In this document: positions 1 to 64,000 of the stretch, one piece after another
Numbering within the stretch: the stretch's first letter is position 1
How the letters are laid out: each line of letters starts with the position of its first letter
NCBI GenBank assembly: GCA_002748665.1
Contig: PDTB01000018.1
Span: 1 to 64,000, forward strand
From: Dethiosulfovibrio peptidovorans
Lineage (GTDB): Bacteria > Synergistota > Synergistia > Synergistales > Dethiosulfovibrionaceae
Length of the DNA stretch: 64,000 bases
Direction of reading: 5' to 3'
The notes under the pieces: model-generated
Databases searched by the model: none
What the model was told of the DNA's origin: nothing
Seen by the model: the letters and a program-made list of their open reading frames with translations, nothing else
Made by a program: the position numbers and the translations under genes

Positions 1-99
1 GCGTTCCTCTTCTATAAGGGGGGCGAGCAGGCTGCCCGTCTGAACGGTGGCGAGTGTACTGTTGAGGCGATTCGAGAGAAAGCGGAGGCCCTTCTGTAA
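1..99 (+). CDS. Thioredoxin family protein, C-terminal end (partial)
   Basis: Frame 1 is open from the window edge to a TAA at 97-99, giving 32 residues. The start reads AFLFYKGGEQAARLNGG, which resembles the last strand and helix of thioredoxins (xFxxFKxGxxxxxxxG). Glycine reductase clusters commonly carry a thioredoxin and thioredoxin reductase as the electron-donating system, and grdE follows here, so a Grd-associated thioredoxin is likely. The active-site CxxC lies outside the window, so the assignment rests on the tail and the neighbourhood only. Confidence 0.6.
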   Translation, partial: AFLFYKGGEQAARLNGGECTVEAIREKAEALL

Positions 100-100
100 C

Positions 101-130
101 TTGATGTTCTGTTACTGCAAGACGTACGAT
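101..130 (+). promoter_or_regulatory. Possible grdE promoter
   Basis: TTGATG (101-106) and TACGAT (125-130) are separated by 18 bases, just after the upstream stop codon. Three short inverted repeats follow in the 248-base gap before grdE: CGTACGA at 123-129 with 136-142, GACAAC at 270-275 with GTTGTC at 279-284, and CGTCCC at 301-306 with GGGACG at 314-319. The boxes are only moderate matches. Confidence 0.3.
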
Positions 131-347
131 GCTTGTCGTACGACGACACGATGAGAGCCGATCTGCGTACTGGTTGCCTCTATCAGGGCTCCTGCTGTGA
201 GTTTCGAGGACTTTCTCGTTTTCAGGCATATCGGGATGCTCGTGCTGTCGTAAGGTGATAATGTCGATAGACAACTCTGTTGTCGATGTTTTTGGTACGC
301 CGTCCCATCCGTCGGGACGAGCGAAACAGTATAAGGGGGGAGTCGCT

Positions 348-1634
348 TTGAAACTTGAACTCCATAAGGTGCAGGTGCGTAAACTGACTTTCGGATCTGA
401 GACCTCCGTTAAGGACGGAGTCCTCAGTATCAACAAACAGGAACTGATCGAACTTCTTTCCGAAGATGATCGTCTTGCCGGAGTTGATCTGGATCTGGCT
501 CATCCCGGCGAAGAGGTCCGTATTCTGCCGGTGAAAGATGCCATTGAGCCCCGGTGTAAGCTGGACGATGGCAACGAGGTGTTCCCCGGATGGATCGGTG
601 ATGTCGATCCCGTCGGTGAGGGCAAGACTCTTGTCCTGGAGGGCGCTGTTGTCTTGACCACTGGTCGCTTGGTTGCCCCTCAGGAGGGGATTGTCGACAT
701 GACTGGTCCTGGGGCCGAGTACACGCCGTTTTCCAAGACCAACAACCTGGTGGTGGTCCTGACCCCTGCCGACGGCGTTGAGCTTCATTCCAGAGAGGCT
801 GCATGTCGTCAGGCCGGCCTCAAGGCAGCCCACTATCTGGCGAGCTGCTGTAAGGCTGCTTCTGCCGATCACGTCGAAACGTACGACTTCCCGCCTCTTG
901 CCGAGGCCATGAAAGCCCATCCTGGTCTTCCCAAGGTGGCATACGTCTACATGCTTCAGTCTCAGGGGCTGCTTCACGATACCTGGGTGTACGGTGTGGA
1001 TGCCAAGAAGATCCTGCCGTCCCTCATCAGTCCGACTGAGACCATGGATGGAGCTATTATCTCGGGGAACTGTGTTTCAGCCTGTGATAAGAATAATACC
1101 TACGTTCATCAGAACAACCCCATAATCAAGCATCTCTATGCCCACCATGGCAAGGAGTTCAACTTTGTCGGCGTTATCATAACCAACGAGAACGTGACCT
1201 TGGCCGACAAGAAACGAAGCTCCTCCTACGCGATCAAGTTAGCCTCAATGCTGGGTGTTGACGCCGTCATCATCTCTGAAGAGGGCTTCGGCAACCCCGA
1301 TGCAGACTTGGTGATGAATTGTTGGAAGGCTGAACGAGCTGGCATCAAGACCGTTCTGGTGACCGACGAGTACGCTGGACGAGACGGCGCCAGCCAGTCT
1401 CTGGCCGACTCTTGCCCCGAGGGCGACGCCTGTGTCACCGCCGGTAACGCTAACGAGCTGGTCCTGTTGCCTCCGATGAAGAAGATCATCGGCGAGTTGC
1501 CGACAGCCGACATCATCGCCGGCGGGTTCTTTGGAACTCTGAAGGACGACGGCAGCCTTGAGGTTGAAATTCAGGCCATCTTGGGCGCTACCAACGAGCT
1601 TGGCTTCAACACCATCGGCGCCTACACCGTTTAG
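348..1634 (+). CDS. grdE: Glycine reductase component B, proprotein GrdE (alpha/beta subunits)
   Basis: This is the substrate-binding proprotein of glycine reductase, which with GrdB forms component B. It activates glycine through a pyruvoyl group for reductive deamination to acetyl phosphate. The start is TTG at 348, 6 bases after a purine-rich AAGGGGGGAG, giving 428 residues (the usual GrdE length) and the family-like opening MKLELHKVQVR. An upstream in-frame ATG at 255 would add 31 unconserved residues. The processing site is visible as SGNCVSACDK, with the cysteine at residue 242. In characterised GrdE the chain is cleaved before the equivalent Cys, which becomes the pyruvoyl group. grdB follows after 32 bases with no grdA between. 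Betaine or sarcosine paralogues are possible, but the gcv cluster next door favours glycine. Confidence 0.9.
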   Translation: MKLELHKVQVRKLTFGSETSVKDGVLSINKQELIELLSEDDRLAGVDLDLAHPGEEVRILPVKDAIEPRCKLDDGNEVFPGWIGDVDPVGEGKTLVLEGAVVLTTGRLVAPQEGIVDMTGPGAEYTPFSKTNNLVVVLTPADGVELHSREAACRQAGLKAAHYLASCCKAASADHVETYDFPPLAEAMKAHPGLPKVAYVYMLQSQGLLHDTWVYGVDAKKILPSLISPTETMDGAIISGNCVSACDKNNTYVHQNNPIIKHLYAHHGKEFNFVGVIITNENVTLADKKRSSSYAIKLASMLGVDAVIISEEGFGNPDADLVMNCWKAERAGIKTVLVTDEYAGRDGASQSLADSCPEGDACVTAGNANELVLLPPMKKIIGELPTADIIAGGFFGTLKDDGSLEVEIQAILGATNELGFNTIGAYTV

Positions 1635-1666
1635 GTCGTCAGGACCGAAGTAGAGGAGGAGCGTAC

Positions 1667-2983
1667 ATGAGCTATCGTGTTGTTCATTACATCAACCAGT
1701 TTTTTGCCGGTATCGGCGGCGAGGAGAAGGCTGATATCAAACCGGAAATACGGGAAGGCGTCGTTGGCCCCGGGATGGGGCTCAATGCGGCCTTTAATGG
1801 GGAAGCTGAGATCGTTGCTACCGTGATCTGCGGTGATAACTACTTTGCTGACAATATAGAGGACGCTTCAGCTTTCGTCGTTGAGGCGGTCAAAAAACAT
1901 AAGGCCGATGCTTTTGTTGCCGGTCCCGGATTCAACGCCGGTCGGTATGGCACTGCCTGTGGTGCCGTCTGCACGGCAGTAGGCGAGGCCCTGGGGCTCC
2001 CCACGGTGACGGCTCTCTACCCCGAGAACCCTGGAGCTGAGATGTACAAGAAAGGCACCTACATCGTTGAGGCTGCTGACAGTGCCAGGGGTATGAGCAA
2101 GGCCGTTCCGGCCATGGCTGCTTTACTGCTCAAGCAGCTCAAGGGAGAGTCCATTGGAAGCCCTGAGGAAGAGGGCTACATCGAGAGAGGCGTTCGGATC
2201 AACTGTTTCTACGAAAAGATCGGTGCTGAGCGGGCTGTTGACATGCTCATCAAGAAGATCAAAGGTGAATCTTTCAAGACAGAGTACAAGATGCCCGTCT
2301 TCGACCGGGTTGATCCCCGGCCTGCTGTGAAGGACATGAGCAAAGCCAAGGTTGCCCTCGTCACCTCTGGTGGCATTGTTCCCTTTGGCAATCCAGATCA
2401 CATCGCTGCGTCCAGCGCCCAGAATTTCGGTGAATACGACATCGACGGTGTTATGGACCTGAAGGAAGGTGAGTACCAGACGGCTCATGGTGGATACGAT
2501 CAGACATACGCCAACCAGGATGCTGATCGGGTTCTCCCCGTTGATGTCTTGCGTGACCTGGAGAAAGAAGGCCGGATCGGCAAACTCCATAATCTCTTCT
2601 ATGCCACTGTGGGCAACGGTACCGCTGTGGCTAACGCCAAAAAGTTCGGGCAGGAGATCGCTCAACGACTCAAGAGAGACGGTGTGGATGCCGTTATTCT
2701 GACGTCCACCTGAGGCACTTGTACGCGTTGCGGTGCAACGTTGGTAAAAGCTATTGAGGACGGTGCAGATGTGCCGGTGGTTCATATGGCCACCATCGTT
2801 CCTATCTCTCTGAGTGTCGGAGCCAATCGTATTATTCCTACGGTCGCCATTCCTTATCCCCTAGGCAATCCTGCAGAGACTCCCGATAAGGAGAAGGAAC
2901 TTCGTCGCCGCTTGGTGGATAAGGCACTGAAGGCTCTGGAGACCGATGTCACTGAACAGACCGTCTTCAAGGACGAGGACTAA
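1667..2983 (+). CDS. grdB: Glycine reductase component B gamma subunit GrdB, selenoprotein
   Basis: This is the selenocysteine-containing subunit of glycine reductase component B. It takes the carboxymethyl group from the glycine Schiff base and passes it to GrdA. The frame runs from ATG 1667 (after GAGGAGG) to an in-frame TGA at 2711-2713 (codon 349) and continues without another stop to TAA at 2981. The product is 438 residues with the UGA read as selenocysteine. The bases around the UGA encode ILTST-U-GTCTRCGATLVKA, the redox motif UxxCxxC typical of GrdB. The downstream part (VVHMATIVPISLSVGANRIIP) is also family-like, so the UGA is not a nonsense mutation. A SECIS-like hairpin lies just after it. 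An annotation that stops at the UGA would lose 89 residues. Confidence 0.93.
2726..2740 (+). promoter_or_regulatory. SECIS-like hairpin of grdB
   Basis: CGTTGC (2726-2731), loop GGT (2732-2734) and GCAACG (2735-2740) form a perfect 6-bp stem that begins 13 bases after the UGA at 2711-2713. Bacterial SECIS elements are small stem-loops shortly downstream of the UGA with G near the start of the apical loop, recognised by SelB. The geometry closely matches the hairpin found in selD in this window. Confidence 0.65.
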
Positions 2984-3011
2984 ATTTTAAGGATCTTTGC
3001 TGCAGGATCTT

Positions 3012-3051
3012 AAAAAATCAAGGGACACCGAAAGGTGTCCCTTGATTTTTT
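3012..3051 (+). terminator. Rho-independent terminator after grdB
   Basis: An 18-bp perfect stem (3012-3029 with 3034-3051) closes a GAAA tetraloop. The 3' arm ends in a run of T, and the 5' arm begins with a run of A, so it could also work on the minus strand. It closes the grdE-grdB unit. Confidence 0.92.
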
Positions 3052-3131
3052 AACCCATGGTCCTGTGGGTTTTGTCTGAGAAGAGAGAAAAGGCAAGCAA
3101 TAAAGACTTTGGGCAAAGTCACTTCTGTAGT

Positions 3132-3160
3132 TTTGTTTGTGTACCCGTCTAGGGTATAAT
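3132..3160 (+). promoter_or_regulatory. Likely promoter of the alanine/glycine symporter gene
   Basis: TATAAT at 3155-3160 is a perfect -10 box. TTTGTT at 3132-3137, 17 bases upstream, is a weak -35. About 120 bases of leader separate it from the gene. Confidence 0.5.
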
Positions 3161-3286
3161 ATACAGAAGCCTTGTTAAAAAAATCATATAGCTTGCTCTT
3201 GCGAGACCACATAAAGATGATGGTGGGGCAGCAAATATAGCCTAAAGGTTTTTATGTATTTTTAATAAGGATTGGAGGTATTCGTA

Positions 3287-4645
3287 ATGGATCAGCTACT
3301 ACAGATAATTCAGGATATTAACAGCATTCTCTGGGGAAAACTTCTTGTTGTCCTGCTTTGTGGTACCGGTCTGTACTACACGTTTCGCCTTCGTTTTGTT
3401 CAGGTTCGTAAATTCGGTGCTGTCATCCGCCAGACTTTTGGTGGTTTGACCCTGAAGGGCGAGGCTGCTGGTAAAGAGGGTATGAGTTCTTTCCAGTCTC
3501 TGGCGACAGCCATTGCTGCTCAGGTGGGAACGGGGAACTTGGCGGGGGCTGCTACGGCTATCGCTTCTGGAGGACCTGGAGCCATTTTCTGGATGTGGTT
3601 GGCGGCCTTTTTCGGCATGGGGACGATCTTCGCCGAGGCCGTGCTTGCTCAGACATACAAGGTTCGTGACGAACACGGTCAGGTGACCGGTGGTCCGGCG
3701 TACTACATCCGAGACGGATTTGGAAGCAAGATCTTAGCCGGTTTCTTTGCGGTGACCATCATCCTGGCCCTGGGTTTTATCGGCAACATGGTTCAGTCCA
3801 ACTCCATCGCCGACGCTTTTAAAACTGCCTTTAATATCCCCACGCTATACGTCGGTATCGGACTGGCGATCCTTGCCGGCATGATTTTCTTCGGCGGGAT
3901 CCGCAGGATCGCTTCCTTTACCGAGAAGGTCGTTCCACTTATGGCGCTTATGTATCTCCTGGGAGGACTGTACATCCTGATCACCCAGGCGTCTCACCTC
4001 ATACCGGCCATCAAGATGATTTTCGTAGGGGCCTTTGATCCCAGGGCGGCCACTGGAGGGCTTATCGGGGTCGGCGTGAAAGAGGCTGTTCGCTACGGTG
4101 TTTCCAGAGGTCTGTTCTCAAACGAGGCTGGTATGGGTTCCACGCCCCACGCCCACGCTGTGGCCAAGGTCAAGCATCCTGCCCAACAGGGGCTCGTTGC
4201 CATCATGGGTGTGTTTATCGACACCTTTATCGTCCTCAACATGACGGCTCTGGTCATCTTCGCAACGGGGGCCATTGATGGGCAGACGACGGGTATCGCT
4301 CTGACGCAAAAGGCTTTTGTGACCGGATTGGGCTCTTTCGGTAATCCGTTTATCGCCATCTGCCTTCTGTTCTTTGCCTTCTCGACGATCATCGGGTGGT
4401 ATTTCTTCGGTGAGGCCAACATCAAGTATCTCTTTGGGCTTAAGGGCCTATTCCCCTATCGACTTCTGGTCATGGGCTTCATCGTTCTAGGTGCCACTCA
4501 GAAGGTCGGTCTGGTCTGGGAATTGGCCGATATGTTCAACGGCCTCATGGTTCTTCCGAACCTCATTGCTCTTATAGGTTTGGCCAAGGTTGTGAGCAAG
4601 GCTTTGGACGAGTATGAGGCTGACGGAACTCTCAAGGCAAAATAA
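3287..4645 (+). CDS. Alanine/glycine:cation symporter family protein
   Basis: This inner-membrane sodium- (or proton-) coupled symporter of the AGCS family imports alanine and/or glycine. It has 452 residues, about ten hydrophobic segments, and the family signatures QVGTGNLAGAATAI near residue 80 and GLFSNEAGMGS near residue 280. ATG 3287 is chosen because GGAGG ends 8 bases upstream. A TTG at 3272 overlaps that ribosome binding site and is unlikely. It lies between glycine reductase and the glycine cleavage operon with its own promoter, so glycine is the likely physiological substrate (inference). Confidence 0.88.
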   Translation: MDQLLQIIQDINSILWGKLLVVLLCGTGLYYTFRLRFVQVRKFGAVIRQTFGGLTLKGEAAGKEGMSSFQSLATAIAAQVGTGNLAGAATAIASGGPGAIFWMWLAAFFGMGTIFAEAVLAQTYKVRDEHGQVTGGPAYYIRDGFGSKILAGFFAVTIILALGFIGNMVQSNSIADAFKTAFNIPTLYVGIGLAILAGMIFFGGIRRIASFTEKVVPLMALMYLLGGLYILITQASHLIPAIKMIFVGAFDPRAATGGLIGVGVKEAVRYGVSRGLFSNEAGMGSTPHAHAVAKVKHPAQQGLVAIMGVFIDTFIVLNMTALVIFATGAIDGQTTGIALTQKAFVTGLGSFGNPFIAICLLFFAFSTIIGWYFFGEANIKYLFGLKGLFPYRLLVMGFIVLGATQKVGLVWELADMFNGLMVLPNLIALIGLAKVVSKALDEYEADGTLKAK

Positions 4646-4683
4646 AAGGCAAGCGTGCCGTTACGTTGGTTTGATTGGTTTGA

Positions 4684-4726
4684 ACGGAAGGTTCGCGAAG
4701 TTCGGCTACTTCCGTCCAAGCTTTTT
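4684..4726 (+). terminator. Weak terminator-like hairpin between symporter and gcvT
   Basis: ACGGAAG (4684-4690) pairs with CTTCCGT (4709-4715) around an 18-base loop that itself holds the palindrome TTCGCGAA. Five T follow at 4722-4726, 6 bases beyond the stem. No promoter for gcvT and no glycine-riboswitch core was recognised in 4646-4809. Confidence 0.35.
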
Positions 4727-4809
4727 GTAAAGCACTGATGTTGATGGGAACCCCAGGGGGTTCGCAGGATGTGCCGTCCATGATGGCCAAAGATTACGGA
4801 GGTGAGGTT

Positions 4810-5904
4810 ATGCACACACCCATGTACGAGGAGCATGTGGCACTCGGTGGTACCATCGTTGATTTCGGCGGATGGGATCTTCCGGTCCAATACCCCGCCG
4901 GTATCAAGGAGGAACATCAGACGGTCCGGACCAAGGCGGGATTATTTGATGTCTCTCATATGGGGGAGTTCTGGGTGACTGGTCCTGATGCTCTGAAATT
5001 TGTCCAGAATCTGGTGACCAACGATGTGTCGACCATGGTGGATGGGCAGGTTCAGTACAATCTGATGTGCTACCCTGATGGTGGGGTCGTGGACGACCTT
5101 TTGGTATATCGTGCATCCGAGGACCGTATTCTCCTGGTCGTCAACGCCTCCAACGTGGACAAAGATTTCGCCTGGGTTAAGGATCATGTCGTTGGTGATG
5201 TGCAGCTTGAGAATGCTTCTATGAAGACTGCGGAGGTCGCTTTCCAGGGCCCCTTGGCCGAGACTATTTTGCAGAGACTCACCGATACCGATCTCTCCTC
5301 GATCCCTTTTTTCTTTTTCAAGGAAAACGTCACTGTCGCTGGAGTTCCTGCTTTGGTTTCTCGAACCGGCTACACCGGTGAGGACGGTTTTGAGGTCTAT
5401 GTGGACTGGGATAAGGGCCCCGTGGTCTGGCGTGCTATCCTGGAGGCGGGGAAGGACGATGGCGTTTTACCCATTGGACTTGGCGCCAGGGATAGCCTCC
5501 GCTTCGAAGCAGGCTTGCCCCTGTACGGACACGAGATTGACAAGGATATTACTCCTCTTGAGGCTGGGTTGGGCTTCTTCGTCAAGCTTGATGTCGACGA
5601 CTTTATCGGGGCGGAGCCCCTGCGGGCTATGAAGGCCCAAGGCTTGCCCCGTGTGACCCTGGCCCTTAAGATGGTGGATAAGGGGGTTCCTCGTCATGGG
5701 TACTCCGTGTTCTCCAATGGTGAGGAAGTTGGTCGGGTGACTACTGGTGGCTATTCGCCGACCTTGGAGGAAAATATCGCCACGGTCTTGATTAAGCAAG
5801 GAGTTGCCCAGGTTGGTGGTCACCTCGATATTATGGTTCGAGGCAAGGCTAAAAAAGCCGTAGTCGTTAAAAAGCCTTACTATAAGAAAAACTACAAAAA
5901 ATAA
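4810..5904 (+). CDS. gcvT: Aminomethyltransferase, glycine cleavage T protein
   Basis: The T protein takes the aminomethyl group from lipoylated GcvH, releasing ammonia and forming 5,10-methylene-THF. The 364 residues match the usual length. The start MHTPMYEEHVALGGTIVDFG and the motifs FDVSHMGE, SRTGYTGEDGFEVY and GLGARDSLRFEAGLPLYGHE are those of GcvT. ATG 4810 follows a good GGAGGTGAGG. The frame is open upstream to 4738, but those 24 residues are not conserved. The C-terminus is unusually lysine-rich (GKAKKAVVVKKPYYKKNYKK). It is first of five genes (T-H-PA-PB-L), with gcvH 15 bases downstream. Confidence 0.95.
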   Translation: MHTPMYEEHVALGGTIVDFGGWDLPVQYPAGIKEEHQTVRTKAGLFDVSHMGEFWVTGPDALKFVQNLVTNDVSTMVDGQVQYNLMCYPDGGVVDDLLVYRASEDRILLVVNASNVDKDFAWVKDHVVGDVQLENASMKTAEVAFQGPLAETILQRLTDTDLSSIPFFFFKENVTVAGVPALVSRTGYTGEDGFEVYVDWDKGPVVWRAILEAGKDDGVLPIGLGARDSLRFEAGLPLYGHEIDKDITPLEAGLGFFVKLDVDDFIGAEPLRAMKAQGLPRVTLALKMVDKGVPRHGYSVFSNGEEVGRVTTGGYSPTLEENIATVLIKQGVAQVGGHLDIMVRGKAKKAVVVKKPYYKKNYKK

Positions 5905-5919
5905 GAGGAGGACGTTGCT

Positions 5920-6306
5920 ATGGCTGAGATCAAGGACGGGCTGAGATACACCAAGGAGCACGAGTGGATTAAGGTCGAGGGAGGTAAGGGACGGGTTGGA
6001 ATCTCGGATTACGCCCAGCATGCGATGGGCGATATCGTTTTTGTCGAGCTTCCCGAAGTGGGACAGGATGTCTCTGCTGGCGGTGACCTTTGCGTTGTCG
6101 AGTCGGTCAAGGGTGCCAACGACGTATACTCTCCGGCTTCCGGTAAAGTCGTTGAGATCAACGAAGCCCTGGATGATTCTCCCGAGGCCATCAACGAGGA
6201 CCCCTATGGGAGCTGGATTGCCGTGGTTGAGCTTTCAAATGCCTCCGAGGTCGATGCTCTCATGGACCCCGCTGCGTACAAGGCTTTCTGCGATAGCCAG
6301 GACTAA
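5920..6306 (+). CDS. gcvH: Glycine cleavage system H protein (lipoyl carrier)
   Basis: The lipoylated shuttle protein moves the aminomethyl intermediate from the P to the T protein and is reoxidised by the L protein. It has 128 residues. The lipoylation site is visible as ESVKGANDVYSP, with the acceptor lysine at residue 64, and the N-terminus LRYTKEHEWIKVEGGKGRVG is typical. AAGAGGAGG lies before ATG 5920. A strong hairpin follows the gene, before gcvPA. Confidence 0.95.
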   Translation: MAEIKDGLRYTKEHEWIKVEGGKGRVGISDYAQHAMGDIVFVELPEVGQDVSAGGDLCVVESVKGANDVYSPASGKVVEINEALDDSPEAINEDPYGSWIAVVELSNASEVDALMDPAAYKAFCDSQD

Positions 6307-6323
6307 AAAAGCTGTGACCATCT

Positions 6324-6354
6324 ACCAAAGGCCCCTATGTCAGGGGCCTTTGGT
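6324..6354 (+). terminator. Intra-operon hairpin between gcvH and gcvPA
   Basis: A perfect 13-bp stem (6324-6336 with 6342-6354) closes the loop ATGTC. No T-run follows, so it is more likely a processing or mRNA-stabilising hairpin, or a weak attenuator, than a full terminator. Confidence 0.5.
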
Positions 6355-6420
6355 GTACCGACGAGGAAATGTTTATTCCCATCGTCTGAACATATGAACA
6401 TAATTCAGGAGGTTATCTGA

Positions 6421-7761
6421 ATGAGGTATATACCCAACACCGACGAGCAGCGGGCAGAGATGCTGAAGATCATTGGTGTCTCTTCGGTAGACGATCTGTT
6501 TGCCGATCTTCCGGCTAGCGCGAGGTTTGACAGAGATCTGAATCTCCCTGAGCCTCTCTCCGAGATGGAGCTGATGGCCCATCTTCATAAGCTAGCCGGG
6601 CGCAACGTGGATGCCTGTACAGCCCCGTGTTTTCTCGGGGCTGGCGTGTACGATCACTTTATCCCATTGGCGGTGGATCACCTGATCTCTCGGGAGGAGT
6701 TCACCACCAGCTACACGCCGTATCAGCCTGAGATCAGTCAGGGGACGCTTCAGGCTATTTTCGAATTTCAGACCATGGTGGCCGAGCTGACTGGCATGGA
6801 TGTTGCCAATGCCTCCATGTACGATGGTGCCTCTGCCATAGCTGAGGCCGCTTTCATGGCCAGTGTCTCCACCAAGAGGCAGACCATCTTGGTGGCTCGT
6901 TCAGTCCATCCTCACTGCAGGGCGGTTCTTAAAACATACGCGAGCCTTCGGGGGTTGTCCATAAAGGAAATTGGCTATGGCGATGGAACTCTGGATATGG
7001 ATGACTTGAAGTCCAACCTGGGAGACGGTGTCGCTGCAGTTGTGGTGCAGTCCCCCAACTTTTTTGGGTCTCTTGAAGACTTGAAGGCCATCGGCGAGGC
7101 TGCTCACGAGGCCAAGGCTCTCTTTGTTGTCTCCACCGATCTGCTGGCCTTATCAATCCTGGAAGCCCCCGGGCGTTTGGGAGCCGATGTCGTTGTAGGC
7201 GATGGGCAAAGCATGGGCTCCAGCATGAACTTTGGTGGCCCTCATTTTGGCTTTTTCGCAGCCACCCAGAAACTGGTTCGGAAAATTCCCGGCAGGATCG
7301 TGGGACAGACCGTTGATCGTCAGGGTAAGCGCTGTTATGTGTTGACCCTCCAGGCTCGGGAACAACATATTAGAAGAGAGAAAGCCTCATCCAACATCTG
7401 CACTAACCACAGCCTGAACGCTTTGGCTGCGACTATCCACATGTCTCTCATGGGACGAGAAGGACTTAAAGAGGCGGCTACCCAGAGCTTGCTCAAGGCC
7501 GCTTACACTCGGGATCAGCTGACTGTAGGTGGAGCTTTTGAACCCCGGTTCTCGGGGCCTTTCTTCAGGGAGTTTGCCGTCACCGCAAAGAAGGAGTCCC
7601 CGGAGACGATCAACAATCGGCTTTTAGAGAATGGAATTCTGGGGGGGTATGACCTCTCGAAGGATTATCCTGAGCTCGAATCGACGTGGTTGGTTGCCGT
7701 TACCGAGAAACGGACCCGATCGGAGATCGACCGTTTTGCGTCTATAGCGAGGGGGAAGTAG
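6421..7761 (+). CDS. gcvPA: Glycine dehydrogenase (decarboxylating) subunit 1
   Basis: This is the N-terminal half of the two-subunit P protein, which with GcvPB decarboxylates glycine and loads the aminomethyl group onto GcvH. The 446 residues fit the family (about 440-450). The start [20 protein letters not shown] and the motif [20 protein letters not shown] are characteristic. This subunit carries no PLP lysine, as expected. An AGGAGG lies before ATG 6421. gcvPB begins 1 base after the stop, so the two halves are translationally linked. Confidence 0.95.
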
Positions 7762-7762
7762 T

Positions 7763-9229
7763 ATGTTAAATAAAGTTGACCTCATGTTTGAAAAAAGTCA
7801 ACCAGGTCGGAGAGGTGTTGCCTTACCTGCTTGTGACGTACCTGGCGATCCTGAAAAACTCTTGCCTCAGGGCTATGGCCGTACTCAAGATGCCATGATT
7901 CCTGAGATGACCGAGGTCGATGTGGTCCGTCATTTCACCAACCTGTCTCAGCTCAACTTCGGTGTGGATGAGGGCTTCTATCCTCTGGGTTCCTGTACCA
8001 TGAAGTATAACCCCAAGATCAACGAAAACGCCGCTCGACTGTGTGGTTTTTCCAACGTTCATCCTTTCCAGCCCGAGGCTACCTGTCAAGGAGCTCTGAA
8101 GCTTATGTACGATCTGTCGGTCATGTTGACCGAGATCACCGGTATGGTGGGGATGACTCTTCAGCCCTCAGCTGGAGCTCATGGTGAGCTTACGGGTATA
8201 TTCCTCATCAAGGCCTACCACAGGAAAAACGGCGATGAGGGGACTAGAACTAAGATGATCGTTCCCGATTCGGCTCACGGGACCAATCCTGCCACGGCGT
8301 CGATGGCGGGATACGATGTGGTTGAGGTGGCCTCTAACGACCGAGGGAATGTCGATCTGGAGGCCCTTCGTGCTGTTGTTGGCCCTGATACGGCTGGGCT
8401 CATGCTCACGAACCCGAACACCCTGGGGCTTTTTGAGAAGGATATCCTGGAGATCGCCGGGATCGTTCACGACGCCGGTGGCCTTCTGTATTACGACGGT
8501 GCCAATGCCAACGCTATTTTGGGACAAATCCGTCCGGGGGACATGGGGTTTGACGTGCTCCACCTGAACCTCCACAAGACCTTCAGTACACCTCACGGTG
8601 GTGGTGGCCCCGGCTCGGGGCCTGTGGGTGTCAGCGAGAAGCTTCTGCCTTTCCTTCCGACCCCGTTGATCGTGGAAAGGGACGGAAGCTATACGTTAGA
8701 CGATGACCGCCCTGACAGTATTGGCAAGGTGCGCTCTTTCTTCGGGAACTTTGGAGTCCTCGTTCGGGCGTACGCCTACATCCGAACCATGGGCCCCAAA
8801 GGCTTGAGAGCCGTATCCGAGAACGCTGTGCTCAACGCCAATTACCTGATGAAACGGCTTAGCGAGCGTTTCGATATACCTTTATCCAATGTCATATGCA
8901 AGCACGAGTTCGTTATCTCCGGCGAGAAGCAGCATAAAGCCCATGGCGTTTCGACCCTGGATATGGCCAAGAGGCTCATGGACCATGGCTTCCATCCCCC
9001 GACGGTCTACTTCCCTCTTATCGTCCACGAAGCCATGATGGTGGAACCCACCGAGACCGAGGGTAAGGAGATGCTGGATCGGTTTGTGAGCGCCATGTTC
9101 GAGATCGCCGACGAGGCCGAAAAAACTCCTGAGATCTTCCACGATGCGCCGTATACGACCATCGTCTCCAGACTGGACGAGACCCAGGCTGCCAGGCACC
9201 CCGTCCTGCGGTGGACTCCTGAGAAGTAG
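7763..9229 (+). CDS. gcvPB: Glycine dehydrogenase (decarboxylating) subunit 2
   Basis: This is the PLP-binding half of the P protein (488 residues). The PLP lysine sits in [21 protein letters not shown], the signature of GcvP C-terminal halves. The start [13 protein letters not shown] and the [12 protein letters not shown] motif also fit. Its ATG comes 1 base after the gcvPA stop and lpdA follows 5 bases downstream, so the operon is tightly packed. Confidence 0.95.
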
Positions 9230-9234
9230 GGCTG

Positions 9235-10596
9235 ATGATCTATGATCTGATGGTTCTGGGCGGCGGGCCCGGTGGCTGCAGAGCCGCCGAGCTCGCCGCC
9301 AGAGCCGGTATGAAAACGGTTCTGGTCGAAAAAGATTGCCTAGGAGGTACCTGCCTCAATCGTGGGTGCATTCCCACCAAAGCCTATTACGCTGACGCTG
9401 TCTCAAAACTCGGGCCGGTCGAGGCGATGTGGGCTAAGAAAGAAGCGGTGGTGAAAAAGCTCAAAAAAGGCATCGAGACATTGATGGATCGAGAAGGCGT
9501 CACCGTTCTTCAAGGTGAGGCGTCCATCGCAGATGTTCGAGGTGACGAAAAACGTCTTCTCGTGACGACCGACGGTCGGGAGGAAATCGTCGGTGCTCGT
9601 CGATTGCTTATCGCCACGGGGGCTGTATCTCGTCTATTGGATTTTCCCGGAGCTGACTTGGACGGCATCATCGGTGGCGACTGGGCCGTGACCGATCAGG
9701 GGCTCTGGGACTCATCCATGTCTGACAAGGTCACCTCGGTGGCCGTTATGGGGGCAGGTGTTATCGCTGTCGAGTTTGCCGGGATCCTCAAAGACCTTGG
9801 CAAGGACGTCACCATGCTCAAGCACTCGGACCAGATCCTTCGTCGGTGCGACGAGGACGTCAAGAAAAAAGTCAAACAGATTGTCAAGAAGAAAAAAATA
9901 GCTACGGTAGACTACATGTGCATTCAGGAGGTCGTTCGCGAGGACGGGCGTCTCTGTGTTCGGGGCACGGCTCAGGATCAGGAGATCTCCCTGGTGTGCG
10001 ATCGTCTCATCCTCGCGGCCAGTATGGTCCCGGTTCTCTCGGGCTACGGCCTTGAGGACAGCGGTATTGCCTTCACCGATAAAGGTATCACCGTGGACAA
10101 GCACATGAGAACTTCTGTCGAAGGGGTCTACGCTGTTGGGGACTGTACCGGAGGTATGATGCTTGCCCATCTGGCAGAATACCAGGCTCTCTCCGCTGTC
10201 GAGGATATGCTTGGTCGAGACATGGTTGTGGAGCCTGATAATGTTCCCTCCTGTATTTTCTTTGACCCCGAGATCGCTTACGTGGGACGTACCGAACAGG
10301 AGGCCCGGGACGAGGGGATTGATATCGCTGTTGGTCGGGTGTTCTTCGCCGCCAACGGGATGGCCTTGGCTATGGGGCATTCCGATGGCTTCGTGAAGGT
10401 CATTTCCGAGAGAGTATCGGGAAAGATCCTCGGTGTCCATATCATCGGGCCCGAGGCCTCTGCCCTCATTTCTGAGGCAGCCTTGGCTGTGAACCGTGGC
10501 CTCACGGTGCGAGAGGTGGCCTACACGGTGCATCCTCATCCCACCTTGAGCGAGTGTTTCAAGGACGCCCTCTTCCGAATCCTTGACGAAAAATAA
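9235..10596 (+). CDS. lpdA: Dihydrolipoyl dehydrogenase (L protein)
   Basis: This flavoprotein disulfide reductase reoxidises dihydrolipoyl-GcvH with NAD+. It has 453 residues. The FAD-binding GGGPGGCRAAELAARAG is at the N-terminus, and the redox pair is seen in GGTCLNRGCIPTK. A second nucleotide-binding motif (GAGVIAVEFA) lies mid-chain, and the C-terminal catalytic HPHPTLSE is present. A lysine-rich stretch near residues 215-223 is unusual. No 2-oxoacid dehydrogenase E1/E2 genes are nearby, so service to glycine cleavage is the natural reading. Confidence 0.93.
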   Translation: MIYDLMVLGGGPGGCRAAELAARAGMKTVLVEKDCLGGTCLNRGCIPTKAYYADAVSKLGPVEAMWAKKEAVVKKLKKGIETLMDREGVTVLQGEASIADVRGDEKRLLVTTDGREEIVGARRLLIATGAVSRLLDFPGADLDGIIGGDWAVTDQGLWDSSMSDKVTSVAVMGAGVIAVEFAGILKDLGKDVTMLKHSDQILRRCDEDVKKKVKQIVKKKKIATVDYMCIQEVVREDGRLCVRGTAQDQEISLVCDRLILAASMVPVLSGYGLEDSGIAFTDKGITVDKHMRTSVEGVYAVGDCTGGMMLAHLAEYQALSAVEDMLGRDMVVEPDNVPSCIFFDPEIAYVGRTEQEARDEGIDIAVGRVFFAANGMALAMGHSDGFVKVISERVSGKILGVHIIGPEASALISEAALAVNRGLTVREVAYTVHPHPTLSECFKDALFRILDEK

Positions 10597-10657
10597 TTCA
10601 TGCATATAGGCAGGATGGCCGAAAAGAAAAAAGAACGAACCTGAGGAGGTGATGCCT

Positions 10658-10831
10658 ATGGATATGAGTATGATTGGGGGTATCTCAGCCATGAAACACG
10701 CCGAGACGATGACCAAGGTCGGTCTGGCAGTCCAGAAAAAAACCATGGATCTGATGGAGATGCAGGGCCAGATGCTCCAGGAGATGATGGCCTCCATGGG
10801 GGTCGGTCAGAATCTGGATGTTCAGGCCTGA
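10658..10831 (+). CDS. YjfB-like small protein (putative motility protein family)
   Basis: This 57-residue protein is methionine- and glutamine-rich, with a helical middle (VQKKTMDLMEMQGQMLQEMM). The pattern resembles the YjfB family of small putative motility proteins, whose function is unknown. GAGGAGG lies 8 bases before ATG 10658. ATGs at 10652 and GTG 10649 are too close to it. It sits 61 bases after lpdA and before two hairpins, so it may be cotranscribed with the gcv operon or have its own promoter. Confidence 0.6.
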   Translation: MDMSMIGGISAMKHAETMTKVGLAVQKKTMDLMEMQGQMLQEMMASMGVGQNLDVQA

Positions 10832-10854
10832 CGACCAAGTCCCTGAGACGTAAG

Positions 10855-10894
10855 GAGAGCGGTGGATCGGTTTGTGATCGGATCCACCGCTCTC
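10855..10894 (+). terminator. Long hairpin after the YjfB-like gene
   Basis: A perfect 14-bp stem (10855-10868 with 10881-10894) closes a 12-base loop. It has no T-run of its own but stands just upstream of a second hairpin with a T-run, so the pair may act together. Confidence 0.55.
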
Positions 10895-10907
10895 TCGTCA
10901 CATGAAG

Positions 10908-10943
10908 AAAGGCCGAAGAGTTTGTCCTCGGTCTTTGTTTTTT
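10908..10943 (+). terminator. Rho-independent terminator between the YjfB-like gene and tRNA-Glu
   Basis: AAAGGCCGA (10908-10916) pairs with TCGGTCTTT (10928-10936) with one G-U wobble, followed by TTTTTT at 10938-10943. It ends plus-strand transcription before the convergent tRNA gene. The same hairpin could help end the tRNA transcript on the other strand. Confidence 0.75.
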
Positions 10944-10947
10944 GAGT

Positions 10948-11023
10948 TGGCAGTCCCTAGGGGATTCGAACCCCTGTTACCGGGCTGAGAACCCGGCGTC
11001 CTAGGCCACTAGACGAAGGGACC
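10948..11023 (-). tRNA. tRNA-Glu, anticodon CTC
   Basis: On the minus strand the gene starts GGTCCCTTCGTCTAG and ends GACTGCCA with an encoded CCA. The anticodon arm is CCGGG, loop TTCTCAG, CCCGG, which places CTC at positions 34-36. The T arm contains GGTTCGAATCC. The length is 76 bases and all four stems pair. A good promoter lies just upstream. Confidence 0.96.
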
Positions 11024-11040
11024 TTCTTGGAATAAAAGGC

Positions 11041-11069
11041 ATTGTATCCGAAGAGAACCCCTTTGACAA
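11041..11069 (-). promoter_or_regulatory. tRNA-Glu promoter
   Basis: On the minus strand TTGTCA (11069-11064) and TACAAT (11046-11041) are 17 bases apart. They place the start point about 10 bases before the mature tRNA. Confidence 0.75.
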
Positions 11070-11197
11070 GGGGGATTTTTCTTGAAATCAGCCGTGAAAT
11101 TTGTCTCAGAGAAGGAACTTTCTCCTTCGTATCGAGAATAAATTTTCTTCTTCAAGAAAAAAGAGAGCTCTTCCATGATCAAAAAAGCTCTGGAGAC

Positions 11198-11226
11198 TTG
11201 ACCAGTGCTGGATGAGCTGATAAAAC
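11198..11226 (+). promoter_or_regulatory. Probable promoter of the HU gene
   Basis: TTGACC (11198-11203) and TAAAAC (11221-11226) are 17 bases apart, about 65 bases before the GTG start. The -35 is good and the -10 is weak. The rest of 11070-11197 holds only short inverted repeats. Confidence 0.45.
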
Positions 11227-11291
11227 TGTTTCAGGCGTGTGGTGAATTCCACGCAGCATTTTTATCCAATCTTTTGAGGAGGTAGTCTGTC

Positions 11292-11567
11292 GTGACCAAG
11301 ACCGAACTTATCGAAGCAGTGGCCAAATCCGCAGAGCTGAGCAAAAAGGCAGCGGGTGAGGCGGTATCGGCCGTCGTAGAGGCTGTCGAGGAAGCCTTGG
11401 TTAGGGGGGAAAAAGTTCAGCTTGTGGGATTCGGTACCTTCGAGGTCCGGGAAAGGGCCGCGAGGACTGGCCGAAATCCTCAGAATCCTGATAAGACCAT
11501 CCAGATTCCCGCGAAGAAAGTCCCGGTTTTTCGTCCTGGGAAGGCTTTGAAGGATCGGGTAAACTGA
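11292..11567 (+). CDS. hup: HU family DNA-binding protein
   Basis: This is a small nucleoid protein that bends DNA as a dimer. The 91 residues match HU. The start MTKTELIEAVAKSAELSKK, the motif VQLVGFGTFEVRERAARTGRNP and the end VPVFRPGKALKDRV are canonical. The start is GTG 11292 after GAGGAGG. It is monocistronic, with its own promoter and terminator. Confidence 0.95.
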   Translation: MTKTELIEAVAKSAELSKKAAGEAVSAVVEAVEEALVRGEKVQLVGFGTFEVRERAARTGRNPQNPDKTIQIPAKKVPVFRPGKALKDRVN

Positions 11568-11595
11568 CGGTATTGAGATTCGTATGAAGACTCAA

Positions 11596-11636
11596 AGAGG
11601 GAAGGCAAAAGGACGAGGAGTCCGTGCCTTCCCTCT
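11596..11636. terminator. Bidirectional terminator between hup and rsmA
   Basis: A perfect 12-bp stem (AGAGGGAAGGCA at 11596-11607 with 11625-11636) closes a 17-base loop. A short T-rich run follows on the plus strand, and CTTTGAG on the minus strand. It lies between two convergent genes. Confidence 0.7.
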
Positions 11637-11639
11637 CGT

Positions 11640-12431
11640 TTATTGTATGGCTCGCCGAAGGGCGAGCCATTGATCGCTTGTGAGATCCTCTGCTCGAGCG
11701 GAGGGGGAGATCCCTGCCTGTTCAAAAGCGCTCAGGAGTTCGTTTTTCTCGTACCCCAAGACCGTCAGGTTATTGGTCAGTTTTTTCCGTCTCTGGGCAA
11801 ATCCTCCGCGAAGGATACGTCTCCAGATTGAGTCCTGGGCCAGCTCTCTCTGATCATCAATCCAAATCTCCACCAAAGCCGAGTGGACCCTGGGGATCGG
11901 GCGAAAGGAACCAGGAGAGACCTTCATGTATACCTTAGCTTGTCCCATGGCTTCGATTGCGATGCCCAGAGGATATCGGTCCTTGGTTCCCTCATGGGCC
12001 ACGAGACGATCGGCAGCCTCCTTTTGTACCATGAGAATGAGGTACTGCAATCCGAGAGGGGCCAGTTTCTCCAGGAGTGCCCATAAAAGAGGTGTGGTGA
12101 CGTGGTAGGGGATATTCGCCACTACCTTGTTGGGACATGGGGTCAAGGTCTCGTATGGGAAGGTGACTCCGTCACCCCAGTGGAGGGAGAAACGAGGCCC
12201 CTCACAGTCCCGGAGGTACGACTCTAGCCGGCGATCGATCTCAACCGAGTGGAGATGGGAACACGGAGACTCCAGTATCGCTCGACTCAGAACGCCCTGA
12301 CCGGGGCCGATCTCCAGCACCACGTCGTTGGAATTCAAGTTTGCCCGAACGATGATTTGCCGGACGATCTCCCGGTTGATCAGGAAGTTCTGCCCCAGAT
12401 TGGTGTTCGGTGTAAACGTACGTTGATGTAT
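11640..12431 (-). CDS. rsmA: 16S rRNA dimethyladenosine transferase RsmA (KsgA); start codon unclear
   Basis: It dimethylates two adjacent adenines near the 3' end of 16S rRNA. The SAM-binding VVLEIGPGQGVLSRAI and the catalytic NIPYHVTTPLLW are clear, as is the C-terminal GFAQRRKKLTNNL. The conserved N-terminal motif (NLGQNFLINREIVRQII) lies upstream of the first usual start codon (TTG at 12338) in the same frame, so that start is too late. Upstream the frame is closed by a TGA at 12440-12438, and only three codons later comes ATA (12431-12429), placed a few bases after AGGTGA. No ATG, GTG or TTG lies between. I give the ATA as the provisional start (263 residues, normal length). An uncommon start codon or a sequence error are both possible. 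Confidence 0.85.
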   Translation of the reverse strand: MHQRTFTPNTNLGQNFLINREIVRQIIVRANLNSNDVVLEIGPGQGVLSRAILESPCSHLHSVEIDRRLESYLRDCEGPRFSLHWGDGVTFPYETLTPCPNKVVANIPYHVTTPLLWALLEKLAPLGLQYLILMVQKEAADRLVAHEGTKDRYPLGIAIEAMGQAKVYMKVSPGSFRPIPRVHSALVEIWIDDQRELAQDSIWRRILRGGFAQRRKKLTNNLTVLGYEKNELLSAFEQAGISPSARAEDLTSDQWLALRRAIQ

Positions 12432-12455
12432 AGTGCTTCACCTGCCTATGGACAA
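12427..12455 (-). promoter_or_regulatory. Possible rsmA promoter
   Basis: On the minus strand TTGTCC (12455-12450) and TATACA (12432-12427) are 17 bases apart. The -10 overlaps the candidate ATA start, so transcripts from it would begin inside the conserved N-terminal coding region. It may be fortuitous. Confidence 0.3.
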
Positions 12456-12484
12456 AAAAACGGGAAGCCAAAAGGCTTCCCGTT
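12454..12484 (-). terminator. Terminator of tRNA-Pro
   Basis: Read on the minus strand, an 11-bp stem (12484-12474 with 12469-12459) closes a TTTT loop and runs into seven T (12460-12454). It lies between tRNA-Pro and rsmA, which is transcribed in the same direction. Confidence 0.88.
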
Positions 12485-12492
12485 GAACACTC

Positions 12493-12570
12493 TGGTCGGG
12501 ACGAGAGGATTTGAACCTCCGACCACCTGAACCCCATTCAGGTACGCTAGCCAGGCTGCGCTACGTCCCG
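12493..12570 (-). tRNA. tRNA-Pro, anticodon GGG
   Basis: On the minus strand the gene starts CGGGACGTAGCGCAG and ends with an encoded CCA. The anticodon arm is CCTGA, loop ATGGGGT, TCAGG, giving GGG. The T arm contains GGTTCAAATCC and the acceptor stem CGGGACG/CGTCCCG pairs fully. The length is 78 bases. Confidence 0.95.
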
Positions 12571-12585
12571 TCCGTAACAAGGAGC

Positions 12586-12614
12586 ATTATACATGAGGCT
12601 ATGTTGGTGGTCAA
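12586..12614 (-). promoter_or_regulatory. tRNA-Pro promoter
   Basis: On the minus strand TTGACC (12614-12609) and a perfect TATAAT (12591-12586) are separated by 17 bases. The start point falls a few bases before the tRNA. Confidence 0.82.
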
Positions 12615-12653
12615 CACCCCAAAACATGAGCGCAATCAGGGATTTTATACAGC

Positions 12654-15600
12654 TCAGACCTTGTACCCATCAGAGAGTTTCTTGTACGTCTCGTATCGCT
12701 GTTTGGCTGAGATCTCTGCTGCTTCGAAGAGCTCCTCAGCCTCCTTCGGGAAGGTTTTCATCAGGGACGAGTAGCGGACCTCGCTGAGGATGAACTCCCG
12801 GAAGGAGCTTTTGGGTGCCTTTGAGTCAAGTTTAAAGGGGTTCTTCCCTTCCTCGACAGTCGGATTGTACCGGAACAGGTGCCAGTATCCGGACTCCACG
12901 GCCCTCTTTTCCTGATTCTGGCTTCGCCCCATGCCCTCCTTTAAACCGTGGTTGATGCAGGGGGCGTAGGCGATAATCAGGGACGGTCCATTATAGGCCT
13001 CTGCCTCGGTAACGGCTTTCATGAGCTGGTTCTTATCGGCTCCCATGGCAACCTGGGCTACGTAAACGTAGCCGTACGTCATAGCCATCCGGCCCAGATC
13101 TTTCTTTGCGACTTTTTTCCCAGAGGCTGCGAACTTGGCTACCGCTGCTATGGGGGTGGATTTGGATGACTGACCGCCGGTGTTGGAATAGACCTCCGTG
13201 TCGAAGACCATGACGTTGATGTTCTCGCCGGAGGCCAACACGTGGTCCAGACCGCCGTAGCCGATGTCGTAGGCCCAACCATCTCCGCCGAAGATCCACA
13301 CTGATTTTTTAACCAGGTAGTCCTCTCTCTCGGCAATCTCGTTCAACAGGGAGTTGGCCTGATCTGATCCGAGGTCCCTGTCAAGGATGCTTTGAACTCC
13401 CTTGGCTGCTGCTTTGGAGGCCTGGCCGTCCTCGTGATTGTCCAGCCATAAGGTGAGCACTTCTTTTACGTCGTCGTCTATATCCATCTCAACCAGGTTT
13501 CGGACGGTATTCTCCAGTCCCTTGACGGTGTTCTTCACCGAGAGGGCCATGCCGTAACCGTACTCGGCGTTGTCCTCAAAGAGGGAGTTGGCCCATGCAG
13601 GTCCTTGTCCCTTGGTGTTGGTAGAATAGGGCATGCTGGGGGCCGAACCACCCCAGATGGAGGAGCACCCCGTAGCGTTGGCGATGATCATTCTGTCGCC
13701 ATAGAGCTGAGTGATAAGCTTGGCGTAGGGTGTCTCGCCGCAGCCGGCACAGGCTCCCGAGAACTCCAGGAACGGTTGGGCAAACTGACTTCCCTTGACG
13801 GTGTTCACGTTGACCAGGTCTGACTTGTCCGTGGCCGTGACGCCGAACTCCCAGTTTTCGGCCTGAGGATCGATCTGAGTATCCAGAGGCTTCATCTCCA
13901 GGGCCTTGACTGGGCAGATATCGGCACAGTTGCCACACCCGAGGCAGTCCAGAGGGCTGACCTGCATGCGAAATGCCAGTCCCGCCAACTCCTTGCCTTT
14001 GGCGTCCATGGTCGCAAAGGTCTCGGGGGCCTCGCTTCTCTCGGCTTCGTCCAGAAGTACCGGCCTGATTGAGGCGTGGGGGCAGACCATGGCGCACTGG
14101 TTGCACTGGATGCACTTGTCCATGATCCACTCTGGTACGCTCACCGCCACTCCTCGTTTTTCGTAAGCCGACGTACCGCTGGGGAAATGCCCATCCTCTC
14201 GTCCCAGAAAGGCGCTGACCGGAAGGTCCTCGCCCTTTTGGGCGTTGATGGGGCGACAGACATCTTGGATGAACTGAGGAACGTTTTCCCTGCATTTAGG
14301 AGAGGCATCGCAGGAGATCAGCAGGGGAGATTCGAGATCGGCCCAGGCCTCGGGGACGTCGATCTTGATCAGGCCTCCGGCTCCCCTGTCCACAGCCTTG
14401 TCGTTCATGGCCACGATTTTTTCGCCCTTTTTTCCGTAGGTCTTTTCGTTTGCCTCTTTCATGAACCGGACGGCGTCCTCAAATGGGATGACCTTGGCTA
14501 GCTTGAAGAAGGCCGACATCATGATCATGTTGGTTCGGTTGCCCAAGCCGATCTCGACTCCCAGGTCCACGCCGTTGATGACGTAGAAGTCTATCTTTTT
14601 TCTGGCCAGGTATTTTTTGAGATCCACCGGGAGTTTTTCCTCCAGGGTAGCCATATCGGTCCACTGGGTGTTGAGCAAGAACGTGCCATTTTCCTTGAGT
14701 CCTGCTGTGACGTCGTAGAGATAGACGTACTCCTGCTTGTGACAGGCGATGAAGTCCGCCTCCTTGATGAGGTACGTTGACTTGATGGGAGTCTTGCCGA
14801 AACGAAGATGGGAGACCGTTACTCCACCCGACTTCTTCGAGTCGTAGGAGAAGTACCCCTGAGCGTACATATCCGTATTGTCTCCGATGATCTTGATGGC
14901 GTTCTTGTTGGCACCCACCGTCCCGTCGGATCCCAAGCCCCAGAACTTGCATCGGATGGTCCCCTCTGGAGCGGCGTCGATCTCTTCTTTGAGCTCCAGG
15001 GAGAGCCTGGTCACGTCGTCCACGATGCCGATGGTGAAGTTGTTTTTGGGCTCGTAGAGCTTGAGGTTGTCGAAAACCGTTTTGATCCAGCTTGGAGTGG
15101 TGTCGTTGGAGCCCAAACCGTACCGACCGCCGACGATGATGGGACGCTCTGCACGGTTGTTGAACAGGGCGCAGACGTCCTCATAAAGAGGTTCTCCCAG
15201 AGCTCCGGGCTCCTTGGTGCGGTCCAGCACGGCCAAGCGCTGCACAGTAGCTGGGAGGACATTGAAGAAATGCCGAGCTGAGAAGGGGCGATAGAGATGG
15301 ACCTTCAGGACGCCCACTTTTTCGCCCTTGGCCATGAGATAATCCACCGTTTCCTCGCTGGCCTCCGTGGCTGAGCCCATGACGACGACGACCCGGTCAG
15401 CTTCGGGATGGCCGTAGTAGACGAAAGGAGCGTAGTTCCGACCGGTGAGCTTGGAGATCTCCTCCATATATTCCTCAACGATGTCTGGAATATCCAGGTA
15501 GAAGCTGTTGCCTGCCTCCTTGGCCTGGAAGTAGATATCGGGGTTCTGGGCTGTCCCCTTGTGGTAGGGGTGTTCGGGGTTCAGAGCCCGTTCCTTGAAG

Positions 15601-16205
15601 TTTCGAACGGCCTCCCAGTCCACCAACTGAGCCAGATCGTCGTAGTCCAGGACCTCGATTTTCTGGATCTCGTGAGAGGTTCTGAATCCGTCGAAGAAAT
15701 TGAGAAAGGGAATGCTAGACCGAATGGCTGACAGGTGTGCTACCGCCGTCAGGTCCATGGTCTCCTGAACACTTCCCGATGCCAGCATGGCAAAGCCTGT
15801 GGCACGGCAGGCCGTCACGTCACTGTGATCGCCGAAAATAGACAGGGCGTGTCCCGCAACCGCTCTGGCGCTGACGTCGAAAACGCCGGGCAGGAGCTCT
15901 CCTGCGATCTTGTACATGTTGGGCAGCATGAGCAGAAGCCCCTGTGATGCCGTAAAGGTGCTTGTCAGAGATCCTGCGGACAGAGAACCGTGAACCGCTC
16001 CGGCAGCCCCCCCCTCGGACTGCATCTCGGCCAGCTCGACGACCTTGCCAAAGATATTTTTGCGACCGTGAGCCGCCCACTCATCCACGTACTCCGCCAT
16101 AGGAGACGACGGCGTAATCGGATAGATAGCCGCTACCTCGGTGAATGCGTAGGATACATGGGCAGCCGCCATATTCCCGTCCATTGTTTTCCATTGTTTA
16201 GCCAT
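12654..16205 (-). CDS. nifJ: Pyruvate:ferredoxin (flavodoxin) oxidoreductase, single chain
   Basis: It oxidises pyruvate to acetyl-CoA and CO2 while reducing ferredoxin, a central step in amino acid fermentation. It has 1183 residues, the length of fused homodimeric enzymes. The N-terminal domain reads MAKQWKTMDGNMAAAHVSYA and YPITPSSPMAEYVDEWA. Two [4Fe-4S] motifs sit mid-chain (CIQCNQCAMVCPH and CLGCGNCADICPV). The thiamine-pyrophosphate domain has CAGCGETPYAKLITQLYGDR and IFGGDGWAYDIGYGGLDHV. ATG 16205 is chosen because a GAGGGGG lies upstream and the family begins there. An in-frame ATG 36 bases earlier is unlikely. It is monocistronic with a repeat-rich promoter region. Confidence 0.96.
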   Translation of the reverse strand: MAKQWKTMDGNMAAAHVSYAFTEVAAIYPITPSSPMAEYVDEWAAHGRKNIFGKVVELAEMQSEGGAAGAVHGSLSAGSLTSTFTASQGLLLMLPNMYKIAGELLPGVFDVSARAVAGHALSIFGDHSDVTACRATGFAMLASGSVQETMDLTAVAHLSAIRSSIPFLNFFDGFRTSHEIQKIEVLDYDDLAQLVDWEAVRNFKERALNPEHPYHKGTAQNPDIYFQAKEAGNSFYLDIPDIVEEYMEEISKLTGRNYAPFVYYGHPEADRVVVVMGSATEASEETVDYLMAKGEKVGVLKVHLYRPFSARHFFNVLPATVQRLAVLDRTKEPGALGEPLYEDVCALFNNRAERPIIVGGRYGLGSNDTTPSWIKTVFDNLKLYEPKNNFTIGIVDDVTRLSLELKEEIDAAPEGTIRCKFWGLGSDGTVGANKNAIKIIGDNTDMYAQGYFSYDSKKSGGVTVSHLRFGKTPIKSTYLIKEADFIACHKQEYVYLYDVTAGLKENGTFLLNTQWTDMATLEEKLPVDLKKYLARKKIDFYVINGVDLGVEIGLGNRTNMIMMSAFFKLAKVIPFEDAVRFMKEANEKTYGKKGEKIVAMNDKAVDRGAGGLIKIDVPEAWADLESPLLISCDASPKCRENVPQFIQDVCRPINAQKGEDLPVSAFLGREDGHFPSGTSAYEKRGVAVSVPEWIMDKCIQCNQCAMVCPHASIRPVLLDEAERSEAPETFATMDAKGKELAGLAFRMQVSPLDCLGCGNCADICPVKALEMKPLDTQIDPQAENWEFGVTATDKSDLVNVNTVKGSQFAQPFLEFSGACAGCGETPYAKLITQLYGDRMIIANATGCSSIWGGSAPSMPYSTNTKGQGPAWANSLFEDNAEYGYGMALSVKNTVKGLENTVRNLVEMDIDDDVKEVLTLWLDNHEDGQASKAAAKGVQSILDRDLGSDQANSLLNEIAEREDYLVKKSVWIFGGDGWAYDIGYGGLDHVLASGENINVMVFDTEVYSNTGGQSSKSTPIAAVAKFAASGKKVAKKDLGRMAMTYGYVYVAQVAMGADKNQLMKAVTEAEAYNGPSLIIAYAPCINHGLKEGMGRSQNQEKRAVESGYWHLFRYNPTVEEGKNPFKLDSKAPKSSFREFILSEVRYSSLMKTFPKEAEELFEAAEISAKQRYETYKKLSDGYKV

Positions 16206-16269
16206 AAAAATAACCCCCTCTTGAGGTACTGATAAAAACATGAGACTCTATGTATACCCCATACAGCAC

Positions 16270-16297
16270 ATAATAACATCTGAGATCATAAAAGCAA
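16270..16297 (-). promoter_or_regulatory. Probable promoter of the pyruvate:ferredoxin oxidoreductase gene
   Basis: On the minus strand TTGCTT (16297-16292) and TATTAT (16275-16270) are 16 bases apart. TGAGATCAT (plus-strand reading, 16281-16289) lies in the spacer and recurs at 16307-16315 in the upstream inverted repeat. Confidence 0.5.
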
Positions 16298-16304
16298 AGA
16301 GTTC

Positions 16305-16351
16305 TGTGAGATCATTAACCATAAAAAGTGCGTCTGGTTAATGACCTCACA
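16305..16351. repeat. 16-base inverted repeat upstream of nifJ (candidate operator)
   Basis: TGTGAGATCATTAACC (16305-16320) is matched by GGTTAATGACCTCACA (16336-16351) with one mismatched pair and a 15-base spacer. A third partial copy (TGAGATCAT) is inside the nifJ promoter. No T-run follows, so a protein-binding site is more likely than a terminator. The regulator is unknown. Confidence 0.5.
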
Positions 16352-16372
16352 CAGAGTACGAAGAGAGGCTAC

Positions 16373-16403
16373 TTGCGTAGGTAATCACCGAATGAGGTAT
16401 AAT
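16373..16403 (+). promoter_or_regulatory. Probable trmB operon promoter
   Basis: A perfect TATAAT lies at 16398-16403. TTGCGT at 16373-16378 is 19 bases away, so the -35 spacing is not ideal. Confidence 0.45.
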
Positions 16404-16465
16404 GCGATCTGTTTCGGACGATAAGGATAGTGTTGTATTCGTTTCCTTTTTTTGTGGAGGGTGTT

Positions 16466-17395
16466 ATGCTGAGACGAGAGGATGTCCTTTTGAACCCGGC
16501 GATTTCCGGAGCTCCTGTGGGCGAACCCGATGGTCGGCGTCGGATTGCTGAGATAGGATTTGGCAACGGGGAATTCCTGGTTCACTTGGCCCAGATGGAG
16601 CCACGATCAATTTTTTATGGGCTGGAGATATCCATGACCTGCGTGGAGAAGTCTCTGAAGCGAGTGATTCGAGAGGAACTTGACAACGTCCGGCTCCTCT
16701 TCGGGGATGCTCGTTTCCTTCTTAGAGAGAGTTTTGCCGATGATTGGCTCGATCGGGTATATATGAGTTTTCCCTGTCCGTGGCCCAAGGAACGTCACGC
16801 CAGACGCCGGGTGACAGCACCGGGCTTTGCCGATACGGTCGCTTCGGTGCTCAGGATGGGGTGCCGTTTTGAACTGGCCACCGACGAGGCATGGTACGCC
16901 AGGGAGGTGGCTCAGGTATTGGGAGATCACGTGGCCCTGAACCTCTCCTCCTTTGACGTGAACCGTAGGCGTCCGGTGACTACCAAGTACGAGAGAAAAT
17001 GGTTGGCCGAGGGCAAGGATATTTTTATCCTGGAGTTCGAGAAATGCTCGACGTGCAGCGTCGAACGGATCGTATCAGGAAGGAGCGACGAGATGCACGT
17101 AACGGTGGACAGAGAGAATTTAGATTTGACGGCTCTGGCTGCTCGTGAGCTTGGAATCTCAGGCGGAGAGGGGGGCGTTCGCTGGGCGTTTGGAAACGTC
17201 TACAGCGATGGTGAGAGGACATGGTTGGTCCGGGCCGTCACGTCCGACGACGGCTATCAGCAGCAGATGTACCTCCGAGTGCTTCTAAGGGAGCAAGGGG
17301 CTTTGGTCAAGGTCGATGGCGTGTGTGTTCCCTACCTCACGCCAGCTGTCCGGCAGGCGGTTCATGACCTGGCCGGTCGTCTCGTCAAGGGATGA
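16466..17395 (+). CDS. trmB: tRNA (guanine-N7-)-methyltransferase, with C-terminal extension
   Basis: It methylates G46 of tRNAs with SAM. The SAM-binding IAEIGFGNGEFLVHLA and the TrmB signature YMSFPCPWPKERHARRR are clear, as are FELATDEAWYA and TKYERKWLAEGK. At 309 residues it is about 100 longer than common TrmB. The core ends near residue 200, and the extra part (from about MHVTVDRENLDLTALAAREL) is not a domain I recognise. ATG 16466 follows GGAGGG. Its stop overlaps the rsmD start (ATGA), and coaD follows in the same way. Confidence 0.88.
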   Translation: MLRREDVLLNPAISGAPVGEPDGRRRIAEIGFGNGEFLVHLAQMEPRSIFYGLEISMTCVEKSLKRVIREELDNVRLLFGDARFLLRESFADDWLDRVYMSFPCPWPKERHARRRVTAPGFADTVASVLRMGCRFELATDEAWYAREVAQVLGDHVALNLSSFDVNRRRPVTTKYERKWLAEGKDIFILEFEKCSTCSVERIVSGRSDEMHVTVDRENLDLTALAARELGISGGEGGVRWAFGNVYSDGERTWLVRAVTSDDGYQQQMYLRVLLREQGALVKVDGVCVPYLTPAVRQAVHDLAGRLVKG

Positions 17396-17907
17396 GGGGC
17401 ATTCGTCCCACCACGGGATTAGTCCTTCAGGCTCTGTTTAATATTCTGGGGGATATGCAGGGGCGCTCTTTCCTTGATCTGTTCGCCGGTACGGGGCGTG
17501 TCGCTTTTGAGGCATGCCGTCTGGGGGCATCTCCGGTGATCTCAGTGGAACTCCTTCGTGGTCGGTCCAAAGCCATCTGGGCCGCCAAACGATTCGACGG
17601 CCACACCCATCTGTCCATGGATGTCCGCAAGGGGCTCTCTTGGGTGGCCCGGCGGCAAATGGCCTTTGATGTGATATTCGCTGACCCTCCTTACGGCGAT
17701 GGCTGGGGACGTCGGTTGCCCGAGGTTATCCTGGCTCGGAGGTCTGTCCTCGTTCCCGAGGGGACTGTCGTGATCGAGCATAGCGTGGACGAGCCTCTCA
17801 TGGCTTCAGCGCCGTGGCGAGTTCTTCAGGAACGTGTTTATGGCCGAAGCGCCCTGGCCTTTCTGGCTCTTGAGGATAGATCTGTCACCGAGGAGGGAAC
17901 GATGTGA
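17392..17907 (+). CDS. rsmD: 16S rRNA (guanine(966)-N(2))-methyltransferase
   Basis: It methylates G966 of 16S rRNA. The motifs are RPTTGLVLQALFNIL, the SAM-binding FLDLFAGTGRVAFEACRLGA and the catalytic DVIFADPPYG (DPPY). At 171 residues it lacks the short N-terminal strand that often precedes RPTT. ATG 17392 overlaps the trmB stop by 4 bases and its own TGA overlaps the GTG of coaD. The rsmD-coaD pairing is widespread in bacteria. Confidence 0.9.
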   Translation: MRGIRPTTGLVLQALFNILGDMQGRSFLDLFAGTGRVAFEACRLGASPVISVELLRGRSKAIWAAKRFDGHTHLSMDVRKGLSWVARRQMAFDVIFADPPYGDGWGRRLPEVILARRSVLVPEGTVVIEHSVDEPLMASAPWRVLQERVYGRSALAFLALEDRSVTEEGTM

Positions 17908-18401
17908 AAAAATCCATCAAGGCGGTATACCCAGGCTCCTTCGACCCCATAACCAACGGCCATATCTACATTGCCGAGCGGGCTGCCGGCCTGTTCGACG
18001 AACTGACCGTCTCGGTGCTCCTGAATCCTCAGAAACAGGCGACCTTCAGTGTTGACGAACGAAAAACCATGGCAGCTGAGGCTCTGTCCCATCTTCCCAA
18101 CGTCTCTATCGACTCGTTCTCGGGGCTCTTAGTGGACTTTCTCCGTCAGGAACGAAGCCGGATTATAATACGAGGGCTTCGGGCGCTCTCCGATTTTGAG
18201 TACGAGTTTCAACTGGCCCAGATGAACCGTCAGCTTGCCCCAGAGATAGAGACCCTCTTCATCGTTACCGACGCACAGTACTCCTATCTCTCCAGTCACG
18301 CTGTCAAGGAGATATTCAGCTTTGGAGGGGCGGTCCAGGACATGGTTCCTCCCGGGGCCTATCGTCGTCTGCGGGAACGATTTCCCCGGTATCCTTCTTG
18401 A
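17904..18401 (+). CDS. coaD: Phosphopantetheine adenylyltransferase
   Basis: It transfers AMP to 4'-phosphopantetheine to give dephospho-CoA, the fourth step of CoA synthesis. It has 165 residues. The HxGH-type nucleotidyltransferase site is seen in YPGSFDPITNGH, and IIRGLRALSDFEYEFQLAQMNR and YSYLSSHAVKEI are typical. The start is GTG 17904, overlapping the rsmD stop. The last 86 bases overlap the convergent tmcAL gene on the other strand. Confidence 0.94.
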   Translation: MKKSIKAVYPGSFDPITNGHIYIAERAAGLFDELTVSVLLNPQKQATFSVDERKTMAAEALSHLPNVSIDSFSGLLVDFLRQERSRIIIRGLRALSDFEYEFQLAQMNRQLAPEIETLFIVTDAQYSYLSSHAVKEIFSFGGAVQDMVPPGAYRRLRERFPRYPS

Positions 18402-19605
18402 GGGGGTATATCATGAGAGGGGGCCTTCGGCGATCCCGTCCGATCTCCCCTCCGGAGATCAAAAGCTCCCAAAGATCACAGGCCCGTTGCTCCAAATTCC
18501 ACATGGCCTGGCCATAGGGGTTTCCCCGGAGATCTCGCCCGCGGGTCACCACGGGGAGTCTTGCTGATTTCCCCATCTCGTCCAGGAGCTTTCGGCCTCG
18601 TCCAGTAGCCCCCAGAGGCTTGATGTAGGCTGGTCCAAGGCGTTGGATGTTACGGTTTGTGTCGTGTTGTATACCAAGAAAAAAATGGATCATGTTTCGT
18701 TGAAGGCGCCCTCGTGGGTATCGTCCAGTGACACAACGATTCATAAAGTCGTTCCAGCTTGATGACATGACAGCTTCCCTGAGGAATCGGTGCTCAATGC
18801 CCTCGCCGAACTCAGCGTATGTCCTGAGCTCCTGAGGGTTTGACCTCATAAGGAGAACTCGGAGAGCCTCCCAGAGTCTTTTAAAATCCAGACAACAGCG
18901 ACCTCGACCGAGCTCTCGATCTACGATCGCGGCAGGTCCTTTCGGAAGGGCAGGTCGCCAGTTGTCGTTCTTCCGAAGCGCTTCCCGGATCGCTGTGGCA
19001 CTGGGAAACGTCTCGCCCAGGGTTGTCTGATGATAGCTACATCCACTTCTGAGGATTGGGGAAGGTGTCATAGTGTATCCCCTGCTGGCGATCCGGGACA
19101 TATAGGCTACGGCGAGGCTGTTGTTCGGTCTTGAGAGGACATCCCCCGCTCCGGGTATGACAGACTCGGCGGCCTGAGCCCTGGCATTTACGTAGGAAAA
19201 CCCTCTGTCCAAAAGAGCTCGGAGACGATCCTTGAAAGGCTGAGGTTCCTCCACTACAATAGCTATGATGTTCTCTAGGTTGGCCGGAAACGTTTCCATT
19301 CCGAAGGACAGGTGTCCAACCACTCCGGTGCTCTCCAGAATATCCACAGCCCCGGCGGCGAAGACCCCGGCGTTGTGGCAGGAGAAGACGCTGGGGAGCT
19401 CCAGAACCAAATCTGCTCCAGAGAGAAGGGCCATCTCGGTTCGGCTTCCCTTGTCAAGACATGCTGGTTCGCCTCGCTGGACGAAACACGACGACAGGGC
19501 CACTATCACAGGAGCTCCTGATTCGGTCGCTTTTTTCAGATGGTAGAGGTGCCCCCGATGAAACGGGTTGTATTCGGCGACGATTCCGATCGCCTTTCTC
19601 ATCAT
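18316..19605 (-). CDS. tmcAL: tRNA(Met) cytidine acetate ligase (TmcAL family nucleotidyltransferase)
   Basis: It uses acetate and ATP to form N4-acetylcytidine at the wobble position of elongator tRNA-Met in characterised members. It has 429 residues. The N-terminal nucleotidyltransferase motif GIVAEYNPFHRGHLYHL is diagnostic, followed by SSCFVQRGEPACLDKGSR and LELPSVFSCHNAGVFAAGAV. The start is ATG 19605, with GGGGG upstream. A second ATG follows directly. Its 3' end runs 86 bases into coaD in the opposite direction, so the C-terminal residues are encoded opposite the CoaD C-terminus. Confidence 0.88.
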   Translation of the reverse strand: MMRKAIGIVAEYNPFHRGHLYHLKKATESGAPVIVALSSCFVQRGEPACLDKGSRTEMALLSGADLVLELPSVFSCHNAGVFAAGAVDILESTGVVGHLSFGMETFPANLENIIAIVVEEPQPFKDRLRALLDRGFSYVNARAQAAESVIPGAGDVLSRPNNSLAVAYMSRIASRGYTMTPSPILRSGCSYHQTTLGETFPSATAIREALRKNDNWRPALPKGPAAIVDRELGRGRCCLDFKRLWEALRVLLMRSNPQELRTYAEFGEGIEHRFLREAVMSSSWNDFMNRCVTGRYPRGRLQRNMIHFFLGIQHDTNRNIQRLGPAYIKPLGATGRGRKLLDEMGKSARLPVVTRGRDLRGNPYGQAMWNLEQRACDLWELLISGGEIGRDRRRPPLMIYPLKKDTGEIVPADDDRPREEPCPGPPLQS

Positions 19606-19683
19606 ATGAACCCCCTTGTGTATCTCGCATCGGGGACAACATACGCCATAGGCGTCACAACGGTCAAGGAGGCTACAGGCGAC

Positions 19684-20877
19684 ATGAAGGTTTTGGTCAT
19701 CAACTGCGGCAGTTCCTCCCTCAAGTATCAGCTTTTCGACATGGAGACCGAATCCCCTTTAGCTAAGGGATTGGTCGAGCGAATCGGCATCGATGGATCG
19801 CGGATCAAACACACAAAGACGGGGCAGGACTCGGTGACCACCGAGACGCCTATTCCCGATCACAAGGTGGCTGTCAAGTTGGTTCTGGAGGCCCTGTTGA
19901 ACGAGAACCATGGGATCCTGTCCAGTTTGGACGAACTGAGCGCTGTGGGGCACAGAGTGGTCCACGCCGGGGAAAAGTTCGCCTGCTCGGTGCGCTTAGA
20001 CGACGTCGTTATGGCGGCTCTCAAAGAGTGCATACCTCTGGCGCCCCTGCACAATCCGGCGAACATCACTGGTATTGAAGCCATCACTGCGGCCTTACCT
20101 CAGGTCCCCCAAGTTGGAGTTTTCGACACGGCCTTTCACCAAACCATGCCGAAGCACGCCTATATGTACGGCGTTCCCTACCGGTACTACGAGGAACACA
20201 AGGTCCGCCGTTATGGCTTCCACGGCACGAGTCACTTCTTCGTGGCCCATCGCTGCGCCGAGATCCTGGGTCGCCCCATTGAGAACCTGAAGATCATCAC
20301 CTGTCACCTTGGAAACGGAAGTTCCATCGCCGCAGTGAAAAACGGTGTGTGCGTGGATACGTCAATGGGATTTACCCCTCTGGCCGGTGTCCTTATGGGA
20401 ACCAGATGCGGTGACATCGATCCGTCCATCGTCCGCTTCATGGCTGACAAAGAAGGTAGTGTCGAAAAGGCCGACACCGTCTTGAATAAGGAAAGCGGCG
20501 TTCACGGCGTATCGGGTATCAGCAGTGACCTTCGGGACATCGAGGACGGCATGGCCAAGGGAGATGAACGGGCTGACCTGGCTTTTTCCATGTTGTCGTA
20601 CGGTATCACCAAATATATCGGAGCCTATGCCGCTGCCATGGGTGGGGTGGATGCCCTGGTCTTCACGGCTGGTATCGGTGAGAACTGCACCATGATCCGG
20701 GAAACCGCAACCCGGGACCTGGCGTTTTTGGGTATCTCGGTGGATCCTGACAAGAACGACTTCCGGGGTGAGGAGCGGGTCATCAGCCCCGATGGATCTC
20801 CGGTCTCGGTCATGGTGATCCCTACCAATGAGGAACTGGTCATCGCTCGGGACACCAAGAGCCTAGTCTCAGCGTAA
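19684..20877 (+). CDS. ackA: Acetate kinase
   Basis: It converts acetyl phosphate and ADP to acetate and ATP. Here it would harvest the acetyl phosphate made by glycine reductase as well as that from pyruvate. It has 397 residues. The phosphate-binding start MKVLVINCGSSSLKYQLFDM, HRVVHAGEKF, YGFHGTSHFFVAHR and MGTRCGDIDPSIVRFM are canonical. ATG 19684 is preceded by AAGGAGG. The frame is open upstream to 19540, but that part overlaps tmcAL on the other strand and is not conserved. No phosphotransacetylase gene is adjacent. Confidence 0.96.
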   Translation: MKVLVINCGSSSLKYQLFDMETESPLAKGLVERIGIDGSRIKHTKTGQDSVTTETPIPDHKVAVKLVLEALLNENHGILSSLDELSAVGHRVVHAGEKFACSVRLDDVVMAALKECIPLAPLHNPANITGIEAITAALPQVPQVGVFDTAFHQTMPKHAYMYGVPYRYYEEHKVRRYGFHGTSHFFVAHRCAEILGRPIENLKIITCHLGNGSSIAAVKNGVCVDTSMGFTPLAGVLMGTRCGDIDPSIVRFMADKEGSVEKADTVLNKESGVHGVSGISSDLRDIEDGMAKGDERADLAFSMLSYGITKYIGAYAAAMGGVDALVFTAGIGENCTMIRETATRDLAFLGISVDPDKNDFRGEERVISPDGSPVSVMVIPTNEELVIARDTKSLVSA

Positions 20878-20902
20878 GGTGTGCTCCGATAAAAGAGATC
20901 TT

Positions 20903-21463
20903 ATGACGGTTCAGCGTCCGCCGGGGTGGCGGTGTATCCTGGAAGTTCCTGATGATCCTTTGGTGCCAGTGGATCAAGAGTGGTTCCTGGATTTTCACGA
21001 CGAAATCCGAATGGGGGGTGTCCCCTACCGATGTCCGACTCCCGTCCATTGTACTTGTCGATTTATCCTGACGGGAATGGCTCTGAGGGGGACCTTCCGG
21101 CTTCGAACCTCCGTGATCTCAGAGTGTTCCCGATGTCTTTCGCATCTGGAGGTTGCAATCGACGAGATTTTCGAGTATTGTTATACGTCGCAGACCGAGA
21201 ACGACGAAAGCGACGATATCAAAGACGATGGTTCGGTGACGGTAGTCGCTGACGTGAATGGCTCTTTGGACGTGGCCGACGATCTGTGGGAATGCCTTGT
21301 CGTGTCCATGCCTCTGTATCCAGTCTGCCCCGAGGGGTGCGATCTCATCGGCCCCAACACAACCAGAGAAGAAGGGGAAGCCGTCGATCCCCGATTCCAG
21401 ATCTTAGCCGACGAGTTCGGAACCTCGTCACGTAAAGGAGGGAAACCCCATGGCAACCCCTAA
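20903..21463 (+). CDS. YceD family (DUF177) protein
   Basis: The protein contains two cysteine pairs (CSRCL near the middle and CPEGC near the C-terminus), the acidic region between them, and ends shortly before rpmF. This is the usual layout of the YceD/DUF177 family, which is linked to 23S rRNA or ribosome biogenesis. ATG 20903 gives 186 residues. GTG 20879 would add 8 and sits just after the ackA stop, and neither has a strong ribosome binding site. Its 3' end overlaps rpmF by 14 bases, a conserved arrangement. Confidence 0.8.
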   Translation: MTVQRPPGWRCILEVPDDPLVPVDQEWFLDFHDEIRMGGVPYRCPTPVHCTCRFILTGMALRGTFRLRTSVISECSRCLSHLEVAIDEIFEYCYTSQTENDESDDIKDDGSVTVVADVNGSLDVADDLWECLVVSMPLYPVCPEGCDLIGPNTTREEGEAVDPRFQILADEFGTSSRKGGKPHGNP

Positions 21464-21647
21464 GTCCCGAGTATCTCACCGGAGGACTCATACCAGAAAG
21501 GCTCAGTGGCTGGGTAAGCTCAGCGTCCCGGGCCTCACTGCCTGTCCTCATTGCGGCGAGACCATCCAGAACTACCACGCCTGCCCCGAATGTGGCCACT
21601 ACAGAGGCCGAGAAGCAGTCAAGGTCGCGTCCAACAAAGAGCAGTGA
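21450..21647 (+). CDS. rpmF: 50S ribosomal protein L32
   Basis: It has 65 residues, starting MATPKSRVSHRRTHTRKAQW and with a zinc-ribbon pair (CPHCGE and CPECGHYRG). AAAGGAGGG lies before ATG 21450. Elsewhere rpmF is often followed directly by fapR or plsX. Here that link is broken by the insert with the liv genes. Confidence 0.96.
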   Translation: MATPKSRVSHRRTHTRKAQWLGKLSVPGLTACPHCGETIQNYHACPECGHYRGREAVKVASNKEQ

Positions 21648-21664
21648 TCGTACTTCGTGAACTG

Positions 21665-21694
21665 AAAGCCCCTTCGCATATGCGAAGGGGCTTT
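21665..21694 (+). terminator. Terminator after rpmF
   Basis: AAAGCCCCTTCGCAT (21665-21679) is followed directly by its exact inverted copy (21680-21694), giving an 11- to 13-bp stem with a tiny loop. The 3' arm ends in TTT, and TGTCGTCTCTTGTTTTC follows. Confidence 0.75.
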
Positions 21695-22010
21695 GTCGTC
21701 TCTTGTTTTCTCTGTTCATCCTACTGGATGAGAGTGAACTCCTTGTGGAGGAAGGAAAATCAGCTCATGGAGCTGTGTAGAGAGTGGAGATGAGGTATTC
21801 AGGCTACTCTAGGTCATGGATCCCCACGAGACGCTGTCTGATCTTTTGACGACGAAGCCTGATGACACGTCGTAGGAGATAACTGTGTTCTCTGCCCAGG
21901 TTATCGATGGAGGGACTGTCTGGCTTTGCGGTAATGTGTCAGTCATAGGAGTCTGGTGCTGGATACGGCGTTACGGTATAAATGGGCAACGACAAATGGA
22001 TGTATCTTAA
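21695..22010. other. Non-coding gap between rpmF and the iclR remnant
   Basis: No frame in this stretch gives a protein I recognise, and no RNA gene or long repeat is visible. It marks the left edge of the A/T-richer insert, and no direct repeats or att-like sites were seen at the junction. Confidence 0.5.
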
Positions 22011-22039
22011 TTGACTTTATCATCGAGAAGCGGTAGATT
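22011..22039 (+). promoter_or_regulatory. Probable promoter of the iclR-liv unit
   Basis: TTGACT (22011-22016) and TAGATT (22034-22039) are 17 bases apart, about 54 bases before the TTG start of the regulator remnant. With the regulator broken, this is the likely promoter for the liv genes. Confidence 0.5.
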
Positions 22040-22092
22040 GATAATCATAAAGTGGTGCGCTTGTCCCATTTTCAAGAAGGAGTGTCGCAAAG

Positions 22093-22696
22093 TTGGATAG
22101 CGTAGAACGCATAACGTCCATCATCGAATGTCTTTTACAGAGCTCTGAAGGGAGAGGAATACGAGAAATAGCAAAAGAGGTGGACATACCAAGAAGCAGC
22201 ATTCAGAGGTTGCTTATGTCTTTGGAAAAAACTGGGTGGCTGTATTGAGATGAGAAAAAACTATTCTATAAGTTTACGGGTACGTGCTTTGGCGGATTCC
22301 TGGCGCTTGCAATGCGAGTTGATCCAGCAGGCGCAGGAAGTTGTATTTGAACTATGCGAAGAGTGTCAGCCAACGGTCTTGCTCCTGGTGCTTGATGGCA
22401 CTCGTGGTGTTTGCCTGCACAAGGTCGAGCCCAAGCGAACCATCAAACTTGTGGCAGATATCGGCAAGACCTTTCCCCTCCACGCTGCGGCATGCGGAAA
22501 AGTTCTGCTCGCGCATGCTCAGGCTTATCTACAGCAAAAAGTTCTATCCTCACCTTTGAAGGCCTTTACACAGTACACGGTCACGGATCCATTGACGTTA
22601 CAAGATGAGATCCGAGAAATTCGAGAGAAGGGATACGCCCTCAGTTTAGAGGAGCTGACGATAGGTGTCGCCGAGGTCGCTTCCCCTCAACCTTAA
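22093..22696 (+). pseudogene. IclR family transcriptional regulator, frameshifted and truncated
   Basis: The first frame (TTG 22093, after AAGGAG) encodes an IclR winged helix (RGIREIAKEVDIPRSSIQRL, then LEKTGWLY) and stops at TGA 22246-22248. The ligand-binding domain continues in the +1 frame from ATG 22250 (NYSISLRVRALADSW, LPLHAAACGKVLLA-like text, GYALSLEELTIGVAEVASP). Removing one T in TATTGAG (22243-22249) joins the two halves exactly. The second half then ends right after the conserved GVAEVASP, about 45 residues short of typical IclR proteins, and runs into the livG ribosome binding site. Two lesions make it very likely non-functional. Confidence 0.82.
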
Positions 22697-22715
22697 CGAA
22701 TCAAGGAGTGATTGC

Positions 22716-23498
22716 ATGACCTCTCCCATTTTACAGGCTCAAGGTATTTCTGTGAGTTTTGGAGGCCTTAAAGCTGTTCAAGACGTTGATCTTAGCATCA
22801 ATAAGGGTGAAATTTTTTCGCTCATCGGTCCAAACGGTGCGGGGAAGACGACTTTTTTCAATCTTGTGAGCGGTTTTTTAAAGCCTTCGTCAGGGAAAGC
22901 CTTTTTTATGGGCCGAGATGTGACCGCTATGGCTCCACATAAGATAGCCAGAAATGGTTTGGTTCGTACCTTCCAGAAAACGAATATTTTTGCTGATATC
23001 TCTGTGGCGGAAAGCGTACGGATAGGGTTCAACATGCACCATAAATCGACGTTACTGGATATTTTGTGTAACGGCAAGGTCCTTCGTGAAGAGCGAAAGC
23101 AGATTCATGATTGGGGCGAGGACGTTCTTTTGTTCACCGGTTTAGCGCCGTGGAAACACTACCTTGTCAAAAACATCCCGTACGGCAAACAACGCATGCT
23201 TTCGATTGCCCTTGCGTTGGCAACCTCCCCATCGCTTCTGTTGCTCGACGAACCGGCAACTGGGCTGAATCCGGTAGAAACTCAGGAACTGATCGATATT
23301 ATTCTTCGAATACGGTCGGAGAGAGGTATAACCGTTTTCCTGATCGAACACAACATGAGACTCGTCGTATCAATTTCCGATAGAATAGCTGCTCTCAATT
23401 ATGGGAAAAAGCTCACGGAGGGTAAACCCGAGGAGGTCTCTCAAAATCCTGAGGTGATTGAGGCATATCTGGGGAGCAGAGGGGCAAAATGTTCTTAA
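22716..23498 (+). CDS. livG: Branched-chain amino acid ABC transporter ATP-binding protein LivG
   Basis: This is one of two ATPases energising a Liv/HAAT uptake system. It has 260 residues, with Walker A GPNGAGKTTFFNL, Walker B LLLLDEPATGLNP and the switch histidine in FLIEHNM. The signature loop NIPYGKQRMLSIALAL has the LivG-type PYG form rather than LSGGQ. ATG 22716 follows AAGGAG. The frame is open upstream, but that part belongs to the iclR remnant. livF overlaps its end by 10 bases. Confidence 0.9.
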   Translation: MTSPILQAQGISVSFGGLKAVQDVDLSINKGEIFSLIGPNGAGKTTFFNLVSGFLKPSSGKAFFMGRDVTAMAPHKIARNGLVRTFQKTNIFADISVAESVRIGFNMHHKSTLLDILCNGKVLREERKQIHDWGEDVLLFTGLAPWKHYLVKNIPYGKQRMLSIALALATSPSLLLLDEPATGLNPVETQELIDIILRIRSERGITVFLIEHNMRLVVSISDRIAALNYGKKLTEGKPEEVSQNPEVIEAYLGSRGAKCS

Positions 23499-24196
23499 AA
23501 GTTGAAGGGCTTGAAGCTTGCTACGGTAAAGTGAAGGTTTTACATGGCATTTCCATGGCTGTGGAGAAGGGCTCCATAGTCGCCCTTATCGGAGCAAACG
23601 GAGCTGGAAAAAGCACGTTTATGATGTGTATGTCCGGTGTCGTTCGTCCTACAGCGGGCAAAATCATACTTGAAGGGCAATCCATTGAAAAACTGTCGCC
23701 CGACAAAATCGTCGCTCTGGGTTTATCTCAATGTCCAGAAGGACGCCGAGTCTGGGCGGGGATGTCCGTGTTGGAAAATCTTGAAACCGGAGCTATCTCC
23801 ATCAAAAACAAAAAGAAGGTACGGGAACGCCTTGAGTGGGCTTTTGAGTATTTCCCGGTGCTTGAGGAAAGAAAAAATCAAGTAGCTGGAAGCCTCAGCG
23901 GTGGAGAGCAACAGATGCTTGCTATAGCAAGGGCTGTTATGCCAGAACCTAAGTTACTTATGCTTGATGAACCTTCTCTTGGCCTTGCTCCCATCATTGT
24001 GGAAAAAGTAATGTCTGTCATTAAGAATATTTCTCAAAATGGAACGACAGTAATCCTCGTGGAGCAAAATGCTTTTATGGCTTTATCGATAGCGGACTAT
24101 GCCTATGTTCTTGAGAACGGCAGCATCGCTCTGTCGGGGAAGGCCTCAGAGCTGCTTGAGAACGATACGGTTCGCAAGTCGTATTTAGGGGTCTAA
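23489..24196 (+). CDS. livF: Branched-chain amino acid ABC transporter ATP-binding protein LivF
   Basis: This is the second ATPase of the Liv system, 235 residues. Walker A is GANGAGKSTFMM, the signature is GSLSGGEQQMLAIARA, Walker B is LLMLDEPSLGLAP, and the switch histidine position is Q (VILVEQNAFMA), as is normal for LivF. PEGRRVWAGMSVLENLETGA is a family hallmark. It starts inside the end of livG, so the two ATPases are translationally coupled. Confidence 0.92.
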   Translation: MFLKVEGLEACYGKVKVLHGISMAVEKGSIVALIGANGAGKSTFMMCMSGVVRPTAGKIILEGQSIEKLSPDKIVALGLSQCPEGRRVWAGMSVLENLETGAISIKNKKKVRERLEWAFEYFPVLEERKNQVAGSLSGGEQQMLAIARAVMPEPKLLMLDEPSLGLAPIIVEKVMSVIKNISQNGTTVILVEQNAFMALSIADYAYVLENGSIALSGKASELLENDTVRKSYLGV

Positions 24197-24329
24197 GTTT
24201 ACCGCTTGCAAGGCACACAAAGAGGCGTCTTGCGGGGAAGGAGAGGGAGATATTCTAAGGGCATTCATCTCTTAGGGGGGGTAAAGCAAGCTTTCGAGAG
24301 ATGGGCAGAATAAAAGGAGGTGCAGTGAT

Positions 24330-25469
24330 ATGAGAAAAATTTTACTGGGTATGCTCTTGGTTTTTGCCTTGGGGGGAATGGCTTTTGCTGCGTTCCCGGA
24401 GGGGCCGATTAAAATTGGGGTTGTTCTCCCTACGTCAGGCGTTTTGGCATATGACGGAGGCTTAACTCTGAACGGCGTTAAGATGGCAATCGACGAGATA
24501 AACGGCGAAGGGGGAGTCGATGGACATAAAATCGAACTCCATGTAGAGGACAGTGCGGGCGTTCCTGCGACCTCTGTGGCAGCTATTGAAAAACTCGTCG
24601 AAATGCAAAAAGTGAACGCCGTGATCGGTGCTTTCGGAAGTTCTTGTACTCTTGCGATGATGGACGTAGCGCGACGGGCCAAGGTGCCGCTGATTACGCC
24701 CATTTCTCTGGCCCCGAAAATCACGGAGATGGGGAATATCTGGACATTCAGAGGCTGCGATAATTCTGGGATGATTGCAAAGGCTTTTGTTCAATGGGCA
24801 GTGAAGGAGAAAAAGGTTGATAAATGGGCCTATATAGCTGTTAACACCGATTATGGTCGAGGCTCGGTGGAAGCCTTTAATAAATATCTTGATACATTTG
24901 GCGCTAAAGCAGTTTTGACTGAGTATTTTAACCAAGGTGAAACGGATTACTATCCCATCGTTACAAAGCTTTCGGCTACCGAGGCAAACGGGCTCTGTGT
25001 TTTTGGGGAAACTGTAGATCTTTCAAGGGTTATTGCTCAGTTCCACGAGATGGGGCTCTCCGATAAGATGTTGATCATGGATTCTACGGGCGGAGTTTTT
25101 AACTCTAAGTTTATCGAGCTGGCAGGAGAAAACGCCAATGGAATTGTCGGAGCCAGCCGTTTCGTCTCCAGCATCCAAACTCCAGAAGCACAAAAGTTTG
25201 TCGAAGACTACAAAAAGCGCTATGCTGTTTTCCCCGAGAAATATGCTCAAGCGGGGTATGATTGTGCTCGTATGGTCGCTTACGCCATCAAAGGTGCTGG
25301 TTCGCTGGATGCCGAAAAAATCCGCTCAGCCCTCGCAGCTATTGAATATCAAGGCCCTCAGGGAAAGGCCTGCTTCGATTCGAAGAATCAACTTATCATT
25401 GACGAATACATTATAGCTATAGAAGACGGCAAAATTATCGTTCTTGCAGGCCCCATCTCTGTAAAATAA
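24330..25469 (+). CDS. livK: Branched-chain amino acid ABC transporter substrate-binding protein
   Basis: This is the periplasmic receptor of the Liv system, 379 residues. It has a signal peptide (MRKILLGMLLVFALGGMAFA, cleavage near residue 20) and the type I periplasmic-binding start PIKIGVVLPTSGVLAYDG. GGVDGHKIELHVEDSAG and YAQAGYDCARMVAYAI fit the family. An AAAAGGAGG precedes ATG 24330. The exact substrate (Leu/Ile/Val, amide or other) cannot be read from the sequence. A hairpin separates it from the permease genes. Confidence 0.9.
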   Translation: MRKILLGMLLVFALGGMAFAAFPEGPIKIGVVLPTSGVLAYDGGLTLNGVKMAIDEINGEGGVDGHKIELHVEDSAGVPATSVAAIEKLVEMQKVNAVIGAFGSSCTLAMMDVARRAKVPLITPISLAPKITEMGNIWTFRGCDNSGMIAKAFVQWAVKEKKVDKWAYIAVNTDYGRGSVEAFNKYLDTFGAKAVLTEYFNQGETDYYPIVTKLSATEANGLCVFGETVDLSRVIAQFHEMGLSDKMLIMDSTGGVFNSKFIELAGENANGIVGASRFVSSIQTPEAQKFVEDYKKRYAVFPEKYAQAGYDCARMVAYAIKGAGSLDAEKIRSALAAIEYQGPQGKACFDSKNQLIIDEYIIAIEDGKIIVLAGPISVK

Positions 25470-25493
25470 TCAACGGATTTAGAAATAGACCGT

Positions 25494-25536
25494 GCGAAAA
25501 CCGCCATGACCATTTATTTAATATGGCGGTTTTCGC
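25494..25536 (+). terminator. Hairpin between livK and livH
   Basis: A perfect 14-bp stem (25494-25507 with 25523-25536) closes a 15-base A/T-rich loop. T's lie inside the 3' arm and the following bases are CTTTC, so it may be a partial terminator that lowers permease expression relative to the binding protein, or an mRNA-protecting hairpin. Confidence 0.6.
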
Positions 25537-25559
25537 TTTCGGAATGAGGAGATGATCTC

Positions 25560-26429
25560 TTGACGACGGTTTTAATGCAACAAATACTGAATGGTGTGAT
25601 CTTGGGATGCATCTACGCTCTTATCGCTCTGGGCTTGTCCTTGATTTTTGGCATTCTTGAGATGGCAAATTTTGCTCATGGTGAATTTTATATGCTAGGG
25701 GCATTTATGGCTTTGTTCTCCATGACCTATTGTGGTGTGCCCTTTTTTGTCAGTATTATTCTCGCTATGGCTGGTATGGCGGTATTTGGCATGTTGATAG
25801 AACGATTTCTGTTCAGGCCGATCGTTGGAAAACCTTTAATCAACAGTATGCTTCTATCTTTTGGCTTATCCACTGTTTTGGCTAATGGAGCGCTATTCTT
25901 TTTTAAGGCTGAGCCTCATAAAATAACATCAGGATTGGCAAGGATAAGATTGAATGTCATGGGACTTTTCCTTACCGGTGAACGTTTGGCTATTCTCGTC
26001 TTGAGCTTTTGTCTTGTCGCTTTTCTTGCGTGGTTTATTCGTTATACAAGAATAGGGCGATCCATGAGAGCCGTATCACAAGACCGTATCGCCGCTCAAC
26101 TTGCAGGCATCAACGTCTTCCGCATTTATACGATCACCTTCGGCATAGGAGGCGCCCTTGCTGCGGCAGCGGGGTCTATGGTGGGGGCGATGTTTTTTGT
26201 CTCCCCAGAAATGGGTTTTTCCGTAACTCTCAAATCCTTTGTCATCGTTACTCTTGGAGGTTTCGGAAAGATCAAGGGTGTTATATGGGCGGCACTGCTT
26301 ATAGGGCTTGTTGAAAGTCTTGGAGGAGGATTTATAAGTTATGCCTATAAAGACGCCTACCCCTTCCTTTTGTTGATTTTGCTCTTTATTCTCAAACCTG
26401 AAGGGTTGATGGGAGGTCCCCATGAATAA
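25560..26429 (+). CDS. livH: Branched-chain amino acid ABC transporter permease LivH
   Basis: This inner-membrane permease has 289 residues and about eight hydrophobic segments. The LivH signature GCIYALIALGLSLIFGILEMANFAHGEFYMLG is split across residues 16-47. The start is TTG 25560, 9 bases after GAGGAG. ATG 25575 is an alternative 5 codons on. It overlaps livM by 8 bases. Confidence 0.9.
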   Translation: MTTVLMQQILNGVILGCIYALIALGLSLIFGILEMANFAHGEFYMLGAFMALFSMTYCGVPFFVSIILAMAGMAVFGMLIERFLFRPIVGKPLINSMLLSFGLSTVLANGALFFFKAEPHKITSGLARIRLNVMGLFLTGERLAILVLSFCLVAFLAWFIRYTRIGRSMRAVSQDRIAAQLAGINVFRIYTITFGIGGALAAAAGSMVGAMFFVSPEMGFSVTLKSFVIVTLGGFGKIKGVIWAALLIGLVESLGGGFISYAYKDAYPFLLLILLFILKPEGLMGGPHE

Positions 26430-27378
26430 ATTTGCCAAGGTGGTTCTTGCAGTCTGTTTTGTCCTCTTTTTATACTGGCTTCCTCGATTTTTCACGATGG
26501 ATTACTATATGCATATTTTTGTTATGTCCGAAATCTACATCGTACTGGCTCTTTCTCTCGCTCTCGTCGTAGGCTTTGCGGGGCAGGTCTCTCTGGGACA
26601 TGCAGCTTTCTATGGTATGGGGGCCTATATATCCGCGATCTTGAGTGTTCGTTTCGGAGTCTCTTTTTGGATTGCATTTTGGCTGGCAGGTTTTTTCTCG
26701 GGGCTGATGTCCTTTTGTATAGGCAAACTCGTTTTGAGGTTGCGAGGGCATGTGTTGGCTATAACGACGGCCTTTTTCGGAGTTCTCGTTACAGTTATCA
26801 TGAATAATTGGATCGACGTGACCAACGGTCCTATGGGAATCGCGGGCATTCCACGGCCTACGCCTTTTAGTTTTTTTGGTTGGGACTTTGTTTTTACTAC
26901 ACGTATTCAGTATTATTATCTTGGGTTATTCTTCGTGGGCGGGGTTGTTGTTTTAATCAATAAACTCGTATGCTCGCGCTTGGGCGATGCCATGATAGCT
27001 GTGAGAGAAAACGAGAAGCTTGCAAAGTCTGTCGGAATAGACGTGATGAAAAGCAAGATTTTTGCCTTTACCTTGGGAGGGGGGCTCGCAGGTCTTGCAG
27101 GCTCTTTTTACGCCCACTATATTTTGTTTATAAGCCCGGTTACCTTCACGATTAACGAGTCTATCAACATCCTTGTTATGGTTATTTTCGGCGGGATGAA
27201 CACTATAGCTGGTCCCATCTTTGGAGCCATATCGTTGACCATCTTGCCCGAGTTCCTTCGTATGGCTGGAGAGTTACGCCTTGTCGTTTATGGGATGGCG
27301 TTGATTTTATTCATCATATGGCTTCCCAGAGGCATTTGGGGATCGATAAAGGTATATCTTGCTGATAAAAAGTCATAG
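26422..27378 (+). CDS. livM: Branched-chain amino acid ABC transporter permease LivM
   Basis: This is the second permease, 318 residues with about nine hydrophobic segments. SLALVVGFAGQVSLGHAAFYGMGAY and the late INILVMVIFGGMNTIAGPIFGA are LivM hallmarks. ATG 26422 overlaps the end of livH. No clear terminator follows directly. The non-coding tail of the insert begins here. Confidence 0.9.
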   Translation: MNKFAKVVLAVCFVLFLYWLPRFFTMDYYMHIFVMSEIYIVLALSLALVVGFAGQVSLGHAAFYGMGAYISAILSVRFGVSFWIAFWLAGFFSGLMSFCIGKLVLRLRGHVLAITTAFFGVLVTVIMNNWIDVTNGPMGIAGIPRPTPFSFFGWDFVFTTRIQYYYLGLFFVGGVVVLINKLVCSRLGDAMIAVRENEKLAKSVGIDVMKSKIFAFTLGGGLAGLAGSFYAHYILFISPVTFTINESINILVMVIFGGMNTIAGPIFGAISLTILPEFLRMAGELRLVVYGMALILFIIWLPRGIWGSIKVYLADKKS

Positions 27379-27879
27379 GTAGGAACATCCTAAACTGAAA
27401 ACGATAGAGCATCGAATAGTCGAAAAAGACAATTATTGTTTTGCTACATGCTTTATGGGGATCTCTTGAAACGTACATCCAATGTATCCCCGATGTGGTC
27501 GTTCCGTCGAAATCCTGTCTTGCCCGAACGTATTCTTACCTACCTGCTGTGAGCCGTCGCCTGGAAGGGCACTTCCTGTGCCCCCCTCGGCTTGGTGCGA
27601 TGTATCGGTACTCCACGACGAAAGGTCGAACATAGGGGCTCGAATGGGCTCAGTCGAAACGACCTGAGCAGGGATGTGCGTTTTTAGAGAGCCCTCATGC
27701 TTTCGTTTTTCGGAAGTCAGGGTGCGCCCTCTTCGTGCAGTGTCTCGTATTTATCCCAAACGAGCTTGTCCCTTTCTTTTTTTCTTTCATTTTTTATTCA
27801 AGCATAGATTTCTCGCTGTCCCCTTGTCTGTCAAGACGAGAGGATAGTATCGATGTGATCGGATGAGTTTTTTTGAGGC
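27379..27879. other. Half-kilobase non-coding stretch with several hairpins; possible structured RNA
   Basis: No convincing protein-coding frame is present. The part from about 27455 to 27690 can form nested hairpins. GGGCAC (27567-27572) pairs with GTGCCC (27578-27583) inside AGCCG (27552-27556) with CGGCT (27588-27592). GCTCAGTCG (27648-27656) pairs with CGACCTGAGC (27660-27669) with one bulge, followed by TTTTT at 27681-27685. A GGGGAT...ATCCCC pairing also flanks TACATCCAATGTA. It could be a small RNA gene with its own terminator. It does not match tmRNA, RNase P, SRP or a riboswitch that I know. Confidence 0.35.
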
Positions 27880-27908
27880 TTGACCGAGGGGAAAAAAATT
27901 TCTATACT
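27880..27908 (+). promoter_or_regulatory. fapR operon promoter
   Basis: TTGACC (27880-27885) and TATACT (27903-27908) are 17 bases apart, with an A-rich spacer end. The start point would lie near 27915, about 45 bases before fapR. Confidence 0.75.
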
Positions 27909-27929
27909 GGGGTATATTCAAATCTGCTA

Positions 27930-27946
27930 TTAGGACCAACTTATAA
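27930..27946 (+). promoter_or_regulatory. FapR-box-like operator
   Basis: TTAGGACCAACTTATAA matches the known FapR palindrome (TTAGTACCTRGTACTAA) at 12 of 17 positions, with the left half (TTAGxACC) nearly exact. It lies just downstream of the expected transcript start of the fapR operon. FapR autoregulates through such sites in Bacillus, released by malonyl-CoA. Confidence 0.55.
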
Positions 27947-27958
27947 GGGGGAACTCCG

Positions 27959-28552
27959 ATGGCGAAGTCTATCAATCGAAAAATTCGACACGAGAGGCTG
28001 AGTCAGCTTATTCGGCAGAATCCTCTTCTCTCCGACGAGGGGCTGGCGGCAAGCCTGGGGGTGAGCGTGAGTACTGTCCGGTTGGACCGGGCTCTTCTGG
28101 GATTCCCTGAGCTTCGGGAGCGGGCCCGACGCATGGCTGAACGGGCTACCAGCAAGCTTCAATCCTTAAAGCAGGAGGAGTTCATCGGGGAACTTATGGA
28201 TTTGGAGCTCAACCGGTGGGCTTTTTCGGTGCTCAAGACCAGGCAGGAGATGGCCTTTCGACATACCGAGTTTATCTGGGATCACTATATCTATGCCCAG
28301 GCTTCGTCTCTTGCTATTGCTGTGGTTGGTGCTGATATGGTCATCGTCGGATCGGTACGAGGTCGTTTTCGTGCCCCGGCCAGGATCGGTGATGTCCTCA
28401 TGGCCAAGGCCAAGGTGGGCGTTCACAAAGGGAATAAATACATCGTCAGCGTCAGGACGCGAGTAGGAGAAAGGGAGATTTTCGTGGGACGGTATATTGT
28501 CGTGGCCCTGGAGTCACGGGAAGAGAACAAGATTCGAGGTGAATCCCCGTGA
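27959..28552 (+). CDS. fapR: Transcription factor FapR
   Basis: It represses fatty acid and phospholipid genes and is released by malonyl-CoA or malonyl-ACP. It has 197 residues. The N-terminal helix-turn-helix region is seen as RHERLSQLIRQNPLLSDEGL and LGVSVSTVRLDRALLGFPELRER, and a C-terminal hotdog effector domain follows (ASSLAIAVVGADMVIVGSV, KAKVGVHKGNKYIVSV). ATG 27959 has AAGGGGG upstream. It heads a nine-gene operon, and its stop overlaps the GTG start of plsX. Confidence 0.9.
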   Translation: MAKSINRKIRHERLSQLIRQNPLLSDEGLAASLGVSVSTVRLDRALLGFPELRERARRMAERATSKLQSLKQEEFIGELMDLELNRWAFSVLKTRQEMAFRHTEFIWDHYIYAQASSLAIAVVGADMVIVGSVRGRFRAPARIGDVLMAKAKVGVHKGNKYIVSVRTRVGEREIFVGRYIVVALESREENKIRGESP

Positions 28553-29565
28553 TCCTTGCCCTGGATGCTATGGGGGGAGATTATGGCCCCCGAGAGAACT
28601 GTCTCGGAGCTCTCATGGCCTGTGAATCTCATTCTGATCTGGAGGTTGCCTTGGTCGGTCGTTCGGACCTGATAGAGAGAGAACTGACCTCTGTGTCGCC
28701 CGAGGTCCGCACTCGGCTGCATGTCGTCCACGCCGATGAGGCCGTGGCTATGGGTGAATCTCCCGCTAAAGCCATACGCTCCAAGAAGAGGTCTAGCCTC
28801 CGTGTCGCTATGGAGATGGTGCGATCTGGTGAGGCCGCAGGATGTATCTCCGCAGGAAACACAGGGGCGATCGTGGCCGGTGGAGTCCTGGTCGTGGGGC
28901 GGATCTCCGGTATTGATCGTCCTGGGTTGGGAGTTGTCCTCCCAACGCTGAACAAACCCACCCTGCTGATGGATGCAGGAGCCACCGTTCGGTGCAAGCC
29001 CCTGAATCTGGCGCAATTTGCGGTTATGGGTTCTTTGTTTATGGAACATCTTCTCGATGTGAAGAACCCTGATGTTCGCCTTCTCTCCAACGGATCCGAG
29101 GAGATCAAGGGCGACGAGGTCATAGCCGCTGCTCGATCCGCCATCGTCGAGATATCTCACCTTCATTTCGGAGGGTATATCGAGGGAAATGCCGTCCCCT
29201 TTGGGATGGCCGATGTGGTCATCTGTGATGGTTTTTCGGGCAACGTCATGCTCAAGTCCTTCGAGGGGCTGGGTGAATTGGCTCTCAAAATTTTTAAGGA
29301 CGAGGTTGACCGTCGACTTTTGGCCAAGCTAGGCCTGGTTTTCCTGCTTCCGATGCTTCGGGGGCTTCAGCAGCGTTTTGACTATCAGCGCTACGGCGGG
29401 ACCCCTCTTCTGGGCGTGAACGGGGCTGTAATCAAGGCTCATGGGAGATCCAAGGCCCCGGCTATCGCCAGCGCTCTGGGTGTTGGTCGGAATTTTGTTC
29501 GTAAAGACGGAGTTCAACGAATTGACCAGGAAGTGGCACTACTCCTCCCGGGAGTAAAGGCCTGA
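28549..29565 (+). CDS. plsX: Phosphate acyltransferase PlsX
   Basis: It makes acyl phosphate from acyl-ACP, the first step of the PlsX/PlsY phospholipid route. It has 338 residues. ILALDAMGGDYGPRENCLGA at the N-terminus, ISAGNTGAIVAGG, and the late DGFSGNVMLKSFEGL are family hallmarks. The GTG start overlaps the fapR stop, and its own TGA overlaps the fabH ATG by 1 base. Confidence 0.95.
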   Translation: MILALDAMGGDYGPRENCLGALMACESHSDLEVALVGRSDLIERELTSVSPEVRTRLHVVHADEAVAMGESPAKAIRSKKRSSLRVAMEMVRSGEAAGCISAGNTGAIVAGGVLVVGRISGIDRPGLGVVLPTLNKPTLLMDAGATVRCKPLNLAQFAVMGSLFMEHLLDVKNPDVRLLSNGSEEIKGDEVIAAARSAIVEISHLHFGGYIEGNAVPFGMADVVICDGFSGNVMLKSFEGLGELALKIFKDEVDRRLLAKLGLVFLLPMLRGLQQRFDYQRYGGTPLLGVNGAVIKAHGRSKAPAIASALGVGRNFVRKDGVQRIDQEVALLLPGVKA

Positions 29566-30563
29566 TGTCTCGTTTACAGGGACGCCCTGTTTTTGTACGG
29601 TCCACGGGGATAGCCGTTCCCCGTCGGGTATTGGATAATCACGATCTGGCTGAGCTGGTTGATACCAGCGATCAGTGGATCGTAGAGCGTACTGGGATCC
29701 GTCGTCGACACATCGCTTCGGAGGACGAGAACGCCAGTGACTTGGCCCTTGAAGCGTGTCGACAGACCCTGAAGGCCTGTGACACCGACCCCGAATCGGT
29801 CGATATGATCGTCGTTGGGACGAACTCGCCGGACACCCTCTTTCCCAGCGTTGCCTGTCGGGTTCAAGGTGCTTTGGGAGCCGTTCGGGCGGGAGCCTTC
29901 GACCTTCAGGCGGGCTGTACAGGATCGGTCTATGCCCTTTCCTTGGCGTCATCTGGAATCGCCTCGGGGCTTTGGAATCGGGTACTGGTCTGTGGGGTTG
30001 AGGTTATCTCCCGTCTTATCGACTGGAACGACAGAGGAACCTGTGTCCTCTTCGGAGACGGCGCCGGTGCCGTTCTTCTTGAGGCAGGAGAAGCCCCGGG
30101 GGTCCTGGCCTGTGACATGCGGGCTGACGGTACCAAGTGGGACCACATCGTCCTGCCTGGAGGTATGTCATCTCGTCCGGCGTCGTCTGATACTGTCTCT
30201 CAGAGAGATCACTACGTATCTATGAGGGGTAACGACGTCTTCAAGTTCACCCAGAGGGTCCTTCCGTCCTATCTTCGAGGTGTCTGTGAGGAGCTGGGGG
30301 TCGCTGTTGGGGATGTCGACCGGTGGGTGCTTCATCAGGCCAACATGCGGATCGTCAGCGGTGTTCTTCGTCGTCTGGGGGTCCCGGAGGAAAGAGGCAT
30401 CCATAACCTGGAGCGGTACGGCAATACCTCGGCGGCGTCGGTCTTTATTGCGCTGGACGAGGCGTATAGAGAAGGGAGTATACTGCGAGGACAGGGACAG
30501 ACCGTGGTCGTGGCCAGCTTTGGAGCCGGGATGACCTACGGTGCTTGGGTATACCGTTCGTGA
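29565..30563 (+). CDS. fabH: 3-oxoacyl-ACP synthase III (KAS III)
   Basis: It starts fatty acid synthesis by condensing acetyl-CoA with malonyl-ACP. It has 332 residues. The Cys-His-Asn triad is visible: Cys in LQAGCTGSVYAL, His in HQANMRIV and Asn in YGNTSAASV. TSDQWIVERTGIRRRHIA is the usual N-terminal signature. Its ATG overlaps the plsX stop. Confidence 0.95.
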   Translation: MSRLQGRPVFVRSTGIAVPRRVLDNHDLAELVDTSDQWIVERTGIRRRHIASEDENASDLALEACRQTLKACDTDPESVDMIVVGTNSPDTLFPSVACRVQGALGAVRAGAFDLQAGCTGSVYALSLASSGIASGLWNRVLVCGVEVISRLIDWNDRGTCVLFGDGAGAVLLEAGEAPGVLACDMRADGTKWDHIVLPGGMSSRPASSDTVSQRDHYVSMRGNDVFKFTQRVLPSYLRGVCEELGVAVGDVDRWVLHQANMRIVSGVLRRLGVPEERGIHNLERYGNTSAASVFIALDEAYREGSILRGQGQTVVVASFGAGMTYGAWVYRS

Positions 30564-30574
30564 GGAGGCTACAT

Positions 30575-31540
30575 ATGAGACTGGGAAAACGGGTGAGCGA
30601 TCTTCTCGGGGTGTCCTATCCCCTGATTCAGGGTGGCATGGCCTGGGTTGCTGATGCATCTCTGGCCGCAGCTGTGAGCAATGCCGGTGGCTTGGGGGTT
30701 ATTGCGGCAGCTAACGTGCCTCCTGACATTTTAGATAGGGAAATTCAAAAGGCGAAAGATCTCACCGACCGGCCTTTTGGGGTGAATATCATGCTTATGT
30801 CTGTCACTGCCGACGATGCCCTGGAGTTGGTGGCTCGGCATCGGATCCCCGTTGTCACCACCGGTGCAGGCAGTCCCGGTAAAGTCATAGAGCGGCTGAA
30901 ACCCCTGGGGACCAAAATTCTCCCAGTGGTTCCCACCACTGCCTTGGCTAAGCGGGTTGAGCGCCAGGGAGCCGACGCCGTTATCATTGAGGGATGCGAG
31001 GCGGGAGGTCATATCGGCGAGCTGACTACGATGGTTCTTACCCCTCTGGTGGCTCAGGCCGTCTCCATCCCGGTTATTGCTGCCGGGGGGATCGCCGACG
31101 GCAGGGGTATGGCGGCAGCTTTTGCCTTGGGAGCAGAGGGAGTACAGGTCGGAACCCGTTTTATCTGTGCAGCCGAGAGCTCTGTTCATGATCGATACAA
31201 ACAGACTGTCCTCAGCGCCAAGGATAGAAGTTCCGCTGTCACAGGGCGTTCCACAGGACACCCTGTACGGTGTATCCGAAACAAGCTATCCGCCAAATTC
31301 GACGAAATTGAACGGGCCGGGGCGTCCGTCGCCGAGATTGAGGCTTTGGGAGTCGGGCGGCTTCGAGCAGCGGTGGTGGATGGTGACGTGGAGATGGGAT
31401 CAGTGATGGCGGGGCAGACTGCGGCGTTGGTCTCACGTATCTCTCCGGCGGAGGATATCATCCGGGAGATGTGTCGGGAGGCCGAGGACGTTATCGCTGG
31501 GCTTGCCGAATGTGCATTTCCCGGAGAGGAGATACGATAA
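30575..31540 (+). CDS. fabK: Enoyl-ACP reductase II (FMN-dependent)
   Basis: This flavin-dependent enoyl-ACP reductase completes each elongation cycle. It has 321 residues. YPLIQGGMAWVADASLAAAVSNAGGLG, split over residues 14-40, and the phosphate-binding IPVIAAGGIADGRGMAAAFALGA and VQVGTRFICAAES identify the nitronate monooxygenase/FabK family. The position between fabH and fabD supports FabK. ATG 30575 follows GAGGAGG. An in-frame TTG at 30545 lies inside fabH. FabK rather than FabI implies insensitivity to triclosan-type inhibitors in known cases. Confidence 0.9.
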   Translation: MRLGKRVSDLLGVSYPLIQGGMAWVADASLAAAVSNAGGLGVIAAANVPPDILDREIQKAKDLTDRPFGVNIMLMSVTADDALELVARHRIPVVTTGAGSPGKVIERLKPLGTKILPVVPTTALAKRVERQGADAVIIEGCEAGGHIGELTTMVLTPLVAQAVSIPVIAAGGIADGRGMAAAFALGAEGVQVGTRFICAAESSVHDRYKQTVLSAKDRSSAVTGRSTGHPVRCIRNKLSAKFDEIERAGASVAEIEALGVGRLRAAVVDGDVEMGSVMAGQTAALVSRISPAEDIIREMCREAEDVIAGLAECAFPGEEIR

Positions 31541-31541
31541 A

Positions 31542-32486
31542 ATGGGCTACGGATTGTTGTTTCCCGGTCAGGGCGCTCAGACCGTGGGTATGGGACGGGA
31601 TTTGTGCAGGTATTCGGCAGCCAGAGATGTCTTCGATCAGGCTGATCGGGCACTGGGGTTCGATCTGAGCGCGACGATTTTCGACGGTCCCGAGGAAAAC
31701 CTGACCCTGACGGCCTACACGCAGCCGGCCATCCTGACGGTAAGTGTGGCTGTCTACCGTGTTCTCGTCGATGAACTGGGGCTTGATCTGAGGCCGGACT
31801 TTGTGGCGGGGCATAGCCTTGGTGAGTATTCGGCTTTGGTCGTCTCAGGAAGCCTGTCTCTGGACGACGGGGTTCGGTTGGTTCACGAGCGGGGAAAACT
31901 CATGCAGGAGGCTGTCCCCGAAGGAGAGGGTGCTATGGCCGCAATTTTAGGTCTGTCGCCCTCTGACGTCGAGACTCTCTGTTCCGAGGTCGACGGTGAC
32001 CGTGTCTGCGAGGCAGCCAACTTTAACTCCCCTTCTCAGGTCGTCATATCGGGCCACGACGACGCAGTTCGACGGGCAATGAAGCTCGCTAAAGAGCGAG
32101 GTGCAAAGAGAGCGCTCCCCCTGAACGTGAGTGCGCCCTTTCACTGCCGTCTCATGACTGCCGTGGCGGACAAGCTCGCTCAGTCTATGGAGCTGTGCAG
32201 TTGGTCTGACTCCAGGTGGCCTCTTGTGGCCAACGTATCGGGTACGCCGCAAACGGCGGTGAGCGCTATTCAGGACGGACTCTACCGCCAGACCTACAGC
32301 CCTGTCCTGTGGGTTCAATCCATGGAGTACATGGCGTCTCAGGGGACCACCTCCTTCCTGGAGTTGGGCCCTGGTGCTGTCTTGGCAGGGTTGTCTAAAA
32401 AATGCATCAAGGGCTCCAGAACCCTCTCCGTGGGCACGGTGGAGGGGCTGGATGATGTTGCCGCATTTCTCGAGGAGGCTCACTGA
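31542..32486 (+). CDS. fabD: Malonyl CoA-ACP transacylase
   Basis: It loads malonyl groups onto ACP. It has 314 residues, with LLFPGQGAQTVGMG at the N-terminus and the catalytic serine in AGHSLGEYSALVVSG. The partner arginine and histidine regions are in VHERGKLMQEA and LNVSAPFHCRLM. ATG 31542 begins 1 base after the fabK stop, and fabG begins 1 base after the fabD stop. Confidence 0.95.
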   Translation: MGYGLLFPGQGAQTVGMGRDLCRYSAARDVFDQADRALGFDLSATIFDGPEENLTLTAYTQPAILTVSVAVYRVLVDELGLDLRPDFVAGHSLGEYSALVVSGSLSLDDGVRLVHERGKLMQEAVPEGEGAMAAILGLSPSDVETLCSEVDGDRVCEAANFNSPSQVVISGHDDAVRRAMKLAKERGAKRALPLNVSAPFHCRLMTAVADKLAQSMELCSWSDSRWPLVANVSGTPQTAVSAIQDGLYRQTYSPVLWVQSMEYMASQGTTSFLELGPGAVLAGLSKKCIKGSRTLSVGTVEGLDDVAAFLEEAH

Positions 32487-32487
32487 A

Positions 32488-33234
32488 ATGCCAAAAAATG
32501 AACGAGTCGCACTGGTGACCGGTGCCGGTCGGGGAATTGGCAGGATTATAGCTTTGGAGCTCGCTGCCACCGGCCATCGTGTAGCGGTTAACTATCGGCA
32601 ATCGGAGGCATCAGCTCAGGCGGTCGTTCGGGAGATCACGGACGTGGGGGGAGAGGCCCAGGCCTTTCAGGGGGACGTCTCCGATTCGGCGGTTGTCTCC
32701 GAGCTCTTTCAGGCCGTCGCTCAGGAACTTGGTCCCGTCTCGGTCCTGGTCAACAACGCTGGAATCACCAGGGACGGTTTGCTCATGCGCATGAAGGATA
32801 GGGATTGGGACGACGTACTTGACGGTAATCTTCGATCTGCCTTTCTGTGTTCCCGGGAGGCGATCAAGGGAATGTCCCGGGCCCGGTGGGGACGCATCGT
32901 CAACCTTGCATCGGTTGTCGGGCTCATCGGCAACGCCGGTCAGGCCAATTACAGTGCTTCGAAGGCTGGGCTTGTCGGTTTGACGAAAAGCATAGCTCGG
33001 GAATATGCTCAAAGAGGCATCACTGTCAACGCACTGGCACCGGGATTCATCGCCAGCGATATGACCGACGTGCTTCCCGACGCCGTTCGGGACGAAATGC
33101 TGAAGAACATCCCGGTGGGGCGGAGCGGAACTGGTGAGGATGTGGCGAAGGCCGTGGCTTTCTTGGTCTCCGACGGTGCATCGTACATAACAGGGCAGGT
33201 CTTGGCCGTCGATGGCGGCATGACCATGATCTGA
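32488..33234 (+). CDS. fabG: 3-oxoacyl-ACP reductase FabG
   Basis: This NADPH-dependent short-chain dehydrogenase has 248 residues. The nucleotide-binding ALVTGAGRGIGRIIA, the NNAGITRD motif and the catalytic Ser-Tyr-Lys (NLASVVGLIGNAGQANYSASK) are present, followed by NALAPGFIASDMTD. A frame open upstream to 32374 overlaps fabD and is not part of the gene. The ATG is 1 base after the fabD stop, with CGAGGAGG upstream. Confidence 0.95.
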   Translation: MPKNERVALVTGAGRGIGRIIALELAATGHRVAVNYRQSEASAQAVVREITDVGGEAQAFQGDVSDSAVVSELFQAVAQELGPVSVLVNNAGITRDGLLMRMKDRDWDDVLDGNLRSAFLCSREAIKGMSRARWGRIVNLASVVGLIGNAGQANYSASKAGLVGLTKSIAREYAQRGITVNALAPGFIASDMTDVLPDAVRDEMLKNIPVGRSGTGEDVAKAVAFLVSDGASYITGQVLAVDGGMTMI

Positions 33235-33261
33235 ACTTTGACGAAGGGAGGTGACAGTGTC

Positions 33262-33513
33262 ATGAAAAAAGAAGAGGTACTGAGCCGTTTGAAGGAAATA
33301 GTCGTCGAGCGCCTTGACGTGGAGGAAGGGCTGATAACGCCGGAAGCCTCCTTTGTCGAAGATCTTGGAGCCGACTCTCTGGATATCGTCGAGCTCATCA
33401 TGGGAATCGAGGAGGAGTTTGACATCGAGATCCCTGATGAGGACGCCGAGAAACTGACCAGTGTCGGTGAGGCCATGAATTACGCCTGCACTAAATTAGG
33501 AGTCGAGGGCTAA
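33262..33513 (+). CDS. acpP: Acyl carrier protein
   Basis: This 83-residue acidic carrier has the phosphopantetheine serine in [18 protein letters not shown] 33262 follows GGGAGGTGACAGTGTC, and an upstream TTG (33238) is less likely. A hairpin without a T-run lies between it and fabF, as is common after acpP. Confidence 0.95.
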
Positions 33514-33529
33514 TGCCCAATTGTACGGA

Positions 33530-33555
33530 TACGGGGCGGTGTATGTCGCCCCGTA
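33530..33555 (+). terminator. Hairpin between acpP and fabF
   Basis: TACGGGGCG (33530-33538) pairs with CGCCCCGTA (33547-33555) around an 8-base loop. With no T-run following, it is probably an mRNA-stabilising or weak attenuating hairpin that favours high acpP expression. Confidence 0.5.
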
Positions 33556-33612
33556 CTCTCATATAACGGCCAGGTGAATTGAGAGACCTGAGCCGCAAGG
33601 AGTTGGATGCCT

Positions 33613-34854
33613 ATGAACAAGACTCGTGTCGTCATAACAGGCCTGGGCGTTGTCAGTCCCATTGCCAGTGGACGTGAGAAGTACTGGCAGGCACTGAAAG
33701 ATGGAAAAAACGGTATCGGTCCTATTACGTGTTTCGATGCCTCTGATTTCTCAGTACAGGTGGGGGCCGAAGTCTCGGACTTTGATCCTACCATATGGCT
33801 TCCCAAAAAAGAGGCCAAGAGAGCTGATCGGGTCATCCAGTTTGCCGTTGCTGCATCTGATATGGCTATGGACGACGCTGGTCTTCGCTCTGAAGATCTG
33901 GATCCTCATAGATTCGGCGTCTACATTGGTTCGGGGCAGGGAGGCATTGAGACCTGCTTCGATAGCTTCCAGACCATGGTGACTAAGGGACCCCGAAAAA
34001 TAAGCCCCTTCTTTATCCCCATGATGATCGGTAACATGTCAGCGGCCTACGTCGCCATCCGGCATCAGGCCAAGGGACCGAACATGTGTGTCGTCACTGC
34101 CTGTGCGACCTCCATCCATAGCATCGGAGAGGCCGTCAGGACGATGGAGCGAGGCGATGCTGATGTCATGCTTTGTGGTGGTACTGAGGCAGCCCTTCGA
34201 TCCATCTGTGTTGCGGGTTTTGCTGCGATGAAAGCGCTCTCCACGAGAAACGACGATCCGGAGACAGCGAGTCGTCCTTTTGAGATTGATCGCGATGGAT
34301 TCGTCTTGGGCGAGGGGGCTGGTGTCCTGGTCCTGGAGACAATAGAGCGAGCTAAGGCGCGTGGAGCTCATATCTACGGGGAGGTCGTCGGTTACGGCTC
34401 TACCTGTGATGCTGGGCATATTACCGCCCCGGATCCTGAGGGCGATGGGGCTATCCGAGCTATGAAAATGGCTATTGAGCAGGCCGGATGGATGCCCGAT
34501 CAGGTCGACCTGATCAACGCCCACGGCACCTCCACCCCCCTCAATGACAAAATAGAGTCCCTTGCCATCCGAACCCTCTTTGGCAAGAGGGCCGACGATC
34601 TCATGGTCAATTCCACTAAATCCATGATCGGCCACTGCCTTGGGGCTGCCGGCGCTCTGGAGACCGTCGCTGCACTGCAATCCATAGAGCAGGGGATCGT
34701 CCATAAAACACTCAACCTCTTTAACCAAGATCCAGAGTGTCGGATCAATGTCGTCACCGAGACCACCCAGGCTACGGTGGATCGGTTATTGGTGAACAGT
34801 TTCGGCTTTGGAGGTCACAACGGGGTCTTAGCCATCCAGCGTGCCGAGGAGTAA
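33613..34854 (+). CDS. fabF: 3-oxoacyl-ACP synthase II (KAS II)
   Basis: This is the main elongating condensing enzyme, 413 residues. The catalytic Cys is in VVTACATSIHSIGEA, with the two His in NAHGTSTPLNDK and KSMIGHCLGAAGALE. NSFGFGGHNGVL closes the family pattern. ATG 33613 gives the common start MNKTRVVITGLGVVSP. ATG 33607 is also in frame but only 4 bases from the AAGGAG. Confidence 0.95.
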   Translation: MNKTRVVITGLGVVSPIASGREKYWQALKDGKNGIGPITCFDASDFSVQVGAEVSDFDPTIWLPKKEAKRADRVIQFAVAASDMAMDDAGLRSEDLDPHRFGVYIGSGQGGIETCFDSFQTMVTKGPRKISPFFIPMMIGNMSAAYVAIRHQAKGPNMCVVTACATSIHSIGEAVRTMERGDADVMLCGGTEAALRSICVAGFAAMKALSTRNDDPETASRPFEIDRDGFVLGEGAGVLVLETIERAKARGAHIYGEVVGYGSTCDAGHITAPDPEGDGAIRAMKMAIEQAGWMPDQVDLINAHGTSTPLNDKIESLAIRTLFGKRADDLMVNSTKSMIGHCLGAAGALETVAALQSIEQGIVHKTLNLFNQDPECRINVVTETTQATVDRLLVNSFGFGGHNGVLAIQRAEE

Positions 34855-34860
34855 ACGGCG

Positions 34861-35565
34861 GTGTACGGTACAGCTTGGGAAGCCGACCTCTCTCTGTTCC
34901 AGAATCGTCTTGGGTATACGTTTCACCGTGTTGAGCTGCTTTGGGAAGCCCTGACTCATTCGTCGTATGCGCATGAGTCAGGGCTCCCTTTTTGGAACGA
35001 ACGGCTGGAATTTCTCGGCGACGCTGTACTGGAGCTCGTGAGCAGCGTCTGGTTGTACGACCATAACCCCAACCAGGACGAGGGGGGGCTTACGTCCCTC
35101 CGATCCGGTGCAGTTTGTGGCGATGCTCTCTATAGGTGGGCCGTGCACTTGAAACTCTCAGACTTGATACGGGTTAATCGAGGTCTTCAAAGAGAACAGC
35201 ATTGCCTCTCCCCGTCCATCCAGGCCGATGCTGTTGAAGCTCTGCTTGGAGCCGTTTTCTTGGATGGAGGCTATGAGTCGGCGTGTGAGGTCGTTGAGGC
35301 CTACCTGAACTTTTACAACAGGGAAGGAGCCCGCTTTCCTCAGGATCCCAAATCAAGGCTTCAACGGTATCAACAGAAAATCGGCGGGGCCTTGCCCGTC
35401 TATGAAGTAGTTACCCGTAAAGGACCGTCCCATCGTCTCCGATTTGTCGTGACCGTTCGAATCGACGACGTAGAACTTGCACGAGGGGAGGGAACCTCCA
35501 TCAAGGATGCCGAGATGGAGGCAGCAGCTCAGGCACTGTCGAAGGTACAACCGGTTGCACCGTAG
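34861..35565 (+). CDS. rnc: Ribonuclease III
   Basis: This double-strand-specific endoribonuclease processes rRNA precursors. It has 234 residues. The catalytic signature NERLEFLGDAVLELV and the second acidic cluster (QADAVEALLGAVFLDGG) are present, followed by a C-terminal dsRNA-binding domain (DPKSRLQRYQQKIG to EAAAQALSKV). The start is GTG 34861, 6 bases after fabF. The promoter and operator of the next operon lie inside its 3' end. Confidence 0.94.
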   Translation: MYGTAWEADLSLFQNRLGYTFHRVELLWEALTHSSYAHESGLPFWNERLEFLGDAVLELVSSVWLYDHNPNQDEGGLTSLRSGAVCGDALYRWAVHLKLSDLIRVNRGLQREQHCLSPSIQADAVEALLGAVFLDGGYESACEVVEAYLNFYNREGARFPQDPKSRLQRYQQKIGGALPVYEVVTRKGPSHRLRFVVTVRIDDVELARGEGTSIKDAEMEAAAQALSKVQPVAP

Positions 35566-35583
35566 AGTCGTCCCTGATATACT
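35545..35583 (+). promoter_or_regulatory. dctP operon promoter with palindromic operator
   Basis: TTGCAC (35555-35560) and TATACT (35578-35583) are exactly 17 bases apart. The -35 forms the right half of GTACAACCGGTTGCAC (35545-35560), a palindrome with a perfect CAACCGGTTG core. The same promoter boxes and 13 of the 16 operator bases recur upstream of pyrR. The central CG palindrome is of a kind often bound by LacI-family repressors (inference). Confidence 0.7.
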
Positions 35584-35591
35584 TCTCATCA

Positions 35592-35614
35592 AGCCCTAAA
35601 ATACGAGGGTTTTT
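35592..35614 (+). terminator. Weak terminator after rnc, in the dctP leader
   Basis: AGCCCT (35592-35597) pairs with AGGGTT (35606-35611) with one G-U pair, followed by T's to 35614. It lies downstream of the dctP start point, so it would act as a weak attenuator for that transcript as well as closing the rnc unit. Confidence 0.4.
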
Positions 35615-35639
35615 CCGAATATCTGTGGAGGTGTTCCAA

Positions 35640-36638
35640 TTGAAGCGTAGTGTTTTGATAGCGATGTTCTGTCTGCTGTGTCTGTGCGTCTCTTCGGCTT
35701 GGGCAGGGGAGTATCCTGAGATGACCATTCGGTTAAGCCATAACCAGCCGGTGGGAAGTCCAGAGGACGTGGGGGCCGAGCGTTTCCGTGCCGTCGTGGA
35801 GGAGCGTTCCGGCGGCAGGATAAAAGTCCAGATTTTCCCCGCGATGCAGATGGGATCCATGAGGGAACAGGCTGAGGCCGTTCAGATGGGGACCATTGAT
35901 ATGACCGTTCAGCCCATCTCGGTTCTTACCCCCTTTGTTGAAGAACTCCAGATCGTCGATTTCCCCTTCCTTTGGCCCTCGGCCGATGAGCTCTACAGGG
36001 TGATGGACGGCCCGACTGGTGAAAAATTTTACGGCTATGCCGAGGAGAAGGGCTTTCAGGTCCTGGGGCTCTGGGCTTCGGGCTTCAAACAGTTCACGAC
36101 CAAGGGGCACGACATCCGGCGTCCTGAGGACTTCGATGGGCTCAAGATACGGGTCATGCCCTCGCCTCTTCTGATCGCTCAGTATAAAGCTTGGGGAGGT
36201 AACCCCATTCCAGTCGAATACGCTGAGCTCTATAACGCTCTTCAGCAGGGAGTCGTGGATGGGCAGGAAAACCCCATCCAGACCATCGCCATGAACAAAC
36301 TTTATGAGGTTCAGGACCATCTTGTCATCAGTAATCACGGCTTCCTCGCCTACTTGTTCGTGGTGAACAAACGATGGTTCGATGCCCTTCCTGAGAACGC
36401 TAGGGCACTCATCCTTGACGGCGAGCGTGAGGCCCGCATTGAAGAACGACGTGTTCAGTCCAGGAGAGAGGCCGAATACCTGGATGAGATTCGTTCGTCG
36501 GGAATAACCATCTCCGAGTTGCCCGAGGAGGGCTACCGTGCTTTTAAGGACGTCAGTCGTGGAGTCCACGAGCAATTCGCCTCTACCGAGAAAATGAAAG
36601 AACTCCTGCAGAGCTGCTATCAAGATCTGGGGCAGTAG
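35640..36638 (+). CDS. dctP: TRAP transporter solute-binding protein (DctP family)
   Basis: This is the periplasmic receptor of a tripartite sodium-driven carboxylate transporter, 332 residues. The signal peptide MKRSVLIAMFCLLCLCVSSAWAG ends near residue 23 (shown in two parts: a basic start and a hydrophobic core). RVMPSPLLIAQYKAWGGNPIP holds the arginine that binds the substrate carboxylate in this family, followed by ALQQGVVDGQENP. TTG 35640 is 9 bases after GGAGG. GTG 35625 overlaps that site. It heads the unit with an M20 hydrolase and pyrC, so a ureido acid or orotate-like ligand is plausible. Confidence 0.88.
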   Translation: MKRSVLIAMFCLLCLCVSSAWAGEYPEMTIRLSHNQPVGSPEDVGAERFRAVVEERSGGRIKVQIFPAMQMGSMREQAEAVQMGTIDMTVQPISVLTPFVEELQIVDFPFLWPSADELYRVMDGPTGEKFYGYAEEKGFQVLGLWASGFKQFTTKGHDIRRPEDFDGLKIRVMPSPLLIAQYKAWGGNPIPVEYAELYNALQQGVVDGQENPIQTIAMNKLYEVQDHLVISNHGFLAYLFVVNKRWFDALPENARALILDGEREARIEERRVQSRREAEYLDEIRSSGITISELPEEGYRAFKDVSRGVHEQFASTEKMKELLQSCYQDLGQ

Positions 36639-36660
36639 GGCAGAGCATAGGTTTGACACA

Positions 36661-36687
36661 AGGCGAGAGCTCTCTCTCGCCTTTTTT
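36661..36687 (+). terminator. Terminator between dctP and dctQ
   Basis: AGGCGAGAG (36661-36669), loop CTCT, and CTCTCGCCT (36674-36682) are followed by TTTTTT. It is a full rho-independent terminator inside the TRAP operon. Partial read-through would give more binding protein than membrane subunits. Confidence 0.85.
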
Positions 36688-36704
36688 GCTATGGGGGGTG
36701 GATC

Positions 36705-37169
36705 ATGTCACGTTTATTGGGTCGACTTGAGGAGGGATTTTGCGCCGCCGCTCTCTTGGCTACGGCGTTGATTTTGTTCGTCAATGTGACGCTTCGTCAC
36801 GTTTTCAACGCCAGTACCAGTTGGGCTGAGGAACTTATCAAATACCTCATGATCTGGATCACGTGTATCGGGGGGAGCATCTGCGTCAGACGGGGAGCCC
36901 ATATCAGGATGGACTTTCTGGTGGGATTGTTCTCCCCCCGTGGGAAGCGTGCACTTGATGTGGCCGTTTATGTTGCTTCGGCTCTTTTTTGTGGGGCCTT
37001 AACGGTCTACGGTTTTCGTATGGTTCTGTTCACCTTGCGGACCGGCCAGGTTTCTCCGGCTCTGAAGCTCCCCATGTGGGGTGTCTATTCAGCCATTCCC
37101 CTTGGGGGAGGGCTCATGGCCTTTCGCTTTTTTCAGAAAGCCTGTTCCTCCGAGGAGGACGAACGATGA
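36705..37169 (+). CDS. dctQ: TRAP transporter small permease (DctQ family)
   Basis: This four-helix small membrane subunit has 154 residues. NVTLRHVFNASTSWAEELIKYLMIW and RRGAHIRMDFLV are typical of DctQ (shown in parts). It follows the dctP terminator, and its end overlaps dctM by 4 bases. Confidence 0.85.
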   Translation: MSRLLGRLEEGFCAAALLATALILFVNVTLRHVFNASTSWAEELIKYLMIWITCIGGSICVRRGAHIRMDFLVGLFSPRGKRALDVAVYVASALFCGALTVYGFRMVLFTLRTGQVSPALKLPMWGVYSAIPLGGGLMAFRFFQKACSSEEDER

Positions 37170-38443
37170 CGCTCCTTTTGGCGACGGTCCTTCTTTTGGC
37201 CCTTTTCCTGAGCGTTCCCATCTTTATCGCTCTCAACGTTTCAGTGCTCCTGTGTATCCTGATCTTTACCCACATGCCGCCCATGATCCTGGTTCAGAAG
37301 ATTTTTGGCGGGATCGACAAATTTGCCCTCATGTCCATGCCCTTCTTCATCTTCGCCGCAAATGTCATGGATGCTGGCGGTCTCTCCCGTCGGATTCTGG
37401 ACTGGACCCGGAGTCTTGTGGGCAGCAAAAAAGGCGGTCTGGCCTACACTACCCAGGTTACCTGCATGGTCTTTGGCGCTCTATGCGGATCGAGCCCGGC
37501 CACGGTCGTTGCCATGGGGAAACTTCTCTATCCTGAGCTGGTCCGGGAGGGATATCCTCGGGGATTTTCCGTTGGCCTGATTACCTCCGCCGGCTCCGTT
37601 GCTCTGATCATCCCCCCGAGCATCACTCTCATCATTTATGCGGCCGCCACCGGAACGTCGGTGGGCGCCCTTTTCATGGCCGGGATCAGTGCGGGGATCG
37701 TCTACGGCCTGGCTGGCGTTGTTTATATCTGGTTCTTTTCAAAGAACCACGATCTGGCCGTTTCCAGTCCCTCTACGTGGCAGGAGATCGGTGGCAGGAC
37801 AAGAGAAGCTCTGTGGTCCCTCATGGTCCCCGTCATTATATTGGGCGGTATCTATCTCGGTATCTTTACCCCAACGGAGGCTGCGGGGATATCGGTTGTC
37901 TACGCCCTGTTCGTCGGGATCGTCATCTACCGAGAGATCACCTTGAAGGATCTCTACCACGTCTGTCTTAGATCGGCGATCACCTGCGCTCAGGTCCTCA
38001 TCTTGGTGGCTGCTGCTCAGACCTTCGGTTGGTTTCTCACGGTCGCTCGTATCCCCCAGGCTGTCACATCGTCGGTCATCGCTCACGTCTCGTCCCCCTG
38101 GGTCTTTCTGGCTGTGGTGAACATCGTCCTCCTTCTGGTCGGCATGTTCATGGAGGGGATCGCTGCCATTATCATCCTCGCCCCTCTCTTTTACCCTATC
38201 GCCTCGAAGATGGGCATCGACCCCCTTCATCTGGGGATCGTAATGGTCGCGAACCTCTCCATCGGAAACTTCACGCCCCCCTTTGGTCTGAACCTCTTCG
38301 TGGCCAGCGGTGTGACGGGGCTCCCCATGTCGGAGATCATACCTGCTGTGGCCCGGTTCATCCTGGTCAGCATCGTGGCGGTTCTGGTCATCACCTATGT
38401 TCCAGCTATATCCACCACCTTGCCCAATCTGGTCTACCCCTGA
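37166..38443 (+). CDS. dctM: TRAP transporter large permease (DctM family)
   Basis: This is the ion-coupled permease, 425 residues with about twelve hydrophobic segments. FALMSMPFFIFAANVMDAGG, CGSSPATVVAMGKLLYPEL, IIPPSITLIIYA and NFTPPFGLNLFVASG are DctM hallmarks. ATG 37166 follows CGAGGAGG and overlaps the dctQ stop. The same frame is open upstream inside dctQ, but that part is not coding. The M20 hydrolase starts 17 bases downstream. Confidence 0.92.
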   Translation: MTLLLATVLLLALFLSVPIFIALNVSVLLCILIFTHMPPMILVQKIFGGIDKFALMSMPFFIFAANVMDAGGLSRRILDWTRSLVGSKKGGLAYTTQVTCMVFGALCGSSPATVVAMGKLLYPELVREGYPRGFSVGLITSAGSVALIIPPSITLIIYAAATGTSVGALFMAGISAGIVYGLAGVVYIWFFSKNHDLAVSSPSTWQEIGGRTREALWSLMVPVIILGGIYLGIFTPTEAAGISVVYALFVGIVIYREITLKDLYHVCLRSAITCAQVLILVAAAQTFGWFLTVARIPQAVTSSVIAHVSSPWVFLAVVNIVLLLVGMFMEGIAAIIILAPLFYPIASKMGIDPLHLGIVMVANLSIGNFTPPFGLNLFVASGVTGLPMSEIIPAVARFILVSIVAVLVITYVPAISTTLPNLVYP

Positions 38444-38460
38444 AGGGCGGTTACGTAAAG

Positions 38461-39729
38461 ATGTCCTCGGGATTCTCCCTCTGTCTTGATGTCCTTGAGC
38501 GGATTAACCGATGGGGTCGGGCCCCAGGAGGCGGCTACTCCCGTTTGGCCTACACTGACGATGATTGCCGGGGTCGGGAGGCCGCTATAACCTTAATGGA
38601 GGAGCACGGCATGGCCGTGGAGACCGACGAGCTTGGGAACATTCGGGCCACCAGGTGGGGCTCTCATCCTCATCGCCCTCCCGTGGTGATCGGTTCCCAT
38701 CTCGATACGGTTCCCTCCGGTGGCGGCTACGACGGCACCCTTGGGGTTGCCGCCGGCGTCGGCGCTGTCGTGGACGTGGCGTCCCGATGCTCCGATCATA
38801 CCCATCCTCTTCAGGTCATGGTTTTCTCGGGAGAAGAGTCCAGCCGTTTCGGGGTTTCAAACATAGGAAGTAAGATGGCCACCGGATTTATGAAATTGGG
38901 GGATCTTTTCCGGTACAGGGACGAGGCGGGGATCTCCCTCTTTCGGGCGATGAGGGACTTCGGCCTGAGTCCCGAATGGCATAGTAGAGTCCGCATTCTG
39001 CCCACGGAGATGAAAGCTTTTTTCGAACTTCACATCGAACAGGGACCGGTGCTGGATCGGTCTGAAATCGATGTGGGAGTGGTGGAGGCCATAGCTGCCC
39101 CAACGCGCCTTCTTCTGGATGTTCAGGGTGAGGCGGGACACTCAGGTGCCTGTCCCATGGAGGATCGACGGGACGCTCTGAGTGCCTCGGCGGAACTTGT
39201 CCTGGAGGTCGAGCGTCTGGGGCTGGAGGAAGCAACTCATCGAACTGTGGCTACAGTGGGCGATTGCGAGGTCACTCCCGGTGTCATGAACGTCATACCG
39301 GGACGCTGCGGCCTCAAGGTCGATATCCGGGGGATTGACCGTCAAAGTATCGATAGGGTTCGTGATGGTCTTTTGGACTATATCCAATCCCTCGAAAAAC
39401 GTCGAGCCGTTCGGATATACGTGGAGGAACTCTCCCGGGGAGTTCCCGTCATCCTGGACGGAGGGCTGAGGTCCCTTCTGGGGCGGGTCTGCGACGACTT
39501 GAGGATTCCGTGGAAATCGATGCCCAGCGGTGCCGGTCACGACGCTATGTACGTGGCCTCGGTCATTCCTACTGCGATGATATTCGTTCCCTGTGTCGGA
39601 GGTGTGAGTCACAGCTCGTTGGAACGGATCGATGTGGGAAGAATTCGCTCGGGATACATGGCTTTGGTGGAGGCTGTCTATAGGTTGGTTTCCCGGGAAC
39701 GATACCTCGATAAGGAGGAAAAATCATGA
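38461..39729 (+). CDS. M20 family N-carbamoyl-amino acid hydrolase (allantoate amidohydrolase / carbamoylase type)
   Basis: It belongs to the family of zinc amidohydrolases that remove the carbamoyl group from N-carbamoyl amino acids, ureidopropionate or allantoate. It has 422 residues. Metal-site motifs are visible: GSHLDTVPSGGGYDGTLGV, FSGEESSRFGVSNIGSK, FELHIEQGPVLDRS and the late SGAGHDAMYVA, with GVSHSSLE near the end. The dimerisation domain lies at about residues 210-325. ATG 38461 comes 17 bases after dctM and its stop overlaps the pyrC ATG by 4 bases. The context suggests N-carbamoyl-aspartate (ureidosuccinate) or a related ureido acid (inference). Hydantoin-pathway use is the main alternative. 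Confidence 0.85.
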   Translation: MSSGFSLCLDVLERINRWGRAPGGGYSRLAYTDDDCRGREAAITLMEEHGMAVETDELGNIRATRWGSHPHRPPVVIGSHLDTVPSGGGYDGTLGVAAGVGAVVDVASRCSDHTHPLQVMVFSGEESSRFGVSNIGSKMATGFMKLGDLFRYRDEAGISLFRAMRDFGLSPEWHSRVRILPTEMKAFFELHIEQGPVLDRSEIDVGVVEAIAAPTRLLLDVQGEAGHSGACPMEDRRDALSASAELVLEVERLGLEEATHRTVATVGDCEVTPGVMNVIPGRCGLKVDIRGIDRQSIDRVRDGLLDYIQSLEKRRAVRIYVEELSRGVPVILDGGLRSLLGRVCDDLRIPWKSMPSGAGHDAMYVASVIPTAMIFVPCVGGVSHSSLERIDVGRIRSGYMALVEAVYRLVSRERYLDKEEKS

Positions 39730-41009
39730 AATGCCTGTTTTACGGAGGACGGGTGGTGGATCCCTCCCAGGACCTGAACGAACCTGTGGACATTCTGACG
39801 GACTCGGGTGTCGTGGCCTGGATTGGCAGGGGAGATCCCTGTTCCATGGACGGTGTCCGATCTGTGAACTTGACGGGAAAAATCGTCATGCCCGGTCTCA
39901 TCGACCCTCACGTCCATTTCAGAGAGCCTGGTCAGGAACACAAAGAGACCATTGAGACCGGTTGTCATGCCGCAGCTGCGGGAGGCTTCACGTCCGTTGT
40001 GGCCATGGCCAACACCTCTCCGACGGTCGAATCGGTGGAGACTCTGCGATTGGTCCTTTTTAAGGGGAGAAAGACACCCATCCGTTTCCGCTCTGTGGCG
40101 TCCGTTACCAAGGGGCTTCAGGGACTGGAACTGACCCCCATGGAGGAGCTCGCCCAGGCTGGTGCCGCAGGCTTCTCCGACGACGGTCTCTCAGTGGTCA
40201 ATCCTGCTCTTATGCTCGAAGCTCTGGAGAGAGCGGCTAGTCTGGGGCTTCCTGTCTCGGTTCACTGTGAGGATCCCTCCCTGTGGGGTGATCGATCGGT
40301 GAATCGGGGTGATGTCTCCCGATCCTTGGGGCTCCGGGGAGTTCCTGCCGTGGCTGAGGAGCTCATGATTCAAAGGGATATCTGCCTGGCCGAGACGGCC
40401 GGCGTGCCTGTCCACATCCAGCACGTGAGCAGCGCCCGTGGTGTGGGCCTTATCGCCCAAGCCAAGGAGCGAGGAGTTCTTGTGAGCGCCGAGGCCACGC
40501 CTCACCACCTGACCCTCACCGACGAGTCGGTGCTATCCTTTGGTACCCAGGCTAAAATGAGCCCTCCTCTTCGAACCTCGGAAGATGTGGAGTGTCTTCG
40601 GAAGGCCCTTCGAGACGGGGTGATCGATGTCGTCGCTACGGATCATGCGCCCCACAGCGCCGACGAGAAGGCCCAAGGTCTTGGAGATGCTCCTAACGGT
40701 GTCGTTGGCTTGGAGACGGCTGTCCCCGTGATCCTGACCGACCTCGTTCACTCCGGAGTTCTTTCCCTCTCCGACATGGTCAGAGCGATGTCCTGTGCCC
40801 CTGCCCGCATTTTTGGAATAGAGGGTGGTACCCTTCGACCGGGTTCTCCTGCCGATCTGACCGTGATCGACCTCGATCGACGATGGACTCTGGACGCTGG
40901 ACTTTTTAAATCGAAGGGACGGAATACCCCCTTTCATGGCAAACCAGTTCAGGGAGCTGTCGCTATGACCGTTGTCGGTGGACATGTGGTTTATCGGTCG
41001 GATAGATAA
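39726..41009 (+). CDS. pyrC: Dihydroorotase (type I), catalytically complete
   Basis: It interconverts N-carbamoyl-aspartate and dihydroorotate. It has 427 residues. All metal and catalytic signatures are there: LIDPHVHFREPGQEHKE, GGFTSVVAMANT, the aspartate in GFSDDGLSV, VHCED, HIQHVSSARG, SAEATPHHLTLTD and VVATDHAPHSADEK. It overlaps the M20 gene by 4 bases, so the two are cotranslated. It is the only intact dihydroorotase in the window, since the pyrC-like gene in the next unit lacks metal ligands. Allantoinase or hydantoinase activity is a less likely alternative. Confidence 0.9.
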   Translation: MKCLFYGGRVVDPSQDLNEPVDILTDSGVVAWIGRGDPCSMDGVRSVNLTGKIVMPGLIDPHVHFREPGQEHKETIETGCHAAAAGGFTSVVAMANTSPTVESVETLRLVLFKGRKTPIRFRSVASVTKGLQGLELTPMEELAQAGAAGFSDDGLSVVNPALMLEALERAASLGLPVSVHCEDPSLWGDRSVNRGDVSRSLGLRGVPAVAEELMIQRDICLAETAGVPVHIQHVSSARGVGLIAQAKERGVLVSAEATPHHLTLTDESVLSFGTQAKMSPPLRTSEDVECLRKALRDGVIDVVATDHAPHSADEKAQGLGDAPNGVVGLETAVPVILTDLVHSGVLSLSDMVRAMSCAPARIFGIEGGTLRPGSPADLTVIDLDRRWTLDAGLFKSKGRNTPFHGKPVQGAVAMTVVGGHVVYRSDR

Positions 41010-41048
41010 ATGCAACCGATTGCACTTCATCTAGTTTCCTGTTATACT
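41010..41048 (+). promoter_or_regulatory. pyrR operon promoter with palindromic operator
   Basis: TTGCAC (41020-41025) and TATACT (41043-41048) are 17 bases apart, the same boxes and spacing as at dctP. ATGCAACCGATTGCAC (41010-41025) overlaps the -35 and holds the palindrome TGCAACCGATTGCA with one central mismatch. It matches the dctP operator at 13 of 16 positions. Confidence 0.72.
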
Positions 41049-41051
41049 CTC

Positions 41052-41077
41052 CCCAGCTGACCTATAAGGAGACTGGG
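41052..41077 (+). promoter_or_regulatory. Small hairpin around the pyrR ribosome binding site
   Basis: CCCAG (41052-41056) can pair with CTGGG (41073-41077), leaving AAGGAGA in the loop or its flank. The stem is only 5 bp. The whole leader is about 25 bases, too short for the usual PyrR transcription attenuator, so translational control is the most that could be encoded here. Confidence 0.25.
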
Positions 41078-41079
41078 AC

Positions 41080-41631
41080 ATGGGACTTAGGGAAAAAACG
41101 GAGGTCATGACCGGGAAGGAGATGAACAGGGTGCTTCATCGAATCGCCCGGGAGCTTGTAGATCGGAATCGAGGGCTCCGAGATCCGGTGGTCCTGGGGA
41201 TTCAAAGGCGAGGAGTCTACCTTGCGGCTCGGCTTCGGAAGATCCTTCAGGGGAAGGAGGGCACAGAGATCCTTGGAGGCGAGCTGGATATCACTCTTTA
41301 TCGGGATGACCTTGCTGTCCTTTCCGATGAGCCGGTGCTCCACAGTACCATGGTCCCTACGGATATATCGGGAAAGACGGTGATCCTGGTGGACGATGTC
41401 ATCTTCACGGGAAGGACGGTCCGGGCGGCTCTGGAAGCTCTAATGGATCTGGGGCGGCCTTCGTCCATCCAACTGGTGGTTCTGGTGGATCGGGGGCATC
41501 GGGAACTGCCTGTCCAGCCCGATTACCTGGGTGCGACGGTGACCACGTCTAAGAACGAGGTGGTGGAGGTCCACGTCCGGGAGCTGGACGGCGAGGATCG
41601 GGTGTGTATCTGTGAAAAGGAGGCTCTCTGA
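41080..41631 (+). CDS. pyrR: Bifunctional pyr operon regulator / uracil phosphoribosyltransferase PyrR
   Basis: This phosphoribosyltransferase-fold protein binds pyr mRNA when UMP is high and has weak UPRTase activity. It has 183 residues. The PRPP loop is VILVDDVIFTGRTVRAALEAL, with the N-terminal RIARELVDRN and GIQRRGVYLAARL typical of PyrR. ATG 41080 follows AAGGAG. No canonical PyrR attenuator is seen ahead of it. It overlaps pyrB by 1 base. Confidence 0.92.
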   Translation: MGLREKTEVMTGKEMNRVLHRIARELVDRNRGLRDPVVLGIQRRGVYLAARLRKILQGKEGTEILGGELDITLYRDDLAVLSDEPVLHSTMVPTDISGKTVILVDDVIFTGRTVRAALEALMDLGRPSSIQLVVLVDRGHRELPVQPDYLGATVTTSKNEVVEVHVRELDGEDRVCICEKEAL

Positions 41632-42548
41632 TGCCTTGGGAACGAACGAGTTTGACCGATCTGAACGACTGGACGAAAGAGGATTTTCGGTGTTTTCTGT
41701 CTCTGGGCTTGGCTCATAAGGCATCGTTGTCCCATCGTGCCCGTAAGCAGGAAATTCTCCGGGGACGTACAGTGGTTAACCTCTTTTTCGAGCCGTCCAC
41801 CCGAACCAGGATATCCTTCGAGATTGCCGAGCAATTTCTGGGCGCTGATGTGGTGAACTGGTCATCCTCGGGCTCCAGTCTCTCCAAAGGAGAGACCCTT
41901 CGGGATACGGTCTGGACCCTGAAGGCTATGGGGGTCGATGCTCTGGTGGTTCGCCACAGCATGGCCGGTTTCCCCCTTTTTCTCCAGAAGCTTCTTCCCG
42001 GGGTGGCGGTGATCAACGGTGGCGACGGGGCGAGAAGTCATCCCACTCAAGCTCTTCTGGACCTCCTATCGGCGTACGAGGCCCTGGGAGACCTGGAAGG
42101 TGTCCCCATGGTGATTGTCGGAGACGTTCGGCACAGTCGGGTTGCCCGGTGTGTGGCCAAAGCTTTTACCTCCATGGGAGCCTCGGTGTTCTTCGCTGGC
42201 CCTCGATCTCTGATGCCGGCTAACGTGGAGGCTTTGGGTGGAACCTATGTCGAGGACTCACGCCAGGCGCTTCGGATCTCTAAAATTGTCTACCTTCTGC
42301 GGATCCAGAGAGAGCGCCAGGATCAGGGGCTCTTTCCCTCCTTTCGGGAATACCATCGCTTCTTCGGTGCCGATCCTGACGAGCTTCGGGACGATGCCTT
42401 GGTGATGCATCCCGGCCCTATCAACAGGGGAGTCGAGATCTCGTCTTCGGTAGCCGACGGCCCCCAAAGCCTGATTCTGGATCAGGTCCGAAGCGGTGTG
42501 GCGGCCCGAATGGCCGTTCTGGAGCTGTGTCTTGGAGGTGAGCGCTGA
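41631..42548 (+). CDS. pyrB: Aspartate carbamoyltransferase catalytic subunit
   Basis: It forms N-carbamoyl-aspartate from aspartate and carbamoyl phosphate. It has 305 residues. The carbamoyl-phosphate motif FFEPSTRTRISFEIA and the later NGGDGARSHPTQALLDL are canonical, with HPGPINRGVEI near the C-terminus. No pyrI is present. The degenerate dihydroorotase follows with a 1-base overlap, as in organisms where ATCase is complexed with an inactive dihydroorotase. Confidence 0.95.
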   Translation: MPWERTSLTDLNDWTKEDFRCFLSLGLAHKASLSHRARKQEILRGRTVVNLFFEPSTRTRISFEIAEQFLGADVVNWSSSGSSLSKGETLRDTVWTLKAMGVDALVVRHSMAGFPLFLQKLLPGVAVINGGDGARSHPTQALLDLLSAYEALGDLEGVPMVIVGDVRHSRVARCVAKAFTSMGASVFFAGPRSLMPANVEALGGTYVEDSRQALRISKIVYLLRIQRERQDQGLFPSFREYHRFFGADPDELRDDALVMHPGPINRGVEISSSVADGPQSLILDQVRSGVAARMAVLELCLGGER

Positions 42549-43483
42549 TGTCCCATATCGGTTTTGTCGATCTCTTTGTTCCCTTGGGACATCCTCAAAA
42601 ACTTGTGGCGATGGCTCGAGAGGGCGGCTATACTGTGATAGGGGCTCTCTCCTCTGAGGTATGGACCGATGGAGACCTGACAACTCTTTCTCTTCCAGAG
42701 GTCTTGAACGACGATGGATCTATGAGGGAGATCCGAAGTGAGGTGGAGGCCACAGGTGCATCCATGATCTACGGTGGCCGTTCTCTGGGGGGAAACAGCC
42801 TTGTCCTTCGGAACGTCATGGCCTATTGCTCCGGGATCGGGGTCCGACTGGCCCTGATTCCCGACGAGGAGCCTCTCTCCAGAAACGCCCAGGTTGCCGA
42901 GGGACGAGCCTCGTCTCTCTCAGGTATGACCGGATTTCCGAGGATTGCTGAGGTAATAGGTGTATTTCGGGCAGCGCTTCTGGCCCGGGAATATGGCGTG
43001 CCCCTTCATCTACATGGGATCTCCACCAGGGAGGGACTCGACCAGGTCCGTCGCTGGAAGGCTGATGGATTGGATGTCACCTGTTCGGTGATCGCACTCA
43101 GTCTCTGTATGAACGAGGAGGACCTGATTCGATCCGAGTGGAATCCGGCACTCAAGGGGGAGATCCCCCTCCGGTCCGAGGATGATCGGTTGGCTCTCTG
43201 GGCAGGGGTGGCCGATGGCACGGTAGACGCCGTGACCAGTGGACATAGTGATGTCGATCCAGAAGATCGTGTTGTCCCTTTCCAGATGGCGCCTTTTGGG
43301 TATACAACCCTTCCGGGTGCAGCTCGGTCGGTGGTGGATGTCTGGCGTCGGGATGGCTACGGGGTGACTCCAGAGCGCTTGGCGTCCTGCCTTAGGAGCG
43401 GTCCCGCCCGACTTTTAGGGATGACCGATCTGGACGATGGACTATTGCTTCAGGATCTGATCAACCATGACCCTACCCGTTGA
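42548..43483 (+). CDS. Dihydroorotase-like protein PyrC', predicted inactive
   Basis: This 311-residue protein is related to dihydroorotase by its C-terminal pattern (GVPLHLHGISTREGLDQV, DAVTSGHSDVD, SGPARLLGM) but is shortened by more than 100 residues. The metal-binding sites are lost. There is no HxH pair at the N-terminus, HCED is replaced by IPDEE, the TPHH site by ALSL, and ATDHAPH by TSGHSDV. Noncatalytic PyrC' proteins are known to support ATCase assembly (for example in Pseudomonas), and the 1-base overlap with pyrB fits that role. The start is ATG 42548. It overlaps pyrK by 17 bases. Confidence 0.82.
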   Translation: MSHIGFVDLFVPLGHPQKLVAMAREGGYTVIGALSSEVWTDGDLTTLSLPEVLNDDGSMREIRSEVEATGASMIYGGRSLGGNSLVLRNVMAYCSGIGVRLALIPDEEPLSRNAQVAEGRASSLSGMTGFPRIAEVIGVFRAALLAREYGVPLHLHGISTREGLDQVRRWKADGLDVTCSVIALSLCMNEEDLIRSEWNPALKGEIPLRSEDDRLALWAGVADGTVDAVTSGHSDVDPEDRVVPFQMAPFGYTTLPGAARSVVDVWRRDGYGVTPERLASCLRSGPARLLGMTDLDDGLLLQDLINHDPTR

Positions 43484-44213
43484 CGACCGACTGGTCACGG
43501 TCATCAAACAAGAGAGGGCAGGGGAGGGAGTATATGCCCTGTCCCTTCACTGTCCTTCGGCCTCTGTCTCGGCCATCCCCGGTCAATTCGTCCTGATCAG
43601 AGACCCCTCGTGGGGGATGGACCCTCTCCTCATGCGCCCCTTCGCCGTTGCTGGAGTTTGGGAAGATCGCTTGGAGGTCGTCTATCGAACCGTTGGGCGA
43701 GGTACCGAGCGTCTTTCACGATGCCTCCCAGGGGACGAACTTCTCCTTCGGGGCCCTGTGGGCAGGGGCTTCCGTGCGCCTGCTTCACCTCCTATTTATG
43801 TCGCCGGTACCTTGGGTGTGGCGCCCTTGCTTTTTGCCCGTCAAATATTCGGTGGCGGACGTTTCATCCTTGGTGTTCCCGATGCCTCCTGGGCCCCGTT
43901 TGTCCGGTGGGTCCTTGAGCGGTGCCCCGAGGTAGAAGTTTTCTGCGATGACGGTACTATAGGCACCAAAGGGTCAGCTCTTCGGGGAATGAGCTCCGGC
44001 GAATCGTCGCCGATCCTGGCATGCGGCCCCATGGGCATGATGACCGCCATGAGCAGCATGGATCTGGTTGATGTCCAGGTTAGTCTTGAAAACCGTATGG
44101 CCTGCGGCATAGGCGCATGCTGTGGTTGCGTAACTGCCGCTGAGTATGGGCACCTTCGGGTGTGTGCCCAGGGACCGGTTTTCGACTTGAAGGAGTTGAG
44201 GCATCATGGCTGA
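43467..44213 (+). CDS. pyrK: Dihydroorotate dehydrogenase B, electron transfer subunit
   Basis: This FAD and [2Fe-2S] subunit passes electrons from PyrD to NAD+. It has 248 residues. The FAD domain has DPLLMRPFAVAGV and YRTVGRGTERLS, and the NAD-binding region IYVAGTLGVAPLLF. The cluster cysteines are seen in CGIGACCGCVTAA plus the later RVCAQGPVF. The presence of PyrK means the dehydrogenase is NAD-linked and therefore reversible in principle. Confidence 0.93.
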   Translation: MTLPVDDRLVTVIKQERAGEGVYALSLHCPSASVSAIPGQFVLIRDPSWGMDPLLMRPFAVAGVWEDRLEVVYRTVGRGTERLSRCLPGDELLLRGPVGRGFRAPASPPIYVAGTLGVAPLLFARQIFGGGRFILGVPDASWAPFVRWVLERCPEVEVFCDDGTIGTKGSALRGMSSGESSPILACGPMGMMTAMSSMDLVDVQVSLENRMACGIGACCGCVTAAEYGHLRVCAQGPVFDLKELRHHG

Positions 44214-45117
44214 TCTGTCTGTTGGGATCGGCGCTCTACGGCTCCGATCCCCCGTGGTCCTCGCGTCTGGGACCTGGGGATACGATGAGCCCCTTTGGCG
44301 AGAGGACCTCATGACCTCAGTGGGGGCCGTCTGCTCCAAGGCCATCACCGAACTCCCCCGGGATGGAAATCCCGGGACTCGGATTTGGGAAACTCCCTGC
44401 GGTCTTCTGAACAGTATCGGTCTTCAGAACACCGGTATAGACGATTTCGTGGATCGAGTGATCCCCCTGCTGAAAGATCGGGGAACACCGCTGGTGGCTA
44501 ACGTGTCCATGGAGGACGAGGCCGGATTAAATCGGATGGTAGAGCGGCTCCTCCCTTTGGCCTCCGATGTGTCCGCCATTGAGCTGAACGTCTCCTGCCC
44601 CAACGTGGACCACGGATGCATGTCCTGGGGTGTGAGTCCCGACCTGACGGCTCGGGCGACAGCCATGGTTCGGGAACTGTGGAGTGGTCCCCTGTGGGTG
44701 AAGATGACCCCCCAGGCCCCGAATCCTGGAGACGTGGCTCGATCCGCTCAGGACTCCGGAGCCGACGCCTTGGTGGTTGCAAACACCTGGCTCGGGATGG
44801 CCGTCGATGTTCAGAATCGTCGTCCTGTCTTTCAGCGGGCCGTTGCCGGGCTCTCCGGACCGGCGGTCTTTCCCCTGGCCCTTCGCCTTGTCTGGCAGGT
44901 AGCCGGTGCCGTCTCCATTCCGGTAATAGGCTGCGGCGGCGTCTCCTCCGGTGAGAATCTTCTGGCCATGGTTATGGTGGGAGCTACGGCCGTGGAAGTG
45001 GGAACCGGTCTCTTTGGAGATCTTCACCTTCCCGAGAGAATATTGGAGCAAGTGGCGTCCTACATGGACGAAGAGGGTGTGACCGATCTTGCCGACCTGA
45101 TCGGTATTGCCAGATGA
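44206..45117 (+). CDS. pyrD: Dihydroorotate dehydrogenase B, catalytic subunit
   Basis: This FMN enzyme (class 1B) oxidises dihydroorotate to orotate. It has 303 residues. The catalytic base is the cysteine in ELNVSCPNVDHGC, as in class 1 enzymes. GDVARSAQDSGADALVVANTW and VIGCGGVSSGENLLAMVMVGA bind FMN. It overlaps pyrK by 8 bases. Confidence 0.94.
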   Translation: MADLSVGIGALRLRSPVVLASGTWGYDEPLWREDLMTSVGAVCSKAITELPRDGNPGTRIWETPCGLLNSIGLQNTGIDDFVDRVIPLLKDRGTPLVANVSMEDEAGLNRMVERLLPLASDVSAIELNVSCPNVDHGCMSWGVSPDLTARATAMVRELWSGPLWVKMTPQAPNPGDVARSAQDSGADALVVANTWLGMAVDVQNRRPVFQRAVAGLSGPAVFPLALRLVWQVAGAVSIPVIGCGGVSSGENLLAMVMVGATAVEVGTGLFGDLHLPERILEQVASYMDEEGVTDLADLIGIAR

Positions 45118-45154
45118 GACAAACAGGATGAAAGACGTGGAAGGAGGAACCCCT

Positions 45155-45865
45155 GTGGATAGAGATAAAGACTTGCCGTTGATCCTCGCCCTGGACCTCG
45201 ACACTCTGGCCGGGGCCAGAGGCACGCTGGACATCGTTCGAGATCGAATCAGATACGTGAAGATAGGCCCCAGGCTTTTTGCTCTGGGAGGTGTTCCATT
45301 CGTGACCGAGATGGTGGACTACGGCTTTAAGGTCTTCCTGGATCTGAAGCTTCACGACATCCCCAACACAATTCGATTGGCTGTCCAGGCCTTCAGCGAC
45401 ATCGGGCTCTGGTCCTTGACCCTTCATGCTGCCGGAGGACGCCGGATGCTGGAGGAAGCCGTATCGGCTCGGGACCGCTCCCGGTCGTCCATGAAACTCT
45501 TTGGCATATCTGTCCTTACCAGCTTTGATGACCGCCTCTGGAACGAGGCTACTCCTGGTTGTCCCATGACTGATGCCCTGAGAAGCCGCTCCTGGCTCTG
45601 TGATGATGTTGGACTGGACGGGGTTGTCTGCTCCCCTCTTGATCTGCCTATCATCGGCGAAGGACGGGAGGGCTTCCTTAAGGTCGTCCCGGGAGTTCGT
45701 CTGGCCTCCTCGGAGGACGACCAGACCAGGGTTGCCACCCCCGCTCAGGCCTTTAAAAACGGTGCGGACTATGTGGTCATGGGGCGGCCAATCTACCGTG
45801 CCGACGATCTGGACCAGGCCATGGACCGGATCACCAGTTCCATAAAGGAGGGGCTACTGTCATGA
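45155..45865 (+). CDS. pyrF: Orotidine 5'-phosphate decarboxylase
   Basis: It gives UMP from OMP. It has 236 residues. The catalytic DLKLHDIPNTIR and the phosphate-binding VMGRPIYRADD are present, with ILALDLDTLAGA at the N-terminus. GTG 45155 is chosen because AAGGAGG lies 7 bases upstream. ATG 45128 is in frame but poorly placed. Its stop overlaps the pyrE start. Confidence 0.93.
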   Translation: MDRDKDLPLILALDLDTLAGARGTLDIVRDRIRYVKIGPRLFALGGVPFVTEMVDYGFKVFLDLKLHDIPNTIRLAVQAFSDIGLWSLTLHAAGGRRMLEEAVSARDRSRSSMKLFGISVLTSFDDRLWNEATPGCPMTDALRSRSWLCDDVGLDGVVCSPLDLPIIGEGREGFLKVVPGVRLASSEDDQTRVATPAQAFKNGADYVVMGRPIYRADDLDQAMDRITSSIKEGLLS

Positions 45866-46440
45866 CCGTTCAGAATACAATCGAGGAGATGATGATCCAG
45901 TCGGAAGCGTACCTCAAGGGACATTTTCTCCTCTCTTCGGGGAAACACAGCGGCCACTACATGCAGTGTGCCATGATGCTTCGCTGTCCTGATAAGGCAG
46001 CCTTTGCCGGTCAGGCCATCGCCCAGGCTCTGGAAGGGATTGCCGTGGATTTCGTTGTCTCGCCGGCCATCGGAGGGCTCATCATCGGTCATGAGGTCGC
46101 TCGAGGGCTGGGTGTGCCCTTTTTGTTCTGTGAGCGGGAGAACGGGGCCATGACCCTGCGCCGGTTCCCGGTAGAGCCCAACCAACGGTTTGTGGTGGTG
46201 GAGGATGTCATCACCACCGGCGGATCGGCTGCCGAGGTGGGGGAGCATCTCCGGGAACGTGGTTGCATCTGGGAGGCTACGGCCTGCATCGTCGATCGGA
46301 GCGGAGGAGCCCACCGGTTTGACAACGACCCCATCTCCCTGTGGGCGACCTCCTTCCCGGTCTACGCTCCGTCGAACTGTCCGCTGTGTGATCAGGGAAA
46401 ACCCCTGTGCAAACCCGGCAGCCGTCCGGGGGACCGATGA
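45862..46440 (+). CDS. pyrE: Orotate phosphoribosyltransferase
   Basis: It adds orotate to PRPP to form OMP, the entry point for any salvaged orotate. It has 192 residues. The PRPP loop is FVVVEDVITTGGSAAEVGEH, and GHFLLSSGKHSGHYMQCA is the OPRT N-terminal motif. A cysteine cluster ends the protein (NCPLCDQGKPLCKPGS). ATG 45862 overlaps the pyrF stop, and its own stop overlaps the next gene by 4 bases. Confidence 0.94.
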   Translation: MTVQNTIEEMMIQSEAYLKGHFLLSSGKHSGHYMQCAMMLRCPDKAAFAGQAIAQALEGIAVDFVVSPAIGGLIIGHEVARGLGVPFLFCERENGAMTLRRFPVEPNQRFVVVEDVITTGGSAAEVGEHLRERGCIWEATACIVDRSGGAHRFDNDPISLWATSFPVYAPSNCPLCDQGKPLCKPGSRPGDR

Positions 46441-47285
46441 TCCACCGCTTCTCTCAAGTGCTCAAAGGGACCGTCCTTCTGTGGATAGTATCTCTTCTCA
46501 TGGCATCTCCCTTGTGGGCGTCCCGATGGCCTCTTGCCGTCACTCATCCCTGCCTTTCGTCTCTGGTCGCCTTTATCGGAGGCGCCAACATTGTGGTACA
46601 ACCACTAGCCCGATGGGATAGAGGCCGGCTGGTCAGACTTCACCCCGACTTCCAGGGCCTTTCAGCGTTGGCCCTAGATCGTCGGGATGCTGCTGTCTAC
46701 GGTCTGGATCAGAACGCTGATGTGGTCATCACTCTCTATCGAGACTTTCCCGTTGATCGACCAATCGAGGAAGTTTTCTCCGATCCTGCCACGTTACCCT
46801 TTCTGGGCCAGAGAGTATTGGGCGCCATCTCCGGCTTAGACCCCGATGAATACGAATACTACCAACGTCGCCTTGCCGAATTTCAAAGCCGGCTGGATAG
46901 TACCGTCTCCATGGGACGCCGAATTCTCAAAGGTGCCAGGATACTGATATTCTCCGAGACACTTGAACCCCTCTTTGTCGCCGCTGGGTGTAACGTCACC
47001 CTCCCGTCGGAGGATTTGCTTCTGGCTCTTCAGAGTGCTCTCAAGCCTCAAAGCGGACTTACCGAAAAAAAACTGATCGACCTGTTGAATCGATGGAGCC
47101 AGGATATGGATGCCGTTGTCGTGGGCCAGGAGATGAACGGCAAGATTTTGAAGCTCATCCCCGAACTCCCCAAGTGGATAGTAGCCGTTCCTCTGGACGA
47201 ATCGGTCGATCCCCTGGTAGTCCTCTACGATAGATACCTTGCGGTGTGGAACGTCCTTCGATCCGACCAGGCTCGAAAACGTTGA
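46437..47285 (+). CDS. ZnuA-like exported protein (metal-receptor fold, ligands apparently missing)
   Basis: The 282-residue product has a signal peptide (LLWIVSLLMASPLWA). Its body then resembles cluster A-I metal-binding receptors in layout: a start like AVTHPCLSSLVAFIGG, a central helix (DPDEYEYYQRRLAEFQSRLD), and a C-terminal lobe ending in a long helix. The His-rich loop and usual His/Asp/Glu ligands of ZnuA are not evident. ATG 46437 overlaps the pyrE stop, so it is cotranslated with the pyr operon. No ABC partners are nearby. The assignment is tentative. Confidence 0.45.
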   Translation: MIHRFSQVLKGTVLLWIVSLLMASPLWASRWPLAVTHPCLSSLVAFIGGANIVVQPLARWDRGRLVRLHPDFQGLSALALDRRDAAVYGLDQNADVVITLYRDFPVDRPIEEVFSDPATLPFLGQRVLGAISGLDPDEYEYYQRRLAEFQSRLDSTVSMGRRILKGARILIFSETLEPLFVAAGCNVTLPSEDLLLALQSALKPQSGLTEKKLIDLLNRWSQDMDAVVVGQEMNGKILKLIPELPKWIVAVPLDESVDPLVVLYDRYLAVWNVLRSDQARKR

Positions 47286-47296
47286 TAGATTCCCGT

Positions 47297-47330
47297 AAAA
47301 AAGGCCGCTCGACTCACATGTCGATCGGCC
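47297..47330 (-). terminator. Terminator of selD
   Basis: On the minus strand an 11-position stem (47330-47320 with 47313-47303, one mismatch) closes a 6-base loop and runs into six T (47302-47297). It may also stop the converging pyr operon. Confidence 0.75.
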
Positions 47331-47342
47331 CTTTACAGGTCA

Positions 47343-48389
47343 TCACATGCCTTCCGTAACCCTCAACGCCCCATCGCCTTGCTCAAAACGGCCGATGAGT
47401 GTACACTCCCCACAGCCCGAGTTCCGGGCCAGATCCATCACCCGATCGACAGCGTCGGGTGGCGTCGCTAAAAGCAAACCACCGCTTGTCTGGGGATCGA
47501 ACAACACGTCTATCCTCTCCTCGGCAAAGTTCAGACCGGTCACCTGTTCGCCATACAGGTCACGGTTCCTATACGCACCAGCTGGAACCAAGCCCATGGC
47601 AGCGAGCTCCAGGACCCCGCCCATGATTGGCAGTGACGAGACATCCAGGAGCAAATCCACATCACCTGCCGAGAGCATATCCAGGCAGTGTCCCACGAGA
47701 CCAAAACCCGTCACGTCGGTGCAGGCGTGAATTGTCCTTCTCAGGTCAAGAGGCATATCCAGAGGCAAACAGTTCAACTTTCCCATCCATCTGGCGGCCT
47801 CATCGGCCCATCGGGGATTGTCCAACATGTCAGCCTTGACCGCCGTGGTGAGGATACCGCTCCCCAGCGGCTTGGTGAGGAGCAGCTGATCCCCGGGTCT
47901 GGCCCCACTTACCCTCCAGAGAGCCTCTCGTTCCACCTCGCCGAAGACGCATAAGCCGTACTTGGGCTCCTGGTCCTCAACGCTGTGCCCACCGGCCAAA
48001 AAAGCTCCTGCTTCCGAAACCGCTTCGTGCCCACCCTTCATAACCTCCTTCAACGTGCCAAGAGATAGGGCTTTCACGGGAAACGCGACGATATTCAGGG
48101 CGATAAACGGACGCCCCCCCATGGCGAAAACGTCGCTGATGGCGTTGGCAGCGGCGATCCGGCCCCATTGCCTGGGGTCGTCCACCACAGGTGTGATGAA
48201 ATCCAAGGTCAAAATTCCCAGTCGACGATCATCAATTGTCCACAAAGCGGCGTCCTCTCCGCAGTCCCATGTCGTGATGAGACGGTCATCCTCGGGAAGC
48301 GGAAAGGATCGAAGCATCTCTTCCAGGTCCGCCGGACCTATCTTGGCGGCTCAGCCGCTGGTCTGAGACATCTCCGTGAGACGAGCCAT
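47343..48389 (-). CDS. selD: Selenide, water dikinase SelD, itself a selenoprotein
   Basis: It makes selenophosphate from selenide and ATP for selenocysteine synthesis. The frame opens at ATG 48389 (after AAGGAGG), reaches an in-frame TGA at 48353-48351 (codon 13), and continues to TGA at 47345-47343. With the UGA read as selenocysteine it has 348 residues. The bases around it encode SG-U-AAKIGPADLEEML, the conserved SelD active-site motif (often GCxxK or GUxxK). GGHSVEDQEPKYGLCV and DPQTSGGLLLA follow. A start at the later ATG (48317) would lose the catalytic residue. A SECIS-like hairpin lies just downstream of the UGA. GrdB in this window is one client. Confidence 0.93.
48325..48339 (-). 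promoter_or_regulatory. SECIS-like hairpin of selD
   Basis: On the minus strand AGGTCC, loop GGC, GGACCT forms a perfect 6-bp stem that starts 12 bases after the UGA. Stem length, triloop size and distance nearly copy the grdB hairpin (13 bases, loop GGT). Confidence 0.65.
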
Positions 48390-48431
48390 GGATAGTTCCT
48401 CCTTCGCATAGTATAAAAAACATGCATCATA

Positions 48432-48461
48432 ATTATACACTATATGCATTGTATGTGTCAG
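48432..48461 (-). promoter_or_regulatory. selD promoter
   Basis: On the minus strand CTGACA (48461-48456) and a perfect TATAAT (48437-48432) are 18 bases apart, about 40 bases before the selD start. Confidence 0.6.
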
Positions 48462-48763
48462 AAGAAGAGAGAGTTTTTTCTCTTATCGGGTGCCTTCCTC
48501 GTTCGTATGGGGTCGATATCGATAACACGTAGATACATACGAAGAAGGAGCTTTAGTTCCAGAGGCTGATGCCCCGTTGGCTTTCTTCCATCCGCTTTGC
48601 TCTTTGGTTTGCCGCTGTTTTTTCTGAAGCGCTAAACATATCAAACACACGAGCATCCAATGAGCTTAAGACTGCCAATTTTGTCGTGGGCTTTATGCTT
48701 TCGTCTTTTGGGGCCTTCCGGTACAATAGCTGTAATGGAGAGGTGGTAAGGGAGGCGATCTTT
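48462..48763. other. Gap between divergent selD and the phosphoesterase gene
   Basis: The stretch holds the upstream DNA of both genes. TACAAT (48722-48727) is a candidate -10 for the rightward gene, with no good -35. Open frames exist on both strands (plus from 48569, minus 48774-48553), but neither has a clear ribosome binding site or a product I recognise. Confidence 0.4.
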
Positions 48764-49288
48764 GTGGAGTCCATCGGTGTGATTTCCGATACGCATGGGG
48801 ATCTGTACTCGTGGCAGAAGGCCCGAAAACTCTGGGGTGATGTGGAGTTAGTGCTTCATGCTGGTGACGTTTTGGGTCATTTAGGCCAAGAGGCATCGGA
48901 TCACCTCGCCAACGAGATGAATGAACTCCCCGTCCCTCTGCTCATCGCCCGGGGAAATTGTGATCGAGATGAGGATCAGGAACGGCTTCGATGGCCGCTC
49001 CTGTCACCGTACGTGATTCTGTGGTGGCATGGTCGAACTATTTTCATGGCTCATGGTCAGATATTTTCTCAGGTGCGGGATTGGGCTCGGGCGTTTTCAC
49101 CGTCCCTGGTGGTGACGGGCCATACCCATGTGGCTTCTTTGGTTCGTGAGGGGCCAACTTTATACCTGAATCCGGGTTCAGCCAGTACTCCTCGAGGACG
49201 TGATCCTGCTGGAGTTGCCATAATTACCCGAGAGTCGGTGGAGCTCGTTACCCTGGAGGGTTTTCAGCTTCATGTGGAAAGATGGTAA
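48764..49288 (+). CDS. YfcE/MJ0936-type metallophosphoesterase
   Basis: This small calcineurin-fold phosphodiesterase has 174 residues. The metal-binding motifs are in order: GVISDTHGD, LHAGDVLGH, ARGNCDRDED, MAHGQ and VVTGHTHVASL, with LNPGSASTPRG near the end. The start is GTG 48764, preceded by AAGGGAGG. The frame is open 65 codons further upstream, but that part is not family-like. The last 14 bases, including the stop, form the first copy of a triplicated repeat. Confidence 0.88.
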   Translation: MESIGVISDTHGDLYSWQKARKLWGDVELVLHAGDVLGHLGQEASDHLANEMNELPVPLLIARGNCDRDEDQERLRWPLLSPYVILWWHGRTIFMAHGQIFSQVRDWARAFSPSLVVTGHTHVASLVREGPTLYLNPGSASTPRGRDPAGVAIITRESVELVTLEGFQLHVERW

Positions 49289-49327
49289 ACTTCACTTGGA
49301 AAGATGGTAAGCTTGGAAAGATGGTAA
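49275..49327 (+). repeat. Three direct copies of TGGAAAGATGGTAA
   Basis: Identical 14-base copies lie at 49275-49288, 49297-49310 and 49314-49327. The first encodes the last residues and stop of the phosphoesterase gene. The others lie between it and cheW and each repeats the stop codon. They look like local duplications and could also act as a binding site or spacer. Confidence 0.85.
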
Positions 49328-49370
49328 GATAGAGCAATTAAGATACGAACCGAGCAGAGGAGGTCTGTCC

Positions 49371-49886
49371 ATGAGCCCCGCTCAGGAAAAGCAGAAGATC
49401 AACGAAGCGGATATGTACGCAGAGGATGTGAGGAAGGGGCAGGAGAAGATCATTCTGGTCTTCGGCCTGAACGAGGAGAATTTCGGTCTAGATGTTCGGG
49501 ATATTCGGGAGATCGTCCGGGTTCCGCCCGTGATCACTCGTGTGCCGAATGCTCCAAGCTACATAAAGGGTGTGATCAATCTTCGTGGGACAATTGTTCC
49601 CGTTTTGGATATCTCGATCAGGATAGGCAGCGACTCCAACGAGGTGACGTCCGAGTCTCGGATTATCGTCGTGGAGTACTCGGATGTGCTTTTCGGTATC
49701 CTCGTGGACAACGTTCGGGAGGTCAATACGATCTATGAATCTCAGATTGAGCAGGTGACCGATCTGGAGTCTTCCGTGGATCAGGAGTTCATGCGTGGCG
49801 TCGCCAAGATGGATGACGGACGGCTTATCGTCCTTCTGGATTTGCCGGGCCTGTTTCAGATCGAGGTTCTGGTTGACGAGAGATAG
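49371..49886 (+). CDS. cheW: CheW family chemotaxis coupling protein
   Basis: This adaptor links chemoreceptors to the kinase CheA. It has 171 residues: a charged N-terminal 25 residues, then a CheW domain (ILVFGLNEENFGLDVRDIREIV, shown in part; APSYIKGVINLRGTIVPVLDI; FGILVDNVREV). An AGAGGAGG precedes ATG 49371. No cheA, cheY or receptor gene is in the window. Together with the YjfB-like protein it hints at a motile cell. Confidence 0.92.
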   Translation: MSPAQEKQKINEADMYAEDVRKGQEKIILVFGLNEENFGLDVRDIREIVRVPPVITRVPNAPSYIKGVINLRGTIVPVLDISIRIGSDSNEVTSESRIIVVEYSDVLFGILVDNVREVNTIYESQIEQVTDLESSVDQEFMRGVAKMDDGRLIVLLDLPGLFQIEVLVDER

Positions 49887-49906
49887 GCGTTTTTCAACAG
49901 GGCTGC

Positions 49907-50734
49907 ATGATCCTCGTTGACCTCCATACCCATAGCACTTGTTCCGATGGGACGGTCTCCCCTCAGAGGCTGGTCGAGCTGGCTTGTCGGTCATCAGTGG
50001 CTGTTCTCAGCCTGACAGATCACGATTCGGTAGAGGGGGTGCCGTCTTTTCTTGCTGCCTGCCAGCGGCATGGGGTTCGGGGGCTGGCAGGCGTGGAACT
50101 CTCCGCCGAATTTCCCTCGACGATGCATATCCTGGGATATGGCTTCGATCCTGGCCATGCCGGTTTTCTTCATAAGCTCAACGACATACGGACGATGAGA
50201 AATCAGCGAAATTACAAGATTATCGATCGTCTTCGGTCCATAGGTGTTGACCTGTCCATGGAGGAGGTACAGGCGTACTCGGGGGGGACGGTCGTTGCCC
50301 GTCCACATCTGGCTCGTGCGATGGTGGAGCGAGGATATTGTGCCACGATGAGAGAGTGTTTCGATCGGTACCTCAAGCGAGGGGCCCCGGGTTACGTTCC
50401 GAGGGTGCGACTTTCCCCACAGGAGTGTATTGAGTTGATCCGTTCGGCTGGAGGTCTGGCGGTTCTCGCACACCCGATCCAGACAGCCAGGGATATAGGC
50501 GATCTTAGGCCCATCGTGAAAAATCTCAAGGACATGGGACTGTGGGGACTTGAATGTGTTTCAGCTCATCATAGCCCTGAATGGGTGTTTCGGTACATGG
50601 AATTGGCCGGTGAGCTTGGCCTATTCCCCACGGCGGGGTCGGATTTTCATGGGGCTAATAGGCCGGGTGTGTCCCTTGGAGTGCTTGTCGACGACGATTT
50701 TCTGCCCTGGGCTCGACTCGGGGTTTCTCTGTAA
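49907..50734 (+). CDS. PHP domain phosphoesterase (TrpH / RNase AM-like)
   Basis: This 275-residue metal-dependent phosphoesterase has the PHP motifs in order: VDLHTHSTCSDGT, SLTDHDSVEGV, GVELSAE, HPIQTARD and TAGSDFHGANRPG. Characterised relatives hydrolyse 3',5'-nucleoside bisphosphates or trim the 5' ends of rRNAs. ATG 49907 follows cheW by 20 bases without a strong ribosome binding site. Confidence 0.88.
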   Translation: MILVDLHTHSTCSDGTVSPQRLVELACRSSVAVLSLTDHDSVEGVPSFLAACQRHGVRGLAGVELSAEFPSTMHILGYGFDPGHAGFLHKLNDIRTMRNQRNYKIIDRLRSIGVDLSMEEVQAYSGGTVVARPHLARAMVERGYCATMRECFDRYLKRGAPGYVPRVRLSPQECIELIRSAGGLAVLAHPIQTARDIGDLRPIVKNLKDMGLWGLECVSAHHSPEWVFRYMELAGELGLFPTAGSDFHGANRPGVSLGVLVDDDFLPWARLGVSL

Positions 50735-50762
50735 GCCTGACACAATAAGGGAGGTTTTTTGC

Positions 50763-51806
50763 GTGAAGACCGTCGATTTACGGAGCGATACGGTGACTCT
50801 TCCGACTCAGGAAATGCGTCGGGTTTTGGCCGAGGCTCCTGTTGGGGATGCCGGCTATGGTGACGATCCCTCGGTTAATGAACTTGAACGACTGGGTGCC
50901 GAGATAACCGGGCAGGAGGATTGTCTGTTTGTCCCCTCGGGAATTATGGGAAATCTTATTGCGATTCTGAGTCACTGTCGTCGTGGAGATGCCGTGTTGG
51001 TGGGAGATCGGGCTCACATGTATCGATACGAGGGGGGCGGAATGGCCGTCCTCGCAGGGATTTTGCCCTATCTCGTTGACGATATTGCCGGTGTTCCGAC
51101 GCCTGAGGCGATTCGTGCGGCCTGTCCCGTTCGTGATGTTCACTTTGCTCAGCCGTCTCTTCTGTGTCTTGAGAATACCCATAATGATCGGGGCGGTCTG
51201 GCCGTGTCACCTCAGAATTTTGCTCAGGCACTTGAGTCCGGTCGTGATGCGGGCCTTGCGGTTCATCTGGATGGGGCACGGATTTTCAACGCGGCTGTCG
51301 CTTGGGGGGTTGATATCAAGGAGTACACTGTCTCTGTGGACTCTGTTCAGTTCTGTCTCTCCAAGGGACTGGGCGCACCTATGGGATCTTTGGTCTGTGG
51401 ATCCCAGGAGTTTATAGCCCGGGCCAGGTTCGAGCGAAAAAGGCTTGGCGGTAAGCTTCGGCAGGCGGGTTTTATGGCCATGGCAGGGCTCTATGCTCTG
51501 AAGCACCATGTCTCTCGTCTTGCCGACGATCATCGTAACGCCGAGCTGGCTGAGTCTCTTTTGATGGAGAGAGGGCTGGCGACGGAACCAGTCTTTCCTG
51601 GAACCCGACGGACGAACATGGTCTATTTTAATCTCCCCGAGAAGGTTCAGGACGTGCCGGCATTTGCGATGGCCTGTGCCCGTCGAGGGGTGTTGTTCAA
51701 CGCTTCGGAGTCACCAAGAGTTCGCCTCGTCTTTCACCTGGGCGTGGAGGAGGAAGACGTTCGATCGGCGGTTTCCGTCATTCACGAGGAGGTCCAGCGG
51801 TTTTGA
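50763..51806 (+). CDS. ltaE: Low-specificity L-threonine aldolase
   Basis: This PLP enzyme splits threonine or allo-threonine to glycine and acetaldehyde, so it can feed the glycine pathways at the left of the window. It has 347 residues. VDLRSDTVTLPTQEMRRVL at the start, GYGDDPSVNELE, HLDGARIFNAAVAWG and the PLP lysine in FCLSKGLGAPMGSL are typical. The start is GTG 50763, with AAGGGAGG upstream. Its stop overlaps the TTG of the amidase gene. Confidence 0.92.
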   Translation: MKTVDLRSDTVTLPTQEMRRVLAEAPVGDAGYGDDPSVNELERLGAEITGQEDCLFVPSGIMGNLIAILSHCRRGDAVLVGDRAHMYRYEGGGMAVLAGILPYLVDDIAGVPTPEAIRAACPVRDVHFAQPSLLCLENTHNDRGGLAVSPQNFAQALESGRDAGLAVHLDGARIFNAAVAWGVDIKEYTVSVDSVQFCLSKGLGAPMGSLVCGSQEFIARARFERKRLGGKLRQAGFMAMAGLYALKHHVSRLADDHRNAELAESLLMERGLATEPVFPGTRRTNMVYFNLPEKVQDVPAFAMACARRGVLFNASESPRVRLVFHLGVEEEDVRSAVSVIHEEVQRF

Positions 51807-53371
51807 TCAAGCAGGGTGACCTATGGCGTTGGCCTGTTCGTGTGATTCTCTTGGTCCTTGTCGTCCTGTGGGCTTTTGCCGCCTGGGGGGAGACATGGCA
51901 GGTAATGCGCGATGGGCGGCCCGTTGGGACAGTGGTGGTTCGGGATCACGACGGTGAGGTCTTCGTCTCCGTCGGTGAGATGGCTCGTCTGTTGGATTGC
52001 TCTCCCAAGTTGGTCAACGGCACGTTGAGGGTTCAGCGGGGGGCGACTCTGCTTCAGGTGATTCCAGATGCCGCAGCGGTCTGGCTCGGTCATGAGATAA
52101 TTCCCCTGCGTCGAAAGGCTTTTTTGGCTGATCAAAGATGGTGGATGGACGCTCAGTCGGCTCTGATTACGATGGAAAAGCTCCTGGCAAAATCGGGCTC
52201 AGTGGCGGCTCTCCGATGGCGAGGCCAAGGCTCCCCCGAGGCGAGGACGGAGGATCCGCCAGAATCGACCGTCTCCTGCCCCTCTTCGAATCCTCCCGCT
52301 TCCTCTCGATCCTCGGTTCCCGTTCAGATCAGGTGGGGCGTTCATCCTGATCGGGTTCGGTTGGTGTTGGAAGGGGCAGAAAAGCCCCGCTATCGTGTGT
52401 TTAAGGACAGCGTTCGTTTCGATCTGTCGTCGGAATCAGAGACTCGCTCTCCCGATCCGGCCGTGGTGGTCTCGACCAAACCGTCGGGATCACGATGGAC
52501 TCTGTCGGTTTTGGCCCGAGGCTGGAAGGTTCACGTTTTCGAGCTTACGGAGCCCGCACGTGTTGTAGCCGATTTTCTTCGTCCTTCTGAATCGAAGCCC
52601 ACGCCGGCGTCCGATCCGTCTGTATCCGAGTCGTTGCCTCCGGCATCCAAGCCGTTGCCATCGTCGAATCCGTCCCCTCGCCATCCCCAGCCGAGTAAGA
52701 AGAAACGCCCTCTGGTCGTGATCGATGCCGGGCACGGTGGCAAGGATCCCGGTGCCAGGGGGAATGGGTATAAGGAAAAGGTGTTGGCTCTTCAGATCGC
52801 TCAGAAGCTGGCTAAGCACGTTCAGGCTATGGGCATGGACGCTCGGCTGACCCGCCAGGATGATCGGTATCTTCGCCTGGCGACGAGGACGTCGCTCGCC
52901 AACAAGTGGGATGGCGACGTTTTCGTGAGCATACATCTGAACGCTCTGCCAAAGGGGCGTCACGCGAAGGGAATGGAGATATATATCATGGCCCTGCCCA
53001 CTGACAAAGATGCTATGGCTTTGGCGAGGATCGAGAACGCCGAGCTGGTGGATGGCTCTCAAGGGCGAGGGGGCGATGCCAAAACAGATATGTTGCTTAG
53101 CATCCTGGGCGACATGCAACAGAACAACAAGATCCGGGAAAGTACAAGTTTCGCCGAGGCGTTATTTGCGGCGGGGCGGAGTGGCAATTTGCCCATGCGA
53201 CGAGTAGCCCAGGCTCCATTTTTTGTCCTCCGAGGAGCAGCTATGCCTGCGGTGCTCATAGAGACTGGCTTTATAAGCGAACGCTCCGAGGCACGACTTC
53301 TGGCCCATCCAGAGTATCAGGATAAGATTGCCAGGTGTATGTCCAAGGGTATCAAGGCGTTTCTACGATGA
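51803..53371 (+). CDS. N-acetylmuramoyl-L-alanine amidase with AMIN domain
   Basis: This exported zinc amidase cleaves the peptide stem from peptidoglycan. It has 522 residues. A signal peptide (LLVLVVLWAFAAWG) is followed by a copper-amine-oxidase-like N-terminal region (about 30-115), an AMIN domain (about 170-255, IRWGVHPDRVRLVLEG), a Ser/Pro-rich linker (about 265-300) and the amidase_3 domain (VVIDAGHGGKDPGARG, SIHLNALP, VLIETGFISERSEA). TTG 51803 overlaps the ltaE stop and GAGGAGG lies upstream. Confidence 0.9.
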   Translation: MIKQGDLWRWPVRVILLVLVVLWAFAAWGETWQVMRDGRPVGTVVVRDHDGEVFVSVGEMARLLDCSPKLVNGTLRVQRGATLLQVIPDAAAVWLGHEIIPLRRKAFLADQRWWMDAQSALITMEKLLAKSGSVAALRWRGQGSPEARTEDPPESTVSCPSSNPPASSRSSVPVQIRWGVHPDRVRLVLEGAEKPRYRVFKDSVRFDLSSESETRSPDPAVVVSTKPSGSRWTLSVLARGWKVHVFELTEPARVVADFLRPSESKPTPASDPSVSESLPPASKPLPSSNPSPRHPQPSKKKRPLVVIDAGHGGKDPGARGNGYKEKVLALQIAQKLAKHVQAMGMDARLTRQDDRYLRLATRTSLANKWDGDVFVSIHLNALPKGRHAKGMEIYIMALPTDKDAMALARIENAELVDGSQGRGGDAKTDMLLSILGDMQQNNKIRESTSFAEALFAAGRSGNLPMRRVAQAPFFVLRGAAMPAVLIETGFISERSEARLLAHPEYQDKIARCMSKGIKAFLR

Positions 53372-54087
53372 AAGGGGTTGGCTCCGAGATGGATCAGTTT
53401 GACGATGAGGCTTTTCGGGCGTATCGATCCTCCCGACGAAAACTCCGGGTTAATCGGGGAGGAGATGAGACTGGTGGTCCTTTACGCTGGATTTCTCGTC
53501 TTATGGCCTGGGGGGCATTGGCGGCTGTTTTCTTCGCTCTGGGATATGTTTGTTCTGGATGGCTTCTCAACTATATGGACGAGCGAGGTCTAGGGAGTCA
53601 GCCCGACGTGGTGTCCTCGCCCGAGCAGGTTGAGAACCTGATGAACTCAAGCGGTGAGGGCGTCCAGACTCTCGTTGATATGGGGCGCCGGGTGATTTTC
53701 CCTCTGTATGTTCCCGGTGCCAAGGGAAAGTTGACCCGAGTGGAGGTCAAGGTCCTGTCCGGGCTCATGGAGGAGGATCTAACTAAGGTTGTGAACGTTT
53801 TATTGGAACATCTCGAAAAGGAGGGCGTGTTTGCCTCTGATGTGGGGCTCAAGCATGTGTTCAGAGATGGTGAGATGCTGTATTTGGATTTCAACGAGTC
53901 CTTTAAGATCGCTCTGTCCAAGATGTCCGCCAAGAAGGGGGCCTTGGTGATGACCGGCTTGGTTCGGACCGTCGTTGAGAATTTTGTCCCGGTGACCCGG
54001 GTTCAGTTTCTCGTCGACGGATCTGTGGAGAAAACAGCAGGAAAGATTTCCCTGTCAGTGCCGTGGGAACTGAGAAAAAGTTCCTGA
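53368..54087 (+). CDS. GerMN domain membrane-anchored protein
   Basis: This 239-residue protein has a basic cytoplasmic N-terminus, one membrane segment (about 48-68, [16 protein letters not shown] region) and an extracytoplasmic GerMN domain ([41 protein letters not shown]). GerMN proteins often neighbour amidase genes and are thought to act at the cell wall. ATG 53368 overlaps the amidase stop by 4 bases. ATG 53389 is an alternative. Confidence 0.82.
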
Positions 54088-54098
54088 TGGAGGGGGCC

Positions 54099-54866
54099 AT
54101 GGCCGATAACGAGTGGCGTCGAGAGGACGGACGTTTGTGTGATGAGCTCCGTTCCGTCAGCTTGGAGCGGGGTGTCAATTGCTACGCGGAGGGCTCCTGT
54201 CTTGCGTCTTTTGGGAAGACGAAGGTCCTCTGCACGGCCTCGGTGGAGGAGAAGGTCCCGCCTTTTCTTCGAGGAACTGGCTCAGGATGGGTGACAGCCG
54301 AGTACTCTCTTCTTCCCCGATCGACGTCCACTCGGGTGATGCGGGATATCACTCGAGGACGGCTCAATGGCCGAAGTAGCGAAATCCAGCGTCTTATAGG
54401 CCGATCCCTTCGTGCGGCGGTCGATTTGAAGTCCCTGGGCGAGCGGACGATCTGGATAGACTGCGACGTTCTTCAGGCTGATGGAGGAACCAGAACTGCG
54501 GCCATCACAGGAGGTTTTGTCGCATTGGTGGATGCTCTGCGGGAGCTATGGCGCTCGGGGCGGTTGTCCTCCATTCCCCTGAGAGCTCAGGTGGCAGCTG
54601 TGAGTGTTGGGCGATTTTCCGGTGCTGTCATGACCGATCTGTGCTACCTTGAGGATTCTCAGGCCGACGTAGATATGAACGTGGTCATTGATGGGCAAGG
54701 TCGTTTTATAGAGCTTCAGGGAACCGGAGAGGGTGCTTCGTTCTCCAGAGACGAGCTGAACCGGATGCTGGACCAAGCATCTCGGGCTGTGGAGAAACTG
54801 ACGATCCTTCAGGACAGGGTCATTGACATGGATGACGAGGAGGTCGAGGCCCTTGCGTCTTCGTGA
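54099..54866 (+). CDS. rph: Ribonuclease PH
   Basis: This phosphorolytic 3'-5' exoribonuclease trims tRNA 3' ends. It has 255 residues. [15 protein letters not shown]-type N-terminal text, [32 protein letters not shown] and [18 protein letters not shown] are diagnostic. ATG 54099 follows GGAGGGGG. ATG 54087 is in frame but lies at that site. The GerMN, rph and rdgB genes run without gaps. Confidence 0.94.
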
Positions 54867-55449
54867 GATGGTTATTGCCAGTGGCAATCGTCATAAGTTC
54901 GATGAATTTCAGCGTTTGCTGTATCCCCTGGGGGTGACTCTTCTGTTTGGAAAGGACTTTGCCTCTGTCGATGTGGAGGAGACGGGGAATTCTTTTTTGG
55001 AGAACGCCTCCCTCAAGGCTTGTGCCTGGGCATGGGAGACAGGGCGTCCTTCCCTGGCCGACGACAGCGGTATCGAGGTTACGGCTCTGGATCGTCGGCC
55101 CGGGGTGCGCTCTGCGAGGGTCGGCGTCGACGATGCCGCATGTCGTCAGTGGCTTTTGGATGCTCTGGCTGGGATAGATGACCGCTCGGCCTGCTACACC
55201 GCTGCTTTGGTACTTGCTCTTCCCGACGGCTCTATAGCTTGGTCCGTCGAGGAACACTGCTTCGGCGATGTCGCTCTTGAGCCTCGGGGGGCGAACGGTT
55301 TTGGGTACGATCCCCTTTTTATCCCTCAGGGGTACGAGATGACTTTTGGGGAGCTGGCGCCGGACGTGAAGTCCGTGATCTCTCACAGGGCGAGGGCTGC
55401 GAGATGTTTTGTCTCGTGGCTTGCGTCGAAGAAAAATATGATACAATAA
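54853..55449 (+). CDS. rdgB: XTP/dITP diphosphatase (RdgB/HAM1 family)
   Basis: It removes non-canonical purine nucleoside triphosphates. It has the motifs [39 protein letters not shown] and [18 protein letters not shown] 54853 is 9 bases after GAGGAGG and gives 198 residues, while ATG 54868 would give 193 and has a weaker site. It overlaps rph by 14 bases. The rph-rdgB order is common. Confidence 0.92.
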
Positions 55450-55500
55450 CTCGGCTGTGACCTCGAAGGTCATCGGCGCAACGGGAGGTTTGAAAAAATT

Positions 55501-55728
55501 ATGAAGATCGCTATATCTCTCCTGCACGTTGTTCTGTGCCTGATCCTGATGGCTGTGGTGCTCATGCAGCACAGGAAACAAGGTGGGTTCGGTGGGATTT
55601 TTGGCGGTGGAAGTCAGGCCGATATGAGCGGCTCAAGCCAGTGGCAACGTTTTACCGCTTTGACCAAGATCACCGTGGTCGTCACGACTCTGTTCATGAT
55701 CACCTCTGTGGCCTTGGTTATCATCTGA
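55501..55728 (+). CDS. secG: Preprotein translocase subunit SecG
   Basis: This 75-residue membrane protein has two hydrophobic segments (about 4-22 and 53-74) joined by a Gly-rich loop (QGGFGGIFGGGSQADMSG), the SecG pattern. ATG 55501 is preceded by GGGAGG. Confidence 0.9.
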   Translation: MKIAISLLHVVLCLILMAVVLMQHRKQGGFGGIFGGGSQADMSGSSQWQRFTALTKITVVVTTLFMITSVALVII

Positions 55729-55738
55729 CGGCGTCGTA

Positions 55739-56779
55739 ATGTCTCATCGGTCCATATCCCGCCTGAAGGACGTGGCCGAGCTCTCCGTGTCGGATGACCG
55801 GCTCTCCAGTGCGACTCACGACGAGATCCTCAGGGGAGAGACTACGGATATCTATTTTGTCAAGACCAGAGATGTCCTGACAGCTGGCGGGCTTCTGGAT
55901 ACGCCTGTGACAGCCGAGATCTTTACAAGAAAACCAGGTGTCTTTGCCGGTCTTTCTGAGATATTAATTCTTTTAGCCGGTAGAGATATCAGTATGTGGG
56001 CTCTGGCTGAAGGGGATAACTTCGGGGAACGAGAGACTTTAGTCCGAATCAAAGGGTCCTATGGGGTCTTTGGAATGCTGGAAACTGTCTATCTTGGGAT
56101 GCTGGCTAGTGCGACTGCCTGGGCCACGGCAGCTCAGGCGTGTGTCCAGGCTGCTGATGGCAAGCCTGTTCTTTGTTTCGGCGCCAGGCATGTTCATCCT
56201 GCGGTGGCTCCCGTGATGGAGAAGGTCGCGGTGACCATCGGAGGATGTCATGCTGCCAGCTGTATTCTCGGAGCGAAGCTCGCCGGAAAAGCCCCCTCGG
56301 GGACCGTGCCTCATGCGGCGATTCTCGTTGCGGGCGATACCCTCAAACTCGCCGAACTGTACGATCAGACCCTGTCCCCGGACGAACCTCGTCTCGTTTT
56401 AGTTGATACTTTCAAGGACGAGGCTGAAGAATCCCTTCGAGTAGCTCGGGCTCTGAGGGACCGTCTGTCGGGGGTTCGTCTTGATACGCCGGCGGAGCGA
56501 GGTGGCGTCACCCCGGAACTTGTCCGAGAGATTCGGTGGCGTCTCGATCAGGAGGGGTTCTCTAAGGTATCCATAGTGGCGTCCGGTGGGCTGAATCCCG
56601 AGCGGATCCGCCTTCTCTCCGATGCCGGTGTGGACGCTTTTGGGGTGGGGAGCTATATCTCCAACGCTGAACCCCGAGACATGACGATGGATATAAAAGA
56701 GGTGAACGGTCATCCCGTTGCCAAACGGGGTCGCTTGCCCGGGGTTCAGGAGAATCCTCGGCTTCGTCGAATTATATAA
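55739..56779 (+). CDS. Nicotinate phosphoribosyltransferase
   Basis: It makes nicotinate mononucleotide in NAD salvage. It has 346 residues and resembles the short, TA1145-like branch rather than the longer PncB. Motifs include EILRGETTDIYFVKT, FGARHVHPAVAPVME, PHAAILVAGDT and KVSIVASGGLNPERIRLL followed by DAFGVGSYIS. It begins 10 bases after secG, so the two are cotranscribed. Confidence 0.88.
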   Translation: MSHRSISRLKDVAELSVSDDRLSSATHDEILRGETTDIYFVKTRDVLTAGGLLDTPVTAEIFTRKPGVFAGLSEILILLAGRDISMWALAEGDNFGERETLVRIKGSYGVFGMLETVYLGMLASATAWATAAQACVQAADGKPVLCFGARHVHPAVAPVMEKVAVTIGGCHAASCILGAKLAGKAPSGTVPHAAILVAGDTLKLAELYDQTLSPDEPRLVLVDTFKDEAEESLRVARALRDRLSGVRLDTPAERGGVTPELVREIRWRLDQEGFSKVSIVASGGLNPERIRLLSDAGVDAFGVGSYISNAEPRDMTMDIKEVNGHPVAKRGRLPGVQENPRLRRII

Positions 56780-56820
56780 ATCTGCTGCCTCCAAGGACAA
56801 CCTTCGCCGACGGATGCGAC

Positions 56821-56837
56821 AGGGGTGCCACACCCCT
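56821..56837 (+). terminator. Short hairpin between the nicotinate phosphoribosyltransferase gene and rplM
   Basis: AGGGGTG (56821-56827), loop CCA, and CACCCCT (56831-56837) are followed by CCCTTCGTCTTTTGTTG. The T-run is late and interrupted, so termination would be weak. An extended -10-like TGGTATGAT at 56908-56916 downstream may start the rplM transcript. Confidence 0.4.
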
Positions 56838-56986
56838 CCCCTTCGTCTTTTGTTGTACTGCCTGTCGGATGACGAGGCTCCCCAGGGTCCTGTGTTGTTT
56901 TTTGGATTGGTATGATGCAGTATGGTCCATTACACGTACCTGACGTATTTTTTGAACACTACAATAATCAAGGAGAGTGTTGGGTA

Positions 56987-57415
56987 ATGAACGACAACCG
57001 CACCTTCATGGCTAAGAAAGAGACGTATCAGCGAAGTTGGTACGTTGTGGATGCTGCCGAGAAACCTCTCGGTCGTCTTGCAACTCAGGTAGCCATGGTC
57101 CTCATGGGTAAGCATAAGCCTACGTACACCCCTTACGTCGATACCGGTGACTTTGTTATCGTGATCAACGCCGAGAAGGTCAAACTCACCGGCCGCAAGG
57201 TGGAAAAAAAGGTCTACGGTCACAGTGGGCATCCCGGGGGGTTCAAGGAGGCCACCTATGGCGAGATCCTTGCCAAATACCCAGAGCGGCTTATCGAGAG
57301 GGTCGTCAAGGGTATGGTTCCTCGAAACAAGCTTCAATTTCACCGAAAACTCAAGGTCTATGCTGGGCCGAATCATCCTCATTCTGCCCAGAAGCCCACG
57401 GCGCTAGATGTCTAG
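56987..57415 (+). CDS. rplM: 50S ribosomal protein L13
   Basis: It has 142 residues. [46 protein letters not shown] and [13 protein letters not shown] are L13 signatures. ATG 56987 follows AGGAGAG. The frame is open upstream from 56912, but those residues are not conserved. rpsI follows after 25 bases, the universal rplM-rpsI pair. Confidence 0.96.
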
Positions 57416-57440
57416 TTTGAGAGATGGAGGGATATTGAAC

Positions 57441-57833
57441 ATGGACACTTCTTTTACCTGGGGCACGGGCAGGAGGAAGAACGCTATTGCCCGGGTCCGG
57501 ATTGCTCCCGGCGAGGGGCAGATTCGGGTGAATAACCGTGAGGTTGGCGACTACTTTCCTCGGATGTGCTGGGTGGCTCAAGCCCTTGAACCTCTCAAAA
57601 CGGCTGGTGTTGAGGGCAAAATCGATGTTTTCGTCAACGCTCATGGGGGTGGATTGACGGGCCAGGCTGGTGCTGTGCGACTTGGGATTGCAAGGGCTTT
57701 GATCAAACTCAACCCTGATCTTCGCCCTGTTCTCAAGAAAGCTGGAATGCTCTGCCGGGATTCCCGGATGGTTGAGCGAAAAAAATACGGCCAGAAGGGC
57801 GCTCGGGCCAAGTACCAGTTCTCCAAGCGGTAA
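57441..57833 (+). CDS. rpsI: 30S ribosomal protein S9
   Basis: It has 130 residues, with [19 protein letters not shown] near the start, [20 protein letters not shown] mid-chain and the conserved basic tail [22 protein letters not shown] 57441 follows a GATGGAGGG. A strong terminator follows. Confidence 0.96.
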
Positions 57834-57849
57834 AGAAATCCTTTTCTTT

Positions 57850-57884
57850 CGGTGGGACCGATTTCTCGGTCCCACCGATTTTTT
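57850..57884 (+). terminator. Terminator after rplM-rpsI
   Basis: CGGTGGGACCGA (57850-57861), loop TTTC, and TCGGTCCCACCG (57866-57877) are followed by six T (57879-57884). The 12-bp stem is perfect. Confidence 0.92.
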
Positions 57885-57905
57885 GCATGTCCTTTGCTGT
57901 TGTCG

Positions 57906-57935
57906 TTGACCAGGAGAAAGGCAGGGATGTATGAT
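57906..57935 (+). promoter_or_regulatory. mgtE promoter
   Basis: TTGACC (57906-57911) and TATGAT (57930-57935) are 18 bases apart. They leave a leader of about 180 bases before mgtE. The leader holds a short open frame (ATG 57990 to TGA 58061, 23 residues with two prolines), but no recognisable M-box. Confidence 0.55.
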
Positions 57936-58124
57936 AGGTTTTGCCCAGCACGTTTGCTGAAGACGAGGACTCTAAAAAGGAAGATGATTATGGATCACGA
58001 TTCAGTTCCGTTGTATCGACCATTGGCACTCTGTCTGTTGCATAGATCACGTTGTCGCTGAGATTCGGTCTCTCTCCTTTGGGAGCCGCCGACGCTCTGC
58101 GGTGCCCGTAAGGAGGCTGTTGCC

Positions 58125-59483
58125 ATGACTGGGATGAACCGCTTTCAGGAGGAATTCCCCCTCATAGAGGGATATCTACAGGAGAGAGCCTATCTCAAGG
58201 CTAAGGAGGCTCTCTCTTCCATGGAGCCCGCCGATGTCGCCGAGGGGTTCGAAGCTCTTTCTCCGACTCATCTCGTTCTGTATTTCCGACTTCTCCCTAA
58301 GGATCAGGCGATTGAGGTCTTCGAGCTTATGGATTCTGACGAGCAACAGAAACTCATCCAGCACGTTACCGACAGTGAGGTTGCCGAGATCATCGAGGAG
58401 ATGTCGGATGATGATCGGACTGAGCTTTTCGACGAACTCCCTGCCAAGACGGTCAAGAAGCTTCTTCGACAACTTTCACCGACTGAGCGAATCCTGGCTA
58501 ATCGTCTATTAAATTACCCAGAGGACTCTGCTGGGCGGATAATGACTCCTGAGTTCATCGACCTCAAGAGTCAGATGACGGCCGAAGAAGCTGTGGTTCG
58601 TATTCGGGCCACCGCCCGGAAGAAGGAGACCATCTACACCTGTTTCGTCATCGACGAGGCTCGACATCTATTGGGCGTGGTCGAGCTTGAGGATCTTATC
58701 ATGGCCGAACCTCATACAAGAGTGGAGGCCATCATGGACGACGATCCCGTCTGTACCCTGACCACTTCCGATCAGGAGGATGTAGCGAAACTGATGTCCC
58801 GGTATGATATCCATACGATCCCTGTGACCGATAAGGAGGAGCGTCTCGTGGGTATCGTCACCTTCGACGATGTGTTAGATATTCTGGAAGAGGAGGCGAC
58901 GGAGGACTTCGAGCGAATGGCCGGTATTCAGCCAGTGGAGGACAGCTATCTGGACGTCGGTCTCTTCACCATGGCTCGTAAACGATTCGTGTGGCTGGTG
59001 ATCTGTATTCTGACCGAGGCTCTGACGTCATCGGTCTTAAAACATTATTCATGTACGATCCAGAGCGTGGTGTCCCTGACGTTTTTTATCCCCCTTCTTA
59101 TCGGTACAGGGGGGAACGCCGGAACTCAGGCGTCGACATTGATGATCCGAGGCATGACCATTGGCGACATAAAAAAGAAAGATATAGGCAGAATTTTGCT
59201 TCGGGAAACCGGCTCCGGCTTGCTTTTGGGCGGTGCTTTGGCGCTTTTGGGGTTAGCTCGGGCTTTCATGTTGGAGACCGGACCGGAGGTCGCGTTCACA
59301 TTGACCGCCGCTATCGTTGCCGTGGTGCTTATGGGAAATCTTGCTGGTGCTGTGCTCCCCTTGATTGCCCGATTCCTTAAGCTGGATCCGGCTATTATGT
59401 CCGGTCCCTTCATCACGACGATAGTCGACGTTTTTGGCCTGATTGTCTATTTCGAGATCGCTCGGGTCGTTCTGAGAGTTTAA
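58125..59483 (+). CDS. mgtE: Magnesium transporter MgtE
   Basis: This Mg2+-gated channel of the inner membrane has 452 residues. The N domain (about 30-135, LLPKDQAIEVFELMDSDEQ and MSDDDRTELFDELP) is followed by two CBS domains (about 138-260, GRIMTPEFIDLKSQMTAEEA and IHTIPVTDKEERLVGIVTFDD) and a five-helix pore (LLIGTGGNAGTQASTLMIRG). TAAGGAGG precedes ATG 58125. The long leader suggests post-initiation control, perhaps by Mg2+. Confidence 0.93.
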   Translation: MTGMNRFQEEFPLIEGYLQERAYLKAKEALSSMEPADVAEGFEALSPTHLVLYFRLLPKDQAIEVFELMDSDEQQKLIQHVTDSEVAEIIEEMSDDDRTELFDELPAKTVKKLLRQLSPTERILANRLLNYPEDSAGRIMTPEFIDLKSQMTAEEAVVRIRATARKKETIYTCFVIDEARHLLGVVELEDLIMAEPHTRVEAIMDDDPVCTLTTSDQEDVAKLMSRYDIHTIPVTDKEERLVGIVTFDDVLDILEEEATEDFERMAGIQPVEDSYLDVGLFTMARKRFVWLVICILTEALTSSVLKHYSCTIQSVVSLTFFIPLLIGTGGNAGTQASTLMIRGMTIGDIKKKDIGRILLRETGSGLLLGGALALLGLARAFMLETGPEVAFTLTAAIVAVVLMGNLAGAVLPLIARFLKLDPAIMSGPFITTIVDVFGLIVYFEIARVVLRV

Positions 59484-59509
59484 GAGATACGAAGGAGAGG
59501 ATGTATAGT

Positions 59510-60916
59510 ATGCGTTTGTCCGTTCTCTTATACCGAACGAGCCTGGCGCTGTCCGTGCTTGTTATTCTTCCCTGTGTGGGGCTGGGAGAGGTCTTGGTCT
59601 CGGGGGATATGCTCTCAGTTGAGGCGGTCTTGAGCTTGGCCTACGAACATAACCCGTCACTTATGGCGACTGTTGCACGAGAGGAACAGGCCAGGCAGGA
59701 GATCAACCAGGCCGAGGCAGCCGCTCTGCCTCACTTGGGAGCCTCCTTGGTTGCCCGTTTCTCACATGAGGCCGCGACGTATCCCGTTGTGGGGCCCGCT
59801 GGTCCTCTGGGGTTGGCCTATGCGGGATACCGAAATGCGTATCAGGCAGGTCTCTCTCTGAACTGGATCATCTACAGCAGCGGTGCCGTCTCCGGCACGA
59901 TCCGGGCTAAAAAACTGGCATTTTCTGGTGTGAGGGCCAGCTCGGTGCGAACCGGTCAGGCGGTGGAGAACGCTGTGCGGAAGGCGTACTACGGTCTTCA
60001 GCGTGCCAGGGCTAAGCTCTTAGTGGCGCAGGATTTTTTGTCCCTGGCAGAGAAGCATCTGACCCAGGTGGAGTCTTTCTATACCTATGGAGTCGTGGCC
60101 AAGGATCAAGTGCTCCGGGTTCAGGTGGACATCGCGGACGGTAAACTGAACGTTATTCGGGCCTCCAACGCCGTAAACGTAGCCTGGCGGGCTCTGGAGC
60201 GGGCTGTGGGAATCGATCTTCGCGAGGATCACCACATGCCCGAGCCTCAGACGGAGGTCCAGGTTGTTGCCCCTCTGGCTGGCAATTTGGTGGAACAGGC
60301 TATGACGAAGCGTCCCGAATTGGTCGCTTTAGAGTGTTCCCGTCGCTCGGCTTTGGCGTTGGCTGGAGCTGCTGCTGGTACCCGGGGTCCTCAGGTCGGC
60401 CTCAAGGGGGAGTTGAAGAATACCGACGATTCTTTTTTCCCCAACGATGACGATGATTGGGTGGTTACTTTGTTTGCCACGTGGGAGCTCTACGATGGCG
60501 GGGAAAGCAAGGCCAAGGAAAGGCGCGCTCGGGCTGCGGCTGCAGAGATGCTTCACTCGATGGATGATCTTCAAAAACAGGTGGAGCTGGAAATTTCGTC
60601 GGCTCAGTTGAATCTGGAGTCAGCCTTTCAGCGGATAGAGGTCGCTCGAAGTCAGGTCGCCAGCGCCGAGGAGGATTATCGAATGGCTGTCAAACGATAC
60701 TCTGCCAGTGTCGGGACCAACATAGATGTTCTCGACGCTCGAGTAGCACTGACCAATGCCAGAACCCAGCTTGTTGACGCCGTGTACGATACATATTCAG
60801 CCCGAGCCGATCTCGACTATGCCATGGGCGTCTCCCGCCGCTTTATCCTGGACTCCGAGAGTGTCAATAACCAAAGCAAAGACCTCCCTCAGTGTTCAGA
60901 GAGAAAATCACGGTAA
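59510..60916 (+). CDS. TolC family outer membrane protein
   Basis: This outer-membrane efflux channel component has 468 residues and a signal peptide ending near VGLGEV. It has the TolC duplicated helical pattern, with AYEHNPSLMATVAREEQARQ at the first repeat and AMTKRPELVALECSRRSALAL at the second, and YSASVGTNIDVLDARVALTNAR near the end. ATG 59501 is in frame, but the AAGGAG ends only 3 bases before it, so ATG 59510 is preferred. No inner-membrane pump or adaptor gene is adjacent. It implies a two-membrane envelope. Confidence 0.85.
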   Translation: MRLSVLLYRTSLALSVLVILPCVGLGEVLVSGDMLSVEAVLSLAYEHNPSLMATVAREEQARQEINQAEAAALPHLGASLVARFSHEAATYPVVGPAGPLGLAYAGYRNAYQAGLSLNWIIYSSGAVSGTIRAKKLAFSGVRASSVRTGQAVENAVRKAYYGLQRARAKLLVAQDFLSLAEKHLTQVESFYTYGVVAKDQVLRVQVDIADGKLNVIRASNAVNVAWRALERAVGIDLREDHHMPEPQTEVQVVAPLAGNLVEQAMTKRPELVALECSRRSALALAGAAAGTRGPQVGLKGELKNTDDSFFPNDDDDWVVTLFATWELYDGGESKAKERRARAAAAEMLHSMDDLQKQVELEISSAQLNLESAFQRIEVARSQVASAEEDYRMAVKRYSASVGTNIDVLDARVALTNARTQLVDAVYDTYSARADLDYAMGVSRRFILDSESVNNQSKDLPQCSERKSR

Positions 60917-61145
60917 AGTTCTCCTGCTCAGGGATTCTGGCATGGGGTGATCAGGTAGGGGTTTGTGCGTATTCACAGCTCCGTCCCTCTTGCATCTTGA
61001 TACGTCGTCCCTTCTGCATACCCCACATCTGAGCGGATAAAACCTTCCTGGTCCCTCCCCCCCCTGATCGTGATCCTGGGGCTTGATCCTGTATGCGGCC
61101 TCAGCGGAACTGTTTCTTACCCTGTGCCTGGTTCGTCTTGTTGTA

Positions 61146-62864
61146 TCAGACGAACAGGTCCAGGGCACCGCCGGCATTCAGGTCGACGTAGCCCTGGTCG
61201 GTAAGCTTCAGTGCCGGGATAACCGACAGAGACAAAAATGCCATGACCATGAAGGGATGTTCGGGGGGAGAACCGAGGGCTTGAATCGCCGTCTCCAGTT
61301 CCTGGTAGCGTTGTGCAAGATCCTCGGGATGCTGGTCGCTCATGAGCCCTCCTACAGGAAGAGGCAGGCGGCCCAGCACGTCTCCGTCGTCTACGGCGAC
61401 GAAACCTCCTCCCATCTCCCGAAGCGCGGTCAGGGCGGCAATCATGTCTTGATCGTTTGTTCCGATGACCCCGAAATTGTGAGCGTCATGGGCTACCGAG
61501 GAGGCCAAGGCGCCTTGTCTCAATCGCATGCCGTGTACGAAACCTAGGCCAAACCGACCGCTTCCTGTGTTTCGATCCACAACGACCATCTTCAGCAAGT
61601 CCCGATTTGGATCGGAGACCACTCTTCCGTCGAGAATCGTTGGAGGCAGGGTGAGGTGGTCGGTGATCACCTGGCCTGGTTTGACTCCGATGACCCGGAT
61701 GGATGCCTCGCCCCGGGCAGGGATGAGCAGATCCTTCACGGAGGGAAGCGGCGTGTCTCTCCTGGGCGATGGGTATTGTCGTTCCCTGGGGAAAGGGCCT
61801 TCCACCAGGATTCCATCTTCGACGACGAGTACCCCATCCTTCCAGACCAAACATGGGATGCACGTTTTCAGAGAGTCCACCAGTACCATATCCGCTCGGT
61901 ATCCTGGTGCGATGGCTCCTCGGTCTCTCAGGCCGAAGTACTCGGCGACCGAGAGGGTCACCATCCGGAGGGCTGCCAGGGAGCTGATTCCCAGATCCTG
62001 CGCCATGCGTATTTTCTCGTCCATGTGGCCCCGATCGATCAGGTATGGGACGTTCAGGTCATCGCTGACCATCATACATCGGGAGCACCGGCGCTCATCT
62101 TGAACTATGATGGGAGCCAGGTCCTCCAGGTTGTGTTCGCTGGCACCGGATCGGATCATGAGCCACATGCCGAGCCGAAGCTTGTCCATGGCCTCGGGGA
62201 TCGTGTAGGACTCGTGGTCCGAGTCGCATCGGCTCAGGAGATAGGCGCACAGGTCTTTGCCCATCAGGCCCGGAGCATGTCCCGTTCGAATCTGATCTCC
62301 CGAGACCAGGATCTTGGCCCAGACCGCTGGGTCACCGCTCAGTACCCCCGGATAGTTCATCACCTCGCCGAGGGCGGTACACCATCCCCTACGAAACATT
62401 TCGGTCAAGGCCAGGGCATCAAGTTCCTCAAAGGGGGTCTCGAAGGAGGAGGCAGGCACGCAGGACGGAGCGTTGAGAAAAACGTCCAAGGGGAGTTTTC
62501 GGGACGCCCGGTGCATGTACTCCAGTCCGGCCATCCCCGATGTGTTGGCGATCTCGTGAGGGTCAGCAAAGACGGCCGTGGTCCCTCTGGGAAGGACGAG
62601 TTCGGCGAATCCTTCAGGGCTGACCATGGTACTCTCTATATGGCAGTGTCCGTCGATAAAGCCGGGAAGGAGAACCCCTCCGCCCCCATCTACAGTCTCA
62701 ACACCCTCGTAATCCTGACCGATACCCACGATCCGATCTCCAGATACAGCGACGTCGGCCCTGAGTATCTCGAAACTGAAGAGATTGGGCACCATCACGT
62801 TAGTGATGACCAGATCAGCAGGGATGTCTCCCCGAGCCTGTGCTAGGTTGTGCGCCACGTTCAC
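61146..62864 (-). CDS. ade: Adenine deaminase
   Basis: It converts adenine to hypoxanthine and ammonia. It has 572 residues. VLLPGFIDGHCHIESTMVSPEGFAELVLPRGTT (read in two parts) holds the N-terminal metal site and EIANTSGMAGLEYM follows. IRTGHAPGLMGKDLCAYL and the late SVAHDAHNFGVIGTNDQDM are typical of bacterial Ade. The start is GTG 62864, with AAGGAG upstream. It lies just downstream of a purine permease on the same strand, so the two likely form an adenine uptake and salvage pair. Confidence 0.94.
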   Translation of the reverse strand: MNVAHNLAQARGDIPADLVITNVMVPNLFSFEILRADVAVSGDRIVGIGQDYEGVETVDGGGGVLLPGFIDGHCHIESTMVSPEGFAELVLPRGTTAVFADPHEIANTSGMAGLEYMHRASRKLPLDVFLNAPSCVPASSFETPFEELDALALTEMFRRGWCTALGEVMNYPGVLSGDPAVWAKILVSGDQIRTGHAPGLMGKDLCAYLLSRCDSDHESYTIPEAMDKLRLGMWLMIRSGASEHNLEDLAPIIVQDERRCSRCMMVSDDLNVPYLIDRGHMDEKIRMAQDLGISSLAALRMVTLSVAEYFGLRDRGAIAPGYRADMVLVDSLKTCIPCLVWKDGVLVVEDGILVEGPFPRERQYPSPRRDTPLPSVKDLLIPARGEASIRVIGVKPGQVITDHLTLPPTILDGRVVSDPNRDLLKMVVVDRNTGSGRFGLGFVHGMRLRQGALASSVAHDAHNFGVIGTNDQDMIAALTALREMGGGFVAVDDGDVLGRLPLPVGGLMSDQHPEDLAQRYQELETAIQALGSPPEHPFMVMAFLSLSVIPALKLTDQGYVDLNAGGALDLFV

Positions 62865-62911
62865 CTTGCCTCACTCCTTTCCTTTTTGGCCTCTTTCAAC
62901 CGAAAAGGGAC

Positions 62912-62948
62912 AAAAGAGGGACAAGGGCGGAAAGGCACCTCGTCCCTC
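62912..62948 (-). terminator. Terminator between the purine permease and ade
   Basis: On the minus strand an 11-bp stem with one G-U pair (62948-62938 with 62926-62916) closes an 11-base loop and is followed by TTTT and a further T-rich stretch. Read-through or a separate promoter would be needed for ade. Confidence 0.65.
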
Positions 62949-62969
62949 AGCGATTCCGGGCTCTGCCCT

Positions 62970-64000
62970 TTAGACCAACAGTTCTTTGAGGAGGAAGACG
63001 GCGAAGAGTCCCCACATGATCGGGCTGATCTCGTTCCTGCGGCCGGCCACGAATTTGAGGATGACGAAGGTGAGGATGCCGAACTCGATGCCCGTGGCAA
63101 TGCTGTAGCTGAAGGGCATCATGAAAACGGCCACTGCGGCGGGAACCAGGTCGGTGAAGCTGGAGAAGTCCATGTCTTGAAGGCTCATCATCATGTACAC
63201 GCCTACCATAACCAAAGCCGGTGCTGTCGCGCAGGCCGGGACGATGGAGACGATGGGGCTGAAGAAGATGGCTAGAAGAAACAACAAGGCCGTGACCAGG
63301 GCAGTCAGGCCGGTTCGCCCACCCTGCTCCACACCGCTGGCGCTTTCAACGAAAGACGTGATGGTGGACGTTCCGATCATGGCTCCGACTGTGGTCCCAA
63401 CGGCGTCGGCGAAGAGAGCGCTTCTGGCTTTGGGGAGGTTGCCCTGGGCGTCCAGCATCCCGGCTCGGTTGGTGACTCCGACCAAGGTCCCTACCGTGTC
63501 GAAAAAGTCGACGAAAAAGAAGGTGAAGACGATGATCCAGAAGGTGCCGGTGGCCAGTTGAGAGAAGTCGAGTTTCATAAAGATCGGGGCGATGGAGGGC
63601 GGCATAGATACAAATCCCTGGGGCATGGGGGCCACTCCCAGAGGAATAGCGAGGGCAGTTATCGCGAGAATTCCCCAGAGAATGGCGCCTTTGATGCGGT
63701 GTGCCTCAAGGCCCATCATAATCACAAAGCCGAGGAGGGCCAGGAGCGCCGGTTTAGCCGCCAGGCTTCCGAGCCCTACGAGGGTGGCTGGATTGTCGAC
63801 AATAATACCAGCTCCTTTCAGGCCAATCAGGGCGATGAAAAAACCTATCCCCGTGGATATCCCGATCTTGAGGGACTTGGGGATGCTGTTGACCACCGCT
63901 TCCCGGACTTTGGTCAGGGTGAGAAGGATGAAGATGATTCCTTCGATGAAGATAGCGGCCAGGGCGACTTCCCAGGATATCTTCATACCGATGACCACGG
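62970..64000 (-). CDS. AzgA-type NCS2 purine permease (partial, N-terminus beyond the window)
   Basis: The frame is open to the window edge and covers about 340 residues of the C-terminal part. It has about nine hydrophobic segments. The family motifs are GIGFFIALIGLKGAGI, FFVDFFDTVGTLVGVTNRAGM, GTSTITSFVESASGVEQGGRTGLTAL (read in two parts) and PACATAPALVMVG. This fits the AzgA/PbuG branch, which takes up adenine, guanine or hypoxanthine by proton symport. The adjacent adenine deaminase supports adenine as a substrate. Confidence 0.88.
   Translation of the reverse strand, partial: VVIGMKISWEVALAAIFIEGIIFILLTLTKVREAVVNSIPKSLKIGISTGIGFFIALIGLKGAGIIVDNPATLVGLGSLAAKPALLALLGFVIMMGLEAHRIKGAILWGILAITALAIPLGVAPMPQGFVSMPPSIAPIFMKLDFSQLATGTFWIIVFTFFFVDFFDTVGTLVGVTNRAGMLDAQGNLPKARSALFADAVGTTVGAMIGTSTITSFVESASGVEQGGRTGLTALVTALLFLLAIFFSPIVSIVPACATAPALVMVGVYMMMSLQDMDFSSFTDLVPAAVAVFMMPFSYSIATGIEFGILTFVILKFVAGRRNEISPIMWGLFAVFLLKELLV

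Follow-up and report, generated by a model that had tools for sequence, protein, structure and literature searches.

A palindromic site at pyrimidine and nucleobase promoters of Synergistota points to a small LacI-type repressor

The window analyzed here is a 64,000-nucleotide stretch of Dethiosulfovibrio peptidovorans DNA (contig PDTB01000018.1, positions 1 to 64,000), in which two operons follow one another on the forward strand (Table 1). One encodes a TRAP transporter, an amidase and dihydroorotase, and the other runs from pyrR to pyrE. The second operon also encodes a 311-aa dihydroorotase-like protein, for which no Pfam match was found. Pseudomonas provides a precedent for a non-catalytic dihydroorotase.

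Table 1 Features of the two operons and their upstream regions, with the basis of each assignment.
Feature	Position	Strand	Basis or remark
Operator 1	35545..35560		GTACAACCGGTTGCAC, read directly; 14-base core TACAACCGGTTGCA at 35546-35559; overlaps dctP promoter -35
Promoter of TRAP-carbamoylase-pyrC unit, TTGCAC-N17-TATACT	35555..35583	+	Perfect match
dctP, TRAP solute-binding protein	35640..36638	+	PF03480
dctQ-like TRAP small membrane subunit	36705..37169	+	ORF; named by position and look
dctM-like TRAP large membrane subunit	37166..38443 (start approximate)	+	ORF; named by position and look
Hydantoinase/carbamoylase-family amidase	38449..39729 (start approximate)	+	TIGR01879, 354 bits vs cut-off 204
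pyrC, dihydroorotase	39726..41009	+	TIGR00857, 412 bits vs cut-off 279
Operator 2	41010..41025		ATGCAACCGATTGCAC, read directly; 14-base core TGCAACCGATTGCA at 41011-41024; overlaps pyrR promoter -35
Promoter of pyrR operon, TTGCAC-N17-TATACT	41020..41048	+	Perfect match
pyrR	41080..41631	+	NF003549, 231 bits vs cut-off 138
pyrB, aspartate carbamoyltransferase	41631..42548	+	ORF, relatives found; named by look and operon context
Short dihydroorotase-like protein, 311 aa	42548..43483	+	Dihydroorotase matches all below cut-off
pyrK	43467..44213	+	ORF; named by look and operon context
pyrD	44206..45117	+	ORF; named by look and operon context
pyrF	45107..45865	+	ORF; named by look and operon context
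pyrE	45862..46440	+	ORF; named by look and operon context

A preliminary description of this DNA had claimed identical promoter boxes at dctP and pyrR and a palindrome across both -35 boxes. Direct reading confirmed both, as TTGCAC-N17-TATACT is matched perfectly at each promoter and the two operators are identical at 13 of 16 bases, with 14-base cores that each differ by one base from the palindrome TGCAACCGGTTGCA. Within the window the perfect promoter occurs at these two places only (30 places at up to three mismatches), and TGCAACCGGTTGCA with at most one mismatch was found twice vs 0.01 expected for uniform bases; at up to three mismatches, its 3 matches vs 1.98 expected are at chance level. 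The 3′ end of the rnc open reading frame (34861-35565) contains operator 1. Both sites were kept in 5/5 congeners read across the two promoters, a comparison that leaves out a sixth congener (G003, dctP side). In these five, the dctP-side site matched the palindrome at 12-13 of 14 positions, and at only 12 in three of them (G001, G002 and G006).

When the whole D. peptidovorans genome was scanned with at most one mismatch, three sites were found (0.33 expected for uniform bases), one before each of the two operons (dctP-to-pyrC unit and pyrR operon) and one before a gene for an NCS2 nucleobase permease. Spread to many unrelated promoters, which the preliminary description had named as evidence against common control, was thus not seen. 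Loss of the sites from relatives, the other counter-evidence named there, was not seen either. The site before the permease gene had not been foreseen. The best score of this permease was to a xanthine permease model and lay below the cut-off, so this third target may lie outside pyrimidine metabolism. A reversed control pattern also matched in this genome (3 matches per strand in one scan and 2 in another), so the genome-wide count alone is not above chance, and raw totals over 61 genomes were 75 sites vs 40 for the control. The evidence is the placement of the sites; the raw numbers are weak. In all, 67 of the 75 sites precede one of a few genes by no more than 600 nt, namely pyrR/pyrB (42), the permease (19), dctP (3) or lacI (3). 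The other eight comprise three inside coding sequence (L040, L191 and L211) and five that lie between genes by eye (L195, L196, L222, L225 and L228). Among the 48 genomes in which the region upstream of pyr could be read, 40 had a site before pyrR/pyrB (13 of the 61 had no readable pyr region and 7 no readable permease region; G007, whose site precedes a distant pyrB-like gene, is counted among the 75 sites and outside the 48 regions). The mirror-symmetric 14-base site is found on pyrimidine-synthesis and nucleobase-uptake promoters in many Synergistota.

Sites were scored with a matrix trained leaving out the tested family. Windows of at least 9 bits were found in 26/1500 stretches of non-Synergistota DNA, 14/1219 Synergistota lacI flanks and 13/1020 shuffled upstream regions, and 13.9 bits was reached in 3/1500 and 4/1219 of the first two sets. 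Since background windows also reach 9 bits, the weakest accepted sites, at the permease of G012, G013 and G029 (9.7 to 10 bits), could singly be due to chance.

The genome encodes one LacI-type protein, of 220 aa (G000:C21:132977-133636), whose gene adjoins a uridine-kinase-like gene. Presence of lacI and of the sites coincided across genomes. The pyr upstream site was found in 37/37 lacI-positive vs 3/11 lacI-negative genomes (Fisher p 4.4e-7) and the permease site in 32/40 vs 3/14 (p 1.6e-4), with p values that ignore relatedness. Three genomes with weak LacI matches (G018, G032 and G035; E 1.9e-12, 9.1e-7 and 2.4e-11) were counted as lacI-negative, and the 11 lacI-negative pyr regions include two with distant pyrB relatives (G016 and G033; E 1.2e-28 and 9.3e-31), leaving 3/9 when these are set aside. 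The eight lacI-positive genomes without a permease site belong to families f9 (five) and f4 (three).

The preliminary description had suggested scanning for the motif before both target and regulator genes. Pyrimidine and nucleobase genes were recovered as targets, but no site was found before the lacI gene in this genus. Sites before lacI in other lineages, namely f7, Thermovirga-type and Synergistes-type genomes, had not been foreseen. A site matching at least 11 of 14 positions within 200 nt before lacI was present in 13 of 38 clade loci, which are related to one another (0.7% expected for each with uniform bases), including all nine short-form loci (L140-L148), and G052 also carries one. 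The 38 loci were cut by organism and rank among the best 80 of at least 395 LacI matches, the clade edge lying between L148 (Synergistota, E 3e-24) and L149 (Streptomyces, E 9e-20). They overlap with the genome set (e.g., L111/G003, L116/G043, L118/G048 and L141/G040 are the same contigs), and the per-genome reading of own sites leaves out G056, G059, G047, G025 and G012.

The features of the protein are consistent with this association. Proteins of L005, L111 and L142 scored 52, 53 and 61 bits against the LacI helix-turn-helix model PF00356 (cut-off 27), and hinge-helix residues A53 and L56 were invariant in alignments of 20 and of 26 sequences. In Camas et al. 2010 (PMC2978694), a TVSR helix and hinge Ala/Leu are linked to an outer half-site G and a central CG. 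The candidate LacI carries both features, and positions 7-8 of the operator matrix are CG (0.98 each). In helix and hinge the candidate matches this class of operator, and it would be expected to use one of the TGCAACCGGTTGCA type.

An operator that is real and read by another transcription factor, with LacI merely present in the same lineages, is an improbable explanation. It could account for the four genomes in which sites occur without a detected lacI (G019, G028 and G057 at pyr; G013, G019 and G057 at the permease) and for the lacI gene without its own site in this genus. The four are drafts of 83-96% completeness, so lacI may be absent from the assembly rather than from the genome. Against another factor stand the sites that precede lacI elsewhere, the LacI-like central-CG palindrome with its matching helix and hinge, and the joint absence of lacI and site where the targets persist, in f2 and f6 genomes with pyrR and pyrB and in seven f3 genomes with the permease.

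In Bacillus, PyrR controls pyr genes by RNA attenuation. Control by PyrR itself, through such attenuation or by binding the palindromic DNA, would agree with the position of pyrR as the first gene of the operon and with eight PyrR-type RNA matches (RF00515) in other Synergistota, which at 36.7-53.9 bits all fall under the curated cut-off of 54. Here, however, only 32 nt separate the -10 box from the pyrR start, positions 35300-41400 gave no match to any Rfam family, RF00515 included, at E up to 1, pyrR occurs without the DNA site in six genomes of f2 and f6, and the site also precedes the permease and dctP, which together make PyrR a very unlikely controller. The preference of the preliminary description for a LacI-family protein over RNA-binding PyrR is thus favored by the sequence comparison, in which the sole LacI co-occurs with the sites. 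Like attenuation, the control proposed for Synergistota would act on pyr operons, but on promoter DNA. In three lacI-negative genomes a PyrR-type leader RNA was matched instead, with scores below the cut-off.

The candidate was also compared with characterized LacI-family regulators. The closest solved structure by sequence is CcpA (E 1.8e-39), which is also among the closest by fold, and the proteins of G000 and L111 score best with CcpA among the NCBIfam models. This resemblance could mean a CcpA-like carbon catabolite regulator whose broader carbon response takes in the pyrimidine genes, a reading to which we give even less credence, as three LacI proteins score 96, 87 and 78 bits against the CcpA equivalog TIGR01481 (cut-off 442) and 67 of the 75 sites belong to the pyr, permease, dctP and lacI genes listed above. 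The same proteins fall short of the PurR equivalog (36, 33 and 48 bits vs the NF007979 cut-off of 501) and of the UriR equivalog (72, 60 and 55 bits vs the NF051853 cut-off of 550). As outlined in PMC4052901, E. coli PurR is a LacI-family regulator of purine and some pyrimidine synthesis, and UriR of Corynebacteria (uridine) is a LacI-family regulator in pyrimidine nucleoside metabolism. PurR resembles the Synergistota protein in type and in acting on nucleotide-synthesis genes, and solved PurR structures match both predicted models. However, the Synergistota regulon is small and centered on pyrimidine synthesis and nucleobase uptake, and the effector lobe is shrunken or absent. UriR acts on utilization, whereas the Synergistota targets belong to de novo synthesis.

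Placement of the operator relative to the promoter was compared across genomes. At pyr promoters the right half of the operator is the -35 box, and a -10 box of at least 5/6 lies 16-17 bp away in 33 of the 40 with a site (the other seven score 4), vs 14/300 shifted control places scoring at least 5 and 79/300 scoring at least 4 in pooled pyr and permease regions. At permease promoters the operator is offset by 10 bp, so that the left half serves as -35, with a 5/6 -10 box in 23/35 (control 7/210). That strong promoters simply converged without a common regulator is hardly credible even though the -35 box makes up half of the motif and raw counts are merely 75 vs 40, as the 14-base palindrome is kept in full across families and the 10-bp shift puts -35 in the other half.

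The reading that best accommodates these observations is that a LacI-family repressor of pyrimidine genes in Synergistota very probably has TGCAACCGGTTGCA as its operator, with the 220-aa LacI as the candidate in D. peptidovorans. The comparative evidence points to one small LacI-type repressor as the binder of the 14-base site, and the earlier proposal of one repressor for both operons is supported by placement, conservation and lacI co-occurrence. Under this model, a LacI dimer would cover the -35 boxes of the pyrR operon, the TRAP-carbamoylase-pyrC unit and the NCS2 permease gene and, when pyrimidines are plentiful, exclude RNA polymerase; in several other lineages it would also bind upstream of its own gene. 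Inferred from the sequences are binding by LacI, a repressing and not an activating role, and the signal.

The repressor is unusually small, and in some species the effector lobe is apparently lacking. LacI is 266-304 aa long in 29 of the 38 clade loci, 192-195 aa in nine Synergistes-like loci and 220 aa in D. peptidovorans, the proteins of 192-220 aa appearing to lack the C-subdomain largely or entirely. One modeled 195-aa form is predicted to consist of the DNA-binding domain and N-subdomain only; in this, as in its targets, the protein differs from CcpA. The missing lobe had not been foreseen. With an effector lobe this reduced or missing altogether, switching by a small molecule in the usual manner may not operate, and the protein could respond to a ligand that it binds in a novel manner, to a partner protein or to no signal at all. 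CcpA with HPr-Ser46-P is described in PMC4052901 as a LacI-family precedent for a protein corepressor. By analogy, it is conceivable, if rather doubtful, that a LacI-family repressor without a small-molecule effector lobe reads pyrimidine status through a protein docked on the N-subdomain. The lobe would then probably have been lost twice independently, and PyrR, present in 39/42 lacI-positive genomes, would be the first candidate partner. PyrR also accompanies the pyr operon in lacI-negative genomes.

In the open-access literature searched, no paper describing a regulator of Synergistota pyrimidine synthesis was found, and the candidate LacI would be a testable one for the phylum. The distribution of leader RNA and DNA site suggests an exchange of roles between RNA attenuation and a DNA repressor on one operon within one phylum. 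Natural LacI-family proteins of 192-220 aa also raise the question of how such a repressor senses anything.

The preliminary description proposed that one repressor acts on the dctP and pyrR promoters through a common palindrome, and direct reading of both promoters bore out the common boxes and palindrome. The two operators are identical at 13 of 16 bases, the core of each differs by one base from the palindrome TGCAACCGGTTGCA, and at both promoters the operator contributes the -35 of TTGCAC-N17-TATACT, a pattern with no other mismatch-free copy in the 64-kb window. Assuming uniform bases, 0.01 palindromes with at most one mismatch would be expected in the window and 0.33 in the genome, versus two and three found. 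As a reversed control pattern also gave three matches per strand in the genome, the genome-wide number of sites alone is no proof.

Site placement was compared across 61 genomes (own plus 60 relatives), of which 45 carried at least one site at ≤1 mismatch. The 75 such sites (reversed control, 40) lay within 600 nt upstream of pyrR/pyrB (42), a permease (19), dctP (3) or lacI (3), with 8 in other places. All five congeners read across both promoters carried both sites at the same promoters, matching at 14 of 14 bases for pyr and 12 to 13 of 14 for dctP. Upstream regions were scored with a matrix trained without the tested family, and their scores split cleanly (≥9.7 or ≤4.5); 9 bits was reached by 26 of 1500 background windows of 650 bases from non-Synergistota DNA and 14 of 1219 from Synergistota lacI flanks. 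Those in other places include intergenic copies in two congeners (TGCAACCGGTTGTA over a -10-like TATAAT, by eye with a transporter cluster on one side and an unrelated gene on the other) and in two Thermovirga-type genomes (~3.4 kb from lacI, with an oxidoreductase-like ORF downstream by eye).

Coordinates and loci of the operators, related genes and RNA leaders
Feature	Locus or genome	Position	Remarks
Operator 1, dctP promoter	window	35545-35560	
Operator 2, pyrR promoter	window	41010-41025	
Dihydroorotase-like gene	window	42548-43483	311 aa; between pyrB and pyrK
LacI-type protein	L005	G000:C21:132977-133636	220 aa
Intergenic site copy	L195, L196 (G002, G006)	2001	
Intergenic site copy	L222, L225 (G022, G031)	2001	
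Sub-cut-off RF00515 leader	L274, L099, L275		genomes without lacI and without DNA site
Sub-cut-off RF00515 leader	L109, L107, L101, L035, L209		together with DNA site

The operator overlaps the -35 in one of two registers that differ by 10 bp: pyr promoters take their -35 from the palindrome's right half, permease promoters from its left half. The best pyr -10 at 15-19 bp matched at ≥5 of 6 bases in 33 of 40 site-bearing promoters and at 4 in the remaining 7, with spacings of 15-17 bp, versus scores of ≥5 in 14 and ≥4 in 79 of 300 shifted places pooled from pyr and permease regions. For permeases, a -10 of 5/6 was found in 23 of 35 promoters versus 7 of 210 control places. This two-register overlap fits a repressor blocking polymerase, and we infer repression by an operator-bound protein.

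Control by RNA was examined in parallel. At E up to 1, no Rfam model matched window positions 35300-41400, and with the gathering threshold none of 14 loci gave a match. Below the cut-off, PyrR-type RNA (RF00515) was detected in 3 of 9 loci (6 of the 9 from genomes without lacI), all three in family f6, and in 5 of 10 loci of a second set; scores in Synergistota leaders were 36.7-53.9 bits (cut-off 54). Within Synergistota, either element is thus seen alone or the two together; in the window's genome only the DNA site was seen.

The G000 (own) genome encodes a single LacI-type helix-turn-helix protein. The gene directly upstream is uridine-kinase-like, passing the Pfam PRK cut-off but scoring 98 bits against the NCBIfam model for uridine kinase (cut-off 180), and an ORF that looks Mrp-like follows lacI. 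By eye in the alignment, the protein lacks ~55 internal residues relative to congeners of 273-276 aa, with both ends in frame. Strong orthologs (E 8.7e-22 or better) occur in 42 of 61 genomes, and the site precedes pyr in 37/37 genomes with lacI vs 3/11 without, and the permease in 32/40 vs 3/14. The four genomes with a site and no detected lacI (G013, G019, G028, G057) are drafts of 83-96% completeness. Among the matches listed, a contig search for LacI relatives returned at least 38 Synergistota loci (L111-L148), followed from E 9e-20 by general LacI proteins of other phyla. A site of ≥11/14 lay within 200 bases upstream of lacI in 13 of these 38 (0.7% expected each), including all nine short forms (192-195 aa, Synergistes-like). 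All aligned members share the TVSR recognition helix and, in the hinge, Ala and Leu; PMC2978694 links such residues to an outer half-site G and central CG.

Genome-wide, matches to the motif lie upstream of pyrimidine and nucleobase genes; none was found before lacI in the upstream regions examined in the window's genus. The third G000 site, on a separate contig, is 61 bases upstream of an NCS2-family nucleobase permease gene, whose product scores best, below cut-off, as xanthine permease (249 bits), then against the NCS2 model (230, also below) and lower still as uracil permease (144). A Sir2-like ORF runs in the opposite direction, its longest reading spanning the site. Such a divergent pair, with the operator between the genes or at the Sir2-like start, was seen in families f1, f5, f8 and f10 (G000 at L003, G017, G020, G022, G031, G038, G041, G045, G050, G054, G057, G060).

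The short dihydroorotase-like protein of the pyrR operon has no Pfam match, falls below every dihydroorotase cut-off shown and by eye is missing the usual HxH metal motif. A possible role, with a precedent in Pseudomonas, is that of a non-catalytic partner of PyrB. Because this gene is short and sub-cut-off, the TRAP-carbamoylase-pyrC unit probably belongs to the regulon via pyrC.

On the best reading, the LacI-family protein is the likely repressor of pyrimidine synthesis and uptake, probably autoregulated in several other lineages. Pyrimidines might be sensed by a ligand in the reduced core or through a protein partner, or there may be no signal at all. As a LacI repressor of nucleotide genes it would be of the kind already known from PurR; what appears to be new, as far as the open-access literature searched goes, is the regulon, its conservation across the phylum and the lost effector lobe.
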